Below are positions 1-64,000 of a stretch of DNA of 64,000 nucleotides, piece after piece (within the stretch, counting starts at the first letter, position 1; each line of letters opens with the position of its first letter). A program made the position numbers and the translations under genes. The stretch spans positions 1,302,001 to 1,366,000 of the forward strand of contig NZ_CP117167.1 in the NCBI RefSeq assembly GCF_028596025.1, given 5' to 3'. The notes under the pieces are model-generated. The model was not told the origin of the DNA and ran no database searches. It worked only from the letters and a program-made list of their open reading frames with translations. Origin of the DNA: Mucilaginibacter jinjuensis. Lineage in GTDB: Bacteria; Bacteroidota; Bacteroidia; Sphingobacteriales; Sphingobacteriaceae.

Positions 1-144
1 AAATAAAGTAATGTAGCCCCAAGGCCAATGATTGCTGTAATTTATTTCAAAATAAAGAAATTTAAGTAAAGCCAATATCTTAAGCAAGTCCAAAAAGTTT
101 CTACGAAGAGGAATCCGTATAGTCCATTTCTTTACATATATCGT

Positions 145-228
145 CATAACGTTGCTTAAGCAAGCCATGTTTTGGTCATACCAAAACGCTTGCCGGGACA
201 CCCGGACCCTATGCCGCACTACGTTATG
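145..228. other. Candidate origin of transfer (oriT)
   Basis: Nested inverted repeats lie in the noncoding DNA before the mobilization genes: CATAACGT at 145-152 pairs with ACGTTATG at 221-228; TTGCTTAAGCAA at 152-163 is a perfect palindrome; TTTTGGT (170-176) and ACCAAAA (180-186) form a 7-bp hairpin with a 3-nt loop; CCGGG (193-197) and CCCGG (201-205) form another. A hairpin followed by a nick region just upstream of mobC and the relaxase is the usual layout of mobilizable elements. The nick site itself cannot be read from sequence. The rest of 1-420 shows no gene. Confidence 0.5.
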
Positions 229-420
229 GCATATATAAATAGCTGTATATACCGATAGCGGCATATACGGTTTGTCTCATTTGCTATCCGCAATTACCTC
301 ATAATTTTCCCGGCTTAAATAAATCGTTGGTGTGTGGCACCGGAGTTTGGGAAACTTGCTTTTTTCTCTTTCCACCTTTAACAAGTCAAGTTAACTAAAT
401 GTGGAATTAAAGATGAGTTT

Positions 421-777
421 ATGAGCAGGCCACGACTGGAAGAAGATAAAAAATTATCAGAGCGGTTTATCTTTCGTTTAAGCAAAGATGAATTGAACCG
501 CATTAACAAAGCGGCTGAAAATTGTGGAAAACAGCCAGGGCCGTTAGTTCGCGAAAAACTATTTAAAGGTAAATTCCCCGAAGCGAAAGCCGCCAAGCTT
601 GACCTTTTTACCTATACAGAACTCAAACGCATAGGCAATAATCTCAATCAACTCACCAAACTGGCTCATTCCCGGATCGTCCCAATCGGTTTGCAGCAGC
701 TTCTTTTAAAGCTGTTACAGCAGCAGGAAATCATCTTAAAGCTTTTGCTTCATGATCGCAGACCAGAAAATAGGTAA
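421..777 (+). CDS. mobC: MobC-like relaxosome accessory protein
   Basis: A 118-residue basic protein that probably binds oriT DNA and assists the relaxase. It has a ribbon-helix-helix-like N-terminal half (charged, RFIFRLSKDELNRI near residues 17-30) and a C-terminal part rich in Leu/Gln, with the ELKRIGNNLNQLTKLAH stretch typical of MobC proteins (about residues 69-85). Length fits the family (about 110-140 residues). Its 3' end overlaps the relaxase start by 26 bases, so the two are probably translated together. The family call rests on motif resemblance and gene order. Confidence 0.75.
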   Translation: MSRPRLEEDKKLSERFIFRLSKDELNRINKAAENCGKQPGPLVREKLFKGKFPEAKAAKLDLFTYTELKRIGNNLNQLTKLAHSRIVPIGLQQLLLKLLQQQEIILKLLLHDRRPENR

Positions 778-1936
778 AAGCTTTATGAGCGCTTTAGGTT
801 ATAACCTAAAAAAGAATGACCATCCTAATCCGAAAAAACGGGCGGAACTCTTGGACAGTAATTTTATTTCCTTGGATGCGAAGCAAATCGAAGCGGAAGT
901 GGAACTGATCCGGCAGCTTCGTCCCAACCTGAACCGATATGTGTACCATACGAGCCTGAACTTTACAAAAGAAGAGGAAGCGTCGCTGACAAATGAAAAG
1001 CTTTTAGCCATAGCACATGAGTATTTAAACGGCATGGGTTTTACCGATAATCAATACCTGATCTTCCGGCATTATGATGCAGACCATCCCCATATTCATT
1101 TACTGGCAAACCGGATCACCTTTGACGGTGATGTGATCTCAGACAGTAATAACTACAAACGCAGCGAAGCCATTTTAAGAAAATTGGAAAAGCAGTATTA
1201 CCTAACCGCAGTTATTTCCAGTAATCAGGCGGCTCAAAAGGCGGCCAGTAAGGACGAACTGGAAATGGTGGTCAGGACAGGCAAGCCATCACAAAAGATG
1301 GTTTTACAGGAATTATTAAAAAACATATGCAGACAGTCAAACCTTACCGTCCCTGCATTGATCAAAGCAGGTGAACACGCAGGCATACATTTCCTGTTTA
1401 ATCAGGCAGTTAACGGCAGGGTATCGGGTGTTACTTATTTCCATGATGATTTTAAGATTAAAGGCCAGGCATTGGGCAGGCAGTTCAAATGGACGGAACT
1501 GGCAAAAGAAATAAATTATGAGCAAGTTAGAGACAGCAAGGCAATTAGCGAAGCAAACAGCCGTACAAGAGCCATTTACGGCCACCTTGGAGCAGCAGCC
1601 GGGACAGCAGAACCAAGCGGAAGGTCGGCTGGAGAAGGAAGCGCAGGACTTACTGAAAGCCATATCGGAGATCCATTCCATGACCGGGAGCAACCTGCAG
1701 GCATTGACCGAAATGCAACAGCAGCAGGAGCTGATGATGCGGGAGATTACCAAAATAGCGACAGAACATGGACGACAGATCAGAATGCTGATCTTTTGGA
1801 TATTGGTACCGGCAGCCATCAGCATCATAACTATTTTGATTTTGGAGGTTTCGAGATAAGTGATGATGTAGACGATGAGGCTATTCACGGGAGAAACAGG
1901 CACCGGAAAAAGCAGGCAAGAACGAACCGACGGTAG
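752..1936 (+). CDS. Relaxase / mobilization nuclease
   Basis: A 394-residue relaxase that would nick oriT and pilot the single strand during conjugative mobilization. The N-terminal half carries the metal-binding three-histidine motif HYDADHPHIH (H107, H112, H114, H116) followed by LLANRI, the hallmark of Pfam Relaxase (MobA/VirD2) nucleases; the nicking tyrosine is probably Y17 in the GYNLKKNDHP segment. The last 130 residues or so are low-complexity (Ala, Gly, Asp, His) and overlap a membrane-protein gene in another frame, so selection there may act mainly on the other frame. No coupling protein or type IV secretion genes are visible, so transfer would need a helper. Confidence 0.85.
   Translation: MIADQKIGKSFMSALGYNLKKNDHPNPKKRAELLDSNFISLDAKQIEAEVELIRQLRPNLNRYVYHTSLNFTKEEEASLTNEKLLAIAHEYLNGMGFTDNQYLIFRHYDADHPHIHLLANRITFDGDVISDSNNYKRSEAILRKLEKQYYLTAVISSNQAAQKAASKDELEMVVRTGKPSQKMVLQELLKNICRQSNLTVPALIKAGEHAGIHFLFNQAVNGRVSGVTYFHDDFKIKGQALGRQFKWTELAKEINYEQVRDSKAISEANSRTRAIYGHLGAAAGTAEPSGRSAGEGSAGLTESHIGDPFHDREQPAGIDRNATAAGADDAGDYQNSDRTWTTDQNADLLDIGTGSHQHHNYFDFGGFEISDDVDDEAIHGRNRHRKKQARTNRR
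1518..1859 (+). CDS. Small membrane protein nested in the relaxase gene
   Basis: This 113-residue frame lies wholly inside the relaxase gene, in a different forward frame. It reads as a real protein: a Gln/Glu-rich amphipathic coiled-coil (about residues 10-85) followed by one clear transmembrane helix (MLIFWILVPAAISIITILIL, about 90-109) and a short tail. The relaxase frame over the same bases is low-complexity. ColE1-type plasmids carry mobB/mobD genes nested in mobA the same way, and MobB-like proteins can be membrane-anchored. The role as a relaxosome anchor is inferred from that analogy. Confidence 0.6.
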   Translation: MSKLETARQLAKQTAVQEPFTATLEQQPGQQNQAEGRLEKEAQDLLKAISEIHSMTGSNLQALTEMQQQQELMMREITKIATEHGRQIRMLIFWILVPAAISIITILILEVSR

Positions 1937-2224
1937 CCGGTATATGCAATTATGGGTATAAGAGAATAATTGGGTAACGCTCTATTCCGATAGATATATG
2001 CAGAACTATTCCTCTATGCACATTAATCAATAAGCAGATCAATATATAGTGAAACCAATAGCTTTTTACCTATTTATTTATGCAGCTATGCAAATAGCTA
2101 CATAAAGGATATTTTTAAAAAGTGTATACACCCCTATCATTCCACCTGCAGCAATTTTTGGTGATCTTGAAATGATTGCATCACGGCGTAAAAAAACTGC
2201 TGAGCCGATTAATCTTAAAGCCGG

Positions 2225-2929
2225 TTAAAAATAATTTTTATTTGACTCCAGGTGTTTGAGCTCTTCAGGATAACCGCTGCGCTCTTTTACAACCCGGTGA
2301 ACAAGCAGTTGATCGACCTGGTAATCAGTTAATCCAAAAATCTCCAGCTGATTGATCAGTCTCAAAAACAGTCCTTTTTCGAGTAATTGTTCACTGTAAG
2401 CATTATAATACCCTGCTTTTAGATCAATGGTTGTCACATGTTTACCCTGAAGGAAATCGTTATAAATATGGTCGACATAGAAGTGATTTTCGCCCATTTT
2501 CGCCTGAATAAAATACCATCGGAAAGTTTCGCCTTTGAGTAAAACTCTTTCAAGCGGCATCGAAAAATATACAGTATTCCTATACCCAGGCTTTGAAAAA
2601 CGCAGTTTAAAATTTGAGCAGCCAGCTCCGAATTTATCCGGTTGGGTTTCATTTAACTCCCATAAATCATCATATAAAAGCCGGAGCCATTTGGCAATGA
2701 GAGCGGGCTTTTGATTGACTCGCTCAGCGACTAGCTTAATTGTCGGGGATGGCGCATAATCCTCAGGGTCTTGCAGACCGTTCTCCTGGATCATTTCGAT
2801 AAGCTGCTCATAATTCTTTCCGTTGTCTTTTAATAAAACAAGCCATTGATATTCGGTTTTCAAAGCAATCCATAATTCTTTTGTTTTAGGCATGTAGGGA
2901 TCCGGCGATGCGTATTTTCTGGCTTTCAT
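2225..2929 (-). CDS. Hypothetical protein downstream of integrase
   Basis: I do not recognise this 234-residue protein. It is soluble, with no signal peptide or membrane helix, and mixed charged/aromatic composition (for example YFSMPLERVLLKGETFRWYF in the middle). It starts 26 bases after the end of the neighbouring tyrosine recombinase on the same strand, so the two probably share a transcript and it may be an accessory factor or cargo of the element. The flanking 1937-2224 stretch shows only AT-rich DNA and no gene. Confidence 0.6.
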   Translation of the reverse strand: MKARKYASPDPYMPKTKELWIALKTEYQWLVLLKDNGKNYEQLIEMIQENGLQDPEDYAPSPTIKLVAERVNQKPALIAKWLRLLYDDLWELNETQPDKFGAGCSNFKLRFSKPGYRNTVYFSMPLERVLLKGETFRWYFIQAKMGENHFYVDHIYNDFLQGKHVTTIDLKAGYYNAYSEQLLEKGLFLRLINQLEIFGLTDYQVDQLLVHRVVKERSGYPEELKHLESNKNYF

Positions 2930-2955
2930 ATCTAAATATGATTGATGTAACTGGG

Positions 2956-4179
2956 TTATTTTATTGGATCAAACTTGCTGCTTCCCGAGGCTTTGATTAC
3001 ATTTTTAAACAGCCTCTCTTTAATGTAAAGCGTTGTTACCTGTAAATTACTATGCCTGTTCCGCTGTCTGATTTCCTCAAAGCTCGCGCCATCCTGCAGA
3101 TCATAATAGTTACTGGAATGTTTCAGGGCATAAAATTTTAAATGGGATGGTATATCGTGCTTTTTTCTGAATGCGCGCCACCGCTGGTCTAAGTAGCCGT
3201 CGCAAGCCTGATAATCAGACACCTTTGTTCTTCTTCCAAAAATGTAATGAGTATGATCGTGATCTTTCAGGAAGGTTTCAAGCATAAATAAGGATTCTTC
3301 GTCAAGCAAGAACCTGGCCTCATTGCCATTCTTGGTTTTATCCGGTGGAAGGGTTAATAATCGCTTTCTAAAATTAATGTCTTTTACCTGAAGACGTATT
3401 AACTCAATTGGCCGGATATTGAATTTGTAAACCAATTTCGCAGCGATATATAAATCGTGAAATGACTCGTCTTCAATCAGGGCATTTACGACCTTTCGCA
3501 ATTCACCTTCTTCATATATTTTAAAGCGTGACGAATCATTTTTAAGGTTAAGTTTCCGGGTATGCTTCGCCGGATTGTCTGTAATCACCTTTAAGGCAAT
3601 CAGGTAATTGAAAAAAGTAATCAGGTGTCCTCTGTAGGTATTAACGCTGACTTTATTCCAGCCTCTTTTCTTTGCCCAGGTGCGCAGGAATAGATCTATA
3701 TCCAAATGATTAAATGAGCCAGCGGCCCTTCGCTCAAACCCTTTATCTTTTAACCATTCCATGAAATAGGAACATATATTTTGACTGCTCAAATATCCCT
3801 TCATTTTCAATGCCCCGATTTCAAAGCATTCTTTCCTGTAGGCAAGCCAGTGGTCGAACCAAAAAATAATCGTCGATTGACCAATCAGCTCGGCATCTTT
3901 ATCGGAACCTGAAAAAGAAAGAGGATGTCGTTCAGCTTTAATGTTCTCAATGATTTCATCTACCAGTATCCTGGCTTTTTTCTTTAACGTTCCTGCATCA
4001 TGATTATAACTTAAATTCTTATAGGTCCTGAGCCGCACCGGTTTTCCTTTTACGGGATCAGGATGATAGAAGTAGAGCACAGGCTTATTGTTTTTATTGG
4101 CAGATCCAGGAAGGTACAGTTTGAATTTGTAATCATTCCATTTCCTGATGATGATCGTTTTTTTAACCTTATTTCTCAT
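2956..4179 (-). CDS. Tyrosine recombinase / integrase
   Basis: A phage-integrase-family site-specific recombinase of 407 residues from the ATG at 4179; a GTG at 4200 would add seven residues. An N-terminal arm-binding region (about 1-95) and a SAM-like core-binding domain (about 105-210) precede the catalytic domain. Numbered from the ATG, the catalytic set is R256 (FNIRPIELIRL), K353-H354 in YALKH (Lys in place of the usual Arg of the HxxR box, a variant seen in Bacteroidota integrases), H386 in NRHSNLQVTT, and nucleophile Y395. It probably drives integration or excision of the element ending at the tRNA-Phe repeat, but it lies about 8 kb from that end, so the link is inferred. Confidence 0.85.
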   Translation of the reverse strand: MRNKVKKTIIIRKWNDYKFKLYLPGSANKNNKPVLYFYHPDPVKGKPVRLRTYKNLSYNHDAGTLKKKARILVDEIIENIKAERHPLSFSGSDKDAELIGQSTIIFWFDHWLAYRKECFEIGALKMKGYLSSQNICSYFMEWLKDKGFERRAAGSFNHLDIDLFLRTWAKKRGWNKVSVNTYRGHLITFFNYLIALKVITDNPAKHTRKLNLKNDSSRFKIYEEGELRKVVNALIEDESFHDLYIAAKLVYKFNIRPIELIRLQVKDINFRKRLLTLPPDKTKNGNEARFLLDEESLFMLETFLKDHDHTHYIFGRRTKVSDYQACDGYLDQRWRAFRKKHDIPSHLKFYALKHSSNYYDLQDGASFEEIRQRNRHSNLQVTTLYIKERLFKNVIKASGSSKFDPIK

Positions 4180-4476
4180 GATGTTTTCGGCTAAAATCAC
4201 AAAAAAACAAGTGATTGAAAGTTTCGGTATCCTTTGATTTACGACCGAATGAGTAAAATACTCTAGCCGTTAAAATGGAATATTAATGGTAAAGCGGGAT
4301 AAGGATTGGGTTTTTGCGATGTGTAACGCCGCGTTTTTTATCATAAAATTCAATTATGAGTAATTTACAAGCCCTGCGATTGTGTGCCTGCAAATCCTAC
4401 GCGCTTACTTTGCGCCTGCATTACAATTGCCCTGATTCGAACCCGATTAGGCGATTACTTATTTCAGTTTTGCAGA

Positions 4477-5373
4477 ATGAACCATACGAAGAATAAAAAA
4501 TCCATCGGTTTGCTTTTCCAGCAAGCCCTTGACAAAAAACTTACCTCCGATATAAGCAGGCAACACAAAAATAATCTCCGGCACACGTATAACCATTTCA
4601 TGGAATTTCTGGGACCTGAAGGCCGCGCGGTTACGCTTAAGAAATTAAAGACTTCGCAAATTGAGGAATTTCTCAATCGCTACAACTCCTCTGCCACTAA
4701 TTACATGAATAAGAGACGGGATCTGAACGTCCTGTTTAATATGGCCTGCAAGGCTACGGATGAAACATTGCTGACGCTGAAAAAGACCGATGTTCGGAGG
4801 ATTAAGGCCACATTACATTTAGCCTATGAAAAGGAACAGCTGCAATCTGTATTTGAATTTCTTAAGGCGAACCATACCAATCTTTATCGCTGCTGCCTGA
4901 TGACTTACGGTTGCCTGCTACGTCCCCATGAGGAAATACGGTTACTAACTAAAAAGCACTTTAAATTGAATAACACGGAAATTCATTTAGGTGGTAAAGA
5001 GAACAAGGGCGGCCGGGTGAGGGTTGTTTATGTGCCTGATTATGTAAGACACGAGCTTGACCCGGTACTTGCTGAGTTAAAAAGAGATGATAACATCTTC
5101 AGCATGATTCCCGAGCCTTTTAACAACACCTATTTTGCAAAACAATGGGGGCGCGAAAAAGTCAAGTTACTAAGCCATGGCCTTATATATCCCAAACAAA
5201 CCATGTATTCTTTCCGGCACACGGCAGCGATTGATGTATTCCGAAGGACAAAGGACGTTTACATGGTTCAGAAGATGATGGGGCATTCTTCGGTAGTAAT
5301 CACCCTCAAATATTTGCGAAGCCTGGGCGAATTCAATACGGATGAACTAAGAGAAGCAGCACCAACCTTATGA
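4477..5373 (+). CDS. Tyrosine recombinase (XerD-like)
   Basis: A 298-residue XerC/D-type recombinase. I chose the ATG at 4477 because the 31 residues read upstream in frame are not protein-like and the core-binding domain starts just after it. The N-terminal SAM-like domain spans about 10-100. Catalytic residues are R149 (LLRPHEEI), R247-H248 in YSFRHT, H270 in MMGHSS and Y279 in ITLKYL. The stop codon overlaps the start of the next gene (ATGA at 5370-5373), so the two are coupled. Noncoding DNA just upstream holds a T-loop-like string (4434-4444), possibly a relic of a recombination site. Confidence 0.85.
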   Translation: MNHTKNKKSIGLLFQQALDKKLTSDISRQHKNNLRHTYNHFMEFLGPEGRAVTLKKLKTSQIEEFLNRYNSSATNYMNKRRDLNVLFNMACKATDETLLTLKKTDVRRIKATLHLAYEKEQLQSVFEFLKANHTNLYRCCLMTYGCLLRPHEEIRLLTKKHFKLNNTEIHLGGKENKGGRVRVVYVPDYVRHELDPVLAELKRDDNIFSMIPEPFNNTYFAKQWGREKVKLLSHGLIYPKQTMYSFRHTAAIDVFRRTKDVYMVQKMMGHSSVVITLKYLRSLGEFNTDELREAAPTL

Positions 5374-6425
5374 TCAAACTAAGCCGTGAGGAAATCTATC
5401 AAATGGTTTGGGAACAGCCTATGATTGATATTGCCAAGAAATATGTGGTATCCGATGTTGGCTTCCGAAAGATTTGCCTCCGAATGAATATCCCGATACC
5501 CAGAGTTGGGCATTGGGCTAAGATGCGGGCCGGGTATAAAGAGAGACGTCCCGGTCTGCCATTAAAAACGAAAGGAGAAACGTTTATTTATTTGGAGGAG
5601 CGACCACCAGATCAGGCAGTAAAAAAAGCCTCTAAATATCTTAAGCTCACAAAAGAACTGTCGGTTGAAAAGCTTCCATTCAAAGTGCCTGACCGACTGA
5701 CAAATCCAGATCCCCTTATACTTGCTGCAAAAGAAAGCCTCGGCAAGAAGAAAGATATTAATTATCCTGGCATGGCAGTAACTGGAAAAAGGCAGTTAGA
5801 TATCCGGGTTTCTCCTGTTTTTGTAGGCAGGGCACTTCGGTTTATGGATACCTTAATTAAATGCGTTCGTGCACGGGGGTACCGGTATGAAACACTTGAT
5901 GACGGAAACTACGTGGTTATAAGAGATGTGAAATTAAGAGTGTGCTTTAGGGAATTAACTACAAAGTATGAGGTAAATAATCAGCCCTATCAAAACTTTG
6001 AGTGGCGTCCAAATGGCGTTATCGCTTTTCGTCTTGACGGCCGGCCAAGGTCGGAATGGAAAGATCTGAAAAATCAGTTACTGGAAGACCAGCTGCCCAA
6101 AGTACTGGCAAAACTTGAATTAGCTGCCAGGCAAAAAGAAGAGGAGGAAGAAAAGACACGTTTATGGCAACAAAACTGGGAGCTGCGTAGAAAAGAAGAG
6201 GCTGAGCGGCAAATGCGCAAAGCGAAGGAATTAAAAGATTTTAAAAAGCTTGTGAAAGATGCTCGAAGATGGCAGACCGCCCAGCTTATCCGAAATTATA
6301 TAGCTGTCAATACTGAAGCTGATGGTGAATGGATTGATTGGGCAAATAGAAAAGCCGACTGGATAGATCCCAAAATGATTTTTAAAGATGAATGGTTGTC
6401 CGAGATAGACAAAGATTCAATTTAA
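5370..6425 (+). CDS. Conserved integrase-associated hypothetical protein
   Basis: A 351-residue protein coupled by a 4-base overlap to the upstream recombinase. The N-terminus has a recognisable conserved pattern, VWEQPMIDIAKKY then SDVGFRKICLRMNIPIP and GHWAKMRAGY (about residues 13-63), resembling a helix-turn-helix-like segment shared by a widespread family of uncharacterised proteins near integrases. The C-terminal part (about 225-310) is a highly charged coiled coil rich in Glu, Lys and Arg. No catalytic motif is evident. A DNA-binding role with the recombinase is plausible but unproven. Confidence 0.7.
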   Translation: MIKLSREEIYQMVWEQPMIDIAKKYVVSDVGFRKICLRMNIPIPRVGHWAKMRAGYKERRPGLPLKTKGETFIYLEERPPDQAVKKASKYLKLTKELSVEKLPFKVPDRLTNPDPLILAAKESLGKKKDINYPGMAVTGKRQLDIRVSPVFVGRALRFMDTLIKCVRARGYRYETLDDGNYVVIRDVKLRVCFRELTTKYEVNNQPYQNFEWRPNGVIAFRLDGRPRSEWKDLKNQLLEDQLPKVLAKLELAARQKEEEEEKTRLWQQNWELRRKEEAERQMRKAKELKDFKKLVKDARRWQTAQLIRNYIAVNTEADGEWIDWANRKADWIDPKMIFKDEWLSEIDKDSI

Positions 6426-6438
6426 TAATGGCCTGAGT

Positions 6439-6478
6439 AACAAGACCCGTTAATTAAATTTAGCGGGTTTTGTTATTT
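6439..6478 (+). terminator. Rho-independent terminator after the integrase pair
   Basis: CAAGACCCG and CGGGTTTTG pair as a 9-bp stem (one G-U pair) across an AT-rich loop and are followed by a T-rich tract. It sits just after the stop of the conserved integrase-associated gene. Confidence 0.65.
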
Positions 6479-6499
6479 TAGATTGAATTTTAGAGCGAT

Positions 6500-6743
6500 T
6501 TGGATACTTACAGTTACAGCCAGCGCCTACTCGACCTGACACAAAAATGGATGATGGGGCTACAATCAGATGGGGAGTTTCAGGAACTTAATAACTGGTT
6601 TTCGTTCTTTGGAAGATACCGATCTTAGTTTCCCTAATGAAATGACAATTGATAGAATAGAGAAAAGGTTGCATGAACAATTTTATAAGCCTGTTAAGCT
6701 TAATTCAGATCAGCAATTGCCCTCTCTAAAGGATTTGCTGTAA
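6500..6743 (+). pseudogene. Possible frameshifted gene remnant
   Basis: Two overlapping frames look protein-like. The first (6500-6628) reads YSQRLLDLTQKWMMGL and ends in a stop; the second (6570-6743, 57 codons from an ATG) reads TIDRIEKRLHEQFYKPVKL before its stop. Together they resemble one coding region broken by a frameshift, with no upstream start for a full protein. I do not recognise the family. The second frame could instead be a genuine small gene. Confidence 0.3.
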
Positions 6744-6749
6744 GGTTTA

Positions 6750-7166
6750 TTATTTCTTATTTGAGTTTTGAATAAGCTCGTTTTTTTCCTTTTCAGCTTG
6801 AAGCAAACGTTCTAACAATGCTACCTTCTCGTCATATAATTCAACAATTTTTTCAATTGGGTTGAAATTAAATTGATGACCAACATTTGCACCGTGATTG
6901 TTTGAACCCTCATAATTATTTTGAATGTTATAAATCACAGCTTCCTCGCTGAAGTTTTTAATTGCCTCGGATGTAACTCCCAATATGCCAGCAATTTTTT
7001 CTAACACAGCATCCTCAATTGTCTCGCTCTGTTCCATACGCGAAACAGTCTGCTGACTAACACCTAATTCAGAAGCAAGCGTTTCCTGTTTGATGCCTCG
7101 CAGTTCGCGAATACGGCTGATCTTTCTTCCGATGTGGGAATTTGAAGGTTTGGCTGATGTTTCCAT
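6750..7166 (-). CDS. XRE-family transcriptional regulator with coiled coil
   Basis: A 138-residue helix-turn-helix protein of the Cro/C1 type. The DNA-binding domain is at about residues 14-68, with ISRIRELRGIKQETLA and LGVSQQTVSRMEQS as the recognition helices. A linker and a C-terminal coiled coil (about 105-136, EKIVELYDEKVALLERLLQA) suggest dimerisation. It is divergent from another HTH gene at 7344, with palindromic operator candidates between them, so mutual or autoregulation of the element is likely. Confidence 0.85.
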   Translation of the reverse strand: METSAKPSNSHIGRKISRIRELRGIKQETLASELGVSQQTVSRMEQSETIEDAVLEKIAGILGVTSEAIKNFSEEAVIYNIQNNYEGSNNHGANVGHQFNFNPIEKIVELYDEKVALLERLLQAEKEKNELIQNSNKK

Positions 7167-7263
7167 ATCTCAAAAATACAAATTTTATTGCTTGTAAAAA
7201 TAACGTATTCATGTGTAAAATACCCATCCTATGAGTTTAGTACCGCACTTACCTGTCCGAAAT

Positions 7264-7336
7264 TTGTATAAGCAGCTAATGTATAAACGTCTATAGAGAT
7301 AGTTAACTAACGGTATAGCTGTATAAACATTTATAC
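7264..7336. promoter_or_regulatory. Operator palindromes between divergent XRE genes
   Basis: GTATAAA and TTTATAC form a perfect 7-bp inverted repeat with a 2-bp spacer at 7321-7336, eight bases before the ATG at 7344. A degenerate copy (GTATAAACGTCTATAG) lies at 7281-7296, 40 bp upstream, and a half-site (TTGTATAAG) near 7264. Repeated palindromes between two divergent XRE-type genes are the usual binding sites for such repressors. Confidence 0.6.
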
Positions 7337-7343
7337 GCTAATT

Positions 7344-7766
7344 ATGAATAAGATACTTTATGTAGCGCGTAAAGCCAAAGGCTTTACAGAGGCGCAGGTT
7401 GCAAAAGCCCTGCAATTAGAAGAAAGCGAATATCGGGAACTGGAAGCATCTTTAACTGACGTTACAGCAGGAATAGCTTTGCGCGCTGCAAAGCTATTCA
7501 ATATTGACGCAGAACTATTTATATACACTGAAGGGCGGGAACATCGTTTGGTGAAATTTGCGATGGATGAGATAACCAGTTTTAAACAAAGTGGCTTATT
7601 GAATGATATGCCACCGCAACATCTTTTCCATATTGTTAATCTTGGAAATACAGCACTTTCCTTACAGGTAGAATTGAATCATTCTGTTTTCCGAATATAT
7701 GAACTGGAAAAAGATAATGAGGCATTAAGAAAGTTGAACGCAGAGTTGAAATCCCGGTTAAGTTGA
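7344..7766 (+). CDS. Small HTH-type regulator with coiled coil
   Basis: A 140-residue protein with an XRE-like N-terminal domain (about residues 1-60: ARKAKGFTEAQVAKAL then ESEYRELEASLTDVTAGIAL) and a C-terminal coiled coil (about 105-139). It starts eight bases after a perfect palindrome and is divergent from the XRE gene at 6750-7166. The pair has the form of a phage-like or element-borne control switch; the regulated genes cannot be told from sequence. Confidence 0.75.
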   Translation: MNKILYVARKAKGFTEAQVAKALQLEESEYRELEASLTDVTAGIALRAAKLFNIDAELFIYTEGREHRLVKFAMDEITSFKQSGLLNDMPPQHLFHIVNLGNTALSLQVELNHSVFRIYELEKDNEALRKLNAELKSRLS

Positions 7767-8165
7767 CAAAGGTGGACCTTAGTTTTCGAAGATTTATAAT
7801 TCTTGATTTTTGTTTATTGAATTTGAGTGTTTACTATAAGTAAACAACATCAAAAGATAAACATGCACTTAACTGTAGTCATAAAAAAGGATTTCAATTG
7901 TTACCCTCCTGTTTTTAGAGAGACTTAATAATTGCTAAAATGTCACAGACATTGAATTTAGTTATGGCCTCTATATTTAGAGTAAAGTAGGTATAGCGCT
8001 TTTTTTGCGGTGTTATTTAACGTTTGTCTTGTTAATCCGAGTGTTCATGTAAAATTATTGATTTTAACGGTGCTCGCAACGTATTTTAAACCCATAGTTG
8101 GTCTGTGACCATTAAAGTTAACTTGCAAAATATAATCGACTTAATATTTATAATAAATCAAACCT
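7767..8165. other. AT-rich intergenic region upstream of the sdp operon
   Basis: About 400 bases with no supported gene. It is AT-rich and should hold the promoter of the downstream SdpC-like gene, but I see no unambiguous promoter box or strong hairpin. Confidence 0.4.
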
Positions 8166-8927
8166 ATGCTTACAAGAATCAGAATTATTGCGAATAAGTG
8201 GTACATTACTGTTCCACTTTGTATTATGACATTACTATACACAAGTTGTAGTAAAGAACGTCAGACAACAAGCGTCCTTAAATCGAAAAATTTTACATCA
8301 GACGAGCTTTTCAGAGGTTTAATCTTCGGAGAGGGAAAGGTGGCTGCGCTCATTCCGGAAATTACTGTTCACGCCTCAGACGTGGCAACGGACGCCTTAG
8401 AGCAGAAGGCTATTTCGGATTTAGAAGATCAAATTATTGCAACAATAAAAGTGAACAAACCTGACTTTTTAACAACATTTAAATCACAGATAGAAAGTGG
8501 TAACAGGACATTGATAAGTCAGGCATTCAGTAATTCTCATGACGTATTGATCCAAGCTTTAACAAGTGCTAATATCGTTCCGCCAGCACTCGTAAGTGAC
8601 TCATTTTTAAAGGGCCTCCGCGATCAATTGCCGGATAAAATAGATGGAAAGACAATTAGATCCGTAATTGACAGTAAAAGAGAAAACTTCAAAACACAAA
8701 TCCTTAACGCTCTGGGAAATAAGGCAGTTAACTCTGTAGATAAGCAAGTAAATGCTATCAATATAAATCTTAATTGGGCGTATGCTGGAGTCGCTGTAGT
8801 GGCGTTTGCCGTGGCAGTAATAGTGATTGTAATTGCTGCACCTGCCACTGAAGCAACAACAACTAGTTCAGACACCTTACAAAAAGAAGAAATCGTTAAC
8901 TCAGTGGCTAACAACTTGGCTGCTTAA
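8166..8927 (+). CDS. sdpC: SdpC-family antimicrobial peptide precursor (lipoprotein signal)
   Basis: A 253-residue precursor resembling Bacillus subtilis SdpC, whose processed hydrophobic peptide collapses the proton motive force of neighbouring cells. The family signature FRGLIFGEGKVAALI (residues 49-63) matches the SdpC FRGLLFGQGEVGKLI block. The N-terminus is a lipoprotein signal ending LLYTSC (C28). A hydrophobic segment (residues 203-226, NWAYAGVAVVAFAVAVIVIV) sits where the mature SDP peptide lies in SdpC and is followed by a polar tail. Unlike B. subtilis SdpC, this region has no cysteine pair; the only cysteines are C19 and C28. It is the first gene of a three-gene operon. Function is inferred from the family. 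Confidence 0.85.
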   Translation: MLTRIRIIANKWYITVPLCIMTLLYTSCSKERQTTSVLKSKNFTSDELFRGLIFGEGKVAALIPEITVHASDVATDALEQKAISDLEDQIIATIKVNKPDFLTTFKSQIESGNRTLISQAFSNSHDVLIQALTSANIVPPALVSDSFLKGLRDQLPDKIDGKTIRSVIDSKRENFKTQILNALGNKAVNSVDKQVNAININLNWAYAGVAVVAFAVAVIVIVIAAPATEATTTSSDTLQKEEIVNSVANNLAA

Positions 8928-8944
8928 CAGTTTCCCTCTCCAAA

Positions 8945-9526
8945 TTGAAGAATATCAACCAGACAAGCAATATCAAGGTGGCATCGTTTTTTGCGTTTCT
9001 CTCGATGGGAACGCTAATATTTTGCATTCTTGTCTTGACGCTTGCGTTGCCTTTTAGTCCTATAAAAAACTTCATCCCGCGGCAGAAGAACCTTAAAATG
9101 GTTATACCCCAGGGATGGGGTTTTTTTACCAGGGATCCTCGTGAGGACTCTTTTAAATTGTATCGAGCTGATAGAGCTCCATTGGTCGATTTTAGACCTC
9201 AAACTAACTCAAGCAGCGAAAATTTATGGGGCTTACGGAGGAATGCGCGTGCGTTAGGTATTTTATGTGGTTCTATTTACAAGCAAATTGAAGAAAAGGA
9301 TTGGGTCGAAGTAACTGATTTTGATCCACAAAGATTTAAGAGCCAGGAAATTAAAAGCCTTCAAATCACCACGGCTAGTGAAAATCATACGCTATGTGGT
9401 CAAACTTTTATATTAGTTCGGTACAAACCAATCCCCTGGGCATGGGCAGCCAGCGTAAGGGGGACAACAGGAATGCAGTCTTATGTCGCAAAAATCCATG
9501 TTAACTGCAGTAAACAAGGTAAGTAA
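8945..9526 (+). CDS. sdpA: SdpA-family maturation protein
   Basis: A 193-residue protein of the SdpA family, needed with SdpB to mature the SdpC toxin in Bacillus. It has one N-terminal membrane helix (about 12-36) and the family block PQGWGFFTRDPRE (residues 55-67). The start is a TTG at 8945, 17 bases after the sdpC stop; the in-frame ATG at 9005 would cut the membrane helix, so TTG is preferred. The last 44 bases overlap sdpB. B. subtilis SdpA is about 158 residues. Confidence 0.85.
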   Translation: MKNINQTSNIKVASFFAFLSMGTLIFCILVLTLALPFSPIKNFIPRQKNLKMVIPQGWGFFTRDPREDSFKLYRADRAPLVDFRPQTNSSSENLWGLRRNARALGILCGSIYKQIEEKDWVEVTDFDPQRFKSQEIKSLQITTASENHTLCGQTFILVRYKPIPWAWAASVRGTTGMQSYVAKIHVNCSKQGK

Positions 9527-10466
9527 TCTGGCTTATCGGCTTGCTGATAGTGGAATTATTAGCAATACTTATGGTGTTGGGCGATCTGTACTGGCCATAG
9601 GTACTTTAATTACATTAATTTTTAATAGTGATGTGACTCTTTTTGGAGACATACATAGTCAAGGATTCCTTAACTACAAAGTAATAGGACTGGCTAATTT
9701 CAGTCTATTTTATGTACTAAAAGCCCACATCTTTTACGCAAAAATAGTTTCGATAGCAATCTTAACGCTAACCTTATCGGGTTGGCGGCCAAGGTATACA
9801 TGCATCCTTCATTGGTATGTTGCATTTAGCTTTAACCTTTTTACGCAAGTTGCGGACGGTGGCGACCAGATAACTTCTGTGCTTACATTTCTTTTAATTC
9901 CTATTTGTCTCCTTGACAACAGAAAAAATCATTGGACGGCGGGATCGTTATTGACAAAAAACGTTTATCTGGGCTTAATAAGGTACTTTGTTTATATTTT
10001 AATCAGACTTCAGGTTGCGATTTTATACTTTGATGCAGCAATTGAAAAATTCAAAATAACTGAATGGGTAAATGGAACTGCATTATGGTATTGGTTTAAC
10101 GATCCAATAGTAGGTTTAAATTCATTTTGGAAACCGCTGCTTTTACCGGCATTAAAAAATCCGGTTTTTGTAACTCTTTTGACGTGGACTCCTGTAGGAT
10201 TTGAATTGTTATTGTTTCTTGGCTTAACGATCAAAAAAGGTTATCGCCCATATTTACTTATATTAGGAATTGGCTTTCACTTTGTAATTCTCGTGATTCA
10301 TGGGCTGGTTAGCTTCTTTTTCGCAATGTCAGGTGCTTTAATTTTATACCTAAGACCTTGGAATGATGAATTTAAAACAAAATTGGCATTCCCTGCAAAG
10401 CCTTTGAAACAAAACTCCTCTGCACCTAAAAAAGATGAAATTGGCACTCTTTCGGAACAATATTAA
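9483..10466 (+). CDS. sdpB: SdpB-family integral membrane protein (HTTM-like)
   Basis: A 327-residue polytopic membrane protein, close to the length of B. subtilis SdpB (about 320). It has several hydrophobic helices and the HTTM/vitamin K-dependent carboxylase-like pattern, with YFVYILIRLQVAILYFDAAI near the middle and the WVNGTALWYW segment after it. With SdpA it would convert the SdpC precursor to active peptide. It overlaps sdpA by 44 bases, so translation is coupled. The order C-A-B differs from the A-B-C order of Bacillus. Confidence 0.85.
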   Translation: MSQKSMLTAVNKVSNLAYRLADSGIISNTYGVGRSVLAIGTLITLIFNSDVTLFGDIHSQGFLNYKVIGLANFSLFYVLKAHIFYAKIVSIAILTLTLSGWRPRYTCILHWYVAFSFNLFTQVADGGDQITSVLTFLLIPICLLDNRKNHWTAGSLLTKNVYLGLIRYFVYILIRLQVAILYFDAAIEKFKITEWVNGTALWYWFNDPIVGLNSFWKPLLLPALKNPVFVTLLTWTPVGFELLLFLGLTIKKGYRPYLLILGIGFHFVILVIHGLVSFFFAMSGALILYLRPWNDEFKTKLAFPAKPLKQNSSAPKKDEIGTLSEQY

Positions 10467-10657
10467 AAAATCTTAAAAAAAATTGATATCAAGATCAAGA
10501 CAACGAAAAGGGTAACAAAAATATAAGTTCGCCAATTAGCAAAATTAAGAGTGTAACCAAAAAATCTGTTTCTTTTTGGAACAATCGACCGGATATCATT
10601 CTGATTAAAATAGAAGACTCCTTTAATGTAAAAGTTTGGATTATCAACTGGATCCAT
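10463..10657 (-). CDS. DUF5808-like small membrane protein, candidate Sdp immunity
   Basis: A 64-residue protein from the ATG at 10657 (a longer frame opens at a TTG at 10771 but its N-terminus is not protein-like). It reads DPVDNPNFYIKGVFYFNQND, then VPKRNRFFGYTLNFA, then a C-terminal membrane helix (about 44-62). This matches the DUF5808 pattern (FYxNxxD...VPKR..G.TLNFA) found fused to or near SdpI/DUF1648-type immunity proteins. It converges on sdpB with a 4-base overlap of ends. No full SdpI is visible nearby, so this is the best local immunity candidate; that role is inference. Confidence 0.6.
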   Translation of the reverse strand: MDPVDNPNFYIKGVFYFNQNDIRSIVPKRNRFFGYTLNFANWRTYIFVTLFVVLILISIFFKIF

Positions 10658-10770
10658 AATTATAACAAGTGTACGAAAGTTAATTTTTATAGTTTCAAAA
10701 TCCGCCAATAATTTTACAAAGGCATAAGTGCTTCGGTATAATAATTCAAAATAGATCAACAAAAATAACA

Positions 10771-12090
10771 ATGATTACTAATGTGCGGCCTAAGTGCCTT
10801 AAAGGGAAAGTTACCAAACTGGTATATTTCCCCGTTTTTGCTGTATTATTTTTTCAAAGCGCTTTTGGTCAGAGCGACTTTACTAAAAGAGATAAAAATT
10901 TCCTGGAAGCTTTGAAAAAAAAAGATTTCGTGACAGCGCAAACACTTACTTCTGCTAATTTAAACAAACAATTAGGAATAAACGGATTAAAGGACGCAGC
11001 TACTCAAATCAATAAGCAAATTGGCGAATTAAACTCCTACGATACAACTGCAATTTCTGACAGTAAAAATATTCTTCGCTTCGTTGTACATTTTGAAAAA
11101 GCAGACCTCATCATGCAATTCGCAAATTCTGAATCTGGCATTGAAGGTTTTTTTCTGTTACCGCTTGACCAAGCCTATCATTACCCCACCTATGAAATAA
11201 AAAGCAAAGAAAAGATCGAAGAGATAAAGTTAGTCCTTGACACTGTAAATTTACCAGCAATCTTAACTCTTCCAAATGATAGTAATGTCAAACATCCTGC
11301 AGTTGTGTTTATCGGCGGCTCGGGACCAACTGATTATGATGAGACAATAGGCATTATCAAACCTTTTAAAGATATCTCAATCGCTTTGGCTAATTGTGGA
11401 ATTGTATCGCTTAGATACGATAAACAATCAAAAGTTTATCCGGAAAGATTCAAAAGGAATTACACTGTCCAAGATGAATATGAGCCAGACCTTAAATCGG
11501 CACTGGCATATTTAGAAACAAGACCAGAAGTCGATAAACGGCGAATATTTCTCATTGGTCACAGTCTTGGGGCAACGTTAGTGCCAATGCTTATAGCAAC
11601 AAATCCAAATGTCAAGGGGGGAATCATGCTTGAAGCAAATGCTGAACCATTACATCATATCTATTTAAAACAATTAAGGCATTTGCAATCCTTAAACGGT
11701 ACGCCAAGTGACTCAACAATTAAAGCAGTAGCTAAAGATGTTGACTTACTTAATCATATTAGTGCTAGTGACAGTTCCTTAACATTACTTGGTGCAAAAG
11801 GTTCATATTGGTTATCCCTGAAAATGTACAACCCTTTTAAAGTTATTAATAGTTTGAGGGCTGAACGATTTCTTATTATACAAGGAGGATTGGACTACCA
11901 GGTGGACAGCGACAATCTCCGGATTTGGCAAAGTAAATTAAAAAAAGGGAACACGAATTTTCTCTTTTTTAGCAATTTGAATCATGCTTTAGTCGAAGGC
12001 ACGAAGGCTATGAGTCCCCAAGAATATTATATCCCCGCCAATGTCCCAATCGACCTCATTCAGTCAATATGTAATTGGGTTTTACAATGA
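10771..12090 (+). CDS. Secreted alpha/beta-hydrolase
   Basis: A 439-residue exported hydrolase. A signal peptide (about 1-33, ending near SAFGQ) is followed by a small DUF3887-like domain (about 38-130, KRDKNFLEALKKKDFVTAQ) and an alpha/beta-hydrolase domain. The oxyanion strand is VVFIGGSGPTDYDE, the nucleophile elbow GHSLGA (Ser near residue 265), an acidic residue follows in QGGLDYQVD, and the His is in NLNHALVEG. This architecture is common in Bacteroidota esterase or peptidase-like lipoproteins. It is the last gene before the element end. Substrate unknown; a role with the Sdp genes is not evident. Confidence 0.8.
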   Translation: MITNVRPKCLKGKVTKLVYFPVFAVLFFQSAFGQSDFTKRDKNFLEALKKKDFVTAQTLTSANLNKQLGINGLKDAATQINKQIGELNSYDTTAISDSKNILRFVVHFEKADLIMQFANSESGIEGFFLLPLDQAYHYPTYEIKSKEKIEEIKLVLDTVNLPAILTLPNDSNVKHPAVVFIGGSGPTDYDETIGIIKPFKDISIALANCGIVSLRYDKQSKVYPERFKRNYTVQDEYEPDLKSALAYLETRPEVDKRRIFLIGHSLGATLVPMLIATNPNVKGGIMLEANAEPLHHIYLKQLRHLQSLNGTPSDSTIKAVAKDVDLLNHISASDSSLTLLGAKGSYWLSLKMYNPFKVINSLRAERFLIIQGGLDYQVDSDNLRIWQSKLKKGNTNFLFFSNLNHALVEGTKAMSPQEYYIPANVPIDLIQSICNWVLQ

Positions 12091-12470
12091 TTATTGGAAG
12101 ACATTTCAGGCCATAATCTAGCAATCATGTAAGAATACTAGCTGCCTGAGCAAACTAACATTTTAATATTATATTCAAATCATGGGTAACGTGACAATGA
12201 ATTAGAAAATAGACAGTGCGCTTACCTGTAGTCATTCAGAACACTAAACATTATTGCTGCTTTAGTTCGGAAGCTAATTCTGTAGAAACAGATTTACGAT
12301 GGCCGATAATGACAGAGGTAGCCGACGCTTTGTATTTCTGCCTTATGTAGTAAAAAGCGTGGTACAAATGTGGTACAATGAATTTTGTAGTTTCAGAATT
12401 ATAATGTAAATTGTCCTTAGAAACGCTTACAGAGCGGTTTTTTACCATCTGAAAATTGCTTAGAGAAAGC
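12091..12470. other. Noncoding end region of the element
   Basis: About 380 bases between the hydrolase gene and the tRNA-Phe repeat. A 65-codon minus-strand frame (12251-12448) exists but has no recognisable domain and I do not call it. The stretch probably contains the recombinase arm-binding part of the attachment site, but no clear repeats were found. Confidence 0.4.
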
Positions 12471-12513
12471 CTGAAAATCCTTGTGTCACTGGTTCGATCC
12501 CAGTTGGTACCAC
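12471..12513 (+). repeat. attR: duplicated 3' part of tRNA-Phe
   Basis: These 43 bases match the 3' part of tRNA-Phe(GAA): anticodon loop CTGAAAA and 3' anticodon stem, GTGTC variable region, T-arm ACTGG-TTCGATC-CCAGT and acceptor strand TGGTACCAC. The bases upstream do not complete the anticodon stem, D-arm or acceptor, so it is not a whole tRNA. A tRNA fragment from anticodon loop to 3' end is the classic core copied when an element integrates into a tRNA gene. The intact tRNA-Phe should lie left of the window. Confidence 0.8.
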
Positions 12514-12514
12514 G

Positions 12515-12547
12515 AAAGCCTCTCAGAGAAATCTGAGAGGCTTTTTT
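12515..12547 (+). terminator. tRNA-Phe terminator
   Basis: AAAGCCTCTCAGA and its complement form a perfect 13-bp stem with a GAAA loop and a T6 tail right behind the tRNA-Phe fragment. It is the original terminator of the tRNA-Phe gene, left at the far end of the integrated element. Confidence 0.85.
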
Positions 12548-12659
12548 ATTAGGCTACAAGTAATCAGGTGGTATAAAAATATTCTCTTATTTGTACCAAC
12601 AGTTTTTCTGCTATTTGAATATCCGGTCTGTCGGGTAGCGTCGATTGTTTAAATTATAA

Positions 12660-12757
12660 ATGAAAGAGCAATAGTCAGCGTATGTCTTTCAGGATTCGAA
12701 CCTGCCCGCTTACGCGGTTTCACCGGCGAAGTATCACACACTTACGGCATCTTTCAT
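12660..12757 (-). ncRNA. Ro60-associated Y-RNA-like ncRNA, unit 1
   Basis: On the minus strand the 98-nt RNA is closed by a perfect 8-bp stem (ATGAAAGA with TCTTTCAT). It carries the boxes shared by all six units: GATGCCGTA at the 5' side, TACTTCG about 13 nt later and TTGCTC at the 3' side. Inside are a CCGC-GTAA-GCGG hairpin with a GNRA loop and a tRNA-type T-arm, CAGG-TTCGAAT-CCTG. It has no D-arm. The 3'-most member of an array behind a Ro60 gene. Confidence 0.75.
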
Positions 12758-12763
12758 TATGTT

Positions 12764-12901
12764 TTAAAAAAGGGCAAAAAGCAACCGGTGAGGTTTTTTA
12801 TAATTAGACTACTGCAATTGCCTGCAGGCAGAATTCGAATCTGCACCTTTCCCCGAAGGGAACATCCTACCGAAGTATCACCAGTTTACGGCACCTTTTA
12901 A
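12764..12901 (-). ncRNA. Ro60-associated Y-RNA-like ncRNA, unit 2
   Basis: About 138 nt on the minus strand. It has the shared boxes GGTGCCGTA, TACTTCG and GGTTGCT, closed by an A/U-rich stem (AAAAGG with CCTTTT). Inside are a UUCG-capped hairpin (TTCCC-TTCG-GGGAA), a perfect 5-bp T-arm (GCAGA-TTCGAAT-TCTGC) and then CTGC-AGGCAATT-GCAG, a small hairpin with a GG-containing loop resembling a D-arm. Confidence 0.7.
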
Positions 12902-12977
12902 GGTTTAGGTATTAATACTAACCCCCTAAGAGGGATAATCTGTTTTTTTATTCTTCCTTTAGGGGATTGGGGGGGGA

Positions 12978-13051
12978 AAGAAGAGCAACATTTAACCAGC
13001 GTTCGGTTTTGCGTGACAGGCGAAGTAACGCTGAGCCTACGGCATCTTCTT
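12978..13051 (-). ncRNA. Ro60-associated Y-RNA-like ncRNA, unit 3 (short)
   Basis: The shortest unit, about 74 nt on the minus strand. The closing stem is AAGAAGA with TCTTCTT. The shared boxes GATGCCGTA, TACTTCG and TGTTGCTC are present, and CAGCGTT pairs perfectly with AACGCTG to form the inner stem. It has no T-arm, so it keeps the presumed Ro60-binding part but lacks the tRNA-like module. Confidence 0.65.
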
Positions 13052-13054
13052 AGT

Positions 13055-13189
13055 AAAAGGGTAACAGGTGATAAATGCGTGTTTTCTTCTGCGTTCTATC
13101 CATATTAAACTACCTCTTTGCGGGAGGGCCGGATCCGAGCCGGCGTCTCAGACTTGGAATCGAAGTAGCATTTATCTACGACACCTTTT
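13055..13189 (-). ncRNA. Ro60-associated Y-RNA-like ncRNA, unit 4, permuted tRNA-like core
   Basis: 135 nt on the minus strand. The closing stem is AAAAGG with CCTTTT; boxes GGTGTCGTA, TACTTCG and TGTTACCC are present; inner stem GATAAATGC with GCATTTATC is a perfect 9 bp. The core has a T-arm (GCCGG-CTCGGAT-CCGGC, 13128-13144), then a CCTC/GAGG stem, then a D-arm-like hairpin (GTTT-AATATGGATA-GAAC, 13093-13110). T-arm before D-arm is the order of a circularly permuted tRNA. Confidence 0.75.
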
Positions 13190-13205
13190 ATTTTTAATCT
13201 CTTTT

Positions 13206-13338
13206 AAAAGAAGGGCAACGAGCAATAAGCCATTCTGCACTGTGCTCTATCCATTTGAGCTACCCTTTCGGGGACGGACTCGAACCGCCAACCCCAGCGT
13301 CCCAAACGAAGTAAGGCTTATTTACGACACCTTCTTTT
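13206..13338 (-). ncRNA. Ro60-associated Y-RNA-like ncRNA, unit 5, permuted tRNA-like core
   Basis: 133 nt on the minus strand. Closing stem AAAAGAAGG with CCCTTCTTTT; boxes GGTGTCGTA, TACTTCG and CGTTGCCC; inner stem AATAAGCC with GGCTTATT, perfect 8 bp. A canonical T-arm (GGCGG-TTCGAGT-CCGTC, 13273-13289) leads into a short CCC-GAAA-GGG stem and then a near-perfect tRNA D-arm (GCTC-AAATGGATA-GAGC, 13244-13260). This is the clearest tRNA mimic in the array. Confidence 0.8.
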
Positions 13339-13346
13339 TATTTTTA

Positions 13347-13469
13347 TAAGGAGCAACAGGCGAACGCGGGATGGGGGACCGCTTAGGGACTCGAACCCTC
13401 AGTATCACGTTAATGGCACTGACCTCCCCCTCCAATGGTGCGAAGTATCCCGTTTCTACGGCATCCTTA
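13347..13469 (-). ncRNA. Ro60-associated Y-RNA-like ncRNA, unit 6
   Basis: 123 nt on the minus strand and the first unit after the Ro60 stop codon (54 bases away). Closing stem TAAGGA with TCCTTA; boxes GATGCCGTA, TACTTCG and TGTTGCTC; inner stem CGGGAT with ATCCCG. It carries a T-arm (AGGG-TTCGAGT-CCCT, 13385-13399). The 5' half has a G-rich insert where units 4 and 5 have little, and no clear D-arm follows the T-arm. Confidence 0.75.
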
Positions 13470-13522
13470 AGCCCCCCCCCAGCCCCCTAAAGGGGGAGTG
13501 GGCATTTCCCTTGTTTCCCCTT

Positions 13523-15112
13523 TTAGGGGGTTAGGGGGATATTATTAATAGCATCCAACGCCGAGCCTCCGTTTTCTAAGGCAGCTAACACCTCGAAAAC
13601 TTTATCGCTCCAGCCTGCTATCAGGTACACATTGTTGTGCAATAGCTGCAAAGGCGCTTGTCCGTAACCTTTCAGATCGAACAGGTAGAGCTTTGCATTT
13701 GGCGCAACCTGGGTTTTGTATTGTACCCACAAGGCATGGATATGTTCGCCACTGGTGTCCGTACTGTTCCATAACTGGCAGTCGGTAAACAGCATCACTT
13801 TATCCATTTTTACACGGCGCTGTAACAGGTCTTTGATAACCAGGTAGCCATTGGTGCTGTAACCCACCTCGCCCTCGCGGCGATAAAACTCCTGCACGTT
13901 ACCCAATATATTGTTACGTGGCACCGTGATGGTTTTCCATCTATCGCCAAACATACCCACCTCCACGTTTTTACAGCGGCTTTGCAGCAGCATAGCCAGC
14001 ATCAGGCCCACATCGTACAATAGTACCTTGCTTTTGGCAGATACCGGTGTCTGCATCGAACCCGAAACATCGCAGGCCAACAATACACGGGTATTGTAGT
14101 CGAAACCTTTAATGTTGGCAGCACTTGCCTGTACGGCTTGTTCTAAAGCATCCAGCAATGCGCCGGTGTAGCCTTTGTTGCCCGACAGCAATGCGCTCAA
14201 TTTTTGAGTTAAACCTTTTAGCGGCGAATCTGTACCCGCAACTATCAGCTCGCGGTAAGCTGCCAGGTAACGGAACGGAAACTGTTTTGCCTTAGCAACC
14301 TCATTAGCATCAGCCAAACGCCCGCATACTTTCTGGAAGTGCGCGTAGCTTACGCCTGCTTCCTGTATATTGCGCAGGTTACGCAGCAGGGCCATGTAAC
14401 CCAGTTTGCCGCCATCAATCAGCTCTTCCCATTTAGCACGGAACGCTAAGGCCTTAGCCTCATTGCTATCGAAATTAAGCTGCCCTAATGCCGATAGCTC
14501 GGTTTCCCAGGTATAAGGCGTTTGCAGGTCGCCGTTTACTATTTTGTTGAACAACACCTGCTGCAATTCGTCCTTTGCTTTTGGGTGAACCAGGAACAAG
14601 GCATCGCGCAGTTTTATAGCGCCATCACGGTTGTATTTGGCAAACTGGTACTCGTCGAAACGGTTAAATGCCGTGCTCAAACCTTTTTGTAATTGCTTGC
14701 TCAGGCGGTTCAGCTTTTTAGTGCCGGTGCGTTGGTTTAGCATCTGGTAGCAGGCTAACAATTCGGTAATCTCATCAGCACGGCCTATTACGCCGTCGGT
14801 AACCCGGGCAACCAGATCGTCGCCCGAGTGCAGCTTAGCCAATTCGGTAACCAATACCAACGGTGCCGAACGCAAATACATTTTGGTGCGTGCATATACT
14901 GCCAGCTTACCCACAAATATGGGGCTGCATTTGGCTATCAATGTGCGCAGGCGTTCCATACGCTTTTCGTCTTTTTCGTAAAAGGAATCGTTTAAGCTCC
15001 AGGTAACCACCGCGGTGTATAGTTCCATTTCGGCGCTTAGGGTAAAAGCCTTTTCGCCGGCATGGTTTACCGTGGTTGTTTTGTTGAATTTGCTTAACAG
15101 GTTGAATTTCAT
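13523..15112 (-). CDS. rsr: Ro60/Rsr orthologue (TROVE domain protein)
   Basis: A 529-residue bacterial Ro60. The ring-forming TROVE HEAT-repeat domain covers about residues 10-340 and the C-terminal von Willebrand A-like domain about 340-515, with the MIDAS start DVSGSMQ. Ro60 binds Y RNAs on its rim and misfolded RNA ends in its ring, and in bacteria works with exonucleases in RNA decay and rRNA maturation. A strong GGAGG site lies just before the ATG, unusual among its neighbours. The last residues (IPLTP) are encoded by an intergenic CCCCTAA-type repeat. Six Y-RNA-like units follow on the same strand, and its promoter shares an operator with rtcB1. Confidence 0.92.
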   Translation of the reverse strand: MKFNLLSKFNKTTTVNHAGEKAFTLSAEMELYTAVVTWSLNDSFYEKDEKRMERLRTLIAKCSPIFVGKLAVYARTKMYLRSAPLVLVTELAKLHSGDDLVARVTDGVIGRADEITELLACYQMLNQRTGTKKLNRLSKQLQKGLSTAFNRFDEYQFAKYNRDGAIKLRDALFLVHPKAKDELQQVLFNKIVNGDLQTPYTWETELSALGQLNFDSNEAKALAFRAKWEELIDGGKLGYMALLRNLRNIQEAGVSYAHFQKVCGRLADANEVAKAKQFPFRYLAAYRELIVAGTDSPLKGLTQKLSALLSGNKGYTGALLDALEQAVQASAANIKGFDYNTRVLLACDVSGSMQTPVSAKSKVLLYDVGLMLAMLLQSRCKNVEVGMFGDRWKTITVPRNNILGNVQEFYRREGEVGYSTNGYLVIKDLLQRRVKMDKVMLFTDCQLWNSTDTSGEHIHALWVQYKTQVAPNAKLYLFDLKGYGQAPLQLLHNNVYLIAGWSDKVFEVLAALENGGSALDAINNIPLTP

Positions 15113-15139
15113 TTTGAACCTCCTTTTTTGTTTTGTTGA

Positions 15140-15178
15140 TACAAAGATTGATGGCTACTGCGCAGTGTATTTGCGCAG
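15140..15178 (-). promoter_or_regulatory. Ro60 promoter with shared TGCGCA operator
   Basis: TGCGCAG occurs twice (15159-15165 and 15172-15178) separated by TGTATT. On the minus strand it lies upstream of a CTTTGTA box (complement of TACAAAG, 15140-15146), 19 bases away start to start. The same repeat, spacer and distance occur before rtcB1 at 21461-21499. The position next to the promoter suggests an activator site. Confidence 0.75.
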
Positions 15179-15246
15179 ATGAAAATAATTGAAAAAAAAT
15201 GAAAAATATTTTTTTGGAAATCATTTAATCTAATGGTTCTGTCCTA

Positions 15247-15293
15247 CTGTCCGTCTGTTTCCCCTCCCGTACATGCTGTTACAAAGCGGACAG
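15247..15293 (+). repeat. CTGTCCG...CGGACAG repeat, copy A
   Basis: A 47-bp unit bounded by CTGTCCG and CGGACAG and containing CCCCTCCCGTACA and GTTACAAAG. Related copies lie at 16885-16930 (direct) and 18139-18187 (inverted), flanking a two-gene replication-like module. Confidence 0.65.
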
Positions 15294-15756
15294 TATTCCT
15301 CCAAAAAAATAATTAAATAATATTACAGAATATTCTTTATTTTAAATAATATTCTGTATACTTGCAGTGAATATAATCCTCCGGCTTATTTACCGCTGTA
15401 ACAAACCGTCCGCTCTGTCTGTAGCATAGGCTCCCCGGGACGCGGACAGCACAAAATCAGTTATGAGTTTTGAATCGCGAGTTTTGAGTTAATACGCACT
15501 CATTCGCAATTCACTCATTCGCAACTAAAACATATCCTATAGCTCTGTTTTCAGATGAAAGCCTATAAATAGGCTAATGGAGGGGTATTTCTTAAAAATC
15601 CGTTCGGATTTTAAATCAATGATAGAATGAGTGAAGGAGAGAATGAGTGAATGGAAAGCACTATTCTATCATTCAAAATTCACTCATTCACTCATTCAAA
15701 ATTCTATCATTCAAAATTCACTCATTCTATCATTCACTCATTATTTAAAAACCCGC
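15294..15756. other. Noncoding region with operator and iteron-like repeats
   Basis: No gene. It holds a 10-bp inverted repeat (ACAGAATATT at 15325-15334, AATATTCTGT at 15348-15357) and a further GTCCG relative near 15408. From about 15490 to 15745 short units of the form ATTCACTCATTC and ATTCTATCATTC recur many times in direct order, ending 12 bases before the ATPase gene. Direct repeats before a RepA-type gene resemble iterons, but they could be a simple expanded repeat. Confidence 0.5.
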
Positions 15757-16794
15757 ATGAAAATTAATGCCGAAGAACTGCAACGCCAAAGCCTTGAGCT
15801 GTTAGCAGAACAACAACAACCCGAAAACAACGACGACGTATTACTGGTACGGCGTGTTAACCACTGGATGGAACAAGCCAGCCTTAGATCAATCCCCCTG
15901 ATGCTGTTTGGCAAATTTTGGCACCAGGGCGAAGTATGCATCCTGTATGCCGATAGCAACCTGGGCAAAAGTATTGTTGCCGTACAAATTGCCGATGCCA
16001 TTAGCCGGGGCACAGGCGTTTATCCCTTTGATGTAGAAGCACCCGCACAACCCGTTTTATATTGCGATTTTGAATTGACCGATAAGCAGTTTGAAGCCCG
16101 CTACTCGGTAAACTTTACCAACCACTACGAGTTTAGCCCCAACTTTTATCGTGCCGAGTTAAACCCCGAGCTGGAGATACCCGAGGGCTTTGCCGATTTT
16201 GATGAGTACCTTAACTATGCGCTTGAACGTGCTGTACTGCAAACCAACGCCAGGGTTTTAATTATTGATAACCTAACCTATCTGCGCAGCGAAACCGAGC
16301 AGGCTAAAGATGCTTTACCATTGATGAAACAGTTGAAAGCCCTTAAAAACAAGCACGACCTGAGCATATTGGTATTAGCTCACACCCCAAAGCGCGACTT
16401 AACCCAAGCCATTACCCGCAACGATTTACAAGGCAGCAAAATGCTGATGAACTTTTGCGATAGCGCATTTACCATAGGCGAAAGCAATGCCGATAGCAGC
16501 CTGCGTTACCTTAAACAAATTAAGCAACGCAACACCGAGCAGGTTTATGGCGAAAGCAACGTATGCCTTTGCCAGATAGATAAGCCTTTCAATTTTTTAC
16601 AATATGAGTTTGTAAGCTTTGGCGAAGAATGGCAACAACTATTACGCAAAAAAGGCGAAGCCGACGAAAGCCTGATTGCCGATGTGATGGCGCTTAAACA
16701 AAAAAACTACAGCCTGCGCGAAATTGGCAGGGCCCTGGGCATATCGCACCAAAAAGCTGATAGGATAATTAAAGCGCATACACAACAGTTATGA
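15757..16794 (+). CDS. RepA-like AAA ATPase (AAA_25) with C-terminal HTH
   Basis: A 345-residue RecA-fold ATPase from the ATG at 15757; sequence read further upstream is translated repeat. The Walker A motif is ADSNLGKS (about 68-75) and Walker B is VLIIDNL. A C-terminal helix-turn-helix (YSLREIGRALGISHQKADRI) ends the protein. Such proteins act as replicative helicases or initiators of plasmids and phage-like elements. The primase-like gene at 17097 follows on the same strand, giving an ATPase-primase pair. Confidence 0.8.
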   Translation: MKINAEELQRQSLELLAEQQQPENNDDVLLVRRVNHWMEQASLRSIPLMLFGKFWHQGEVCILYADSNLGKSIVAVQIADAISRGTGVYPFDVEAPAQPVLYCDFELTDKQFEARYSVNFTNHYEFSPNFYRAELNPELEIPEGFADFDEYLNYALERAVLQTNARVLIIDNLTYLRSETEQAKDALPLMKQLKALKNKHDLSILVLAHTPKRDLTQAITRNDLQGSKMLMNFCDSAFTIGESNADSSLRYLKQIKQRNTEQVYGESNVCLCQIDKPFNFLQYEFVSFGEEWQQLLRKKGEADESLIADVMALKQKNYSLREIGRALGISHQKADRIIKAHTQQL

Positions 16795-16884
16795 GTAGTG
16801 AATGAGTGATTGGTGAGTTGTGAATAAATGATAAAGGACTTTTCTACTCACTCATTCGTAACTCAAAACTCGCAACTATCTTTT

Positions 16885-16930
16885 CGTCCGTCGCTTTCCC
16901 CTCCCGTACAGCCCGTTACAAAGCGGACAG
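16885..16930 (+). repeat. GTCCG...CGGACAG repeat, copy B
   Basis: A 46-bp copy with the same CCCCTCCCGTACA and GTTACAAAGCGGACAG core as 15247-15293, located between the ATPase and primase-like genes. Confidence 0.65.
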
Positions 16931-16942
16931 CTTAGCGCTTTT

Positions 16943-17053
16943 ATTCCCCTCTCGAGAGGGGTTAGGGGTGTGTTCTTTCTGCAAGCGATAGCGCGTGCGC
17001 ATAAACACACCCCTGCCATCGCACAAGCAACCGCGCCCCCTCTCAAGAGGGGA
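16943..17053. repeat. ATTCCCCTC palindromic repeat, copy 1
   Basis: An element of about 110 bp with complementary ends (ATTCCCCTCTC...GAGGGG) and an inner GGGGTGTGT/ACACACCCC pair. Two closer copies lie at 51356-51453 and 51500-51597. It lies upstream of the primase-like gene and makes the reading frame look artificially long there. Confidence 0.65.
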
Positions 17054-17096
17054 GTTTGAGCTTCCCGACAACCGACAACCAACCATCAACAACAAA

Positions 17097-18122
17097 ATGA
17101 ACTATCACCTGCAACCCTACCGTGGCATGCAAACCCGCCACCATTGCCCGCAATGCAAGCATCATAGCAAAAGTTTTGTGCGCTACGTAAACATCGAAAC
17201 CGGTGCCGAACTGGCAACGCATGTAGGCCGGTGCAATCGCTTCGATAAATGTGGTTACCATTATAACCCACGCAAATATTACCTCGACAGCGGCTATAAA
17301 CCCTGGACAGCCGATGGCGTAACTTTTAACCGAAACTTCGATGCCATAAGCCACCCTAATGATAGGCAGCACCGCCAATGGCTTAGAGATAACCGACTCG
17401 AGTACACACCGCCCAGCCCCAAACCTGTAAAAACCATACAACAATATATAGATGGGCACGATGTGGACAGCAGCTACAACAATTACGATAACAATAATTT
17501 TGTGCAGTACCTCATTAAACGCTTCGGCTACGATAAAGCCAACGAGTTGGTGGGCAAATACCGCATAGGCACCAGTAACCACTGGCCCGGTGCAACTATA
17601 TTTTGGCAGATAGATACCGAAAATTATGCCCGCACAGGCAAAATAATGTTGTATGATAAAGAAACAGGCAAGCGGGTAAAAGCACCCTTTAACCATATTA
17701 CATGGGCACACAGCCTGTTAATGAAGCATAAAACAGATATAGATTTTCAGCTTAACCAATGTTTGTTTGGCGAACACCTGCTGGCAGATTTACCAGAACC
17801 AACACCACGCAAAAAAGGCACTCCGATAGCGTTGGTAGAAAGCGAGAAAACCGCCATTATAGCCAGCGCCACCATGCCCCAGTTTATATGGCTGGCCTGC
17901 GGAAGCCTTAACGGGCTAAACCCCATTAAATGCCGCATACTTAGAGGCAGGCAGATAATGCTTTTCCCAGATGTAAACGCCTATGCCCTGTGGCAAAAGC
18001 AAGCCCGCCTGATGCAGCAAATGCTACCGGGATCAACCATAACAGTATCGCCCGTGCTAGAAGAATTAGCCACAGACCAGGACCGCCAAAATGGTGTAGA
18101 CCTGGCAGATGTGCTTGGATGA
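17097..18122 (+). CDS. DUF6371-like primase/Toprim protein
   Basis: A 341-residue protein from the ATG at 17097, chosen because upstream codons are translated repeat. The N-terminus holds a zinc-ribbon-like set (CPQCKHH, then CNRFDKCGYHY), as in CHC2-type primases. The C-terminal half has Toprim-like features: ALVESEKTAIIAS with its catalytic Glu, then IMLFPDVNAY with the acidic pair position. DUF6371 proteins next to RepA-like ATPases are common in Bacteroidota elements. A primase role is inferred. It ends 16 bases before repeat copy C. Confidence 0.75.
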   Translation: MNYHLQPYRGMQTRHHCPQCKHHSKSFVRYVNIETGAELATHVGRCNRFDKCGYHYNPRKYYLDSGYKPWTADGVTFNRNFDAISHPNDRQHRQWLRDNRLEYTPPSPKPVKTIQQYIDGHDVDSSYNNYDNNNFVQYLIKRFGYDKANELVGKYRIGTSNHWPGATIFWQIDTENYARTGKIMLYDKETGKRVKAPFNHITWAHSLLMKHKTDIDFQLNQCLFGEHLLADLPEPTPRKKGTPIALVESEKTAIIASATMPQFIWLACGSLNGLNPIKCRILRGRQIMLFPDVNAYALWQKQARLMQQMLPGSTITVSPVLEELATDQDRQNGVDLADVLG

Positions 18123-18138
18123 TGGAGGTGTGTCGCAA

Positions 18139-18187
18139 AGCGTCCGGGTTGTAACAAAGTGTACGGGAGGGAAAGGGACGGACGGAT
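18139..18187 (-). repeat. GTCCG...CGGAC repeat, copy C (inverted)
   Basis: An inverted relative of copies A and B: on the minus strand it reads CCGTCCGTC, then CCCTCCCGTACA, GTTACAA and CCGGACG. Together with A it brackets the ATPase-primase module as inverted repeats. Confidence 0.55.
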
Positions 18188-18589
18188 TCCTTGAGTTGGC
18201 AGCCAGAGTGGGGGTTATCTGAAAACACCAATCCTCTCGTCATTTTATAACAGTAAAAATTATGTTAACAATAACGCGTTATATTATCAACAAATCTTGT
18301 TTTTTTAAATAAAACTTTTTTTGAATTTAAAGAAATAAGCAGAAAAATGAGATTGAATAATTACCTTCGCGCTGATAAACACCAACAAAACAGTTGTAAA
18401 TAATTGACAATGAGTAATTTAAGCCATTTTCGTTATCTATAAATTTTTTAAGAAAACAGTTGTTATTTAGAATAACAAATACATATATTTGTAGTGTTGT
18501 TAACGGATGTAGATGCTTTACAGTTAAAGCTTTTAGTCTTGGAGCAACATGACTTTAGTTAATCAAACAGATCAAAAAGTTTAATAAAT
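18188..18589. other. AT-rich intergenic region
   Basis: About 400 bases, strongly AT-rich, with no supported gene. It lies downstream of the primase module and past the end of the minus-strand ncRNA. I see no clear repeat or hairpin. Confidence 0.5.
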
Positions 18590-18745
18590 AAAAAAGACCC
18601 CTGGATTGCGACTCCAGAGGCCTTAAACAAAACTTTTAGATTTCTTCTTTAATCCCGGGGGATTCAAACCCCGCCGATGAACTCAGTGCCTCAATCGGTG
18701 TTCCGCGCTATCGGGACTTCTATTATTTTGTATCAGACAGAACTG
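18590..18745 (-). ncRNA. tRNA-like ncRNA with its own terminator
   Basis: On the minus strand a 7-bp acceptor-like stem (AGTCCCG at 18718-18712 with CGGGATT at 18657-18651, one G-U) encloses a CCGAT/ATCGG hairpin and a T-arm (GGGG-TTTGAAT-CCCC). It is about 68 nt, shorter than a tRNA, with no normal D-arm. A strong terminator follows (CCTCTGGA/TCCAGGGG, 18598-18620, then six U). A TATTTTTG box (18759-18752) matches the Bacteroidota promoter element. It lacks the shared boxes of the Ro60-linked array. It could be a decayed tRNA or a separate tRNA-like RNA. Confidence 0.55.
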
Positions 18746-18916
18746 ATTTAACAAAAATATAGAAAAATTGAGCTAAATTTTGTTTTTATTTTCATTTTTA
18801 TTTCAAGTACTTGATTATCAGTACAATAATCTTTGATTATACACATTAAATGCCTTAGCTTGCGCAATTATGCAGCGCAGGCCAGTGCAATGAGGTGCTT
18901 GTGCCTTTGAGGTAAG

Positions 18917-18990
18917 GGTGTCTTACTGAGCTCCGTCGAAGTATGGTGCAGAAGGCCGACGCTTATGCTTCGAGTACCTCAGCATGACAA
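18917..18990. repeat. Interspersed repeat (CTCAGCATGACAA type)
   Basis: An imperfect palindrome built from TACTGAGCTCCGTCGAAGTA and its complement-like arm ending GTACCTCAGCATGACAA. Relatives lie at 57427-57505 and 59296-59425, always between genes. Confidence 0.6.
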
Positions 18991-19023
18991 CGCTTCTTCT
19001 GTTGACCTTATGCCTAACCCAAC

Positions 19024-19821
19024 TTACCTCCTCTTCCCCCTCAACATATACTCTTTCCCTATAAATAAACCACATATAAGAATGGTTCCAACAATAGAGC
19101 CCCAATTAATCTCGGTGATGGGTGTGAAGTAGGCACATAATATTATGGCACTAATAACGGCAATGAGGATACTGATATTTAAGTGTCTTTTTAGCCGTTG
19201 TTTGCGGATTGCTTTTTTGAAGGCTTGTTGCTTAGCTTGCATCAAGCTTTCACGTTTAACCCGCCATTCTTCTGCCATTGCAGCAATTCTTATTTCCTGC
19301 TCGGCTTCTATCTTATTTAAAACTGTTATTACCAAGTCATTAATTACAGGCCAGTTAGTATAATTGTTAAACGTAAATGGGGCATAAGCAGATAAAAACC
19401 TGATCACATCTTCTTGTAATTCTCTAAAATCAACAAACCCGTAGTCGTCAAACGAGTAGATAAAACTCAGTTCAAAATCTGTAAGCGTATTGCGCCATTC
19501 TATGTTCCAAAGTATTCTGATTGCATCATCAATAGTAAAGGCGTTGTTTTCATCAACCAGTTTTTTATATAATAGCCCCATCAATACTCTCGTACAGATA
19601 AGGCTATCATTTCCCTTAACATACGCACCAATTACCTCAATTAAATGGTTTGTGGTAGAGCATAACGATAGCTCGATAAAAAAGTAATCCGGCTCATCTG
19701 TATTCAGTATGATCTCATCAGCCCATGATGTTACATCGCTTTTAGACACCAAATCAAGTATCAGCCCCCTGCGAAATACTTCGAGCAGTAACAGAAAGTC
19801 GGTTGGTTTAGGCGCTTGCAT
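19024..19821 (-). CDS. Hypothetical protein with two C-terminal membrane helices
   Basis: I do not recognise this 265-residue protein. Residues about 1-165 look soluble and helical, 166-210 form a charged coiled coil (EAEQEIRIAAMAEEWRVKRE), and two membrane helices close the protein (about 216-233 and 242-258) before a basic tail. It lies 33 bases after rtcB1 on the same strand and could be co-transcribed with it, but no RNA-related motif is visible. Confidence 0.65.
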   Translation of the reverse strand: MQAPKPTDFLLLLEVFRRGLILDLVSKSDVTSWADEIILNTDEPDYFFIELSLCSTTNHLIEVIGAYVKGNDSLICTRVLMGLLYKKLVDENNAFTIDDAIRILWNIEWRNTLTDFELSFIYSFDDYGFVDFRELQEDVIRFLSAYAPFTFNNYTNWPVINDLVITVLNKIEAEQEIRIAAMAEEWRVKRESLMQAKQQAFKKAIRKQRLKRHLNISILIAVISAIILCAYFTPITEINWGSIVGTILICGLFIGKEYMLRGKRR

Positions 19822-19854
19822 ATTGTTGTTAAGGTAATCGTTAATTTATAATTC

Positions 19855-21357
19855 TCAATCCTCCGGCTTCTCCCTCGCATCAGCCATACGTACTATCCTC
19901 GGTTCAAACTTAGCCAGTACTTCTACCAGGTCATTTTGCGCAGCCATTACGGTGTGGATGTCTTTGTAAGCCATTGGGGCTTCGTCCATGTCGCTACCCA
20001 TCAGGGTGATGCGTTTTTCTACCAAATTGGCGGCAATGGCAGCTTTATCCAGTCTTTTAAAAGCGGCACTACGGCTCATAGCCCTACCCGCACCGTGACT
20101 GGCGGAATTAATGCTTGCCGCATCACCTTTCCCGCGGACTAAAAAGCCGGGCGTACTCATACTGCCGGGGATAATACCCAGCACGCCTTCACCGGCAGGT
20201 GTTGCGCCTTTACGGTGCACCATTACTTCGGTACCATCAGCCAGCTGCTCTTTCCAGGCAAAGTTGTGGTGGTTCTCTATCATGCTAATGGGTTTAACAC
20301 CCAAAGCATGGGCAATTTTGTTATGGATCTCGTGGTGGTTGGCGCTGGCATATTCGCCGGCAAGGTTCATGGCAATCCAGTACTCCTGGCCCTCGTCTTT
20401 ATCCAGATCTAACCAGGCCAAATGTTTGGCTTCGGCAGGCAGTTTGGTTTTGGTCATGGCAATACGGCTGTAGTAGTCGGCTACGGCACCACCAAAACCA
20501 CGCGAACCCGAGTGCGAAAGTAAAGCCAGGTATTTACCGGCAGGGATACCGGTTAAAGCACCTTCGGCAATATCCAGTTCGCCCCATTCTACAAAGTGGT
20601 TGCCGGTACCGCTGGTACCCAGCTGCGCATAAGCCTTATCCTTTAACGAGCGGATCAACTTAGTTTCGCCCCAGCTTTTGCTGTCGAACAAAGAACTATC
20701 AAAGTACGATTTGGTAGTACACCCCATCCCGAAGTAAGTGTTATCCACCAATATATTCTTCAGCTTATCGGTTTCGGTATCAATAGCTTCGGCGGGTAAA
20801 TCAAAAATGCTTAAACACATACGGCAGGCAATATCCACACCCACAGCAAAGGGGATAATGGTATTGGCGGTAGTAGCCAGCACCCCGCCAATAGGCAGGC
20901 CGTAACCCTGGTGCGCATCGGGCATTAAAGCGCCGGCAACAGCAATGGGTAACTGTACTGCGGTACGCATCTGTGCCAAAGCACCCACCTCAATATGCTC
21001 CAACCCCCATACCGGGAATTCGGCTATCTCTTCTTTCAGCTTAAAATTGCTGCGTTGCTGCTTTACAAATTTGCCTTCTTTACGCAGGGCAATAACATCT
21101 TCAGCCAGGTTTTTAAACTTACCGCCTTTTTTTAAGGCGTATGGGATGGGGTCGTCAATCAAGGCTTCCAGATTAGCCAGTATCTCGGGCTTAGCCATTA
21201 CGTTGTGTTTCAGCAATCCATTAGCTACGCGGCTAAAGTTTACCAGTATATCTACGTCGTTAATACCGAGCGCTTTTAACTCGTTGTTACCTATCTTTTC
21301 TTTTTGCGCCCCTGCGCTTTCAAGAGCGGATGTTTCGGTGCTATTTTGCTTTCTCAT
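19855..21357 (-). CDS. rtcB: RtcB RNA ligase, paralogue 1
   Basis: A 500-residue RtcB from the ATG at 21357 (an upstream frame start exists at 21381). RtcB joins 2',3'-cyclic phosphate or 3'-phosphate ends to 5'-OH ends using GTP and Mn2+. Diagnostic stretches are MPDAHQGYGLPIGGV, GVDIACRM with the metal Asp and Cys, GTSGTGNHFVEWG, SHSGSRGFG and NSASHGAGRAMSRS with the guanylylated His. Its promoter carries the same TGCGCA operator as Ro60, and a WYL-KptA gene is divergent from it. No archease or RtcA is present in the window. Confidence 0.93.
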   Translation of the reverse strand: MRKQNSTETSALESAGAQKEKIGNNELKALGINDVDILVNFSRVANGLLKHNVMAKPEILANLEALIDDPIPYALKKGGKFKNLAEDVIALRKEGKFVKQQRSNFKLKEEIAEFPVWGLEHIEVGALAQMRTAVQLPIAVAGALMPDAHQGYGLPIGGVLATTANTIIPFAVGVDIACRMCLSIFDLPAEAIDTETDKLKNILVDNTYFGMGCTTKSYFDSSLFDSKSWGETKLIRSLKDKAYAQLGTSGTGNHFVEWGELDIAEGALTGIPAGKYLALLSHSGSRGFGGAVADYYSRIAMTKTKLPAEAKHLAWLDLDKDEGQEYWIAMNLAGEYASANHHEIHNKIAHALGVKPISMIENHHNFAWKEQLADGTEVMVHRKGATPAGEGVLGIIPGSMSTPGFLVRGKGDAASINSASHGAGRAMSRSAAFKRLDKAAIAANLVEKRITLMGSDMDEAPMAYKDIHTVMAAQNDLVEVLAKFEPRIVRMADAREKPED

Positions 21358-21460
21358 ATACCTGAGCTTGTAATTTAACAATTTTAATTCTCCGGGCTAA
21401 AACCCCTCTCCCCAAATTGAGAGAGGGGGGCGTTTGTAAACAGGTTTAGCCTTTCTACAG

Positions 21461-21499
21461 TACAAAGAGAAACATCAAGTGCGCAGCGTATTTGCGCAG
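21461..21499 (-). promoter_or_regulatory. rtcB1 promoter with shared TGCGCA operator
   Basis: TGCGCAG at 21480-21486 and 21493-21499, separated by CGTATT, match the Ro60 element base for base except one spacer position. TACAAAG (21461-21467) sits at the same 19-base distance. It lies in the divergent region between rtcB1 and the WYL-KptA gene. Confidence 0.75.
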
Positions 21500-21600
21500 C
21501 AAAAAATAATTTTATAAATTTCGGATGTCGGAGGGTGGATTTCGGATTTGTGTTTCTGAAATAAATCAAAAATCCGAAATCCGACATCCGAAATCACACT

Positions 21601-23205
21601 ATGCCTGTTAACCGCAACGCCCTGATCCGCTACCGCACCATTGACCAATGCCTGCAAAACCGCTTTAAGAAATGGACACTGGATGACCTGATAGATGCCT
21701 GCAGCGATGCCATTTACGAGTACCAGGGAATTGATTCAGGTGTAAGCCGCCGTACCGTACAGGCTGATATGGAAATGATGCGCAGCAACAAGCTGGGCTA
21801 CGAAGCGCCGATTGTGGTGGTTGATAAAAAATATTATACCTACAGCGATAAAAATTACAGCATTACCAATAGCCCGCTAAACCAGCAGGATATGCAGGTG
21901 CTGAGCGAAGTATCGGGCTTGTTAAAGCAGTTTAAAGGCTTTAACCATTTCACCGATCTGAATGAGATGGTGAGTAAACTGGAAGATAAGATCTACTCGC
22001 AAAAAACACAAAGCACCCCGGTAATTGATTTCGAAAAGAACGATAATCTGAAAGGCTTGGAGTGGATAGAAGTGATCCGCAAAGCTATTGTGGCTAAGAA
22101 AACGATATGTATTACCTATCAATCTTTTAAAGCCAGGGAAGCCAACACCTTTTGTTTTAGCGGGTATCTGTTGAAAGAATATCGCAACCGCTGGTTTGTT
22201 TTGGGGATGCAGCACAAGCGCAACGCCCATATCATGAACCTGGCTTTAGACAGGATACAAGCCGTGGCAGAGCATGAAGAACCTTACCGCGAGAACCGGA
22301 CATTAGACCTGGCAACGTATTATAATGATTGTATAGGGGTAACCAAATCTCCCGGTCAGCGCGATTGCGAGGTGATATTTTGGATAGATGCTGCCAATGC
22401 GCCTTATGTGGTTACCAAGCCTTTGCACCACACGCAAAAACTGCTAAGCGAAGATGAAAACGGGAAGATATTTAGTATCAGGGTAATCTTAAACTTTGAA
22501 CTGGAACGCGAGTTACTGGGTTTTGGCGCCAAAATGAGAGTATTGGGGCCAAGGGTACTGGTAAAGCAGATAAAAGCGCAGTTGGCTAAAACCATAGAGA
22601 ATTATGGCAAAAATAATATCATGACACCTGCAAATACCCTAACTTCAAACCACATTATGAAAGAAAAAGATACAACGGATATCAGCAAATTTTTAAGCCT
22701 GGTACTAAGGCACCAGCCCCAGGTAATTGGTATTGAACTGGATGAACAGGGCTGGGTAAGTGTTGATGAGCTGTTAAAGCAAGCCAACGCACATGGTTAT
22801 ACTTTAGATTGGGACCTGTTGAATGATGTGGTTGAAACCAACAGTAAAAAACGTTTTGCTTTTGACGACAGCAGGCAGAAGATCCGTGCCAGCCAGGGGC
22901 ATTCGGTTGAGGTTGATTTAGGTTACCAGGCGCAAATACCACCCGAAATACTTTATCACGGGACCGGGGAAAAATCGGTTGCTGCCATTCAGGAAAGCGG
23001 CCTTGAAAAACGAAGCCGCCAGCATGTACATTTAAGCAAAAATATAGAAACCGCTGTACAGGTTGGCAGCAGGCACGGTAAACCGGTAGTTTTTAACGTG
23101 CTTGCAGGCGAAATGCATAAAAATGGATATGTGTTTTATCTGTCAGAAAATAAGGTTTGGTTAACCGATCATGTACCTGCTGAATTTTTAAGATTAGACG
23201 AATAA
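21601..23205 (+). CDS. kptA: WYL-domain regulator fused to KptA/Tpt1 RNA 2'-phosphotransferase
   Basis: A 534-residue two-part protein. Residues 1-340 are a WYL regulator: an N-terminal DNA-binding region with SRRTVQADMEMM, a WYL domain (about 150-230, ITYQSF, FSGYLLKEYRNRWFVLG) and a WCX-like tail (GAKMRVLGP). After a 12-residue linker, residues 353-534 are a full-length KptA/Tpt1, with LSLVLRHQPQ, the ASQGHSVEVD block, LYHGTG and RQHVHLS. KptA uses NAD+ to remove an internal 2'-phosphate from spliced RNA. A methionine sits exactly at the KptA start (22657), so separate KptA could also be made. Divergent from rtcB1, it is the best candidate to bind the shared operator. Confidence 0.88.
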   Translation: MPVNRNALIRYRTIDQCLQNRFKKWTLDDLIDACSDAIYEYQGIDSGVSRRTVQADMEMMRSNKLGYEAPIVVVDKKYYTYSDKNYSITNSPLNQQDMQVLSEVSGLLKQFKGFNHFTDLNEMVSKLEDKIYSQKTQSTPVIDFEKNDNLKGLEWIEVIRKAIVAKKTICITYQSFKAREANTFCFSGYLLKEYRNRWFVLGMQHKRNAHIMNLALDRIQAVAEHEEPYRENRTLDLATYYNDCIGVTKSPGQRDCEVIFWIDAANAPYVVTKPLHHTQKLLSEDENGKIFSIRVILNFELERELLGFGAKMRVLGPRVLVKQIKAQLAKTIENYGKNNIMTPANTLTSNHIMKEKDTTDISKFLSLVLRHQPQVIGIELDEQGWVSVDELLKQANAHGYTLDWDLLNDVVETNSKKRFAFDDSRQKIRASQGHSVEVDLGYQAQIPPEILYHGTGEKSVAAIQESGLEKRSRQHVHLSKNIETAVQVGSRHGKPVVFNVLAGEMHKNGYVFYLSENKVWLTDHVPAEFLRLDE

Positions 23206-24159
23206 ATGCCGGGAATGAAAATCGACTTAAATACCTGTAAGGCCATTCTGTTTGGTGTAGCTGTTGGCGATGCTTTGGGTGTACCAGTGGAGTTTAAGAG
23301 CAGACAAGAAATAAGCAGGCAGCCGGTGACGGATATGATTGGTTACGGTACCTACAATAAGCCACCCGGAACATTTTCTGATGATAGCTCCTTAACGTTT
23401 TGCCTTGCCGAATCAATTGCTTCGGGCTTTAGCCTGGAGGGGACTGCCCGTAATTTTGTTAACTGGCGATACGGTAATTACTGGACTGCAGATAACGAAG
23501 TATTTGATGTAGGTATGACCACACAGCATGCCATTGACACATTAGTTAAAGGTACAAGACCGGATTTAGCAGGAGATTTTGATGCCCATAGTAATGGTAA
23601 TGGCTCATTAATGCGGATATTGCCATTGCTCGTATACATCAGCGATAAACCCATAGCCGAACGTTACCAGCTGGTTAAAACTGTTTCGTCTATTACTCAC
23701 GGGCACGTTCGTTCTGCTATCGCCTGCTTTTATTACCTCGAATTTGCTTTGGCGATTCTAAACGGGGGCGAAAAGTTCAGCATCTACAACAACCTGCAAA
23801 AGGAAGTAGCCGACTACCTGGTATCAATTGAAATGAGCCAGTATGAAAGAGATATATTTGAGCGCTTATTAGTTGATAGGGTAGACCTGATTCCGGAAGC
23901 TAAGATCCAAAGCAGCGGTTATGTATTGCACACCCTCGAGGCCAGTATCTGGTGTTTGCTCAATACAGATAATTACAGGGATGCCGTTTTAAAAGCGGTT
24001 AATTTAGGCAGCGATACAGATACCACTGCAGCAGTAACAGGCGGCCTTGCCGCGCTCCTGTACGGTTATGAAAATATCCCCGAAGACTGGCGAACCCAAC
24101 TGGCCCGGAAAAATGATATTGAAGACCTGGCAGAGCGGATGTTTAGCAGCCTTAAATAA
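23206..24159 (+). CDS. ADP-ribosylglycohydrolase family protein
   Basis: A 317-residue ARH/DraG-type hydrolase that would remove ADP-ribose from protein or nucleic acid. Key motifs are GVAVGDALGVPVEF near the N-terminus, FSDDSSLTFCLAESI (metal-binding Asp pair), SNGNGSLMRILPL and GSDTDTTAAVTGGLA (second metal Asp set). The ATG directly follows the stop codon of the WYL-KptA gene, so they are one operon. KptA enzymes can ADP-ribosylate RNA 5' ends, so a reversal role is plausible; substrate is not shown. Confidence 0.88.
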   Translation: MPGMKIDLNTCKAILFGVAVGDALGVPVEFKSRQEISRQPVTDMIGYGTYNKPPGTFSDDSSLTFCLAESIASGFSLEGTARNFVNWRYGNYWTADNEVFDVGMTTQHAIDTLVKGTRPDLAGDFDAHSNGNGSLMRILPLLVYISDKPIAERYQLVKTVSSITHGHVRSAIACFYYLEFALAILNGGEKFSIYNNLQKEVADYLVSIEMSQYERDIFERLLVDRVDLIPEAKIQSSGYVLHTLEASIWCLLNTDNYRDAVLKAVNLGSDTDTTAAVTGGLAALLYGYENIPEDWRTQLARKNDIEDLAERMFSSLK

Positions 24160-24170
24160 ATAAAGCGAAA

Positions 24171-24938
24171 ATGGGATTATTTGATTTCCTCAAACCTAAA
24201 CCGGCAAACAATAGTCAGCACCAAAAGAAAGCTGAAGCAATACCTGCTGATAAAAATTTGTATTTACTAGGGGCTTTAAAATCCATATTGATTGAGATGG
24301 GGTACCGGGTCGAAAAACATCCGCAGTATTTGACGCTTATTATTAATACTGAACTGGAAGTATCAACCGCGATTGTAGAAAACCCGGGTGTGCATCCCTC
24401 GGTATTACATCTCATGGTAGCTACAGCTCATCCTCAATATTTCCCGGACGGGATAATAGAGAGTGTAGCAGGTGTAGGCATTTCGTTCGAAGAGCAGGTA
24501 AATGTTGCATTAAGCAACTACATCAATTCCACATTCCTTACACTAATTGATAGTTTATCAGATACCCATAACCCGGATTTGGACTTTACCAAATCGATCA
24601 ATGGTAAAGAAGTGCTATGGCACCCAAAACCGGGGGAAATGCATTTCCAGGGATTATGGCAGGAATACCCACAATACGATTATCTTTTCGAATTATTAAA
24701 AGATAAGATCCCTGCTCAGTTAACCAACAACAAAATAAACTGGTTAAAGATCTATGTTTCTAAACGTGCAGATGGCGAAATTATAGGTGAATGCCTTTTC
24801 AATAATGTACAATGGGAAGCCGGATACCACGAAATTTACAAATATGCTAAGAGTTGGAATTTGATTGACGAATTCAGAGGCATTAAACAATTTATGGTGT
24901 TTAGGCGATGCGACCTATATGATGATATTGCGGATTAA
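24171..24938 (+). CDS. Hypothetical protein (possibly DUF6348-like)
   Basis: A 255-residue cytosolic protein starting MGLFDFLKPKPANNS, with no signal peptide or membrane helix. A central block (HPQYFPDGIIESVAGVGISF, then FEEQVNVALSNYINSTF) resembles uncharacterised DUF6348-type proteins; this match is from memory and weak. It starts 11 bases after the ADP-ribosylglycohydrolase gene and is probably the last gene of that operon. It converges on the PRPP synthetase gene four bases away. Confidence 0.6.
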   Translation: MGLFDFLKPKPANNSQHQKKAEAIPADKNLYLLGALKSILIEMGYRVEKHPQYLTLIINTELEVSTAIVENPGVHPSVLHLMVATAHPQYFPDGIIESVAGVGISFEEQVNVALSNYINSTFLTLIDSLSDTHNPDLDFTKSINGKEVLWHPKPGEMHFQGLWQEYPQYDYLFELLKDKIPAQLTNNKINWLKIYVSKRADGEIIGECLFNNVQWEAGYHEIYKYAKSWNLIDEFRGIKQFMVFRRCDLYDDIAD

Positions 24939-24942
24939 GTAC

Positions 24943-25848
24943 TTACATGCTTTCGCAAATCAGCTTATCCAGGCTTCTTACCTCCACAAATTCATCGTTG
25001 ATATATTGCGTATTTACGTGCGAATCTGTACAGATCAGTTTCTTAATTAATCCGCTGTTTTTTAATTTGTTGATGCCATCATTTACAAATAAGCCGTGTG
25101 TAGTGATTACGTAGATATCACCTGCGCCGGCATTTTTATAAGTTTTAGCCGCGTTAATAATGCTGCCTCCCGAGCGGATCATGTCATCATAAATAATAAC
25201 CGTTTTGCCATCTACATCAGCATTAATGGCGCTTACCTCGGTATGGTCGCCTTTCAGGCGGCGTTTCAGGATAAAGGCTGCGTTTACGCCTAAATCATTC
25301 GCCAACGATTCTACCCATTTGGCACGGCCTGCATCAGTACTGGCCATTACAAAATTATCGCCACCATATTCAAGCGCAGCCTTAATCACAATATCCTTGC
25401 AGTATACATGTACCGGATATAAATCGTGCTCAAAATAATACTGGATCCCTTCTGAGTGCAGGTCGAACAACAGAACCTTGTTCCCCTGGTTTGATTTTGG
25501 AATAGCCGACAGTAACCTGGCGCGGGTTTTGGCTGTTACAATTTCACCGCTCAATACCGCACGCTCCATGGTAGAGTAACCAAAGTATGGAATAACCAGC
25601 GTTAGCGAATTAACCCCGTAACTTACCAGTGAAGATGCCAAATCATATAACTCTAAAGTAGCGCTGTCATTTACAGTGCCGCCTATCAATACAATATTTC
25701 TGTTCTCTATCTGGGAGATGATGCGCTGATAGCGTTCGCCGTCGGTAAAATGGCTTACTTCCAATTCCCCTTTTTCAAAATCGCCGCAGGCCATTACCTT
25801 TTCGGCCAGGTATTCGTAGCCTTTTATGGCGAATAATATCTTTTTCAT
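24943..25848 (-). CDS. prs: Ribose-phosphate pyrophosphokinase (PRPP synthetase)
   Basis: About 301 residues from the ATG at 25848, seven bases after the preceding gene; an earlier frame start at 25872 would overlap it. The protein shows the phosphoribosyltransferase fold with VIPYFGYSTMERAVLSGE, LLFDLHSEGIQYYF (metal-binding Asp and His) and the PRPP loop VIIYDDMIRSGGSI. It makes PRPP from ribose 5-phosphate and ATP. It is more divergent than a housekeeping Prs and follows the nicotinamide phosphoribosyltransferase gene, whose co-substrate is PRPP. Confidence 0.88.
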   Translation of the reverse strand: MKKILFAIKGYEYLAEKVMACGDFEKGELEVSHFTDGERYQRIISQIENRNIVLIGGTVNDSATLELYDLASSLVSYGVNSLTLVIPYFGYSTMERAVLSGEIVTAKTRARLLSAIPKSNQGNKVLLFDLHSEGIQYYFEHDLYPVHVYCKDIVIKAALEYGGDNFVMASTDAGRAKWVESLANDLGVNAAFILKRRLKGDHTEVSAINADVDGKTVIIYDDMIRSGGSIINAAKTYKNAGAGDIYVITTHGLFVNDGINKLKNSGLIKKLICTDSHVNTQYINDEFVEVRSLDKLICESM

Positions 25849-25855
25849 GCTGTTG

Positions 25856-27274
25856 TTAGTTAAGGTTGGCATTAGCTTTCACCTGTTCAAATGTAATGGG
25901 ATTAACCAGTCTGCCATTTTCAAATACGGTGCGCAGTTCATCGGCTAATTCTAAATGCTCCTGCTCGTTTACGGTTTTAAAGATGCTATTTATTTTTACC
26001 AGTTTTAAACGGCCGCCTTTACTCTTTTTAAAACTTGGGGTAATATTACCCTGTGCATCCATTTCGGTAGGGCTTTTCTCTACTGTTACTTCGGTGCCAT
26101 TAATAACCGCGCTGCTGCATTTCAGGGCAAACTTTTGGGTGTCGCGGTCAACCTTTTGCAACAAAGCGCCGCCCATGCCCAATACTAAGTTTTCTGCGCT
26201 AATGCCGTTTGTTTTTAATGCGTTGTATATGTTGATGATCTCGCCGTAGTTTACACCATCCCCCTGGATCACTCTTACTTGCGGTGGTAATACTTTGTAT
26301 CCTTTGTTGTTAGTGGTAAAACCAAATGTTTCGAACAATATTTTGAATATCTCCAACAAGGTCATGATCGGATCGCCGCTATCGGGGCGGATCACCAGGG
26401 TACCTTTCCGGTTTAAGATCTCTTCTTTTAGCTCGCCACCCCAGTACTCTCTACAAGCTTTAAAAATGTTAAAGCTATCAGATACACAGGCAATAGTACC
26501 GGTTGGGAAACTGCGCAGCACGTGTTTAAAAATCTCCAGTTCGCCATCGCGGCCTAATAGGGTACAAATACTATGCTCAGTTGCCGGGATGCTTAATCCA
26601 TATACCTTTTGGGCATCATAGTAGTTAATGGCCATGCCGCTGCCTGCCAGGTTATCGCTGCCGCTGAAATTGATTAAATGGGCAGTACCGCCAATTTTAG
26701 CGCTCTCTACACTGCTTACCCCACGGAAACCGAAATCGTTCAGTACAAAATCAATCCCGGCTTCGGCACCTTCGGTTGCTGTTTCGGTGTAAAACTGGGT
26801 AATCACTTTTTTTATCTGGTTGCTTAAGGTTGCCACTGTGCATGGGTACCATACCTGCATCAACAGCGTTTCCAAGAAATTGGTAAGCCAGTAACATTCG
26901 GGGTCGGTATTTTCTATGGTCATCAGCACATGGTGGGTAGGTACAGCAGTACCTTCGGCAACGGCTTTTATTTTCACAGGCAGGTTACCGTTGTATTTAT
27001 CAAGGATGTATTGAAATTTAGATTTATCGAATACATCATCACGGCCAAATACTTGTTGCAGAAAGCCATCGGCTTCGTCCAGGTCTTGCTGGGTAAAAGC
27101 AGGCCCTTGCAGGTATTCTTTCAAAAAATATTGCAGACCGAAGAATATCGTTTCATCAAACATTCCGCCGCGACTTTCCAGGTAACTATAAATTTGTGTG
27201 GTACCGGGATAGTAAAATTTATGGTGAGCGTATTTATAGGCATCAGCCAGCAGGATCAAATTTTCGCGTTTCAT
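25856..27274 (-). CDS. nadV: Nicotinamide phosphoribosyltransferase
   Basis: A 472-residue NAMPT-type enzyme that makes NMN from nicotinamide and PRPP. Recognisable blocks are LLADAYKYAHHKFYYPGT with the substrate-contact segment at the N-terminus, FGFRGVSSVESAKIGG, VIRPDSGDP (phosphate-binding, about residues 295-303) and GDGVNYGEI. Full length for the family. It lies between nadM and prs with gaps of a few bases, so the three form one operon. Confidence 0.93.
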   Translation of the reverse strand: MKRENLILLADAYKYAHHKFYYPGTTQIYSYLESRGGMFDETIFFGLQYFLKEYLQGPAFTQQDLDEADGFLQQVFGRDDVFDKSKFQYILDKYNGNLPVKIKAVAEGTAVPTHHVLMTIENTDPECYWLTNFLETLLMQVWYPCTVATLSNQIKKVITQFYTETATEGAEAGIDFVLNDFGFRGVSSVESAKIGGTAHLINFSGSDNLAGSGMAINYYDAQKVYGLSIPATEHSICTLLGRDGELEIFKHVLRSFPTGTIACVSDSFNIFKACREYWGGELKEEILNRKGTLVIRPDSGDPIMTLLEIFKILFETFGFTTNNKGYKVLPPQVRVIQGDGVNYGEIINIYNALKTNGISAENLVLGMGGALLQKVDRDTQKFALKCSSAVINGTEVTVEKSPTEMDAQGNITPSFKKSKGGRLKLVKINSIFKTVNEQEHLELADELRTVFENGRLVNPITFEQVKANANLN

Positions 27275-27278
27275 GGAT

Positions 27279-28175
27279 TTAGTTTTTAAGGTACCTAGTA
27301 ATAATTAGTTCGAACATCTCCACATGTTCGTCGCTGATGGTTCCATTCTCAATCATCTTTGGTAGATCAGCAACCGGGAACCAATCCAGGTCAATAATAT
27401 CATCCTTTGCAGCAGGTGAACCACTGATATAATCACAGCTGAATAAAAGGGTGATAATTTTATCGGCCTCGTTACGATAACGCCAGTCGTTTATTTTGCG
27501 CGATGTTTCGTAGGTCATTTCGCTTATTTCCATCTCACCGCACTCTTCTGTTAATTCGCGTTTGGCAGCAGCTTCATAACTATCGTCTTCCGGGTCGGCA
27601 AAGCCGCCTATAAAGCGCCATTTGTTGTTGGTTGCTTTTTTACCCAGCAGTATTTCTGTTTTGTTATTTCTAAAACAAGCAATATCAACAGTAGGATAAA
27701 CTTTAGTGTATTGGTTATAATAAGCATACAGGATACCTGCCCTAAAATCATTAGAATCGAATACCTTATCAGCATATTGCTTGCGCAACTCGGTAGCGTT
27801 ATAATCACCATGTTCCGGCAACTCTACGGTTTCGAACCGGCCAGAGTAGTAGGGGATGAAACTGTCCCGGCTACCATACAAACAGAAATCTTCTGATTGA
27901 AAAACGCTTTTCAGCAGGCTATCAATACTCTCAGACCATGTTTTATCACTCGGATGGTCGCTAATTGGTAAAACCACTACTTCCGGATAATCCTTCTTGA
28001 TCATCTTTTCGCGGGTATAATAATCATAAGGGTTTTTGCGGCTGCCCATTATTGGGCTTACACCTAACAAAATAATTAGCTTGGCATGTTTCTCTTGTAC
28101 CATGCTGATTAATTGCTTATGCCCCTCGTGCAGGTAAGGGGTTTGGAAGCGGGCTATAATTACGGCTGTTTTCAT
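27279..28175 (-). CDS. nadM: Bifunctional NMN adenylyltransferase / Nudix hydrolase
   Basis: A 298-residue NadM-Nudix fusion. The N-terminal nucleotidyltransferase domain has the ATP-binding HEGH motif (RFQTPYLHEGHKQL, about 9-22) and the GSRKNP loop. The C-terminal Nudix domain (about 165-290) has the box GGFADPEDDSYEAAAKREL followed by TEECGE. NadM turns NMN into NAD+, and the Nudix part of such fusions cleaves ADP-ribose. First gene of the operon, directly behind two operators. Confidence 0.92.
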   Translation of the reverse strand: MKTAVIIARFQTPYLHEGHKQLISMVQEKHAKLIILLGVSPIMGSRKNPYDYYTREKMIKKDYPEVVVLPISDHPSDKTWSESIDSLLKSVFQSEDFCLYGSRDSFIPYYSGRFETVELPEHGDYNATELRKQYADKVFDSNDFRAGILYAYYNQYTKVYPTVDIACFRNNKTEILLGKKATNNKWRFIGGFADPEDDSYEAAAKRELTEECGEMEISEMTYETSRKINDWRYRNEADKIITLLFSCDYISGSPAAKDDIIDLDWFPVADLPKMIENGTISDEHVEMFELIITRYLKN

Positions 28176-28181
28176 GATTAA

Positions 28182-28227
28182 TTTGCGTTAATTATACGCA
28201 AATATAAATATGCGTTTTAAATACGCA
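28182..28227. promoter_or_regulatory. Two NrtR-type operators before the NAD salvage operon
   Basis: TTTGCGT-N7-ACGCAAA at 28182-28202 is a perfect inverted repeat, and TGCGT-N7-ACGCA at 28211-28227 is a second one with the same spacing, their centres 27 bp apart. They lie just before nadM and after the NrtR-type regulator gene. The regulator pairing is inferred from gene order. Confidence 0.75.
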
Positions 28228-28259
28228 AATTATTTTTGCTTTTATTTTTCAGGAAACAA

Positions 28260-28946
28260 TTAAATCTCGAAGTTGATTCCTTCTTTTTGTAACTGGTAGT
28301 ATTTCTGCGGATTAAACTTAAAAAGATTGCCAGGTCTGCCTGCGCCATCAAGCGCTTGTTTTTCGGTAGTTTCTTCGAGGAAGCCAAATTTAATGACCTT
28401 CTTTTTAAAATTGCGGCGGTCGATAGGGCGGTCCAGTACGGCCATGTATAATTTTTCGAGTTCAGAGAATGGGAATTTCTCTTCCAGTAGTTCGAAACCT
28501 ACCGGCTGGTAAAGCATTTTGTTTTTCAATCGCTCATGCGCTGCGGTTAAAATCTCGTGGTGGTCAAACGCCAGTTGAGGGAGTTTTTTAATATTAAACC
28601 AGGCCACATCTGCAGCGTCGGTATCGGCCTGTAATTCAAAAGCATCGGGCTTAACCAAGCCATAATAGGTGATAGAGATTACCCGGTTACGCGGATCGCG
28701 GCCTGGTTTACCAAAGCTATACAGTTGCTCTAAATAATTAATATTAACGCCGGTCTCTTCTTTCAATTCACGCTGAATAGCTTCTTCCAAAGACTCATCA
28801 TCACGAACCAAACCACCGGGCAGGGCCCAGCTATCTTTAAAAGGTTTGATGTTACGTTTAATCAATAGCACAGACAAGCCCTCTTTGGAAGTATATCCAA
28901 ATACCACAGCATCAACAGCTACTTTAATATTTTGAATGGCCGGCAT
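28260..28946 (-). CDS. nrtR: NrtR-type Nudix transcriptional regulator
   Basis: A 228-residue protein with an N-terminal Nudix fold (about 8-150; box GGLVRDDESLEEAIQRELKE followed by ETG) and a C-terminal winged helix (about 155-225, RPIDRRNFKKKVIKFGFLEE). This is the NrtR architecture, in which ADP-ribose or related ligands release the repressor from NAD-biosynthesis promoters. The nearby operon makes NAD+ and two palindromes precede it, so it is the likely regulator. Confidence 0.88.
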   Translation of the reverse strand: MPAIQNIKVAVDAVVFGYTSKEGLSVLLIKRNIKPFKDSWALPGGLVRDDESLEEAIQRELKEETGVNINYLEQLYSFGKPGRDPRNRVISITYYGLVKPDAFELQADTDAADVAWFNIKKLPQLAFDHHEILTAAHERLKNKMLYQPVGFELLEEKFPFSELEKLYMAVLDRPIDRRNFKKKVIKFGFLEETTEKQALDGAGRPGNLFKFNPQKYYQLQKEGINFEI

Positions 28947-29023
28947 GTTACAAAGTTATTAATCTGCCCCAAGCAGGCAAGTTGAGGTAATTCTATATTT
29001 TATGTTGAATTCAATTAAAATTC

Positions 29024-29300
29024 TATCTTTGCATCCAATTCCTGATTTGTTAACCTTTTAAATATCAAGGAATCATGACAGAGCTACGCTACATATCGCC
29101 CCTTTCGCTCATTGCCCATTAGGCAGGCAAACACCATGCTTTTTTATTAAGAATAAGTTAAAGCCACTTTTGGCCTTGATGATTTTTTGCCTGCCGAATT
29201 AATTTATTGGGCTCTTGTTGTGCGCTCTTAAAAGGGTATATCCTTACTCGAGGACGAAATAGAGATCCAATAACATTTCGAGACAAGAATAAATAAACGT
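29024..29300 (+). promoter_or_regulatory. Promoter and structured leader of the rtcB2-prfH operon
   Basis: TATCTTTG at 29024-29031 matches TAnnTTTG. The transcript would carry a leader of about 260 nt with a short frame (29075-29122) and a 10-bp perfect inverted repeat, GGCAGGCAAA (29122-29131) with TTTGCCTGCC (29186-29195). A smaller AAGCCA/TGGCCTT hairpin sits inside the loop. The stop codon of the short frame touches the first base of the long stem, a layout fit for translation-dependent attenuation. Confidence 0.6.
29075..29122 (+). CDS. Putative 15-residue leader peptide
   Basis: ATG to TAG encoding MTELRYISPLSLIAH, preceded by AAGGAATC. It lies between a good promoter and a long hairpin before an operon for ribosome rescue and RNA repair, and its stop overlaps the hairpin base. 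A regulatory rather than enzymatic role is inferred. Confidence 0.45.
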   Translation: MTELRYISPLSLIAH

Positions 29301-29303
29301 GTG

Positions 29304-30029
29304 ATGGACACACATGAATGGCCGCGCTGTATTAAATCGGCGCGCCGGAAAAAACGGCTCGTAAAAACAGACCGGGATAAGCAGTTGATACAGCTGGACA
29401 AGCGGCGGGATAAGCTTTGGATACAAAAAGAGCTTTTACCGAAAGTGCCTTTAGAACATCCTTATCAGCGTGGATGGAAACGGTTTTTTGTGCTTCGCGA
29501 TGATATTAAACGCGGACCACAGGCTGATTTTTATGAGGCCTTGCTGACTAAAATTAATACGGTTGAGTATCATCACGATAAATCATTCAAGCGCAAAAAG
29601 CGGCGTAAAGGGCGTAATGTTTACGTGATCAAGCAACAATTACTGCGCGAATTTGGTGAGTACAGCTGGCAGGTTAACCGGATGCAATTGACCGAAGATG
29701 AAAAAGCTTGCTTTACACGTGTTGAATTTATTAACCCGTACCGCAGGCTGGATGTGAAATATGTAATTACCGAACCCTGGCGCTATTTGCTAAAAGTAGC
29801 CCCATACATGGTAACGCATATTAAACTAATGGATGTGGATATTGAAAGGGAGCTATCGTACATCAATGACCATATCGATAACCATCACCTGGCACCACGT
29901 ATCAACTGCTTAACCCGTGGCCGGAGCTATCGCTGGAAAGATCGTTTTAACGAGCCGGCCAAATACATTAACAAATTAAAAAACATACCCAGGTATAGTT
30001 CAATAACAACTTACCTGGAATTAGAATAA
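29304..30029 (+). CDS. Basic hypothetical protein of the rtcB2-prfH operon
   Basis: I do not recognise this 241-residue protein. It is strongly basic, especially near the N-terminus (KSARRKKRLVKTDRDKQ) and centre (KSFKRKKRRKGRNVYVIKQQ), with no membrane helix. It ends 8 bases before rtcB2, so the two are co-transcribed. The charge and position suggest binding to RNA or damaged ribosomes. The start is an ATG at 29304; a GTG sits at 29301. Confidence 0.7.
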   Translation: MDTHEWPRCIKSARRKKRLVKTDRDKQLIQLDKRRDKLWIQKELLPKVPLEHPYQRGWKRFFVLRDDIKRGPQADFYEALLTKINTVEYHHDKSFKRKKRRKGRNVYVIKQQLLREFGEYSWQVNRMQLTEDEKACFTRVEFINPYRRLDVKYVITEPWRYLLKVAPYMVTHIKLMDVDIERELSYINDHIDNHHLAPRINCLTRGRSYRWKDRFNEPAKYINKLKNIPRYSSITTYLELE

Positions 30030-30037
30030 TAACCCAC

Positions 30038-31438
30038 ATGGGCAATTTAAGAACAAAAGATTTAAGTAAAATAGGTTATCATAATGATCAGCTGCGAAGC
30101 CTGGTTATTGGTATAGCCTCTAAAAATTTTAAGCACCACAGTAAGCAGCAATTGCTTGATCTGCTGGTGGATATTAAAAACAACCCGGAAGCATTTCTGG
30201 ATGATGAACTAACAGCCAAAATAGCAGAAAAGGTAATTGGCAAGGTAGAAGGCCCATCTTTTAAAACGTATGATTTGAGGGACGAGCCGATATTCTGCAA
30301 AACCTATGGCGGCAAGGGTATCGAGTCATCTGCCAAAAAACAAATGGAACTGGCTAACCTGTTACCTGTAAGTGTACAAGGCGCTTTAATGCCCGATGCT
30401 CACATGGGCTTTGGTTTGCCTATTGGCGGTGTGCTGGCTACCGGTAATGCGGTGATCCCTTATGCAGTAGGTATGGATATTGGCTGCCGCATGGCCTTAT
30501 CTATTATTGATGAGAACGATGGCTTTCTGAAACGGTTTGAATACCAGGTTAAGCAAGCACTTAAAAACCATACCCATTTCGGTATGGAAGGCGGGCTGGA
30601 TACCAGGCAGGAACATGAGATACTGGATAGCCCGGTATTTAATGAAATCCCATTTTTAAAACCGTTGCGCGGGAAGGCGGTGAGGCAGCTGGGCACTTCA
30701 GGCAACGGCAACCACTTTGTTGAGTTTGGCGAAATTGAACTTTTAGCCGATAATACCTTAGGCTTACCCGCTAAAAAGTACACGGCATTGCTAACGCATT
30801 CGGGCAGCAGGGGTTTAGGTTCGGCCATTGCAAGGCATTATACGCAGATAGCCATGAACACTTGCAAGCTACCACGCCATGCCCAGCAACTGGCCTGGCT
30901 GGATCTGAACAGCGAAGCAGGGCAGGAGTACTGGCTTACCATGACCCTCGCCGGCGATTATGCCAAAGCCTGCCATGAGCGTATCCATGCCAACTTACTA
31001 AAGGCTTTAGGTTTAAAAGCTTTGCACGTGGTAGAGAACCACCACAACTTTGCCTGGAAAGATAAACTGGCTGATAGCCGCGAAGTGATCATCCATCGCA
31101 AGGGTGCCACGCCGGCGCACAAAGGTGAGCTGGGCATTATCCCCGGCAGCATGACCACTCCCGCTTACCTGGTATCGGGCAAGGGAACGGGCGATGCCTT
31201 ATATTCTGCTTCGCACGGAGCTGGCAGGGCGATGAGCAGGCAAAAGGCAAAGGATAGCATGACGGTTTCGGCCATGAAAAAGATGCTGACCAATGCTGGT
31301 GTTACCCTGATTGGCGGCACGGTTGAAGAGAACCCTATGGCCTACAAGGATATTGAGTCTGTTATTGCTGCGCAAAGCGATCTGGTTGATATCCAGGGGA
31401 AGTTTTATCCACGTATTGTTAGAATGAACAAGGATTAG
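30038..31438 (+). CDS. rtcB: RtcB RNA ligase, paralogue 2 (PrfH-linked)
   Basis: A 466-residue RtcB with the diagnostic blocks MPDAHMGFGLPIGGV, GMDIGCRM, GTSGNGNHFVEFG, THSGSRGLG and YSASHGAGRAMSR. It has an N-terminal extension of about 70 residues before the core that differs from paralogue 1. PrfH follows within four bases. RtcB2-PrfH pairs are known to rescue and repair ribosomes cut in the 16S decoding centre. It is divergent enough from rtcB1 to be a separate subfamily rather than a recent duplicate. Confidence 0.93.
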   Translation: MGNLRTKDLSKIGYHNDQLRSLVIGIASKNFKHHSKQQLLDLLVDIKNNPEAFLDDELTAKIAEKVIGKVEGPSFKTYDLRDEPIFCKTYGGKGIESSAKKQMELANLLPVSVQGALMPDAHMGFGLPIGGVLATGNAVIPYAVGMDIGCRMALSIIDENDGFLKRFEYQVKQALKNHTHFGMEGGLDTRQEHEILDSPVFNEIPFLKPLRGKAVRQLGTSGNGNHFVEFGEIELLADNTLGLPAKKYTALLTHSGSRGLGSAIARHYTQIAMNTCKLPRHAQQLAWLDLNSEAGQEYWLTMTLAGDYAKACHERIHANLLKALGLKALHVVENHHNFAWKDKLADSREVIIHRKGATPAHKGELGIIPGSMTTPAYLVSGKGTGDALYSASHGAGRAMSRQKAKDSMTVSAMKKMLTNAGVTLIGGTVEENPMAYKDIESVIAAQSDLVDIQGKFYPRIVRMNKD

Positions 31439-31441
31439 GTG

Positions 31442-32059
31442 ATGAAAAAGATGATCATACAAATTACATCAGGTAAAGGCCCGGCAGAATGCTGCCGGGT
31501 TGTAGCCTGTGTGCAAAACCTGATGACGAAACAGGCCAAACAACAAGGTATTGAGCTGGAGGTATTGGAAAATATCCCGGGTGAAATTAAAGATACTTTA
31601 CTTTCTGCAACCATGATGGCCACAGGTAGTAACCTGGATGCATTTATAAAAGAATGGGCCGGAACCGTACAATGGATAGCGCAAAGCCCTTATCGTAAAT
31701 TTCACAAACGTAAAAACTGGTTTGTTGGCATTGCTGCTTTTGATGTGAAGGATTTGATGCAGTGGAACCCGAAAGATGTAAAACTGGAAACCTGCCGTTC
31801 AGCCGGTCCGGGTGGGCAGAATGTAAACAAGGTTGAAACCGCCGTGAGGGGAACACATTTGCCATCCGGGTTACAGGTAATGGCTATGGATACCCGCTCG
31901 CAGCTGGAAAACAAGAAACTCTGTTTAGCCCGGCTCGAAGCTAAAATACTGGTTTGGCAAACCGAGCAACTGATGGCCCAACAGCAAAGCCAATGGCGTG
32001 AGCACAATGCATTGGAGCGTGGCAACCCGGTTAAAACGATAAAAGCGGAATTACTTTAA
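31442..32059 (+). CDS. prfH: Peptide chain release factor H
   Basis: A 205-residue class I release-factor relative from the ATG at 31442 (GTG at 31439 possible). It keeps the catalytic GGQ in SAGPGGQNVNKVETAVR (GGQ near residues 123-125) but lacks most codon-recognition domains of RF1/RF2, as PrfH does. It releases peptides from ribosomes with damaged 16S RNA so that RtcB2 can reseal it. Downstream of rtcB2 in one operon. Confidence 0.9.
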   Translation: MKKMIIQITSGKGPAECCRVVACVQNLMTKQAKQQGIELEVLENIPGEIKDTLLSATMMATGSNLDAFIKEWAGTVQWIAQSPYRKFHKRKNWFVGIAAFDVKDLMQWNPKDVKLETCRSAGPGGQNVNKVETAVRGTHLPSGLQVMAMDTRSQLENKKLCLARLEAKILVWQTEQLMAQQQSQWREHNALERGNPVKTIKAELL

Positions 32060-32074
32060 GCAAGACTGATAATT

Positions 32075-32106
32075 CCCGGTTGCAGACGCAACCGGGTAAT
32101 TATTTT
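32075..32106 (+). terminator. Terminator of the rtcB2-prfH operon
   Basis: CCCGGTTGC (32075-32083) and GCAACCGGG (32088-32096) form a perfect 9-bp stem with a 4-nt loop, followed by an AT-rich, T-containing tail. Confidence 0.75.
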
Positions 32107-32132
32107 CATTAACAGATTATAAATTAGTTTCT

Positions 32133-32140
32133 TACATTTG
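32133..32140 (+). promoter_or_regulatory. Promoter box of the RNA ligase-HD-Pnk operon
   Basis: TACATTTG matches the Bacteroidota -7 element TAnnTTTG. It lies between the upstream terminator and the ligase gene and would give a leader of about 115 nt. Confidence 0.55.
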
Positions 32141-32260
32141 CGTCAACAAAAACGCTATAAGTCTTTGAGCCATGTAATCGCCAGCGCATAAAATTATTTA
32201 TGGTCTTTCCCATCCCAGGGGAGGAAGCGATTTCTATTTTCTAATTTAATTCTTGAAAAC

Positions 32261-32968
32261 ATGGCTATATCACAAAAATATGGTCGTACCTATCATTATC
32301 CGTTTTCGCCGGGCACAACCAGCGACGACCGTATAGCGCACGACTATTGGGAGCATCTGCAACACATCCCAAACTTAATACATACCGAAAAACTGGACGG
32401 CGAAAATAATTGCCTGTCCAAACTGGGCGTTTTTGCCCGTTCGCATGCTGCACCAACAACCTCTGCGTGGACAGAAAGTTTACGGCGTTTCTGGCAACTG
32501 GTAAAACATGACCTGGGCGATCTGGAAATCTTCGGTGAGAACCTTTATGCCATCCATTCCATTGAATATCGTAAGCTGGAACATCATTATTATGTATTCG
32601 GGATCCGGGAGCATGATCGTTGGCTAAGCTGGGAAGAAACCCGGTTTTATGCCGATATGCTCGATCTGCCTACAGTTCCGATAGTAAAAAAGGAAGAAAC
32701 ACCAAAGGAGCAGCAGCAATTTGAAACAGAAATGCTTGCGCTGGTAAACGGCGCCGGGGCGTTTGAGCCGTATGATGTACATGATAAAACAGCGACCACG
32801 ATGGAAGGCATCGTGAGCAGAAATGCGGATCGTTACAGCGTTGATACATTCGCACAAAATGTATTTAAATATGTACGAAAAGGGCACGTTAAAACCGATG
32901 AGCACTGGACCCGTAACTGGAAACGTGCAGCATTAATAAACGAAGGAGGCAAGTATGTGGGTATTTAG
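32261..32968 (+). CDS. ATP-dependent RNA ligase
   Basis: A 235-residue compact RNA ligase of the nucleotidyltransferase superfamily. Motif I is EKLDGENN with the adenylylated Lys near residue 43, motif III is HYYVFGI, motif IV is MEGIVSR and motif V is FKYVRKGH. It joins 3'-OH and 5'-phosphate ends. Its end overlaps the HD-Pnk gene by 14 bases, giving an end-healing and sealing pair. Confidence 0.88.
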   Translation: MAISQKYGRTYHYPFSPGTTSDDRIAHDYWEHLQHIPNLIHTEKLDGENNCLSKLGVFARSHAAPTTSAWTESLRRFWQLVKHDLGDLEIFGENLYAIHSIEYRKLEHHYYVFGIREHDRWLSWEETRFYADMLDLPTVPIVKKEETPKEQQQFETEMLALVNGAGAFEPYDVHDKTATTMEGIVSRNADRYSVDTFAQNVFKYVRKGHVKTDEHWTRNWKRAALINEGGKYVGI

Positions 32969-34061
32969 CGAAAATAAAGATTGGCAATACCTGGAAGAAC
33001 GCTTCGACTGGGTAAAGCGCATGAATGAGGTGCCGCAGGATACACGTTATCATGCCGAAGGTAACGTGGCCATCCACACGCAAATGGTATTAAATGCGCT
33101 GGGGAATGAAACGGCTTTTCAGGATTTATCCCCACAGGATCAGGAGATTTTGTGGGCTGCGGCTTTATTGCACGATGTTGAAAAATACAGCACCACAGTT
33201 TTGGAGGCTAATGGCAGCATTACATCTAACGGGCATGCCCGCAAAGGCGCTCAGTTTACAAGGCAATTGTTGTATGTAAATGAACCCGCACCCTTTGCCA
33301 TCCGCGAACAAATTGTGGGTTTGGTGCGGTACCATGGTTTGCCAATATGGTTGTTTGAAAAACCAGACCCGTTAAAAGCACTAGTTAAAGCCGGTATGGA
33401 AGTAAACACCCAATGGCTGGCCTTGCTTGCCAGAGCCGACATGCTCGGCCGGATTTGTGACGACCAGGAGGAAATGCTGTACCGTATTGACTGCTTCGAG
33501 GCTTTTTGCCAGGAAAATAATTGCTGGGGAGAACCTCGTGGATTTATATCAGGCAATGCAAAAATGTACTACATGCAGCACGACGATGCCTACCTGGATT
33601 ATGTACCATTTGAAGAGCCTGAAGCGGAGATTGTTTTAATGAGCGGTTTGCCCGGTGCCGGTAAAGACACGTTTATTAAAAGGCATTATGCCGGATGTCC
33701 CGTTATTTCATTAGATGCCATACGGGTAAAGCGCGGTATTTCGCCAACGGATAAAACGGGTAATGGGCAAGTGATCCAGGAAGCGAAAGAGCAGGCACGG
33801 GTTTACCTGCGCAAGCAACAATCATTTGTGTGGAACGCAACCAACACCACCAGCCAGATGCGTACGCAGTTGATCGATCTGTTCACTACGTATAAGGTAA
33901 AGGTAAATATCGTTTATATCGAAGTACCTTATCAACATTTGCACAGTCAAAATAAAAGTCGGGATGCCATTGTACCGGCGGCTGTTTTGGATAAATTGAT
34001 TTATAAGCTGGAAGTGCCTGCTATATGGGAAGCGCATGAGGTTAACTTCTATATAAGTTAA
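32955..34061 (+). CDS. HD-Pnk end-healing enzyme
   Basis: A 368-residue bifunctional repair protein. The N-terminal HD domain (about 20-190) has LLHDVEKY and LVRYHGLP; the C-terminal P-loop kinase (about 225-365) has GLPGAGKDTFIKRH and the WNATN segment before the lid. Runella slithyformis HD-Pnk, with the same order, is known to remove 2',3' phosphates and phosphorylate 5'-OH ends. A GGAGG site lies just upstream of the ATG. Coupled to the RNA ligase. Confidence 0.9.
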   Translation: MWVFSENKDWQYLEERFDWVKRMNEVPQDTRYHAEGNVAIHTQMVLNALGNETAFQDLSPQDQEILWAAALLHDVEKYSTTVLEANGSITSNGHARKGAQFTRQLLYVNEPAPFAIREQIVGLVRYHGLPIWLFEKPDPLKALVKAGMEVNTQWLALLARADMLGRICDDQEEMLYRIDCFEAFCQENNCWGEPRGFISGNAKMYYMQHDDAYLDYVPFEEPEAEIVLMSGLPGAGKDTFIKRHYAGCPVISLDAIRVKRGISPTDKTGNGQVIQEAKEQARVYLRKQQSFVWNATNTTSQMRTQLIDLFTTYKVKVNIVYIEVPYQHLHSQNKSRDAIVPAAVLDKLIYKLEVPAIWEAHEVNFYIS

Positions 34062-34065
34062 AAGC

Positions 34066-34107
34066 AAGCACGCTCATTAAGCCAAAAGCTTAATTGAGCG
34101 TGCTTTT
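34066..34107. terminator. Bidirectional terminator
   Basis: AAGCACGCTCA-TTAAGC pairs with GCTTAA-TTGAGCGTGCTT around a CAAAA loop, with T or A tracts on both sides. It separates the converging HD-Pnk and O-antigen-ligase-like genes. Confidence 0.85.
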
Positions 34108-34125
34108 GTATTGCGATAACAACCT

Positions 34126-35541
34126 TTATGCATTTACCGGAACTGGTAGTGCTTTGGTATCAGGAACTTCATCGGCTGTGTGCTGCATAATAGTTGCGAT
34201 AAATAAACCTGATAAAAACCAGTTCATATATGAAATATAAGATGAACCTTCAAACTCGGAAGTAAAAGACGGAATTAAGAAACCGATCTTTAACATCAGT
34301 ACAGCAATACAGATTTTACGTTCTTTACCTTTTAACAGTTTAACCCATTTAAGCCCCTGTTTAATAAACATAATGTAAATAGACAGATATAAAATCAATG
34401 CGATGAGGCCGGCCTGTACACCAATAATAAGGTACTGGTTTTCGCCGCCTACAACTTCATCATTTAAGCTGGCACCTACCCGACCGGTTGCACCCATGCC
34501 CATACCAAAAGGGTGGTTCACAATGGCGGTAATCCCCTCCAGCCAGGCAACCACGTGCCCTACGCTTGATGGGTTGCTGAAATTAAGCGTACTGATTACT
34601 ACCGCAATTATTCCATCAGTTTTATTATCAAACAATATGATTTGATAAATGAGATAACAAGCCACTAACCCAAAACCATAATGAATGAGTTTGACGAGGG
34701 ATTTTTTATGCGTAACCAGCGCATAAATATAGATCATCAAAAAATAGCTGACAAAAGGCGCTCTTGAAAAAGCAAAAATAATAGACAATAATGTTGCACC
34801 GAAAGCCAACACAGCCATGGGTTTAAATTCAATTTTATTGTCGTCGCGGGTGTATAGGGCCATAATAGCCGCCAGAGCAATTAGTGTTGCAGCAGCATGT
34901 TCTAAAGGATTAGTATAAAAGCTCCCAAAGCGTTTATATCCACCTTCTGATTCAAATGTGGTACTTAGGCCAAAGCTCCCATCGGGCTCAATGTTAAAGT
35001 AGTAATAAACGTAATCGGCATAACCGGTATGAGATTGCAGGTGCTCATAGGTAGCAGCCTCAAATGAAACTACTACGCCGGCAGCAATGGCCAGTATGGC
35101 TATATAAGTGAAGTATTTATTGATATAAAGACTTTTAATATCAAATAACCGGCCCGTAAAATATACTAATAGAAAAAACGAAGTGCTTTTTAACGCGGTA
35201 AGCCTGGCTACAAAGCTTAGCCCGCCTACAGGCAGTAAGGTGTAAAGCGTGGTATAACCTAAAAATGCCAGGATAAGATAATCAATAACATGCCATCGGG
35301 GCCGGGTTTTTAAAGCAGCAATATTGATGAGCAGCATAATAAATACCAGTAATTCTTTAAACCCCTGAAAAAACGGAATAAACTGCTTTAACCCGAGCAT
35401 GAAGGCAACGGACATTGCCGTTGTATAAATAGAAAGGCCAAAAATGAGGAACAGCATAAATCCCTGCCTGTTATCTAATAAGATATTGTACAGGGCCATT
35501 ATAAAAGAAAGAAGATATATCAGGACAAAAATAGCGATCAT
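34126..35541 (-). CDS. O-antigen ligase/polymerase family membrane protein
   Basis: A 471-residue protein with about 11-12 membrane helices in the Wzy/WaaL pattern, including a large central loop (about 170-225, HTGYADYVYYYFNIEPDGSF, YTNPLEHAAATLI) and a late conserved segment NHPFGMGMGATGRV...ENQYLIIG. Such enzymes polymerise or ligate surface polysaccharide. The next two genes on the same strand make an SGNH plus MBOAT acylation pair, so this may be a surface-glycan locus, though gaps of 60-100 bases separate them. Confidence 0.8.
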   Translation of the reverse strand: MIAIFVLIYLLSFIMALYNILLDNRQGFMLFLIFGLSIYTTAMSVAFMLGLKQFIPFFQGFKELLVFIMLLINIAALKTRPRWHVIDYLILAFLGYTTLYTLLPVGGLSFVARLTALKSTSFFLLVYFTGRLFDIKSLYINKYFTYIAILAIAAGVVVSFEAATYEHLQSHTGYADYVYYYFNIEPDGSFGLSTTFESEGGYKRFGSFYTNPLEHAAATLIALAAIMALYTRDDNKIEFKPMAVLAFGATLLSIIFAFSRAPFVSYFLMIYIYALVTHKKSLVKLIHYGFGLVACYLIYQIILFDNKTDGIIAVVISTLNFSNPSSVGHVVAWLEGITAIVNHPFGMGMGATGRVGASLNDEVVGGENQYLIIGVQAGLIALILYLSIYIMFIKQGLKWVKLLKGKERKICIAVLMLKIGFLIPSFTSEFEGSSYISYMNWFLSGLFIATIMQHTADEVPDTKALPVPVNA

Positions 35542-35641
35542 GTATGCGGTGGCGCTTTCTAATTTTGGTAAAATTAGGCTTTGTGGTGTAAAAAAAACAT
35601 CATTTATGATTTAAAATGCGATATGTCCTTTTTGGGTGTTA

Positions 35642-36583
35642 TTAATTCATTAAATGCTTACCCTGTATATAGTTAAGGCATTTTTGCGTCCAGATATCTG
35701 CGCCTTTTGGATTAAGGTGGCTATCATCATGAAAAAGATCGTTCCTGTTCCGGAACGCTGCGTCATCTCCATCGTTGAAATAAGCAACTTGCATTTGGTT
35801 AAGAAGCGCTGTCAACTTATCCTTATATAAGTTCTTGCTATCGTTATATCGGTAAAGTGGGGCAGTTGTAACCATAAGCTGTACGTGTTTTGCCTGGATG
35901 TAGTTGATCAGGTTAATAAGGTACTTGATCTTATTTTTATCAAAAACGTATTGCTCAGGCAGCGATTTTTTTTCACTCTCATTAATTGCCGAGGGGGATA
36001 TAACGCCTTCATTGGGGTCATAACCCAGGCTTGCCATGCTTTTATTAAAGGTTGGTTTGTAGATGTTTAACAGCATATAACCCAACAAGGAATTATAACG
36101 GTACATGGCAGAACACGCCTTCACTTGTTCATACTTTCCACTCATGGCTATAGCAGAATCTATTATTGGGTTTAAGTGGTAGTAGGGTAAAAAAACAAAC
36201 AGCCGCTGATATTCGGCTTCATCATACCTAAGTTCTTCGTAATCTAAATTAATGATGATCAGTTTAGGTGTATGATAGGCCAGCATCGATTTTAGAGTAG
36301 GGTAAATATAAAATAATCCCTGTCCCTGGTTTCCGAAATTGAATACTGTTTTACCGCTTTTAGCTTGCATGAGCGGCGCATTAAAGTGTTGGGCCGCATG
36401 TGAATTGCCGAATATCACAATGTCTTCGCCGGCATTTTTCAAAGCATGCGAAGTGGTGAAATACTTACCGCTTTTTTGTTTATAAAAAAGGTTTTTGAAC
36501 AGCAGACCGATGCTTATATCAACAACTACAACAAGGCAAATCAAGGCCAGCAGTTTTAAAAGGAAAGTTTTTAGTGAATCCAT
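35642..36583 (-). CDS. SGNH-like periplasmic protein partnered with MBOAT
   Basis: A 313-residue protein with one N-terminal membrane helix (about 8-30) and an SGNH/AlgX-DltD-like domain: block I is FGNSHAAQHF (Ser near residue 60) and the C-terminal catalytic pair is DDSHLNPKGADIW. It probably completes transfer of acyl groups to a cell-surface polymer. The MBOAT gene lies upstream on the same strand 19 bases away, the usual pairing for alginate-type O-acetylation. Confidence 0.8.
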   Translation of the reverse strand: MDSLKTFLLKLLALICLVVVVDISIGLLFKNLFYKQKSGKYFTTSHALKNAGEDIVIFGNSHAAQHFNAPLMQAKSGKTVFNFGNQGQGLFYIYPTLKSMLAYHTPKLIIINLDYEELRYDEAEYQRLFVFLPYYHLNPIIDSAIAMSGKYEQVKACSAMYRYNSLLGYMLLNIYKPTFNKSMASLGYDPNEGVISPSAINESEKKSLPEQYVFDKNKIKYLINLINYIQAKHVQLMVTTAPLYRYNDSKNLYKDKLTALLNQMQVAYFNDGDDAAFRNRNDLFHDDSHLNPKGADIWTQKCLNYIQGKHLMN

Positions 36584-36602
36584 TTTCTATACTGGTCTGA
36601 TC

Positions 36603-38009
36603 TTAAAACTGAAAGTAAATAAATTGACCGCCACCGAATACACCGAATAGCATAATAATCGCCACAATAAATGTGTAGTATCCTAAACGGGTTATATAAT
36701 TATTGGGGATGTATTGATAGAGGCGGGGCTTATACTCGGCCACCCATTCAAAAAATATTAGGAAGAAAATGGCAGCTGCGGCATAGTAAAAATGATCTTT
36801 AGGGTTCCCCGGATAAAGCGGGCCATCAAACTTTATAATTTTTCTTAAAATGATAAATGCCTGTGAAACGTTTTCGGCCCTGAAAAATACCCATGTAGTG
36901 CAAACCGCAAAAAAGGTAATAAGCGTTTTAAGAGTAGTTAACAGCCAGTTTTTAGCTATATGCACAGTTGGCAGGGCTGATTCGACAATTAAAAAGAGCC
37001 CGTTTAAGCCACCCCATACTAAGTAAGTCCAGTTAGCGCCATGCCATAGGCCGCTAATGGTAAACACAATAAGCAGGTTAAGATATTGCCTATATTTATG
37101 TTTTACACGGCTGCCACCCAGCGGGATATACAGATAATCTTTAAACCAGGTGGAGAGTGAAATATGCCACCTGCGCCAAAATTGTGAGATGGAAGTAGCT
37201 AAATAAGGCCGGTTGAAATTTTTCATCAGGTCAAAGCCCATCGTTTTTGCTGCTCCGATTGCAATATCAGAGTATGCAGAAAAATCGCAATAGATCTGGA
37301 ATGCAAAAAATATAGTAGCACATGCCAGCGACCTCCCATTCTGGCTGGCAGAATTATTATAAACCGTGTCTACATAAATAGAAATCCTATCTGCTATTAC
37401 CAGCTTTTTTAGAAAGCCAATAAGCATTTGTTTAAGCCCGCTGCTAACATTGTAGCTGTTAAAATCGTGTTTTTCCCTGAATTGGTGTAGCAAGTTTTGC
37501 GGTCGCTCAATAGGGCCTGCCACCAGCTGCGGATAAAACATCACATATAAGGCGTATATGCCAAAGCTTTTTTCGGCAGGCTGGTTACCACGATATACTT
37601 CGATGGTGTAACTCATAGCCTGGAAGGTGTGGAAAGATAATCCTATCGGCAAAAGGATGCTTAAAAAAGGAAAGGGGTCTTTGTGCCCACCGGCAGCCAG
37701 CAGGAAACTTAGGTTGGCGTTTAAGAAATTATAATATTTAAAAACACAGAGTACGCCAATATTGGCAACCAGGCTTACTATCAATAATAGTTTTCGTTTT
37801 CTGCCAGTATTTTTTTCTATGTATAAGCCGGCAAAATAATCGACAATAATGGTGAAGCCTAAAATGAGAATATACACAGGCACAAATGCCATGTAGAAAT
37901 AACAACTGGCCAGTAACAATAAAACCCACCTGTATTTATAAGGTAAAAGGTAATATAAGGTGGTAACAACCAGGAAAAATAAGAGGAATTCTATCGAATT
38001 AAAAAGCAT
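36603..38009 (-). CDS. MBOAT O-acyltransferase (AlgI-like)
   Basis: A 468-residue polytopic membrane protein of the membrane-bound O-acyltransferase family. Signature pieces are FYPQLVAGPIERP, the QFWRRWHISLSTWFKDYLYI block and the catalytic His in FTISGLWHGANWTYLVWG. It moves acetyl groups across the membrane to a polysaccharide acceptor. First gene of a two- or three-gene surface-polymer operon. Confidence 0.92.
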   Translation of the reverse strand: MLFNSIEFLLFFLVVTTLYYLLPYKYRWVLLLLASCYFYMAFVPVYILILGFTIIVDYFAGLYIEKNTGRKRKLLLIVSLVANIGVLCVFKYYNFLNANLSFLLAAGGHKDPFPFLSILLPIGLSFHTFQAMSYTIEVYRGNQPAEKSFGIYALYVMFYPQLVAGPIERPQNLLHQFREKHDFNSYNVSSGLKQMLIGFLKKLVIADRISIYVDTVYNNSASQNGRSLACATIFFAFQIYCDFSAYSDIAIGAAKTMGFDLMKNFNRPYLATSISQFWRRWHISLSTWFKDYLYIPLGGSRVKHKYRQYLNLLIVFTISGLWHGANWTYLVWGGLNGLFLIVESALPTVHIAKNWLLTTLKTLITFFAVCTTWVFFRAENVSQAFIILRKIIKFDGPLYPGNPKDHFYYAAAAIFFLIFFEWVAEYKPRLYQYIPNNYITRLGYYTFIVAIIMLFGVFGGGQFIYFQF

Positions 38010-38091
38010 TTACTAACCGCAATAAGCACGGCAAAATACTTCATTTATTTTAACTAACTGACATAACATTTATGTTTTAGTGATGCTGATA

Positions 38092-38135
38092 CCACGAAAG
38101 CCTCCTGGTGAGACTAAGAGACTTTTTTGTTTTAA
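38092..38135 (+). repeat. Relic of a tRNA 3' end and terminator
   Basis: TACCACGAAAGCCTC followed by a degenerate hairpin and ACTTTTTT resembles the tRNA-Phe tail and terminator at 12508-12547, with several mismatches in the stem. No tRNA body precedes it. It may be a decayed attachment site. Confidence 0.4.
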
Positions 38136-38198
38136 GATTTATTGTAATTTGCTGAGTTAATCGCAAATTCCTGTATACACTTATAACGATAAAGATCC

Positions 38199-38795
38199 AT
38201 GACAACCAACACAAAAACTTCTCTCGACAACATGACCGGTGGCTTGTTTCTAATGAGCATTTTTACTGCCGGGTGGATTGGTTTGGCCGAGTATAACCTT
38301 AAGGGAAGAGACTATGGAGTGATAGGCGTAGTGTTTCTGGCAATAATTTTAGTGTTTATAAGCCACTATTTTAAGTTTAATAGCGCAGCCAAAACCTTGC
38401 AGGGTAATTATCCTGCAACCAAATCTGTTGAAGAGAAACAACAAGACAAATGGTTTATGATCATTGGTAGTTTAGAAGGGCTGGCTATATTTCTAACCGC
38501 CAATGTGCTTATTAACACCGGGTATTTTAACTACTTTGTACCGGCAATGGCGCTTATTGTAGGCTTGCATTTCTTTCCATTGGCTTACATATACAAAAGA
38601 TCATTCGATTACTTTATGGGCGCCTGGACGTGCCTTGTTGCTTTTGCAGGTATGCTGTTAACCCAACACCAGCTTCCGGTTTTTATAGTTATTGCCATTG
38701 TTGGTGTTGGCTGTGCCATCGCAACTACCTTACAAGGTACAAGGATGGTTGTGCAGGGCAAAAAAGCCATTCGGGAAACTCTGATAGTTTCTTGA
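38199..38795 (+). CDS. Multi-pass membrane protein of unknown function
   Basis: A 198-residue protein with about six membrane helices (for example around 14-30, 40-56, 85-103, 109-128, 140-155, 160-178). I do not recognise the family. It stands alone, with a relic terminator upstream and a convergent small gene downstream. Confidence 0.7.
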   Translation: MTTNTKTSLDNMTGGLFLMSIFTAGWIGLAEYNLKGRDYGVIGVVFLAIILVFISHYFKFNSAAKTLQGNYPATKSVEEKQQDKWFMIIGSLEGLAIFLTANVLINTGYFNYFVPAMALIVGLHFFPLAYIYKRSFDYFMGAWTCLVAFAGMLLTQHQLPVFIVIAIVGVGCAIATTLQGTRMVVQGKKAIRETLIVS

Positions 38796-38854
38796 TTAAA
38801 AACAATTGCCTTTTAGTAGTATAGCTTGGCTTGCTACATCATTGGGGCCTTAAC

Positions 38855-39106
38855 CTATAAAGCAGCCAGTTCCACTTTCTGGTTAAACTCTTCTTTGGTT
38901 AATTTCCCTTTTCTTAACTGGCTGATATACTTTAAGGCGCTAAGTCTATCCAGTTCTTCCTGGTATAATTGGCGTTCTTCGTTAGTCTGGGAGCCGTTAC
39001 TTAGTTTAAGCCTGATGTTTGTACGTGATATCTCTTCCTCCAGTATATCCGGCAGACAATTTTTGAAGTGATTAAAAGAGTTGATCGGAAAGGAAATTCG
39101 GGCCAT
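38855..39106 (-). CDS. Small hypothetical protein
   Basis: An 83-residue mostly helical protein (EERQLYQEELDRLSALKYIS) with no signal or membrane segment. Composition looks protein-like and it has its own ATG. No family recognised. Intergenic DNA upstream to 39392 shows no further gene. Confidence 0.5.
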   Translation of the reverse strand: MARISFPINSFNHFKNCLPDILEEEISRTNIRLKLSNGSQTNEERQLYQEELDRLSALKYISQLRKGKLTKEEFNQKVELAAL

Positions 39107-39392
39107 TGGATTTTATAGTGTAATGATAACGAAAGCGTGATAAAATGATTTAAAGCCTGTGTTACCTTTCTGTTAGGCGCAATCCAACCGCTTTAAATCC
39201 CTCGCCCCACTTAACACATTTCTCATGTGCAAAAATCAAATAATGGATGATTGAAGAAACGTGGATTAATTGAGTTGCAAATTTAAATATGCAACACCTG
39301 CTACAACCTGATAAAATATTTACAGGTTTATTGTTGCGTAATTTTAGGTTTTCAATCGCATATCGAGATATACCTTATAAAACATTTAAAAA

Positions 39393-40379
39393 ATGAATAA
39401 GTATACCCCCGCCGGCTTAAAAAGTGCAGCACTTGCAAGCCTGTTGTTTTTATTGTTAACCTCAGTTTGCAGCGCACAAGGCAACCTGTATGCTCAAAAC
39501 AATACGGTAAGCTCCCGGCAGCCAAAGGCCTTTGCAGATGCGGCAGCAAATACGGATACCACAATTACTACCTATAAAAAAGTTAAACCAGTACGCACGG
39601 TGCCCTGGTTTGTAGATAAGTTTAAATTAACCGCCGGTTTTTTTGCCCCGGTTAATAATACCAACATCAGGGTTAATGGCACCAATGGTAAAATTGGTAC
39701 CGATATTGATTTTGAAGACGACCTGGGTTTCAACAAAAATACCTCCACCTTTCTGGGCGATTTTCAATGGCGTTCATCAAGCCGCTCACGGTTCGATTTT
39801 AGTTACTATCGCTTAGACAGGAGCTCGAGCTACCAAATCCAAAAAGATATTAATTTTAATGGCAATACCTATAACATAGGTGCACAGATTGATGCTTACT
39901 TTAATTCTAACATCTACCGCTTATCTTATGGCTACGCCATTTTAAGCAAGCCAGATTATGAAGCCGGGCTTTTAATAGGTGCACACGTGGTTAGGTTTGG
40001 GATAGGTATTGCTGCTACCGGCAATAACATAAGCGGCAGTGCCTCAACCAATGTTGGCTTAACAGCACCACTGCCAGATTTTGGCCTCTGGGGCGGCTGG
40101 ACTATGGGTAAACGCTGGGCCTTTAATGCCGAAGCCGATTATTTAGACGTTACGATAGATAACATTAGCGGCCGTATTATAGCCTACAATGCTGCTGTAA
40201 CCTTTAGGGCAATTAAAAACTTAACTTTTGCCGCAGGGTACACCGGTTTAAATTTCAAGGTTGATGTTGACAGGGAAAAACTGGACGGCGAATTGAAATG
40301 GGGATATAACGGCCCATCTGTAACGGCCACCTTCACATTCGGCCGAAAGGGTTGGAATGTAAATCATGAAATGCAGTAG
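39393..40379 (+). CDS. Outer-membrane beta-barrel protein
   Basis: A 328-residue exported protein. The signal peptide (about 1-29) ends near SVCSAQG. From about residue 70 it shows alternating hydrophobic/polar strands with aromatic ends (FDFSYYRLDRSSSYQI, LSYGYAIL, AFNAEADYLDVTIDNI) and ends in TATFTFGRKGW with a short tail, as in small outer-membrane barrels. No substrate indicated. Confidence 0.75.
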   Translation: MNKYTPAGLKSAALASLLFLLLTSVCSAQGNLYAQNNTVSSRQPKAFADAAANTDTTITTYKKVKPVRTVPWFVDKFKLTAGFFAPVNNTNIRVNGTNGKIGTDIDFEDDLGFNKNTSTFLGDFQWRSSSRSRFDFSYYRLDRSSSYQIQKDINFNGNTYNIGAQIDAYFNSNIYRLSYGYAILSKPDYEAGLLIGAHVVRFGIGIAATGNNISGSASTNVGLTAPLPDFGLWGGWTMGKRWAFNAEADYLDVTIDNISGRIIAYNAAVTFRAIKNLTFAAGYTGLNFKVDVDREKLDGELKWGYNGPSVTATFTFGRKGWNVNHEMQ

Positions 40380-40387
40380 GGGAGATG

Positions 40388-40496
40388 TGAGATATTAGAT
40401 ATGAGATAAAACTCATCGTTGTCTCATACCTCACATCTCATATCTAAAGCGATGTGAGATTAGCGCATCCTCGTCTCACATCTCACATCTTATATC
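40388..40496. repeat. GATGTGAGAT palindromic repeats
   Basis: GATGTGAGATATTAGATATG and its complement-like arms recur several times between the convergent barrel and TPR genes. It looks like a local repeat that can form hairpins. Confidence 0.5.
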
Positions 40497-41531
40497 TCAA
40501 TAGCCTCTCGGCGTATTTTGTAACCAGGTTGCCATGCCGTTTATCTGGTCTGTGTTTTGTTTGCCCCAGTTGGCGTTGTCGGCTTTAGGGTCGGTTAGGG
40601 CAATGGTGTGGGTAAGGGCAGGCATGTAGTTAGTTTGCGATAGCTTGTAGAAATAATCAACAAAGAACTTATCGAAAAACGATTTGTCGGCTTTCTTTGC
40701 AGATAGTTCGCCAACTATGCCAAATGTGGTTTTAAGCTGATACTCCAACAAAGCTAAACCGGCAAGCCCTTTGGTTTGTGCCGATAACATAGCCATGCTG
40801 ATAGCCATATTGAACGTGCTGATTTCTTGCTGATCGCTTAGCGAAACCTGAAGTGTGGTTTTGCCATTGGCATCTTTCAATACACCTCCCTGCAAAATAT
40901 GCTGGATATTACCGTAAGCCTCGGCCGCCCGCGCACCGGTTGGCTCCAGCAAAATAAAGCTGCAAAGCCCCATCAAAGCGTTAGCCCTTTTGTTTTGGTG
41001 AAAGCACACCAGGGCATATAAACGCTGGCTGCTGGCACTTTTGGGGTTATGCTTAATAGCTTCAATGGCAGCATTCTCGGCTTCAGGATATCGCTGCGCG
41101 CGCGAGTAGGCAATGCCCAGGTTATAATAAATCTGGGGGTAGTCGGGGTTTATTTTAATGGCTTCGTTATAAATATCAAACGCCTTGGCTGATTGATTAT
41201 CCTGATCATAAATGCTGGCCAGCAAAGAGTAAGAGGCTACAACAAGATCTTTATTGGCTGATTTGGCTGCGATCTCTAAATGCGGAATAGCATCAGTAGG
41301 TTTCTTTAATTCATATAACGAAAACGCCAGCTCATAATGGGCATATTCGTTTTGCGGATCAACTTTTAAGGCCTCGTTAAATTTGGTAACAGCATCGGTA
41401 TAATTGCCCTGGTTGTGGAAGGCAATACCTTGTTTTATTAAATCGTTAGCTGCATTATTTTGTGCCGATGCTGATAAATGGATGCAACAGGCCACAATTA
41501 GGGGTAATAATAATTTGTGAAGGTTTTTCAT
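40497..41531 (-). CDS. Secreted TPR-repeat protein
   Basis: A 344-residue protein with a signal peptide (about 1-23, ending LSASAQ) and about four to five tetratricopeptide repeats from 28 to 180 (GIAFHNQGNYTDAVTKFNEAL, ELAFSLYELKKPTDAIPHLE, YYNLGIAYSRAQRYPEAENA). The C-terminal half is helical and unassigned. Probably periplasmic, a protein-interaction scaffold. Confidence 0.8.
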   Translation of the reverse strand: MKNLHKLLLPLIVACCIHLSASAQNNAANDLIKQGIAFHNQGNYTDAVTKFNEALKVDPQNEYAHYELAFSLYELKKPTDAIPHLEIAAKSANKDLVVASYSLLASIYDQDNQSAKAFDIYNEAIKINPDYPQIYYNLGIAYSRAQRYPEAENAAIEAIKHNPKSASSQRLYALVCFHQNKRANALMGLCSFILLEPTGARAAEAYGNIQHILQGGVLKDANGKTTLQVSLSDQQEISTFNMAISMAMLSAQTKGLAGLALLEYQLKTTFGIVGELSAKKADKSFFDKFFVDYFYKLSQTNYMPALTHTIALTDPKADNANWGKQNTDQINGMATWLQNTPRGY

Positions 41532-41588
41532 GCTTAAAACTAAAAAATGGTTTTGCTAAAGCCAAATGATTTATTTGTTAAGGCTGTA

Positions 41589-42341
41589 TCAATTTACAGC
41601 AGGGCGGTAGGTTTGAATAAAAGCCTTAACGGCATCGCCGGATGGGGCAAAGAATGGCGGACCTGTTAGTAGTGTAATTTTGGTGATGGGTTTAGTATTG
41701 CTCAGGTTCTTACTTTTAAGGTACAGTTCAGTCTCATAAGCCTCTAAAGCACCCTTTATTACGTTACTGGCTACAATACCCGTTGGCGAATCAATACCTG
41801 CATCCTTTAAATCGCTGGCGTGCGAGTAACTGCTTACACCAAGGCGTAGGGCTTCGCGCATACCCACGCGGCCAACGTTTATCATCAGGTCGGGCGTAAA
41901 ATTGTTGCGGTTGCCCAGGCCAATTAATAGTAATTTCTGTGCAGCTATGGTGCCTTTAGGTGGGGTAAGCAATAATGTTTCGAGCGCGTGGCCCGCAAAC
42001 TTGCCACTTTTGCGCAGGTCGGTAAGCAGGCCGTTAAGGGCTTTGTCTACATGCAATAATCCGTTTGCGGCGGCGGGTAATGCCTGGGTGCTGGTGATAT
42101 CGCCCTCGGTATATTCGAACACACAGATAATTTGCAGTGGTGTATCCTGGTTAGATGGGCTTTGCACCGTTGTGGTAATATCGATATGGTCAACTGTGCC
42201 CACAACTGCCGACGTGCCCACTGCCGGAAGTTTGGTTTGTGCCGATGCCGTATTTAGGTTTAATAATGCTACAGCAATTAATGTTATGGCCGATTTTAAG
42301 GTACTTCGGTGACTTTTCGGGGTGATGTTTTTAGTCATAGG
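41589..42341 (-). CDS. M17 peptidase N-terminal domain protein, no catalytic domain
   Basis: About 250 residues from the ATG at 42341, which puts a signal peptide (ending NTASAQ) at the N-terminus. The remainder resembles the leucyl aminopeptidase N-terminal domain: LIGLGNRNNFTPDLMINVGR and KGALEAYETELYLKSK. The metal-binding catalytic domain of M17 is absent, and the protein ends shortly after the ITLLTG segment. It is either a truncated or a repurposed exported protein. Confidence 0.65.
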   Translation of the reverse strand, partial: PMTKNITPKSHRSTLKSAITLIAVALLNLNTASAQTKLPAVGTSAVVGTVDHIDITTTVQSPSNQDTPLQIICVFEYTEGDITSTQALPAAANGLLHVDKALNGLLTDLRKSGKFAGHALETLLLTPPKGTIAAQKLLLIGLGNRNNFTPDLMINVGRVGMREALRLGVSSYSHASDLKDAGIDSPTGIVASNVIKGALEAYETELYLKSKNLSNTKPITKITLLTGPPFFAPSGDAVKAFIQTYRPAVN

Positions 42342-42447
42342 GGTGATGTTTTGAATACAGTTGAAGGTAAGCAAAATTGAAATAGCAGAAAGTTGAAAAT
42401 AGAGGTTTTATAGTTGCCTTATAAAACTACCTGTATTCTTTAGATTA

Positions 42448-42548
42448 TACCCCTTATTAAAGTTAGAAGTGGTGGCACTGTCATTGCCTTCCCCTAAATT
42501 AGGGGAACACGAAGTTGGTGCAATTTGCAGCAACGTTAATAAGGGGTA
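42448..42548. repeat. MITE-like element, copy 1
   Basis: A 101-bp element with terminal inverted repeats TACCCCTTATTAA and TTAATAAGGGGTA and an inner TTCCCCTAA/TTAGGGGAA palindrome. A second 101-bp copy in the opposite orientation lies at 49077-49177. Confidence 0.75.
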
Positions 42549-42690
42549 GAACTTAGGTAGATTGAATTTGTAGGTAATCTGCTCCTCCAAATTGTATCAA
42601 ATGCCAATCTGCAACAGCAATAATTTGGCTTTCAAACACATTTGGGTTATTTGGTTGTATATTGTATATAATTATTACCTCAATTTATTT

Positions 42691-45132
42691 ATGGCAAGTT
42701 GGTTAAAATGGGTGCTCGGTATATTAGGCGGACTAATATTACTGGTTGTTTTGCTTTTAGTTGGAGCAACTCTTTACATCAATAGCCATAAAGCCAAGGT
42801 TATTGCACTCATTAATACCGAGCTTAATAAGAATATCGATGGTTCACTGTCGATAGGTGACATGAGCCCTTCGTTTTTCAGAAGCTTTCCTGGTGTATCG
42901 CTTTCTTTAAAAAATGTTATTGTACGCGACAGGAAATGGACCGAACACCGCCATACACTTTTAGACTCGAAAGATTTTGATGTTTCTGTAAATGCCGCTG
43001 CGCTTTTGCATGGTACAATAGATATTAACCATGTGGATATTAATGACGCCGCAATTGATATTTACACCGATACCTCGGGCTATAGCAATACTTCTGTTTT
43101 TAAGAAAAATAAAAGCAAACCGAAAAATCCCAAAGATAAAGGCAGCACATCGGCACAACTGAGCCGGTTTAATCTGCACAATGTTAGCCTCACCATAGAT
43201 AACCAGCACGGCGGCAAGCTGTTTAAATTTGATGTAAACGAGTTGAACGGCAAGATGGATTTCCCGGATTCGGGTTGGACAGCACAGGTACACATGAAGG
43301 TAATGTCGCGCAGCCTGGCATTTAATTTATCGCACGGCAGCTTTATTAAAGATAAACTGATTGAAACTGATATGGTGGCCGGGTATAACGAAACCAGTAA
43401 AAAGATCAACATAAAGTCAGACAATTTTAACATAGCCGGCGATAACTTTACATTGAATGCCTTATTTGCACCCGCTGCCAAATCGATGAACTTTGCCTTC
43501 CATCTAAAAGTTAATCAAATACTTTGGCGCAATGCCGCATCGCTGGTATCGGCTAATATTACTAAAACACTTAACAAGTTTAATTTAGATAAACCAATTG
43601 ATGTTACCGCCAATATAGATGGCAACTTTGGCGGTGGCGAACCATTGCTTTACATCACCGCAACAGTAAAAAACAACAGGCTTACCGTACCGGGTGCTGT
43701 AATTGACAACTGTAATTTTAACGGGATATTTACCAATAACTACGTAAAAGGCAAGGGACTGGGCGACGAAAACTCCATTATTCATTTCACCAAACTTTCC
43801 GGCAGTTTCAAGGGCATACCTTTTAAAGTTGATACTGCCAGTGTCATTAACCTCACAACGCCAATTGCTACCGGCGTATTACAGGCAAATTTTCCGCTTA
43901 CGGATATGAACGAGCTGTTCGCCAAAGTTCTTCGCTTTAACATGGGAACCGCCGATTTGCTATTACATTTTAGAGCAGACATCATTAACTTGCAACTAAA
44001 CAAGCCTTATGTTGCCGGTAACATCAACATCAATAATGCCGAATTTACTTATTTGCCCAACAGCCTCAATTTAAAGAAAACTTCCCTCTCTATGCAATTC
44101 ACAAATGGGAATCTGATGCTCAACAACATTAGGGTACAGGTTGGCCAAAGCATTGTAACCATGAACGGCAGGGCCGATAACCTGATGAACTTGTACTACA
44201 ATGCACCTGAGAAGATTGTGGTTGATTGGAATGTTAACAGTCCGCAGATCCATTTAGCCGAGTTTCTGGGTATTATAAACAGGCGCAAAAAAGCTGCGGT
44301 TAAAAGTTCGGCAAAGGGTAACAGCAGCAATATGGTAGATCAGTTTACCAACGTGATCAACAAATCGCAGGTGAATTTGAATATGCAGGTTGCCAATGTA
44401 CATTACAACAAGTTTCTGGCTACCGATGCCAAAGCGAAGCTGAAATTATCTGAAGATGGGATCGAAATTAAAGACATCGCCCTGAAAACTTCCGGCGGCA
44501 CGTTGGCTATTAGGGGGCGCATAGTGCAGGATGATGTGGCCAACCGTTTCGATGTAAGCACGGTGATAAGCCACGTTAACATTCATGATTTCTTTTATGC
44601 CTTCAACAATTTCGGCATCACAGCCCCAACTTATGAAAATTTGAAAGGTCTGTTATCAGCCAAAGCACAGCTTGCAGGGACTTTCAACGGGCATGGAGGT
44701 ATCCTGTCGCAATCTTTAAAAGGTATGGTACTGCTCAATTTAACAGATGGTGCCTTAATTAATTTTAACCCGCTAAAAACGGCCGGTAAAATTGCATTTC
44801 CGTTCCGTAACCTCAATAACATCCAGATCCCCAACCTCGATGCCGAGTTTGATATTAACGGCAGGATGATCACCATTAAACCTATGAAACTAACCTCGAG
44901 CGTAATTAATGCCGATGTTGCCGGGGTATACGGCTTGGATAGGGGTACAGATATAACTATGGATGTACCGCTCCGTAATCCCAAAAACGATACCACCATT
45001 ACCGATAAGGAAGAGTTGAAAAAGAAACGCTATAAGGGCATCGTGCTACACCTCGCCGCCAAAGATGACGGCACCGGTAAAGTGAAAATCGGGTTTAATA
45101 AGGATAGGAAGAAGGATAAAGAGGAAGAGTAG
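42691..45132 (+). CDS. AsmA-family protein
   Basis: An 813-residue protein from the ATG at 42691. One N-terminal membrane helix (about 5-28) is followed by the AsmA-like start LINTELNKNIDGSLSIGDM and long repeated beta-rich segments; the C-terminal AsmA_2-like part covers about 560-750 (VNLNMQVANVHYNKFLATDAK, LLSAKAQLAGTF). It ends in a Lys/Asp/Glu tail. Such proteins bridge the envelope and are linked to lipid transport to the outer membrane. Confidence 0.85.
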   Translation: MASWLKWVLGILGGLILLVVLLLVGATLYINSHKAKVIALINTELNKNIDGSLSIGDMSPSFFRSFPGVSLSLKNVIVRDRKWTEHRHTLLDSKDFDVSVNAAALLHGTIDINHVDINDAAIDIYTDTSGYSNTSVFKKNKSKPKNPKDKGSTSAQLSRFNLHNVSLTIDNQHGGKLFKFDVNELNGKMDFPDSGWTAQVHMKVMSRSLAFNLSHGSFIKDKLIETDMVAGYNETSKKINIKSDNFNIAGDNFTLNALFAPAAKSMNFAFHLKVNQILWRNAASLVSANITKTLNKFNLDKPIDVTANIDGNFGGGEPLLYITATVKNNRLTVPGAVIDNCNFNGIFTNNYVKGKGLGDENSIIHFTKLSGSFKGIPFKVDTASVINLTTPIATGVLQANFPLTDMNELFAKVLRFNMGTADLLLHFRADIINLQLNKPYVAGNININNAEFTYLPNSLNLKKTSLSMQFTNGNLMLNNIRVQVGQSIVTMNGRADNLMNLYYNAPEKIVVDWNVNSPQIHLAEFLGIINRRKKAAVKSSAKGNSSNMVDQFTNVINKSQVNLNMQVANVHYNKFLATDAKAKLKLSEDGIEIKDIALKTSGGTLAIRGRIVQDDVANRFDVSTVISHVNIHDFFYAFNNFGITAPTYENLKGLLSAKAQLAGTFNGHGGILSQSLKGMVLLNLTDGALINFNPLKTAGKIAFPFRNLNNIQIPNLDAEFDINGRMITIKPMKLTSSVINADVAGVYGLDRGTDITMDVPLRNPKNDTTITDKEELKKKRYKGIVLHLAAKDDGTGKVKIGFNKDRKKDKEEE

Positions 45133-45256
45133 CCGAGTGGTTACACCTTAAATAAACCACGTCATTGCGAGCGATAGCGTGGCAATCCCCGACCGATTAA
45201 CACTGACTTCAATAACGCAGAAACTATTATAAATGGTTTGTGCGAATAATTAATGT

Positions 45257-45724
45257 CAGTCCCGCTCAATCGCCGCGGGTAGGCTGTTACTTTTGGCTTG
45301 ATCCAAAAGTAACCAAAAAATCAAGACAGAAAAAAGCTCCACCGCACAAGGCTCACCCTCGGCCCCGCTTTTCTGTCTGGGCCACCGCTTCTTTTGATTG
45401 TCCTGATACCGCTTTGTTGTTATTCATTGTCTTGATTCTTGGCTCTCGATTCTTGATTCTTTCTTCTGGCAAACAGCTTCGGCCAAAAGCGGGCAGAACA
45501 ATGTTGGCCTCGTGCGCCGGAAAGAGGCATTGGAGATTTTGCAGAAGGGTTGAATTGTGCGAACGCAAGTAGGGCAAAAGATCCCGTCCCGATAGCTATC
45601 GGGATGTGTTGTTCTGAACGCTGTGCAGCATGGCCTTGTGCGCAAAGAAGCCTTTTGCCGATGGGCGCTTTGGTTACTTTGGCGCTCCAAAGTAACAGCC
45701 TACCCGAGGTGATTGAGCGGGACT
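45257..45724. repeat. Long-palindrome interspersed element
   Basis: About 468 bp with imperfect terminal inverted repeats of about 50 bp (AGTCCCGCTCAATC...GGCTGTTACTTTTGG on the left and its complement on the right). Several frames cross it, but none looks like a protein. It fills most of the gap between the AsmA and DUF5009 genes. A GTCATTGCGAGCGATAGCG repeat lies just before it (about 45161). Confidence 0.7.
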
Positions 45725-45893
45725 ACCGACAATAAGCATACAACCCCTTAATAATACAGCTACCTCCTCATCGCTTGAGGCCTTACATGGCGATTAGCCT
45801 TTCGGTCAACCCAGCATCTCAAAAAATAAATTCCCCTTAACCATTTGCACCACCCAATTGATACGCTATATTTAAGAAATATTGCCTCTCACA

Positions 45894-47069
45894 ATGCAAA
45901 CTTTACCTAAGCGCCTGTTATCGATAGATGTACTGCGGGCGCTTACCATGTTTTTAATGATTTTTGTGAACGATGCCAGCGGGGTAAAACACATCCCCGA
46001 ATGGATAGATCACGCCGCCGGTGATACCGACGCGATGGGTTTTGCCGATACCATTTTCCCGGCTTTCCTTTTCATATTGGGCTTGTCGCTGCCCTTTGCC
46101 ATCAACAACCGCATTAAAAAGGGCGAATCATCCAAAAACATCCTCATTTACATTTTAACCCGTAGTGCAGCGCTGCTCATTATGGGGTTTTATCATGTTA
46201 ATCTCGAAAGTTATAATTCGAAGGCCGCACTGATACCCAAAGCCGCCTGGGCATTGATAATTACGGTTGCGTTTTTCCTCATCTGGCTGGATTATCCCGA
46301 AACCATGAAGAAGGCCCGCAAGTATGCCTTGATGGGGTTAGGCATTATATTGCTTATTGCCATGGCTGTAATTTACAAAGGTGGCAAAGGCGATCATATA
46401 ACCTGGATGCGCACTTCGTGGTGGGGGATACTGGGTATCATTGGCTGGTCGTATTTGGTTTGTGCCTGTATCTATTGGCTATGTAAAGGCCGGTTAAGTG
46501 TGTTGATTATTGCAGTGCTTGTTTTTGTAGGCATCAACATAGCAGAGCATACCGGAATTTTAACCGAAAAGCTATGGATAATAGGGGATGCATCGGCAGT
46601 AAGCTTAACTATGGGTGGCATTATTATCTCGGGATTGTATGCCAAATGGGTAGAGCAGGGCAAAGCCCGGTTGATCCCTGTAACATTTATTGTAATTGGA
46701 GTATTACTCATCGCCGCTGGATTGCTGATCCGCCCTTATGCTGATGGTATTTCTAAAATACGCTCAACCCCCGCCTGGATATTTATCTGTGCCGGTATTA
46801 CCATACTCATGTTTCAGTTGTTTATTTACATTGTGGATATGCGGGGGCAAAAAAACTTTTTGAAAGCTATCCGCCCGGCAGGTACCAGTACATTAACATG
46901 TTATTTAATGCCTTACTTCCAGGTGTTTTTGATGGAGCTTTTCGGTATCAAATTTCCGTATCTGTTAAGAAATGGAATGGTTGGCTTGCTACGTTCGTTC
47001 GCTGTGTCGTTTATATTAATATGGCTCGTAGGGTTGATGGAAAAGAAACGCTTACGACTAAAAATTTAA
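45894..47069 (+). CDS. DUF5009 / acyltransferase-like membrane protein
   Basis: A 391-residue protein from the ATG at 45894. It has the N-terminal LLSIDVLRALTMFLMIFVND block with DTIFPAFLFILGLSLPFAI, typical of DUF5009 and of the heparan-alpha-glucosaminide N-acetyltransferase superfamily, and about ten membrane helices. It probably transfers acetyl groups to a glycan across the inner membrane. It precedes a secreted GH18 gene by 17 bases, so both may act on chitin-like or aminosugar glycans. Confidence 0.8.
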   Translation: MQTLPKRLLSIDVLRALTMFLMIFVNDASGVKHIPEWIDHAAGDTDAMGFADTIFPAFLFILGLSLPFAINNRIKKGESSKNILIYILTRSAALLIMGFYHVNLESYNSKAALIPKAAWALIITVAFFLIWLDYPETMKKARKYALMGLGIILLIAMAVIYKGGKGDHITWMRTSWWGILGIIGWSYLVCACIYWLCKGRLSVLIIAVLVFVGINIAEHTGILTEKLWIIGDASAVSLTMGGIIISGLYAKWVEQGKARLIPVTFIVIGVLLIAAGLLIRPYADGISKIRSTPAWIFICAGITILMFQLFIYIVDMRGQKNFLKAIRPAGTSTLTCYLMPYFQVFLMELFGIKFPYLLRNGMVGLLRSFAVSFILIWLVGLMEKKRLRLKI

Positions 47070-47086
47070 CAATTATCACAATTAAA

Positions 47087-48232
47087 ATGATGCTTAAAAA
47101 GATTTTGCCGCTGCTACTTGTTGCCTTGTTTGTTACCGCAATAGTGTTTACATCAAAAGCCCAATCTGCTAAAAATAAGTACGTAGTAATTGGCTACGTT
47201 GGAGGCTATAAAGGTTTGTATGATACCACCATGGTTGATGCCCGTAAACTAACGCATATCAACTACGCCTTTGTAGACCTGCAGGATAACCGGGCCTACT
47301 TAAGGCACCGCCGTACAGATACCACCAATTTACAAAACCTGGTTAAGCTGAAAAAGATAAACCCCGATCTGAAAGTGCTTATCTCTATCGGTGGATGGGC
47401 GTGGAGCAATAATTTTTCGGACATGGCGCTTAGCGATACTTCCAGGTTAGCCTTTGCGAAGAGCGCGGTCGGCATCATCAGGCAATATAAACTGGATGGG
47501 ATTGATATTGACTGGGAGTACCCCGATAACAAAGGAGCCGGCAATATATTCCGTGCCGAAGATAAGCAGAACTACACGCTGATGTTTAAAGCCCTGCGCC
47601 AACAACTGGATACATTGGAAAAAGAAACAGGTAAAAAGCTTTTGCTCACTGCCGCGGTTGGAGGTTTCAAGCGCTTTCTACAGCATACAGAAATGGATAA
47701 GGTAGCCAATTACCTTAACTATATAAACTTGATGACCTACGATTACCTGCAGGATAGCCTGGGGATCACTGTACACCATACCAACCTGTATGCATCAAAA
47801 AAATATTATACCCGTGACGATGCCAATGATGCTGTAAAAGATTTTGTGGCCGCCGGGGTACCGCGCAACAAACTGGTAATGGGCATTGCTTTTTACGGTC
47901 GATCGTACCGGGTGGCAACAGATAGTACTAACCACGGCTTAGGCGTAAAAACGGTAGAACGTATGAGAGGCAGTGGCTATACTTTTATTAAAGACAGTCT
48001 CTTAAACCAAAACGGATTTAAATATTACCGCGATAATGGCGCTAAAGCAGCGTACCTGTATAATGCAGAAACCAAACAATTTATCAGTATGGACGATGAA
48101 TGGTCGGTGCAAAAGAAATGCGATTATGTGAAGAAGAGCGATATGGCCGGTGTGATGTTCTGGGAGTATGTAGAAGATAAAAAAGAATATTTGTTGAACG
48201 AGATTAACAAGGATTTTAAAAAATCGCGTTAA
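47087..48232 (+). CDS. Secreted GH18 chitinase-like glycosidase
   Basis: A 381-residue protein with a signal peptide (about 1-25, ending FTSKAQ), starting at the ATG at 47087. The GH18 barrel has VLISIGGWAWSN and the catalytic motif DGIDIDWEYP with the acid/base Glu, then MTYDY and GVMFWEYVED. It should cleave beta-1,4 N-acetylglucosamine polymers, or act as an endo-N-acetylglucosaminidase-like enzyme. In a row with DUF5009 and ThuA-like genes. Confidence 0.9.
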   Translation: MMLKKILPLLLVALFVTAIVFTSKAQSAKNKYVVIGYVGGYKGLYDTTMVDARKLTHINYAFVDLQDNRAYLRHRRTDTTNLQNLVKLKKINPDLKVLISIGGWAWSNNFSDMALSDTSRLAFAKSAVGIIRQYKLDGIDIDWEYPDNKGAGNIFRAEDKQNYTLMFKALRQQLDTLEKETGKKLLLTAAVGGFKRFLQHTEMDKVANYLNYINLMTYDYLQDSLGITVHHTNLYASKKYYTRDDANDAVKDFVAAGVPRNKLVMGIAFYGRSYRVATDSTNHGLGVKTVERMRGSGYTFIKDSLLNQNGFKYYRDNGAKAAYLYNAETKQFISMDDEWSVQKKCDYVKKSDMAGVMFWEYVEDKKEYLLNEINKDFKKSR

Positions 48233-48253
48233 TTAGTGCTACATCCCTCACTT

Positions 48254-49015
48254 ATGAAAAACATTGTCTTATTATTATTTACAGTACTGTTTGGTATCGG
48301 TAATTTATTTGCACAGACCAAAGCACCACGGTTTAAAGTGATAGCGCTCTATGAAAACGGCGGTCACCATGTAGAATACTCTAAAGCTGCCAGGCATTGG
48401 CTCGATTCGCTAGCTGCGGCCCGCAATTTCAGCATTGATTATATCCAGAATACCGATAAAATTGATGATGCTTTTCTGGCTAATTACCAACTGTTCATCC
48501 AGCTCGATTACCCGCCTTACGCCTGGAAAGAAAAGGCTGTAACGGCTTTCGAAAACTATATTAATGAAGGTAAAGGCGGCTGGATAGGCTTCCATCACGC
48601 TACCTTATTGGGTGAGTTTGATGGTTACCCGATGTGGCAATGGTTTCACGGGTTTATGGGTGGCATTAGGTTTAAAAACTACATCGCCACCTTTGCCAAA
48701 GCCAAAGTAAATATTGAAGATAAAAAGCACCCGGTTATGAAAGGTGTTTCGCCATCATTCATCGTGCAGCAGGAAGAATGGTACACCTACGATAAAGACC
48801 CGCGCCCCAATGTGCATGTACTGGCATCGGTTGATGAATCGACCTACGAACCTAACTCAGACATTAAAATGGGTGACCACCCCGTGGTGTGGACCAACAC
48901 CAAATACAAAGCCCGTAACATATATATTTTTATGGGCCATTCGCCCGTATTGTTTAGTAGTAAAGATTATACAACGCTGTTTACAAACGCAATTTTTTGG
49001 GCTGCCCAAAAGTAG
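48254..49015 (+). CDS. Secreted ThuA-like protein
   Basis: A 253-residue protein from the ATG at 48254, which opens a signal peptide (ending GNLFAQ). The body matches ThuA-like trehalose-utilisation domains: GGHHVEYSKAARHWLD, GKGGWIGFHHA, the WQWFHGFMGG segment and DHPVVWTN...IFMGHSP. It has a glutamine-amidotransferase-like fold and an unclear sugar-related role. 21 bases after the GH18 gene. Confidence 0.85.
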   Translation: MKNIVLLLFTVLFGIGNLFAQTKAPRFKVIALYENGGHHVEYSKAARHWLDSLAAARNFSIDYIQNTDKIDDAFLANYQLFIQLDYPPYAWKEKAVTAFENYINEGKGGWIGFHHATLLGEFDGYPMWQWFHGFMGGIRFKNYIATFAKAKVNIEDKKHPVMKGVSPSFIVQQEEWYTYDKDPRPNVHVLASVDESTYEPNSDIKMGDHPVVWTNTKYKARNIYIFMGHSPVLFSSKDYTTLFTNAIFWAAQK

Positions 49016-49076
49016 TACGTCATCCCGTCCCGACTATTGTTGGGATCGGATATTGTATGTTTGATTAGTCTAAGTT

Positions 49077-49177
49077 TACCCCTTATTAACGTTGCTGCAA
49101 ATTGCACCGGCTTAGTGTTCCCCTAATTTAGGGGAATGCAATGACAGGGCTGCCACTTCTAATACTAATAAGGGGTA
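49077..49177. repeat. MITE-like element, copy 2 (inverted)
   Basis: A 101-bp reverse-oriented copy of the element at 42448-42548, with the same TACCCCTTATTAA ends. Confidence 0.75.
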
Positions 49178-49313
49178 GAAAATGGAGTATAGGTTGGATA
49201 AGCGCATTTATAAAGTTCATCACTTATATTTTAGACGGAAATAAAACTTTATCTTCACTATAGCTATTCTATGTGATAGCATAGTACATCAATCCAATAC
49301 CCCTTCAAAACCT

Positions 49314-50345
49314 ATGAAAAAACATTCTCCAAAATGGATGGCAACGGTATTGTTGTCGGCCACATTTATTATGATTCTTGATCCCATTGTACCTGCCTTT
49401 GCACAAAGGCACGGAGGTGGTGGGCATCCTGGCGGAGGTCAACATTCAGGTGACGGCGGTCGTCCCCCAGGAGGAGGAGGGCATCCAGGCGGTGGTCAAC
49501 GTCCGCCTGGCGGTGGCGGTCATCCGGGCGGCGGTCAGCGTCCTCCGGGTGGAGGAGGGCATCCTGGTGGTGGTCAACGTCCGCCATCAAATAATCACAG
49601 GCCACCAGGAGGTAGTCATCCGGGTAATAATCATCGTCCGCCATCTAACAACCACAGGCCGCCAAGCAATAACCACCGTCCTCCGATAAATAACCACCGT
49701 CCGCCAGGTAATAACCACAGGCCTCCTGCTAATAATCATCGCCCACCTGTAAACAACCACAGGCCGCCGGTTAATCACAGGCCTATTACCAACAGGCCAG
49801 GTTATGGATATCGTCCGCCGGTAGCAAGGCCGCCTGTGTTCAGGCCTGCGCGCCCTGTGTATGTATACCGCAGGCCATATCATAGCTATTATTATCATCC
49901 TTACCGTCCATATTACTGGGGCCCGTCATGGCATCCGCTTGGCTTTGTTGTAGCGGCACTGGCAACTACGGCTATTGCTATTGCGGTTAATAACCAGCAT
50001 TACCACTACGTTAATGGTGTGTACTACGAACCTTATAACAGCAGTTACCGCGTAATACCCGCACCTGTTGGCGCTTCAATTACCGTACTGCCCGATGGTT
50101 ATACCGTAGTGCCGGTTTCGGGAGTAAGCTATTACTATTATGGCGGTGCATATTATACGCGGTATAGCGGTGGCTATCGTGTAGTTGGCCCTCCTGTTGG
50201 CGCAGTTGTAGTTAACCTGCCCGATGGTGCTGCCGAAGCTACAATCAGCGGCAACCGTTACCTGGTTTATAACAATACCTATTATCAGCCGGTAGTAGTT
50301 AATGGGGCAAATAGTTATGAGGTGGTGGATATTAGAGCACGATAG
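49314..50345 (+). CDS. Secreted Pro/His/Gly-rich protein with DUF6515-like domain
   Basis: A 343-residue exported protein. After the signal peptide (about 1-32) comes a repeat region (about 34-170) built from GGGHPGGGQRPP units and then NNHRPP units. The C-terminal domain (about 190-340) has the pattern YHYVNGVYYEPYNSSYRVI and VVGPPVGAVVVNLPDG, repeated Tyr-rich modules of the DUF6515 type. Probably surface or periplasmic. A nearby palindrome (50346-50490) follows it. Confidence 0.8.
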   Translation: MKKHSPKWMATVLLSATFIMILDPIVPAFAQRHGGGGHPGGGQHSGDGGRPPGGGGHPGGGQRPPGGGGHPGGGQRPPGGGGHPGGGQRPPSNNHRPPGGSHPGNNHRPPSNNHRPPSNNHRPPINNHRPPGNNHRPPANNHRPPVNNHRPPVNHRPITNRPGYGYRPPVARPPVFRPARPVYVYRRPYHSYYYHPYRPYYWGPSWHPLGFVVAALATTAIAIAVNNQHYHYVNGVYYEPYNSSYRVIPAPVGASITVLPDGYTVVPVSGVSYYYYGGAYYTRYSGGYRVVGPPVGAVVVNLPDGAAEATISGNRYLVYNNTYYQPVVVNGANSYEVVDIRAR

Positions 50346-50490
50346 ATTGATTTCGGATTTCGGATGTTCGATTTCGGATTTATGTCAAGTTTAGACATTT
50401 TCGAAATTGAACATCCGATATTATATCAGATGATAAAGCAAATCCGAAATAGAACATTCGAAATCCGAAATATATTTGAATTATACAAAT
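50346..50490. repeat. ATTTCGGAT palindromic repeats plus promoter string
   Basis: ATTTCGGAT/ATCCGAAAT arms recur with a central TCTAAACTT-like spacer; a smaller version lies at 21520-21595. It ends with TATATTTGAATTATACAAA (50471-50489), which also precedes the AraC-type gene at 51615-51633. Confidence 0.55.
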
Positions 50491-50558
50491 AACCGATTGA
50501 TTGTTACAAACAGCCTGATGGTTAATCTTGCCACCTTTGTATTACAAAAACAAACAAG

Positions 50559-51323
50559 ATGGAAAGTAAAAGTAAAATTGCATTAGTAACCGGCGGAAGC
50601 CGGGGTTTGGGCAAAGATATGGCGTTGCGCCTTGCCAAAAAGGGACTTGATGTGATACTAACCTATCATAGCAAAGCAGATGATGCTCAGAACGTTGTTG
50701 CCCAGGTTGAACAGGCCGGACAAAAAGCCGCAGCCCTGCAACTCAATACCGGCGACCTGAAAAGTTTTGATGCATTTATCGGTCAACTGAAAGAGGTGCT
50801 GACTAATAAATTCAATACCGATCATTTCGATTTCTTAATCAACAATGCAGGGGTTGGTGCAATTGCACCGATTAAAGATGTAACCGAGGAACTGTTTGAT
50901 GAACTATTGAACGTGCACTTTAAAGGTGTTTATTTCTTTACTCAGAAATTGATCCCGGTGCTGAACGATGGTGGTGGTATCATCAATATATCATCAGGAT
51001 TAACCCGCGTAAGTTTTCCTGGTTCATCGCCCTATGCTTGCATGAAGGGCGCTATAGAAGTGTTTACCCGTTACCTGGCCAAAGAGCTTGGACCGCGCGG
51101 CATCAGGGCTAATACGATTGCGCCGGGTGCTATAGCTACCGATTTTAACGGTGCCCATGTACGTAACAGCGAAGATACTCAAAAAGCAATAAGCAGCATT
51201 ACCGCATTAGGCCGTGTAGGTGTTGCTGAAGATATTGGCGGCGTAGCTGCTTTCCTGTGTACCGAAGATGCCCGCTGGGTTAACGCACAAAGGATTGAAG
51301 CATCGGGTGGTATGTTTGTGTAA
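50559..51323 (+). CDS. SDR-family oxidoreductase
   Basis: A 254-residue short-chain dehydrogenase/reductase. The NAD(P)-binding GGSRGLGKD motif is at about residues 12-20, NNAG at about 93-96, the catalytic Ser in INISSGL and Tyr/Lys in YACMKG, and PG in IAPGAIATD. Substrate unknown. The AraC-type gene downstream (51639) shares a promoter string with the region before this gene, so the regulator may control it. Confidence 0.9.
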   Translation: MESKSKIALVTGGSRGLGKDMALRLAKKGLDVILTYHSKADDAQNVVAQVEQAGQKAAALQLNTGDLKSFDAFIGQLKEVLTNKFNTDHFDFLINNAGVGAIAPIKDVTEELFDELLNVHFKGVYFFTQKLIPVLNDGGGIINISSGLTRVSFPGSSPYACMKGAIEVFTRYLAKELGPRGIRANTIAPGAIATDFNGAHVRNSEDTQKAISSITALGRVGVAEDIGGVAAFLCTEDARWVNAQRIEASGGMFV

Positions 51324-51355
51324 ATAAAATTTACAGGGATTGGCCTGTGTGTTAG

Positions 51356-51453
51356 ATTCCCCTCTTGAGAGGGGCAAGGGGTGTGTCCTTTAATAAAGAA
51401 GAACACACCCCTGCCATCGCGCCATCCAGCCCGCCCCCTCTCAAGAGGGGAAT
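51356..51453. repeat. ATTCCCCTC palindromic repeat, copy 2
   Basis: 98 bp with complementary ends and inner GGGGTGTGT/ACACACCCC arms. A nearly identical direct copy follows 46 bp later. Confidence 0.75.
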
Positions 51454-51499
51454 GTAAAGTTGGATAGATATATCGTGTAATATAGGCTTGTGCGTTAGG

Positions 51500-51597
51500 A
51501 TTCCCCTCTTGAGAGGGGCAAGGGGTGTGTCCTTTAATAAAGAAGAACACACCCCTGCCATCGCGCCATCCAGCCCGCCCCCTCTCGAGAGGGGAAT
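51500..51597. repeat. ATTCCCCTC palindromic repeat, copy 3
   Basis: Second copy in the same orientation as 51356-51453; the two differ at one or two positions near the right end. Confidence 0.75.
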
Positions 51598-51638
51598 TAG
51601 CAAGAACGAATACCTATATTTGAATTATACAAAACCCA

Positions 51639-52547
51639 ATGATCGGCCAAACCACACTTGATGACTTTTACCAACGGAACAGCGCCCCGCTGCCCGAAGG
51701 TGTAGCGCGTGAGATTGGCCATTTCAATGTATTTGAAGCCGAGAAGTTGTTCGATAAAAAAACGGGCTCGCGCATAATGCCTTACAGCAGGCGGGCGTAC
51801 TACAAAATCAGTTGGTTGCAGGGCAAAAGCAAGGCCGAATACGCCGATAAGGTAATAGATATTAAACAAAGTGCCTTGCTGTTTGCCACGCCGAAAATAC
51901 CCTACCACTGGTTGCCTGCGGATAGCAATCAGTACGGTATGTTCTGCATTTTTACGCCCGACTTTTTAACCCAGGGTAAAAGTGGGGTGCTGTTGGATGA
52001 ACTACCGATATTTCAGCCGGGACAATTGCCCGTGTTCCAGCTTTCGGGTGAAGAGGTTAAGGAAGTCGAGTACATCTTCCGTAAAATGATCCGCGAGATT
52101 GGGGCCGATTATCAGTATAAATATGATCTGCTGCGCAACCTTGTTCTGGAACTTATTCATTACGGGCAAAAGTTGCAGCCTATGTCGGCCATGAGTGCTA
52201 CGCAGAATGCTTCTGAAAGGATTTCGTCCCTGTTTGTCGAATTGCTGGAAAGGCAGTTTCCACTCGAATCTCCTCATCAAAAGCTAACCCTGCGTACCGC
52301 CAAAGATTATGCCGACCGCCTGGCTGTGCATGTAAACCACCTGAACAAAGTTTTAAAAGAAGCTACCGGGCATACCACAACCGAGATTATTAGTAACAGG
52401 GTGATCCAGGAAGCTAAGATCCTGCTCAAACAAACCCATTGGAGCGTGAGTGAAATTGCCTATGCTTTGGGTTATGATGATCTGGCGCATTTCTCTAAAT
52501 ACTTTAAAAAGCAAACCAACTTTACTCCAATAGCTTTCCGCGCCTGA
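51639..52547 (+). CDS. AraC-family transcriptional regulator
   Basis: A 302-residue regulator. The N-terminal cupin-like sensor domain is about 20-165, and the two-helix-turn-helix AraC domain lies at about 200-300 (LAVHVNHLNKVLKEATGHTT, SVSEIAYALGYDDLAHFSKYFKKQTN). TATATTTG in its upstream region (51615-51622) is a good promoter box. Probably controls the SDR gene before it. Confidence 0.9.
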   Translation: MIGQTTLDDFYQRNSAPLPEGVAREIGHFNVFEAEKLFDKKTGSRIMPYSRRAYYKISWLQGKSKAEYADKVIDIKQSALLFATPKIPYHWLPADSNQYGMFCIFTPDFLTQGKSGVLLDELPIFQPGQLPVFQLSGEEVKEVEYIFRKMIREIGADYQYKYDLLRNLVLELIHYGQKLQPMSAMSATQNASERISSLFVELLERQFPLESPHQKLTLRTAKDYADRLAVHVNHLNKVLKEATGHTTTEIISNRVIQEAKILLKQTHWSVSEIAYALGYDDLAHFSKYFKKQTNFTPIAFRA

Positions 52548-52628
52548 TGCCCGATTGGTTGCGTTTGGAAACTAAAATGATACATTCCCTGTAAGATACT
52601 TCTCGGCCTGATTTTCTAAATTAGGTTC

Positions 52629-54200
52629 ATGAAAATTTCTCATCACCCTTTAAATCTTAATAACTGGCGCAAAACCATGCCCGTTGTATTAGGACTAATG
52701 CTTTGCAGTAGTTTAGGCTTTGCCCAAACGCCTGACAAAAGCGTTATTGATGCCATTGTAAAAGAAGAAACCGATAACTCGCAGGTGCACAAACTGGCGC
52801 ACGAACTGTTTGATGAAATTGGGCCGCGCCTGGTAGGCACGCCGCAAATGAAACAGGCGAACGACTGGGCTGTAGACAAATATAAAAGCTGGGATATACA
52901 AGCACATAACGAAAAATGGGGCGAGTGGCGTGGCTGGGAACGCGGCATTTCGCACATTGATATGATTTACCCTCGCGTAAAATCGCTGGAGGGTACGCAG
53001 CTGGCCTGGAGCCCGGGTATGGGTAAAAAGACGGTTACTGCCGAAGTGATTATTTTACCCGATCTGGCCGATTCTGCTGCTTATGCCGCCTGGATGCCGA
53101 GTGTAAAAGGTAAACTGGTAATGATTTCCATGAACCAGCCAACCGGCAGGCCCGATTATAACTGGCAGGAATTTGCCTTGAAGGAATCATTCGACAAGAT
53201 GAAGGCTGAGCGTACTGCCATGACTGATGCCTGGAAAAAACGCATCACCAAAACAGGGTATAACACCAAAACATTACCACTTGCTTTAGAGAAAGCAGGT
53301 GCGGCTGGTATTTTAACTAATACCTGGTCTGCAGGGTTTGGGGTTGATAAAATCTTTAGCGCTTATACCAAAACTATACCTACGGTTGATATTGGGCTGG
53401 AAGATTACACCCTGCTTTTTCGTTTGACAGAAGGTGGCATGATCCCGAAACTGAGCATCCATACAGAATCGAAAGAATTAGGCGTGGTGCCAACGTTTAA
53501 CACCATTGCCGAAATTAAGGGAACCGAAAAACCTGATGAGTATGTAATGCTTTCTGCTCACTTCGACTCGTGGGATGGTGGTACTGGTGCAACTGATAAT
53601 GGTACAGGTACTTTGACCATGATGGAGGCGATGCGCTTGTTAAAGAAATTCTACCCACACCCTAAACGTACCATACTGGTTGGCCATTGGGGTAGTGAGG
53701 AAGAAGGCCTGAACGGTTCTCGCGCTTTTGTGGAAGATCACCCCGAAATTGTAAAGAATCTGCAAGCTTTGTTTAACCAGGATAACGGTACAGGTCGTGT
53801 GGTTAACCTATCTGGACAAGGTTTTGCTGACGCGAAAGATTACCTGGGCCGTTGGTTGGCTTCTGTTCCTGATACCTTGAAAAATCGCATCAAAACAACC
53901 TTCCCAGGCACGCCGGGTGGTGGCGGGTCTGACTTTGCTTCATTTGTAGCTGCTGGCGCTCCGGGCTTTTCACTGGGTTCGTTGAACTGGTCGTACGGTT
54001 CATATACCTGGCATACTAACCGCGATACTTATGATAAGGTGATCTTCGACGATCTGAAAAATAACGCCATGCTGGCCGCTATTATGGCTTACTTAGCCAG
54101 CGAAGATCCGGCTAAAACAACAACTACTAAAGCCGAAGGCGTTAAGTGGCCTGTGCCGGTTAAAGCAATCAGAAGAGGTGGGTTGGACCCGGTAAAATAA
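52629..54200 (+). CDS. Secreted M28-family metallopeptidase
   Basis: A 523-residue exported peptidase with a signal peptide (about 1-33, ending SLGFAQ). A protease-associated-like insert (about 130-265) precedes the M28 core: the first zinc ligand in SAHFDSWDGGTGATDNGTG, the Glu pair in HWGSEEEGLNGS, and later NQDNGTGR and TWHTNRDTYDKV with the last His. A broad-specificity aminopeptidase or carboxypeptidase of Bacteroidota type. Confidence 0.88.
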   Translation: MKISHHPLNLNNWRKTMPVVLGLMLCSSLGFAQTPDKSVIDAIVKEETDNSQVHKLAHELFDEIGPRLVGTPQMKQANDWAVDKYKSWDIQAHNEKWGEWRGWERGISHIDMIYPRVKSLEGTQLAWSPGMGKKTVTAEVIILPDLADSAAYAAWMPSVKGKLVMISMNQPTGRPDYNWQEFALKESFDKMKAERTAMTDAWKKRITKTGYNTKTLPLALEKAGAAGILTNTWSAGFGVDKIFSAYTKTIPTVDIGLEDYTLLFRLTEGGMIPKLSIHTESKELGVVPTFNTIAEIKGTEKPDEYVMLSAHFDSWDGGTGATDNGTGTLTMMEAMRLLKKFYPHPKRTILVGHWGSEEEGLNGSRAFVEDHPEIVKNLQALFNQDNGTGRVVNLSGQGFADAKDYLGRWLASVPDTLKNRIKTTFPGTPGGGGSDFASFVAAGAPGFSLGSLNWSYGSYTWHTNRDTYDKVIFDDLKNNAMLAAIMAYLASEDPAKTTTTKAEGVKWPVPVKAIRRGGLDPVK

Positions 54201-54239
54201 AACTGATTCTATATAAGAAATAAAAGGTTTGTCATTTCC

Positions 54240-54520
54240 TTTAGATTAGCTTCAACACAGTAAACAGGTTGTTATTATTGTTAAAGGTTTCTTTTTGCTT
54301 CTTTTTCTTTGTTAATAACCTCGAATTTTGTGGATAAAGTTAACAGCGGTAAAGGCGCATTATTGTCATTTCCAGGTATTGAGGCCTATCGTTCGATTTA
54401 CTCCTTTACCGCTTGTTTTAAACTAAGGCATCAAATAGAAATTAGAGTTCACGAGGCTCATTAGTAAGGAATTGATGGTGTTTAAAACATGTTAACTGTT
54501 TACTTACATAAACAGTGTAA
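54240..54520 (+). ncRNA. Candidate IS110 bridge RNA region
   Basis: Noncoding DNA 5' of the transposase. It contains a 10-bp stem, GCGGTAAAGG (54346-54355) with GCGG complement CCTTTACCGC (54403-54412), enclosing a 47-nt loop region. IS110 elements are known to encode a bridge RNA in their noncoding end. The RNA limits and guide loops cannot be read here. Confidence 0.4.
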
Positions 54521-54524
54521 AGTT

Positions 54525-55532
54525 ATGGAATTTGAGTTTTTCATCGGTATCGATGTGTCAAAAAATGAACTGGATTTTGCAATTCAGCAAGGGGATCGAT
54601 TCTTACTTCACAGAGAGATCGCTAATGAGCCATCGGCAATAGGCTCTTTTATCAAAGAGTTGAATAAGCTTCCGGGTTTCAAGCTGGACAAGGCCTTGTT
54701 TTGCATGGAGCACACCGGCATCTACAACAATCATTCGCTGGCTTGCCTACAAAAAAAGAAAGCCCATATCTGTCTGGAAGCAGCTACCCAGATCAAGAAC
54801 TCATTAGGAAATATTCGGGGCAAGAACGATAAGATAGATGCAAAACGGATCGCTGGCTACGCTTATGATAAACGAAATAAGCTAAGCCTATGGGTTCCAA
54901 AACGCGAAGTTGTACAACAGCTGGCCCATCTTTCGGCCACACGTTTGCGATTAATAACGATCAAAAAACAACTCAAGGTCCCGCTAAACGAGCATGCCGT
55001 GTTTAACTCCGGTAAGATAGCAAGGCAAAGCCTGCAGATCTGTAGTCATTCATTAAAAGCGATCGATGAGGATATTAAAAGGGCAGACAAAGCCATTGAG
55101 CAAATAATCCAGGGAGATACAGAACTTAGTCGCTTATTCAGTCTTGTCACCTCGGTAGTGGGTATCGGTAAAGTGACTGCGCTTCAGACCATTATTACGA
55201 CCAATGAATTCAAGGACATTAATAACCCTAAAAGCTTTGCGTGTTACTGTGGTGTAGCTCCATTCAAAGAGGATTCCGGTAAGGTTGTCAAAAAAGCCAG
55301 GGTATCGCACATGGCAAATAAAAAGGTGAAAACTTTATTGCACCTATCGGCCATCGTTGCTATACAATATAACGCAGATCTAAAACGGTTTTATGAACGT
55401 AAGGTATTAGAGGAAAAGAAGAATAAGATGAGTGTGATTAATGCGGTCAGAAACAAACTCATCTTGCGTATTTTCGCTTGCGTAAACCAAAACAGGCCGT
55501 ACGAAAAAAATTATCATAAATTAATTGCATAG
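54525..55532 (+). CDS. IS110-family transposase
   Basis: A 335-residue transposase from the ATG at 54525; the upstream in-frame start at 54489 is less protein-like. The N-terminal DEDD RuvC-like domain starts FIGIDVSKNELDFAI (catalytic Asp near residue 9), with MEHTGIYNN and KNDKIDAKRIAGYA further on. The C-terminal transposase_20 domain has VVGIGKVTALQTII and FACYCGVAPFKEDSG, with a Ser-rich catalytic region. Intact, so the element may be active. Confidence 0.92.
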   Translation: MEFEFFIGIDVSKNELDFAIQQGDRFLLHREIANEPSAIGSFIKELNKLPGFKLDKALFCMEHTGIYNNHSLACLQKKKAHICLEAATQIKNSLGNIRGKNDKIDAKRIAGYAYDKRNKLSLWVPKREVVQQLAHLSATRLRLITIKKQLKVPLNEHAVFNSGKIARQSLQICSHSLKAIDEDIKRADKAIEQIIQGDTELSRLFSLVTSVVGIGKVTALQTIITTNEFKDINNPKSFACYCGVAPFKEDSGKVVKKARVSHMANKKVKTLLHLSAIVAIQYNADLKRFYERKVLEEKKNKMSVINAVRNKLILRIFACVNQNRPYEKNYHKLIA

Positions 55533-55758
55533 ATCATAGAAATCGAACGAGCGGGTAAGGAAATTGTGCGCAGGCGCGAGGAGAAATCTTCTGCTTCCTG
55601 CTTAAAGCTATATATCGTATAAGATTTCTCACCCTTGCCTAACACATCCCTACGCTTCAAGGGTTCGAAATGACAAAGCTTTTATTTGAGGAGATCGATA
55701 TTAAATAAAGAAGCCTTTCGAAAACCAATTCGAAGGGCTTCTTTTATGTTGAAATAGT

Positions 55759-56205
55759 TTAATCCCTGATCATTTCCACATGGTCAATCCCGTCTTCGTC
55801 ATAATGCTCGCCATCGGTTTTAAAGCCGAAGATCTCGTAAAATTTAATGGCGTAAGCCTGCGCCCCAATACGGATAGGTTGCGGGCCGAAAAATAAGTCG
55901 CAATCATCAATAGCTGCCTGCACTAAAACTTTACCCATGCCTTTTCCGCGTACAGAATCACCGGTAACAATACGACCGATCGAAATTTCATTGTATGATA
56001 AACCTGCAGGTACCAGGCGCGCATAGGCCACCAGTTCGTCGCCGGTGTACAACATGGTGTGGTAGCATTTTTGGTCTTTGTTATCTGCGTCTAAAAACAC
56101 GCAGTTTTGTTCAACCACAAATATTTCGCTCCGTAAGCGCAGTATGTCGTAAAGCTCTGTTGGGGTCAATTCCGCAAATGCCTTGGTTACTTTCGTGTAC
56201 TTCAT
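55759..56205 (-). CDS. elaA: GNAT acetyltransferase (ElaA-like)
   Basis: A 148-residue GNAT. It has the ElaA-type LRLRSEIFVVEQNCVF segment, the acetyl-CoA loop SVRGKGMGKVLVQAAI and the AQAYAIKFYEIFGFKTDGE end. Acceptor unknown. Divergent in sense from the IS110 insertion and separated from it by a palindrome. Confidence 0.88.
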   Translation of the reverse strand: MKYTKVTKAFAELTPTELYDILRLRSEIFVVEQNCVFLDADNKDQKCYHTMLYTGDELVAYARLVPAGLSYNEISIGRIVTGDSVRGKGMGKVLVQAAIDDCDLFFGPQPIRIGAQAYAIKFYEIFGFKTDGEHYDEDGIDHVEMIRD

Positions 56206-56249
56206 AATCTAACAAAACGCAAAATAACGTTTTATTGCAGATGTATCAA

Positions 56250-56936
56250 TTACATCAACCCAAATGCACGAGCATATTGTACCAGTTCCATGCTGGTATC
56301 TACACTTAATTTCTTACGGATGTTGCGCCGGTGGGTTTCTGCAGTGGTGTATGAAATGTGCAGCATGCCGGCAATTTCGCTGGTATTATAGCCCAGGGCC
56401 ACATGTTTAAGCACCTCTTTTTCACGTTTACCCAGTTTGCTAAATTCCTGATATTTTTCGCGGATAAAGTTATTGTCCTGCCTTATCTTTTCGGCCTGGA
56501 TAATTAGATCGGGTACCTGGTCAATGCGGGTACCAATTACAATGGTGAGTATGGGTTTACCTGCTTCGTCCCAGGCAAAGATCCTGAAATCAACCATGTT
56601 CCAAACCCAGTTGCCGCCTTTCTCTATATAGTGCACTTGTTGAAAGTATGAGAATTTTTCGTCAGGGTCATTACGCTCTATTAGTTCTTTCAACCGGGGT
56701 AGATACTCTTCAATGTCTTCTGGAGGATAATAAATATCAATGTATTTTGAACCGAGCTGCTGCAATGCCTCCAGAGTAATGCCTATGTCCTGCAAACCAT
56801 TGGGCGACAGGTATACCACATTAAAATCAATATCATGTATTACAATTACACCGGGAATGTAGGGCGATATATCATGGATGGATTGGATGCGGGCTTGTAT
56901 TTCTGGTGAGTATTTTGCAATTCCTGGTATAGGCAT
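56250..56936 (-). CDS. PAS-LuxR response regulator-like protein
   Basis: A 228-residue protein. A PAS-like sensor (about 25-135, GVIVIHDIDFNVVYLSPNGLQ) precedes a LuxR-type HTH (about 160-225, LGKREKEVLKHVALGYNTSE, ISYTTAETHRRNIRKKL). No receiver domain. It probably senses a small ligand or redox state and acts on DNA. The noncoding 56937-57586 beyond it holds a terminator-like hairpin and a repeat, no gene. Confidence 0.88.
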   Translation of the reverse strand: MPIPGIAKYSPEIQARIQSIHDISPYIPGVIVIHDIDFNVVYLSPNGLQDIGITLEALQQLGSKYIDIYYPPEDIEEYLPRLKELIERNDPDEKFSYFQQVHYIEKGGNWVWNMVDFRIFAWDEAGKPILTIVIGTRIDQVPDLIIQAEKIRQDNNFIREKYQEFSKLGKREKEVLKHVALGYNTSEIAGMLHISYTTAETHRRNIRKKLSVDTSMELVQYARAFGLM

Positions 56937-57101
56937 TCGTATATAAATAAGCTATTAGTAATATAAGGTATTTTTGACAATTAAAATACCTGTTTCCAAG
57001 TATTGCCAGCATTTTTCGGATACTGTACTTTCGATGGTGTTGGGATAGGGGGGCTCCGTTTCCAACAAGTTAGCAATAATTAGATAATTAGGGATAAAAA
57101 A

Positions 57102-57134
57102 GAAAGCCCCTTGCACTCGCTGCTGGGGGCTTTC
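57102..57134 (-). terminator. Terminator-like hairpin
   Basis: GAAAGCCCC and GGGGCTTTC pair across a 15-nt loop; the minus-strand side is followed by a T6-rich tail. No minus-strand gene lies upstream up to 57586, so an unseen RNA could end here. Confidence 0.45.
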
Positions 57135-57426
57135 AACCTAAACCTTATCACAATAGGTAAGCAAAGAGTGCTTACTTATAATCCAAAACGGTAAACTATA
57201 TCGAATAGTATTTGCTTGTAACGAAATAATGCTTCCGGTTGACCTACGGAGGCTTTATTTTTTTATTGGTATCGTAGTTAACTTATTTATTTTCAGTAGT
57301 TTTTGTGGTTGATATTATTGAAAAAAATGTTATTATTTTTTTCAATAAGAACTCGTTCAAGAAAAATTTTTCTCAAAAGATATATTTGAACATGTAGAAT
57401 AAAGTCATGATAAATCTTTGCGGGAT

Positions 57427-57505
57427 GTCATCCTGAGCTACGTCGAAGGACAAGCGCAGGCCCTTTGCACCATGCTTCGACTGGGCTCAGCATGGCATCC
57501 TCTGT
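57427..57505. repeat. Interspersed repeat (CTCAGCATG type), copy 2
   Basis: GTCATCCTGAGCTACGTCGAAGG with a matching arm ending CTTCGACTGGGCTCAGCATGG. Related to 18917-18990 and 59296-59425. Confidence 0.6.
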
Positions 57506-57586
57506 TTATGAAATGAGTTTTAATCTATTAATTTCCAGTGTTTTCACGGGGGGCTTGTATTCATAAAAAATGTACTTTTGTTTTAA

Positions 57587-57982
57587 ATGAACCGCGTCCG
57601 AAAAAATAGTACTCAAAAAGCAAGTTCGAAATGGCTGTACTTGGCCGTTTTGCTGCTTACGTTATTGAGTGTTTCGGGTTTGGCTATTCCAGGGCAGGCG
57701 CAGCTTTTTGCACAGCAAACCACCAAAGCTGCAAGCAAGCCAAAGGCTATTAAAAAATGTATCACTTACAAAAGAGCCGTAGCCCAGGTAGAGGTTAGGA
57801 AGGTATCAGACTGGCTTTTGCTGTTGTTTGATATTGATTTAAGTGCCCTGCATACCCAGCAATGTAAGGCAAAGAACTGCTGCGCTTTTACTCCTGCAAG
57901 CGGCTGGCATTTTAACTTCTTTTACCAGGCCAAAACTATTCCGCAAAGTAACAGCGACGAGCCTGCCATCCGTTTAGGATAA
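57587..57982 (+). CDS. Small secreted hypothetical protein
   Basis: A 131-residue protein with a signal peptide (about 15-38, ending AIPGQAQ) and a C-terminal half with five cysteines (KKCITYKR, QQCKAKNCCAF). No family recognised. Promoter-like TTTG strings lie before it. Confidence 0.5.
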   Translation: MNRVRKNSTQKASSKWLYLAVLLLTLLSVSGLAIPGQAQLFAQQTTKAASKPKAIKKCITYKRAVAQVEVRKVSDWLLLLFDIDLSALHTQQCKAKNCCAFTPASGWHFNFFYQAKTIPQSNSDEPAIRLG

Positions 57983-58076
57983 TCCCCATTTTATTTTAAT
58001 CGCAAAGCGATTCTTTATTAATTGTGCTGGTGCCTTTCGCGTGTCAGCTACCTCATTTATTTTTCAAATTCTGATC

Positions 58077-58274
58077 ATGAAAAATCTTAAAAGAGTAATC
58101 CGCCTTTGTGGGTTACTTATCTATATGACACTGGCTGTTGCCGGTATTGCGCTTGCAGGTGTGCCGCCCAATTTTACCGAAAAACGCAGGTTATTTATTG
58201 ACACCGAAGCCAAAATAGAACTGGTTGAACAAAAAGCTGAAGAAGATGCGGGAGGAGAGGAGTTGAAGTTTTAG
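58077..58274 (+). CDS. Small membrane or secreted hypothetical protein
   Basis: A 65-residue protein from the ATG at 58077 (a GTG at 58041 would extend it). One hydrophobic N-terminal helix (LIYMTLAVAGIALAGV) then an acidic tail rich in Glu. No family recognised. It follows the preceding small secreted gene by 94 bases. Confidence 0.45.
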   Translation: MKNLKRVIRLCGLLIYMTLAVAGIALAGVPPNFTEKRRLFIDTEAKIELVEQKAEEDAGGEELKF

Positions 58275-58328
58275 TTTATAGAGGCAAGAGGCAAGAAACA
58301 AGAGACAAGTCAGAAGCCACCCCGAACG

Positions 58329-58414
58329 TCATTGCGAGGTACAAAGCAATCGCGAACTATACAGAGCGACTCTGCAAATCGGGGATTGCTTCGTCGTACC
58401 TCCTCGCAATGACG
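58329..58414. repeat. GTCATTGCGAGG palindromic repeat
   Basis: GTCATTGCGAGGTACAAAGC pairs with an arm reading CGTACCTCCTCGCAATGAC. A GTCATTGCGAG relative lies near 45161. Confidence 0.65.
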
Positions 58415-58455
58415 TGTTGTAAGAATCTTGTCTCTTGGTTCTTATTTCTTGCCTC

Positions 58456-59196
58456 TTAAATTAGCACCGCGCCGCCATCAACGGTAATAACCTGCCCGGT
58501 TGCGAAGTGTTGTTTCATCATGTAGATGAAAGTTTGGGCAATATCTTCGGCCTCGCCAATGCGTTTTACGGGCAGGGCATTACCTACATTGGTGTAAAGC
58601 TGCTCGCGGTCTGTTTCGCTCATGCTGTTCCATAGGTTGGTTCTGGTAACGCCAGGGGCAACCTGGTTTACACGAATGGGGGCCAGTTCAACCGCCATAG
58701 CGCGGGTAAAGCCTTCCATTGCGCCGCAAATACTGGCTGCAACGCCCCAGCCTGCACCCGGACGTGCGCCCGCGATACCACCTGTTAGGTTAATAGAGCC
58801 ACCTGCGTTAATATATGGTGAAGCATATTTTACAGCGGCTAATGCCCCCCAATAACGTAATCCCCAAAACTTACGGGCATCATCAATCTGTAAATCGTTT
58901 AAATTAGTGAGCGTTAAATTTTCGCCTGCGGTATAAATCAGGTGATCGAACTGGCCTGTTTTGTCGAAGAAATCTTTAATGTTTTGCTCGTGGCTCAGGT
59001 CAATGGCGTAACCCTCGCTGCCTTGAGGCAGGGTTTTTAATGCATCATTAATACGTTGCTGGCTGCTTGATACAATAATCACATTTGCACCTTCGCCAGC
59101 TGCTGCCTGTGCTGTGGCCAGGCCAATACCTGTACTGCCACCCAATATAATTACCTTTTTACCTGTTAATGTTGAATTCTGATTTTGTGTTTTCAT
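58456..59196 (-). CDS. SDR-family oxidoreductase
   Basis: A 246-residue short-chain dehydrogenase from the ATG at 59196; an upstream frame start at 59253 adds non-conserved residues. GGSTGIGLATAQAAA is the cofactor motif. The usual YxxxK is not obvious: the middle reads GGIAGARPGAGWGVAASICG, so the catalytic Tyr may be replaced, as in some SDR subfamilies. The C-terminus GQVITVDGGAVL is typical. Cofactor and substrate unknown. Confidence 0.85.
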   Translation of the reverse strand: MKTQNQNSTLTGKKVIILGGSTGIGLATAQAAAGEGANVIIVSSSQQRINDALKTLPQGSEGYAIDLSHEQNIKDFFDKTGQFDHLIYTAGENLTLTNLNDLQIDDARKFWGLRYWGALAAVKYASPYINAGGSINLTGGIAGARPGAGWGVAASICGAMEGFTRAMAVELAPIRVNQVAPGVTRTNLWNSMSETDREQLYTNVGNALPVKRIGEAEDIAQTFIYMMKQHFATGQVITVDGGAVLI

Positions 59197-59295
59197 TTGT
59201 ATTCTTTTTGTTAGATCAAAGGTCGGGGCGATAGGGGCTGATCTACTTAACAAATGGTAAAAAGAGAATAGGGGGTAGTAATTAAACAGAGAGCG

Positions 59296-59425
59296 TTGTC
59301 ATGCTGAGGTACTCGAAGCATAAGCGAGGGCCATCTGTACCATGCTAATTAAAGGTAATGCAGTATATTCAATTCGGTTAAAATGTAGAGGCCACCACAC
59401 CATACTTCGAGTACCTCAGCATGAC
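59296..59425. repeat. Interspersed repeat (CTCAGCATGAC type), copy 3
   Basis: GTCATGCTGAGGTACTCGAAG at the left and CTTCGAGTACCTCAGCATGAC at the right form the ends of a palindromic repeat of about 130 bp. Confidence 0.65.
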
Positions 59426-59448
59426 GGCCTTTTTGTTAGCGCGAGAAT

Positions 59449-60345
59449 CTACGCCCTTGGCTTCAAATTAATATGCTCCTCCGGTAACGGAATAAATTCA
59501 GTTTCACCCGGTACTTGCGGAAACCTTTGATCCTTCCAGTTTTGCTTGGCCTGATCAATGAGGGCTTGATCTGAAGCTACGAAATTCCAGTAAATAAAGC
59601 GTGGTTCGGGCAGGGCATCACCGCCGAAGAAGTAGATGCTGGTGTTTTCGTTCATGGTAAATTCGCACAACTGGCTGTCTTTAGCTACCAATAATTCTTT
59701 GGGGCCGAATGTAGTGCCTTCATTTTCGATGCTGCCTTCCAGAATGTATAATCCGGCTTCTCCATACAGGTCTTTACCAATTTTTACGGTTTGCTTAGTT
59801 GTATTCTTCAACTCCAAAAAATACAGCGGACTAAATACCGGTACCGGCGATTTATGATCCATGAAGCTCCCTGCAATCAGCCTGTAGCTTACACCATCCT
59901 GTTCCCATTGCGGCAGGTCTTCCACATCAGCATGGTAAAATGAAGGTTCCATTTGCTCCAGCTCTTTGGGTAATGCCACCCAGATCTGTAAACCGTGCAG
60001 CATCTTGTTGGTGTGGCGCAGGTATTCGGGTGCACGTTCCGAGTGGGTGATGCCTTTACCGGCAGTCATCCAGTTCACTTGTCCGGGTTTAATTTCCATT
60101 TCGGTACCCAGGCTGTCCTTATGCATAATATTGCCCTCGAACAAATAAGTAAGGGTTGAAAGGCCGATATGCGGATGCGGTGCGATGTCTAAATTCTCTT
60201 CAGCTTTTAAAGCGGCGGGGCCCATGTGATCGATAAATATAAAGGGGCCAACCATGCGCTTATCCTTAAAAGGCAGCAGGCGGCCAACCATAAAATTACC
60301 AATATCGCGCGGGCGTTCTTCGATGATGAGATTAATGTTAGACAT
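59449..60345 (-). CDS. Pirin family protein
   Basis: A 298-residue bicupin. The N-terminal pirin cupin has the metal-binding set with HPHIGLSTLTYLFEG and MTAGKGITHSERAPE (about 50-115); the pirin C-terminal cupin spans about 170-280. Pirins are iron proteins, some with quercetinase activity, others redox-linked regulators. Role here unknown. Confidence 0.92.
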   Translation of the reverse strand: MSNINLIIEERPRDIGNFMVGRLLPFKDKRMVGPFIFIDHMGPAALKAEENLDIAPHPHIGLSTLTYLFEGNIMHKDSLGTEMEIKPGQVNWMTAGKGITHSERAPEYLRHTNKMLHGLQIWVALPKELEQMEPSFYHADVEDLPQWEQDGVSYRLIAGSFMDHKSPVPVFSPLYFLELKNTTKQTVKIGKDLYGEAGLYILEGSIENEGTTFGPKELLVAKDSQLCEFTMNENTSIYFFGGDALPEPRFIYWNFVASDQALIDQAKQNWKDQRFPQVPGETEFIPLPEEHINLKPRA

Positions 60346-60512
60346 GTGAGCGGCAGATTAATTTAAGCTAAGATAATCAAAATAGATATTCTGAATGTTA
60401 TGAGGGTGATAGGTTGATAATTGGCTGATAAAACTTGAGTATAATCTGCCATGTTTGAGAAGTATGTTTATAAGTATCCAAACTATCCCCCAATATTAAA
60501 TATTTTAGCACC

Positions 60513-60938
60513 ATGAACATGTATCAGCAAGCCATACAACTCCGTGCCCGGCCAAGGGGCTTTCATTTAATTACCGATGAGGTTTTGCAAGCCTTGCCAC
60601 AACTGCGCGAATTAAAAACGGGGATGTGCCAGGTGTTTATTCAGCATACTTCGGCTTCGCTTACCATTAATGAGAATGCCGACCCAACCGTTCGTGCTGA
60701 TTTTGAAATGTATTTTAATAAGGCTGTACCCGAGAATGATCCCGATTATCTGCACGATTATGAAGGATCAGACGATATGCCTGCGCATTTAAAAGCTGCT
60801 ATGCTGGGTAGTTCGGTAATGATCCCCGTACGTAATGGCCGACTGGCTTTGGGCACCTGGCAGGGAATTTATTTATGCGAACACCGTAACCATGGCGGCA
60901 ATCGCAGTGTGGTAGTAACCGCCTGGGGAACGGTTTGA
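60513..60938 (+). CDS. yjbQ: YjbQ/UPF0047 family protein
   Basis: A 141-residue protein with the family blocks MCQVFIQHTSASLTINENAD, HLKAAMLGSSVMIPVRNGRLALGTWQGIYLCEHRNHGG. Members have thiamin phosphate synthase-like activity in some species. Divergent from the pirin gene. Confidence 0.92.
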   Translation: MNMYQQAIQLRARPRGFHLITDEVLQALPQLRELKTGMCQVFIQHTSASLTINENADPTVRADFEMYFNKAVPENDPDYLHDYEGSDDMPAHLKAAMLGSSVMIPVRNGRLALGTWQGIYLCEHRNHGGNRSVVVTAWGTV

Positions 60939-60951
60939 TAAATATATAAAT

Positions 60952-60981
60952 GAAGGGCCCCGTCACTACTCGGGACCCTTC
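60952..60981. terminator. Weak terminator hairpin
   Basis: GAAGGG-CCCG and CGGG-CCCTTC form a stem with one mismatch between the converging yjbQ and amt genes. The T tract is poor. Confidence 0.45.
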
Positions 60982-61027
60982 TAACTGAACTCAAACAATT
61001 AAACACGCTCTAAACAATCAGACTTGT

Positions 61028-62335
61028 TTAAAGCTCTTCGCCGTGCTGGGTAATATCCAGTCCGGTAATTTCTTCTTCTGCACTAACACGCAACGGGCTT
61101 ATCAGGTCGGTTACCTTAAGTAATAATAACGAACCGAAAAAGGCAAAGGCCGAAACCGCGATCAAGGCCACTGTATGAGTGAAAAACAAATGCGTTTCGC
61201 CAAAAAATAAGCCGTTGCCTGTTGTGTTACCGCTGTTTACATTTTGGTGCGCAAATACGCCGGTTAACAGCATACCCACCATGCCGCCAACACCGTGGCA
61301 AGGGAAAACATCCAGCGTATCATCGATAGAAGTTTTGCTGCGCCACATTACCATTAAACTGCTGATGATAGATGCTACAATACCAATAACCAGTGAGTGC
61401 GGGATACTTACAAAACCTGCTGCCGGGGTTATAGCCACTAAACCCACTACTGCGCCAATACATGCTCCCATTACGGTTGGCTTGTGCCCGCGCATCATTT
61501 CAAAAAATATCCAGGCCATGGCTGCCGCTGCCGATGCTGTTGTGGTGGTAGCCAGGGCTGTTGCAGCCAACGGCCCCGAGCCCAGTGCCGAACCTGCGTT
61601 AAACCCAAACCAGCCAAACCATAGTAAACCAGTTCCTAATAAGATGTAGCTGATACGCGCCGGGTTGTGTGCTTTATCATTACGTTGTTTTAAATATAAT
61701 GCCGATGCCAGTGCTGCCCAGCCTGCCGACATGTGTACTACCGTTCCGCCTGCAAAATCAAGCACCCCGGCCTTAAACATCAGGCCATCCGGGTGCCAGG
61801 CCGAGTGTGCTAATGGAGCGTAAATAATAACAATAAACAGGCAAATGAAAATAAGGTACGAGGTAAAGCGGATGCGCTCGGCAAATGCACCGGTAATTAG
61901 TGCCGGTGTAATTACGGCAAACTTGAGCTGAAACATAGCGAACAATACCAATGGGATGGTTGGTGCCAGTTTCCAGGTGGCGTTGCCCAGCATGCCCTTC
62001 ATCATAAAAAAGGTAGCAGGGTTGCCTATAATGCCATGAAATGAATCGCCGAAGGCTAAACTAAAACCGAATATTACCCAGATAACAGTAATAACGCCCA
62101 TACACACAAAGCTTTGCATCATGGTTGATAATACGTTCTTTTTGCTCACCATACCGCCGTAAAAAAAAGCAAGGCCGGGAGTCATCAATAAAACAAGCGC
62201 AGTGGCTGTTAACAACCAGGCGGTATCGCCCGAATCTATTTTGCTGTCGGCAACGGTAACGGTATCAATAGAGGGGAAAACGAGTGCCAGCACCACAATA
62301 AGTGCCAGTATGATAAAAGGTAAAATCTTTTTCAT
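61028..62335 (-). CDS. amt: Ammonium transporter Amt
   Basis: A 435-residue Amt/MEP transporter with 11 helices after an N-terminal signal-like helix. Signature segments are DTAWLLTATALVLLMTPGLAFFYGGMV, DFAGGTVVHMSAGWAALASAL (first pore His), GTGLLWFGWFGFNAGSA, and DDTLDVFPCHGVGGMVGMLLTG (second pore His). Moves ammonium into the cell; no glnK is adjacent in the window. Confidence 0.95.
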   Translation of the reverse strand: MKKILPFIILALIVVLALVFPSIDTVTVADSKIDSGDTAWLLTATALVLLMTPGLAFFYGGMVSKKNVLSTMMQSFVCMGVITVIWVIFGFSLAFGDSFHGIIGNPATFFMMKGMLGNATWKLAPTIPLVLFAMFQLKFAVITPALITGAFAERIRFTSYLIFICLFIVIIYAPLAHSAWHPDGLMFKAGVLDFAGGTVVHMSAGWAALASALYLKQRNDKAHNPARISYILLGTGLLWFGWFGFNAGSALGSGPLAATALATTTTASAAAAMAWIFFEMMRGHKPTVMGACIGAVVGLVAITPAAGFVSIPHSLVIGIVASIISSLMVMWRSKTSIDDTLDVFPCHGVGGMVGMLLTGVFAHQNVNSGNTTGNGLFFGETHLFFTHTVALIAVSAFAFFGSLLLLKVTDLISPLRVSAEEEITGLDITQHGEEL

Positions 62336-62550
62336 TCAATTTTTTTTGAAAATGGTGGTCCCTATGCAGATCCATGCTTGATGGACTGCATAAGCAGAGT
62401 GGTTGATTGTTTAGAGGGACTAGGTTGCTGAAATACCGGTGCAGGTTGATGCCAATGTTAGTGTTTAAACATAATAAGGCAAAGCTATATCCAACCTTAT
62501 GGGCAAGATGAATTAAACTACATGTTCCGGTAAATCAAAGCGGTGGTCGA

Positions 62551-62907
62551 CTACCAAAAATCGTGGAAAGGAAAAAGAATGAGCTTACGCGAGCTGATAT
62601 GCCCTGCGCCCGTGCGTAAAAATGATACGCTTAATGATTTAAAACCGGTACAGAACCAAAATGTACCAAGCAACAGCGACTTGATAAAGTTACCGCCGCG
62701 TTGTGTTTGCGCGCGATAAATTTGAAAGGTGCCATTTAAACCTAAAAAATAGATGTAGGGACTGCGATTGCCTTTAGCTGTGCCTAAATATGTACTATGT
62801 GAATGTTTTGTAAATACAAAATTGCATAACCTGTCATCATCGCTCTTGATTTGAGTGCTGAGGATGATAGAGAAAAGAAAAAGAAGCTTTAAAAACTTAT
62901 ATTTCAT
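62551..62907 (-). CDS. Possible small secreted protein
   Basis: A 118-residue frame with a signal-peptide-like N-terminus (MKYKFLKLLFLFSIILSTQI) and a mixed body, no family recognised. Composition is only moderately protein-like, so it may be spurious. Confidence 0.35.
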   Translation of the reverse strand: MKYKFLKLLFLFSIILSTQIKSDDDRLCNFVFTKHSHSTYLGTAKGNRSPYIYFLGLNGTFQIYRAQTQRGGNFIKSLLLGTFWFCTGFKSLSVSFLRTGAGHISSRKLILFPFHDFW

Positions 62908-63067
62908 TATTATATGCAGATTGTGCTTGCATTTTTTACTAAAATAATGAAATATATGATTAAAATTTTTTTTTATATAGATATTTTATAGATTATTGGT
63001 GTTATTTTTATTATAGTTATTAAAAAATTGTATAAAATTTATCATTAATTAAAAAGTTAGTGGTTTT

Positions 63068-63478
63068 TTAAGCTTGTAAAATATTCACAAGTGTATCATA
63101 CCAGCGTTTGTTGTGTGTAAATAAACCATTATGATCAATAATGAGGTAGATTTGCTGTAGCGAATGGCCGGTATGGAATTTTATTCTTAACGGTTGCCAA
63201 AATGCACCGAGGTTTTTTACAGATGTAGCGGTGAAAATATCATCAAAGCCCAAGTATATTTCTTCGATAGCATTTAGCGGAATGGTTAAGTCAAGATCGC
63301 TTTCCAAACCTTCTATAATCAGTTGATTTTCTGTTACCGCAATATAGCCGCTATGGTTATGTAGCGGGCTGCCAAGAGACACAAGCGATGCTGTGAATTT
63401 TATACCATCGTCAATTTGAGCATATTCATCAGCATAGCTCCATAATACTTTGCCCTGTAAAATAAAATCGTTTTCCAT
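63068..63478 (-). CDS. Hypothetical protein, PH-like
   Basis: A 136-residue soluble protein with alternating beta strands (FILQGKVLWSY, GYIAVTENQLIIEG, LTIPLNAIEEIYLGFDDIF) and a C-terminal helix, resembling a PH-like or GRAM-like fold. No family assigned. It is divergent from dnaX. Confidence 0.6.
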   Translation of the reverse strand: MENDFILQGKVLWSYADEYAQIDDGIKFTASLVSLGSPLHNHSGYIAVTENQLIIEGLESDLDLTIPLNAIEEIYLGFDDIFTATSVKNLGAFWQPLRIKFHTGHSLQQIYLIIDHNGLFTHNKRWYDTLVNILQA

Positions 63479-63646
63479 GGTGGTATATATGGTACTAAAG
63501 TTATAAATAATAGCTAAGAGCAGGTTTTAAAGATAAATTTAGAACGTTTACATCAGCTGGTATTGCCTGTGTTTTTATTGTAGTTACCATCCAAAACTTC
63601 GTTTTTGCTCTTTACCCTTTCCTGTTTTCTTGCTAACTTAGGGGCT

Positions 63647-64000
63647 GTGGATAATTTTATAGTTTCGGCCCGTAAATACCGCCCGGCTACTTTCGAAACC
63701 GTTGTTGGTCAGCAACATGTGACAAACACCCTGAAAAACGCGATTAAAAGTAATCAGCTGGCGCAGGCATTTTTATTCTGCGGGCCACGTGGGGTAGGTA
63801 AAACCACATGTGCGCGTATCTTGGCAAAAACCATCAATTGTACCAACCTGCAGCCTAATGGCGAGGCTTGTGGTACATGCGATTCGTGCCGCGCATTTCA
63901 AAACGGAAATTCTTTTAACGTACATGAGCTGGATGCGGCATCAAACAACTCGGTTGATGATATCCGTAACCTGATAGATCAGGTGCGTATACCGCCACAA
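63647..64000 (+). CDS. dnaX: DNA polymerase III subunit gamma/tau, partial
   Basis: The first 118 codons from a GTG at 63647, running off the window. It reads SARKYRPATFETVVGQQHV, then the Walker A GPRGVGKTTCARILAK and the zinc cluster CTNLQPNGEACGTCDSC, and HELDAASNNSVDDIR. It is the clamp-loader ATPase. Confidence 0.95.
   Translation, partial: MDNFIVSARKYRPATFETVVGQQHVTNTLKNAIKSNQLAQAFLFCGPRGVGKTTCARILAKTINCTNLQPNGEACGTCDSCRAFQNGNSFNVHELDAASNNSVDDIRNLIDQVRIPPQ

What the first reader, a model, noticed from the sequence alone, without database searches (positions are those of the whole stretch)
12660..13469. Six tandem Y-RNA-like ncRNAs behind a Ro60 gene
Six minus-strand units share GRTGYCGTA (5' box), TACTTCG and a GTTGCYC 3' box, each with its own closing stem and usually a perfect inner stem whose two arms differ between units but remain complementary (compensatory change), e.g. 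GATAAATGC/GCATTTATC versus AATAAGCC/GGCTTATT. Five have tRNA T-arms. They follow the Ro60 gene on the same strand at spacings of 3-76 bases. Bacterial Y RNAs are known to be tRNA mimics encoded next to Rsr; six in a row, one without a T-arm, would be an unusually large set.
Basis: partly seen in the sequence, partly recalled or inferred. Interest (0 to 1): 0.93.

Follow-up and report, generated by a model that had tools for sequence, protein, structure and literature searches.

The report
Six Y-RNA units behind a Ro60 gene
Behind its Ro60 gene this bacterium carries six short DNA units that share one conserved stem and are likely Ro60's small-RNA partners (Y RNAs); arrays of this kind stand beside nearly all related Ro60 genes examined, and the head of one unit is predicted to be a tRNA shape opened at a different place from the known kind.

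Summary
The six units are real and almost certainly Y RNA genes. Their stems covary within the six (17 of 22 pairs changed on both sides, 0 of 500 shuffles). A covariance model of these six alone finds six places in the 6.16 Mb genome at E <= 0.001, all here, and 408 places in 79 of 80 related Ro60 loci, all on the Ro60 strand. In 296 Bacteroidota genomes, 18 of 19 with units have Ro60; the 19th has a truncated Ro60 piece beside its unit. What fails is 'unusually large': the loci hold a median of 5 units, Mucilaginibacter-type loci 6, one 10 or 11. Rfam's YrlA recognises some heads, below its cut-off wherever tested. New here: heads of several architectures within one array. Many are called tRNAs once circularised (112 of 268; 0 in three shuffled sets). 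Most of these are opened at the anticodon loop, as in YrlA; a minority, with window unit 5 at lower stringency, in the D-loop, which I met in no paper I could search. Best reading: one Ro60-binding handle with exchangeable heads, likely adaptors to tRNA-handling partners. Transcription, binding and function are untested.

The parts
13523..15112 (-). Ro60 / Rsr protein gene (529 aa)
   Evidence: Pfam TROVE PF05731 E 1.2e-27 and vWA_Ro60 PF25045 E 7.2e-9; the only TROVE gene found in the genome; phmmer match to solved TROVE proteins 9l5y/9kop, E 3.5e-22
13347..13469 (-). Y RNA unit 1 (class B head: GGGGG..T-arm..CCCCC)
   Evidence: R1 74.5 bits (all six units are in R1's training set); similar heads in relatives
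13209..13335 (-). Y RNA unit 2 (class A head: T-arm, capped acceptor stem, D-arm; YrlA topology)
   Evidence: R1 89.7 bits; Rfam YrlA 33.9 bits, E 2.4e-5 over 13239-13297; not called a tRNA by ARAGORN even when circularised, at 85% threshold
13055..13189 (-). Y RNA unit 3 (class A head)
   Evidence: R1 90.0 bits; Rfam YrlA 22.4 bits, E 0.052
12979..13050 (-). Y RNA unit 4 (class D: short hairpin, no T-arm, loop CCTGTCACGCAAAA)
   Evidence: R1 54.5 bits; close loop sequences in other Mucilaginibacter, Flavihumibacter and Pontibacter arrays
12768..12899 (-). Y RNA unit 5 (class E head: fits a tRNA form opened in the D-loop, anticodon-like hairpin kept)
   Evidence: R1 92.6 bits; circularised head called a tRNA at 90% ARAGORN threshold with the junction in the D region after trimming 6 nt; untrimmed, at lower threshold, ARAGORN draws another D-arm; 3-4 bp D-stem possible in 17 of 17 class E units
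12662..12755 (-). Y RNA unit 6 (class C head: T-arm plus small hairpin)
   Evidence: R1 81.0 bits; T-arm hairpin in alignment and fold
19855..21381 (-). RtcB RNA ligase gene
   Evidence: Pfam PF01139 E 4.8e-83; homologue within the fetched flanks of Ro60 in 34 of 80 loci
21601..23205 (+). WYL/WCX regulator fused to a Tpt1/KptA RNA 2'-phosphotransferase domain
   Evidence: Pfam PF13280, PF25583, PF01885; homologue, mostly of the WYL part, within the fetched flanks of Ro60 in 44 of 80 loci

Best explanation
Six units behind the Ro60 gene share one covarying stem and are predicted to be Y RNAs that would bind Ro60 through that stem and present different, mostly tRNA-like, heads. The shared handle is the closing stem, the 5' box GRUGYCGUA, the inner stem, UACUUCG and the 3' box; it stays the same in all classes while the head changes (shown by sequence). 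Heads are tRNA forms opened at the anticodon loop (units 2, 3), one that fits a tRNA opened at the D-loop (unit 5), a T-arm head flanked by G and C runs (unit 1), a T-arm head (unit 6) and a plain hairpin (unit 4) (predicted from sequence). The array would be transcribed with or just after Ro60 and cut or terminated into single RNAs (inferred). Each head would bring Ro60 to a different tRNA-handling partner, such as PNPase, RtcB or tRNA-modifying enzymes, so that one Ro60 ring is targeted in several ways (inferred from YrlA in Salmonella and the Deinococcus Y RNA).
For: Covariation within the six and across the 150 best of 411 hits (93.9% of cells paired against 71.6% shuffled, 763 double changes against 211; that alignment is fitted to the model). 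Six hits genome-wide, all here. Co-occurrence in 296 genomes, the window's own included: 18 with both, 1 units only (with a truncated Ro60), 6 TROVE only, 271 neither; when ten such regions were searched together, three of the six TROVE-only genomes showed units at E <= 0.01, two weaker hits, one none at E <= 1. In 80 loci 408 model hits, all on the Ro60 strand; by the finder 383 units in the 3 kb downstream (233 kb) against 28 in 1773 kb elsewhere or on the other strand. Heads: 112 of 268 are called tRNAs when circularised, 0 in three shuffled sets; none in linear form at default settings. U33, R37, A38 and G46/C48 stand at the tRNA distances before the T-arm in class A. Rfam YrlA matches below cut-off. 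RtcB and WYL-Tpt1 nearby. YrlA is a known circularly permuted tRNA mimic (PMC11472068, passages) and a tether between Rsr and PNPase (PMC8394870 and PMC4726728, passages).
Against: No transcript, binding or knock-out data. No match reaches Rfam's YrlA cut-off. Folding energies of single units are ordinary. ARAGORN does not recover unit 2 even when circularised, and its drawing of unit 5 depends on trimming. At default settings 156 of 268 heads are not called tRNAs. RNAalifold did not predict the acceptor-like stem of class B. Whether different heads have different partners is inference.
Confidence: 0.73

Rival explanations
1. The heads mimic broken tRNAs: tRNA forms opened at the anticodon loop or D-loop with the cut ends held by the Ro60 stem. 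They would serve as placeholders or allosteric signals for the repair enzymes RtcB and Tpt1, one RNA per type of break, rather than as generic adaptors.
For: Of 112 circularised heads called tRNAs at default, the Y stem enters within 6 nt of the anticodon in 92 and in the D region in 6; class A heads mostly start with an anticodon-loop-like sequence soon after TACTTCG (76 of 96); RtcB in 34 and WYL in 44 of 80 loci; in Salmonella the rsr-yrlBA-rtcBA operon responds to tRNA fragments (PMC7790460, passages).
Against: No evidence that RtcB binds these RNAs; classes B, C and D are not opened tRNAs by these tests; RtcB was not found in 46 of 80 loci within the fetched flanks.
Confidence: 0.15
2. 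Decoys: the tRNA-like heads are expressed on stress to occupy tRNA-attacking nucleases or phage factors.
For: Hughes et al. suggest YrlA as a possible competitive inhibitor of an anticodon nuclease (PMC7790460, passage); 17 of 22 Ro60 loci on viral contigs carry such units too.
Against: Class A heads lack an intact anticodon stem-loop; hairpin units without any T-arm (about 98 of 389) would have no such role.
Confidence: 0.08
3. A cluster of decayed tRNA genes or tRNA-derived repeats without function.
For: T-arms and D-arms are clearly tRNA-like; unit number varies (0-10 per locus downstream).
Against: Handle stems are kept by compensatory change; the handle occurs without any tRNA part; all 408 locus hits are on the Ro60 strand. 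ARAGORN and Rfam find no tRNA in the window, and none of 53 Rfam tRNA places of the genome lies in the array. One unit on viral contig L150 does just pass Rfam's tRNA cut-off (30.0 against 29 bits).
Confidence: 0.02
4. The units are mainly 3' processing, attenuation or stability elements of the Ro60 messenger.
For: They follow Ro60 closely on the same strand; median gap between units 11 nt.
Against: Several units per gene with different heads are not needed for that; in L075, for five units of L057, and on 13 of 17 unit-bearing viral contigs they lie upstream of Ro60.
Confidence: 0.03

Closest known systems
YrlA (Rfam RF02553), bacterial Y RNA next to rsr in Salmonella; structure 6CU1
   Same: Encoded beside Ro60; terminal stem; head with T-arm, capped acceptor stem and D-arm in circularly permuted order (Rfam alignment; PMC11472068, passages). 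Units 2 and 3 share this topology.
   Different: Below the Rfam cut-off wherever tested (33.9 and 22.4 bits here, up to 48.3 in relatives, cut-off 69). The handle has its own boxes incl. TACTTCG. Arrays of about five mixed units, against two Y RNAs implied by the Salmonella operon name yrlBA. Classes B, C, D and E have other heads.
Deinococcus radiodurans Y RNA in the Ro60/Y RNA/PNPase complex (RYPER)
   Same: An RNA that holds Ro60 by a stem and tethers it to a partner enzyme (PMC4726728, passages); model for the proposed mechanism.
   Different: Not compared by sequence here; PNPase binding not tested.
rsr-yrlBA-rtcBA RNA-repair operon of Salmonella
   Same: Ro60, more than one Y RNA and RtcB together (PMC7790460, passages).
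   Different: Here a divergent WYL regulator fused to Tpt1/KptA lies by RtcB; in the window other genes stand between RtcB and Ro60. RtcR and RtcA were not searched for.
Permuted tRNA genes
   Same: tRNA halves in swapped order (class A, E).
   Different: Recalled knowledge: permuted tRNA genes yield functional tRNAs; these heads are capped at the acceptor end and joined to a Ro60-type stem.

Membership tests
Bacterial Y RNA (broad sense) | Encoded next to a Ro60/Rsr gene | tested here: met
   The first unit starts 53 nt after the Ro60 stop codon; linkage in other genomes
Bacterial Y RNA (broad sense) | 5' and 3' ends pair in a conserved stem | tested here: met
   Helix 1: 100% of cells paired in the six, 98.3% in 150 hits, with double changes
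Bacterial Y RNA (broad sense) | At least one Y RNA per species with a tRNA-like domain | tested here: met
   Units 2 and 3, 5; the criterion itself is recalled from the abstract of Chen et al. 2014, paper not held
Bacterial Y RNA (broad sense) | RNA is made and binds Ro60/Rsr | not testable with these tools
   No expression or binding data available
YrlA (Rfam RF02553) | Score at or above the gathering cut-off (69 bits) | tested here: not met
   No match at gathering in the window or in 11 relatives' loci; best 33.9 bits here, 48.3 in L064
YrlA (Rfam RF02553) | Head order T-arm, capped acceptor, D-arm inside an anticodon-like stem | tested here: met
   Unit 2 aligned to model positions 23-86, unit 3 weakly to 1-114; no YrlA match listed for units 1, 4, 5, 6 at E <= 10
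YrlA (Rfam RF02553) | Modified by tRNA enzymes (DusA, TruB) and tethers PNPase | not testable with these tools
   Reported for YrlA in PMC8394870 (passages)
tRNA gene | Folds as a tRNA in its own linear order | tested here: not met
   ARAGORN 0 in the window; 0 of 268 heads in linear form at default settings; none of 53 Rfam tRNA places in the array

The most novel reading that the evidence does not exclude
Bacteroidota Ro60 works with a cassette of interchangeable Y RNAs whose heads are tRNAs opened at different places, anticodon loop, D-loop and possibly acceptor end, each the image of a tRNA broken at that place, so that a single Ro60 ring can be steered to the matching repair or decay enzyme. 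The D-loop-opened class is a tRNA permutation not described before.
Probability: 0.22. Interest if true: 0.85.

Novelty: new variant of a known kind. Interest (0 to 1): 0.6.

Why it matters
From the passages read, bacterial Y RNAs have been studied by experiment in very few species, and what their tRNA-like heads are for is open. A group where Ro60 comes with about five Y RNAs of several head types gives a natural mutant series: heads can be compared, swapped and tested against partners. D-loop-opened heads would show that tRNA mimicry in this family has been built more than one way. Rfam misses the family at its cut-off in the loci tested, so these genes are likely unannotated in Bacteroidota genomes (annotation not checked), a phylum whose gut members' Ro60 is discussed in lupus.

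Tried and rejected
'Six is a record' rejected: relatives have up to 10 by the finder, 11 by a looser pattern and by the model (L035). Single-sequence folding gave no support. A first stem-by-stem test of head topology against simple shuffles was weak: of 310 heads 56 fitted A only, 7 E only (one of them a class B head), 3 both (two of them plain class A), 203 neither, 41 without T-arm. The circularisation test replaced it. At 80% ARAGORN threshold shuffled sets also give hits (24, 31, 29 of 268) and the D-region set takes in heads outside my 17, so only the default and 90% results are used; at 90% shuffles gave 2, 0 and 1. In that test 'anticodon loop' means within 6 nt of the called anticodon and 'D region' 11-24 nt from the tRNA start. 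RNAalifold on 30 class B units supported the Y stems and 2 T-stem pairs but not a GGGG/CCCC stem; I therefore do not claim a third permutation as shown. A target for the unit 4 loop was sought: at up to 1 mismatch its complement occurs in the genome only opposite unit 4 itself. tRNA places of the own genome were listed, but a head-by-tRNA comparison was not run.

The 17 class E units were picked by me: 13 from the 46 pattern hits (window unit 5, L023, L063, L080) from the lists. So the permutation test (65 D-stem pairs against a mean of 42.0, maximum 62, 0 of 20000) has a selection caveat; a first parse scored two of them as zero (57 against a mean of 34.7, maximum 50, 0 of 10000). ARAGORN, blind to this choice, put the junction in the D region for 6 heads at default and 11 at 90%, all among the 17.

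The class counts (A 129, D 98, C 61, B 52, E 17, long without T-arm 32; 389 units) come from simple rules and are approximate. Finder hits outside the 3 kb downstream (28) were left out of them, although some are real arrays upstream of Ro60 (L057, L075). L036 has no unit because its contig ends inside the Ro60 match.

Full report
WHAT IS THERE. The Ro60 gene, 13523-15112 minus, has TROVE and vWA_Ro60 domains and is the only TROVE gene found in the genome. Directly behind it, on the same strand, stand six units. Constant across the six are the bulged GRUGYCGUA box, UACUUCG and the paired 3' box; the two stems vary but stay mostly paired.

IS IT REAL. On the six alone, 17 of 22 pairs change on both sides, 93.7% of cells pair (72.1% in shuffles) and no slid version comes near. 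I built a covariance model, R1, from these six only. In the own genome it finds these six and no other at E <= 0.001. In 80 Ro60 loci (the best 80 of 508 relatives) plus the window it finds 411 hits in one run (best 300 listed). Rerun in two halves at a matching threshold, with every hit listed, it finds 414: the window's six, and 408 in 79 of the 80 loci, all on the Ro60 strand. Across the 150 best hits, 763 cells show double change against 211 in shuffles (the alignment is fitted to the model). Single-sequence energies are not unusual. A separate pattern-and-pairing finder gives 383 units in the 3 kb downstream on the Ro60 strand (233 kb) and 28 in the remaining 1773 kb of both strands, some of them real upstream arrays.

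LINK TO RO60. In 296 Bacteroidota genomes drawn evenly, the window's own included, R1 hits 19 and TROVE 24; 18 have both. 17 of the 19 have two or more hits. The one unit-bearing genome without TROVE, G131, holds a truncated Ro60 piece (122 aa matched) beside its unit. Of six TROVE-only genomes, three show units at E <= 0.01 when ten regions were searched together, two only weaker hits, one none at E <= 1. Most loci have the units after Ro60; in L075, for five of L057, and in G096 they precede it, on the same strand. Of 22 Ro60 loci on viral contigs, 17 have R1 hits, 48 in all, all on the Ro60 strand; in 13 only upstream, in 3 only downstream, in 1 both.

HOW MANY. Finder units in the 3 kb downstream, 80 loci: 0 (2 loci), 1 (3), 2 (5), 3 (10), 4 (9), 5 (22), 6 (17), 7 (6), 8 (5), 10 (1); the median of 25 Mucilaginibacter-type loci is 6. 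Gaps between neighbours: median 11 nt, 237 of 310 at most 30 nt. So six is ordinary for this group, though it exceeds the two Y RNAs implied by the Salmonella operon name yrlBA.

WHAT THE HEADS ARE. The head is the part between UACUUCG and the 3' inner arm. By simple rules, 389 units in 79 loci, window included, fall into A (T-arm then D-arm, 129), D (short hairpin, no T-arm, 98), C (T-arm, no D-arm found, 61), B (T-arm head with a G run before and a C run after, 52), E (17) and long heads without a recognised T-arm (32). 69 of 79 loci hold at least three of these groups. The window reads B, A, A, D, E, C.

CIRCULARISED HEADS ARE OFTEN tRNAs. Given linearly, 0 of 268 heads of 50 nt or more is called a tRNA by ARAGORN at default settings; doubled, 58 are, and 0 in five dinucleotide-shuffled sets. 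With up to 10 nt trimmed at the junction, 112 of 268 are, and 0 in three shuffled sets; at 90% threshold 147, with 2, 0 and 1 in shuffles. At default the junction, where the Y stem enters, is by the anticodon for 92, in the D region for 6 and elsewhere for 14; at 90% it is 97, 11 and 39. Unit 5 of the window is among the 11 (6 nt trimmed); untrimmed at 85% ARAGORN draws a different D-arm. L080:8291 gives a full cloverleaf with seven acceptor pairs. Unit 2 is not called even when circularised, but aligns with Rfam YrlA.

CLASS A keeps the anticodon loop's right part. In 96 class A-type heads with enough sequence, the tRNA place of U33 is T in 79% (of 91), R37 is A or G in 79%, A38 is A in 68%, and the variable loop reads G45 78%, G46 89%, U47 62%, C48 78%. 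The selection contains a few class E heads.

CLASS E fits an opening in the D-loop. After UACUUCG comes the 3' half of a D-stem, then an anticodon-like hairpin, variable loop, T-arm, acceptor part (capped in most) and the 5' half of the D-stem. All 17 can form 3-4 D-stem pairs between strands more than 40 nt apart, in the forms GAGC/GCTC, GAAC/GTTC, GAC/GTC and others: 65 pairs against a mean of 42.0 and a maximum of 62 in 20000 exchanges of partners among units. I chose the 17 partly by eye; relatedness of the units is not corrected for. RNAalifold on the same 17 predicts the Y stems, the anticodon-like hairpin and the T-arm, not the D-stem.

SURROUNDINGS. RtcB (19855-21381) and a WYL regulator fused to Tpt1/KptA (21601-23205) lie nearby. 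RtcB homologues are found in 34 and WYL homologues in 44 of 80 loci within the fetched flanks, in the order WYL (divergent), RtcB, Ro60, array in L023, L029, L030, L031 and L033, and with RtcB after the array in Flavobacterium loci. In the window an AAA_25 gene and a DUF6371 gene sit between RtcB and Ro60; neither was found in the 80 loci.

HOW IT LIKELY WORKS. Known from papers (passages read): Rsr binds the lower stem of Y RNAs and in Deinococcus the Y RNA tethers Rsr to PNPase (PMC4726728); YrlA's head is acted on by DusA and TruB (PMC8394870) and is a circularly permuted tRNA (PMC11472068); the Salmonella rsr-yrlBA-rtcBA operon responds to tRNA fragments (PMC7790460). The constant handle and variable heads found here fit an adaptor set: Ro60 would take up one RNA at a time, and the head would decide the partner. 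Shown: handle, head sequences, linkage. Predicted: head folds. Inferred: transcription, processing, binding, partners.

NOVELTY. Bacterial Y RNAs near Ro60 are known from many species (Chen et al. 2014; abstract recalled, paper not held), so the kind is known. In nine literature searches (listings, plus passages from seven papers) I met no account of Bacteroidota arrays, mixed head classes or a D-loop-opened head. The library lacks the main papers on bacterial Y RNAs, so this is weak evidence of absence. Rfam at its cut-off recognises no YrlA in the window or in 11 relatives' loci.

Hit counts and strands were redone in full; the trimming dependence of unit 5 and the RNAalifold result for class E were added, and confidence was lowered from 0.74 to 0.73 for the former.

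Noticed in passing
15631-18122 (+): AAA_25 and DUF6371/Zn-ribbon genes, of the kind seen in mobile elements (recalled), lie between RtcB and Ro60; no homologue found within the flanks of 80 related Ro60 loci.
   Followed up: partly
13473-13560 and about 12900-12990: C-run/G-run palindromes (CCCCTAAAGGGG type) at the end of Ro60 and in the largest spacer; similar palindromes are in spacers of L007, L024 and L035. The first overlaps the last codons of Ro60.
   Followed up: no
L147-L168: Viral contigs carry Ro60 with the same units (17 of 22 loci), mostly upstream of Ro60; in L147 a true tRNA gene sits between two units, and in L150 one unit just passes Rfam's tRNA cut-off (6 of the 22 were given to Rfam).
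   Followed up: partly
L107: A genome with one unit and a truncated Ro60 piece: apparent decay of the system.
   Followed up: partly
L116 (G289): A second, distant TROVE protein (24% identity to the query) in a genome that also has a typical Ro60 with array; only a weak unit hit there, E 0.036.
   Followed up: no
13008-13020 and class D units in relatives: The loop CTGTCACGCAAA of unit 4 recurs in Mucilaginibacter and Pontibacter and, with small changes, in Flavihumibacter and others; many Flavobacterium short units have another loop (TTCCAAGAAAATTAA type). Role unknown.
   Followed up: partly
8945-10466 (+): SdpA-like protein (PF17418) followed by an HTTM-domain protein (just below its cut-off): possible SdpAB-like pair.
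   Followed up: no
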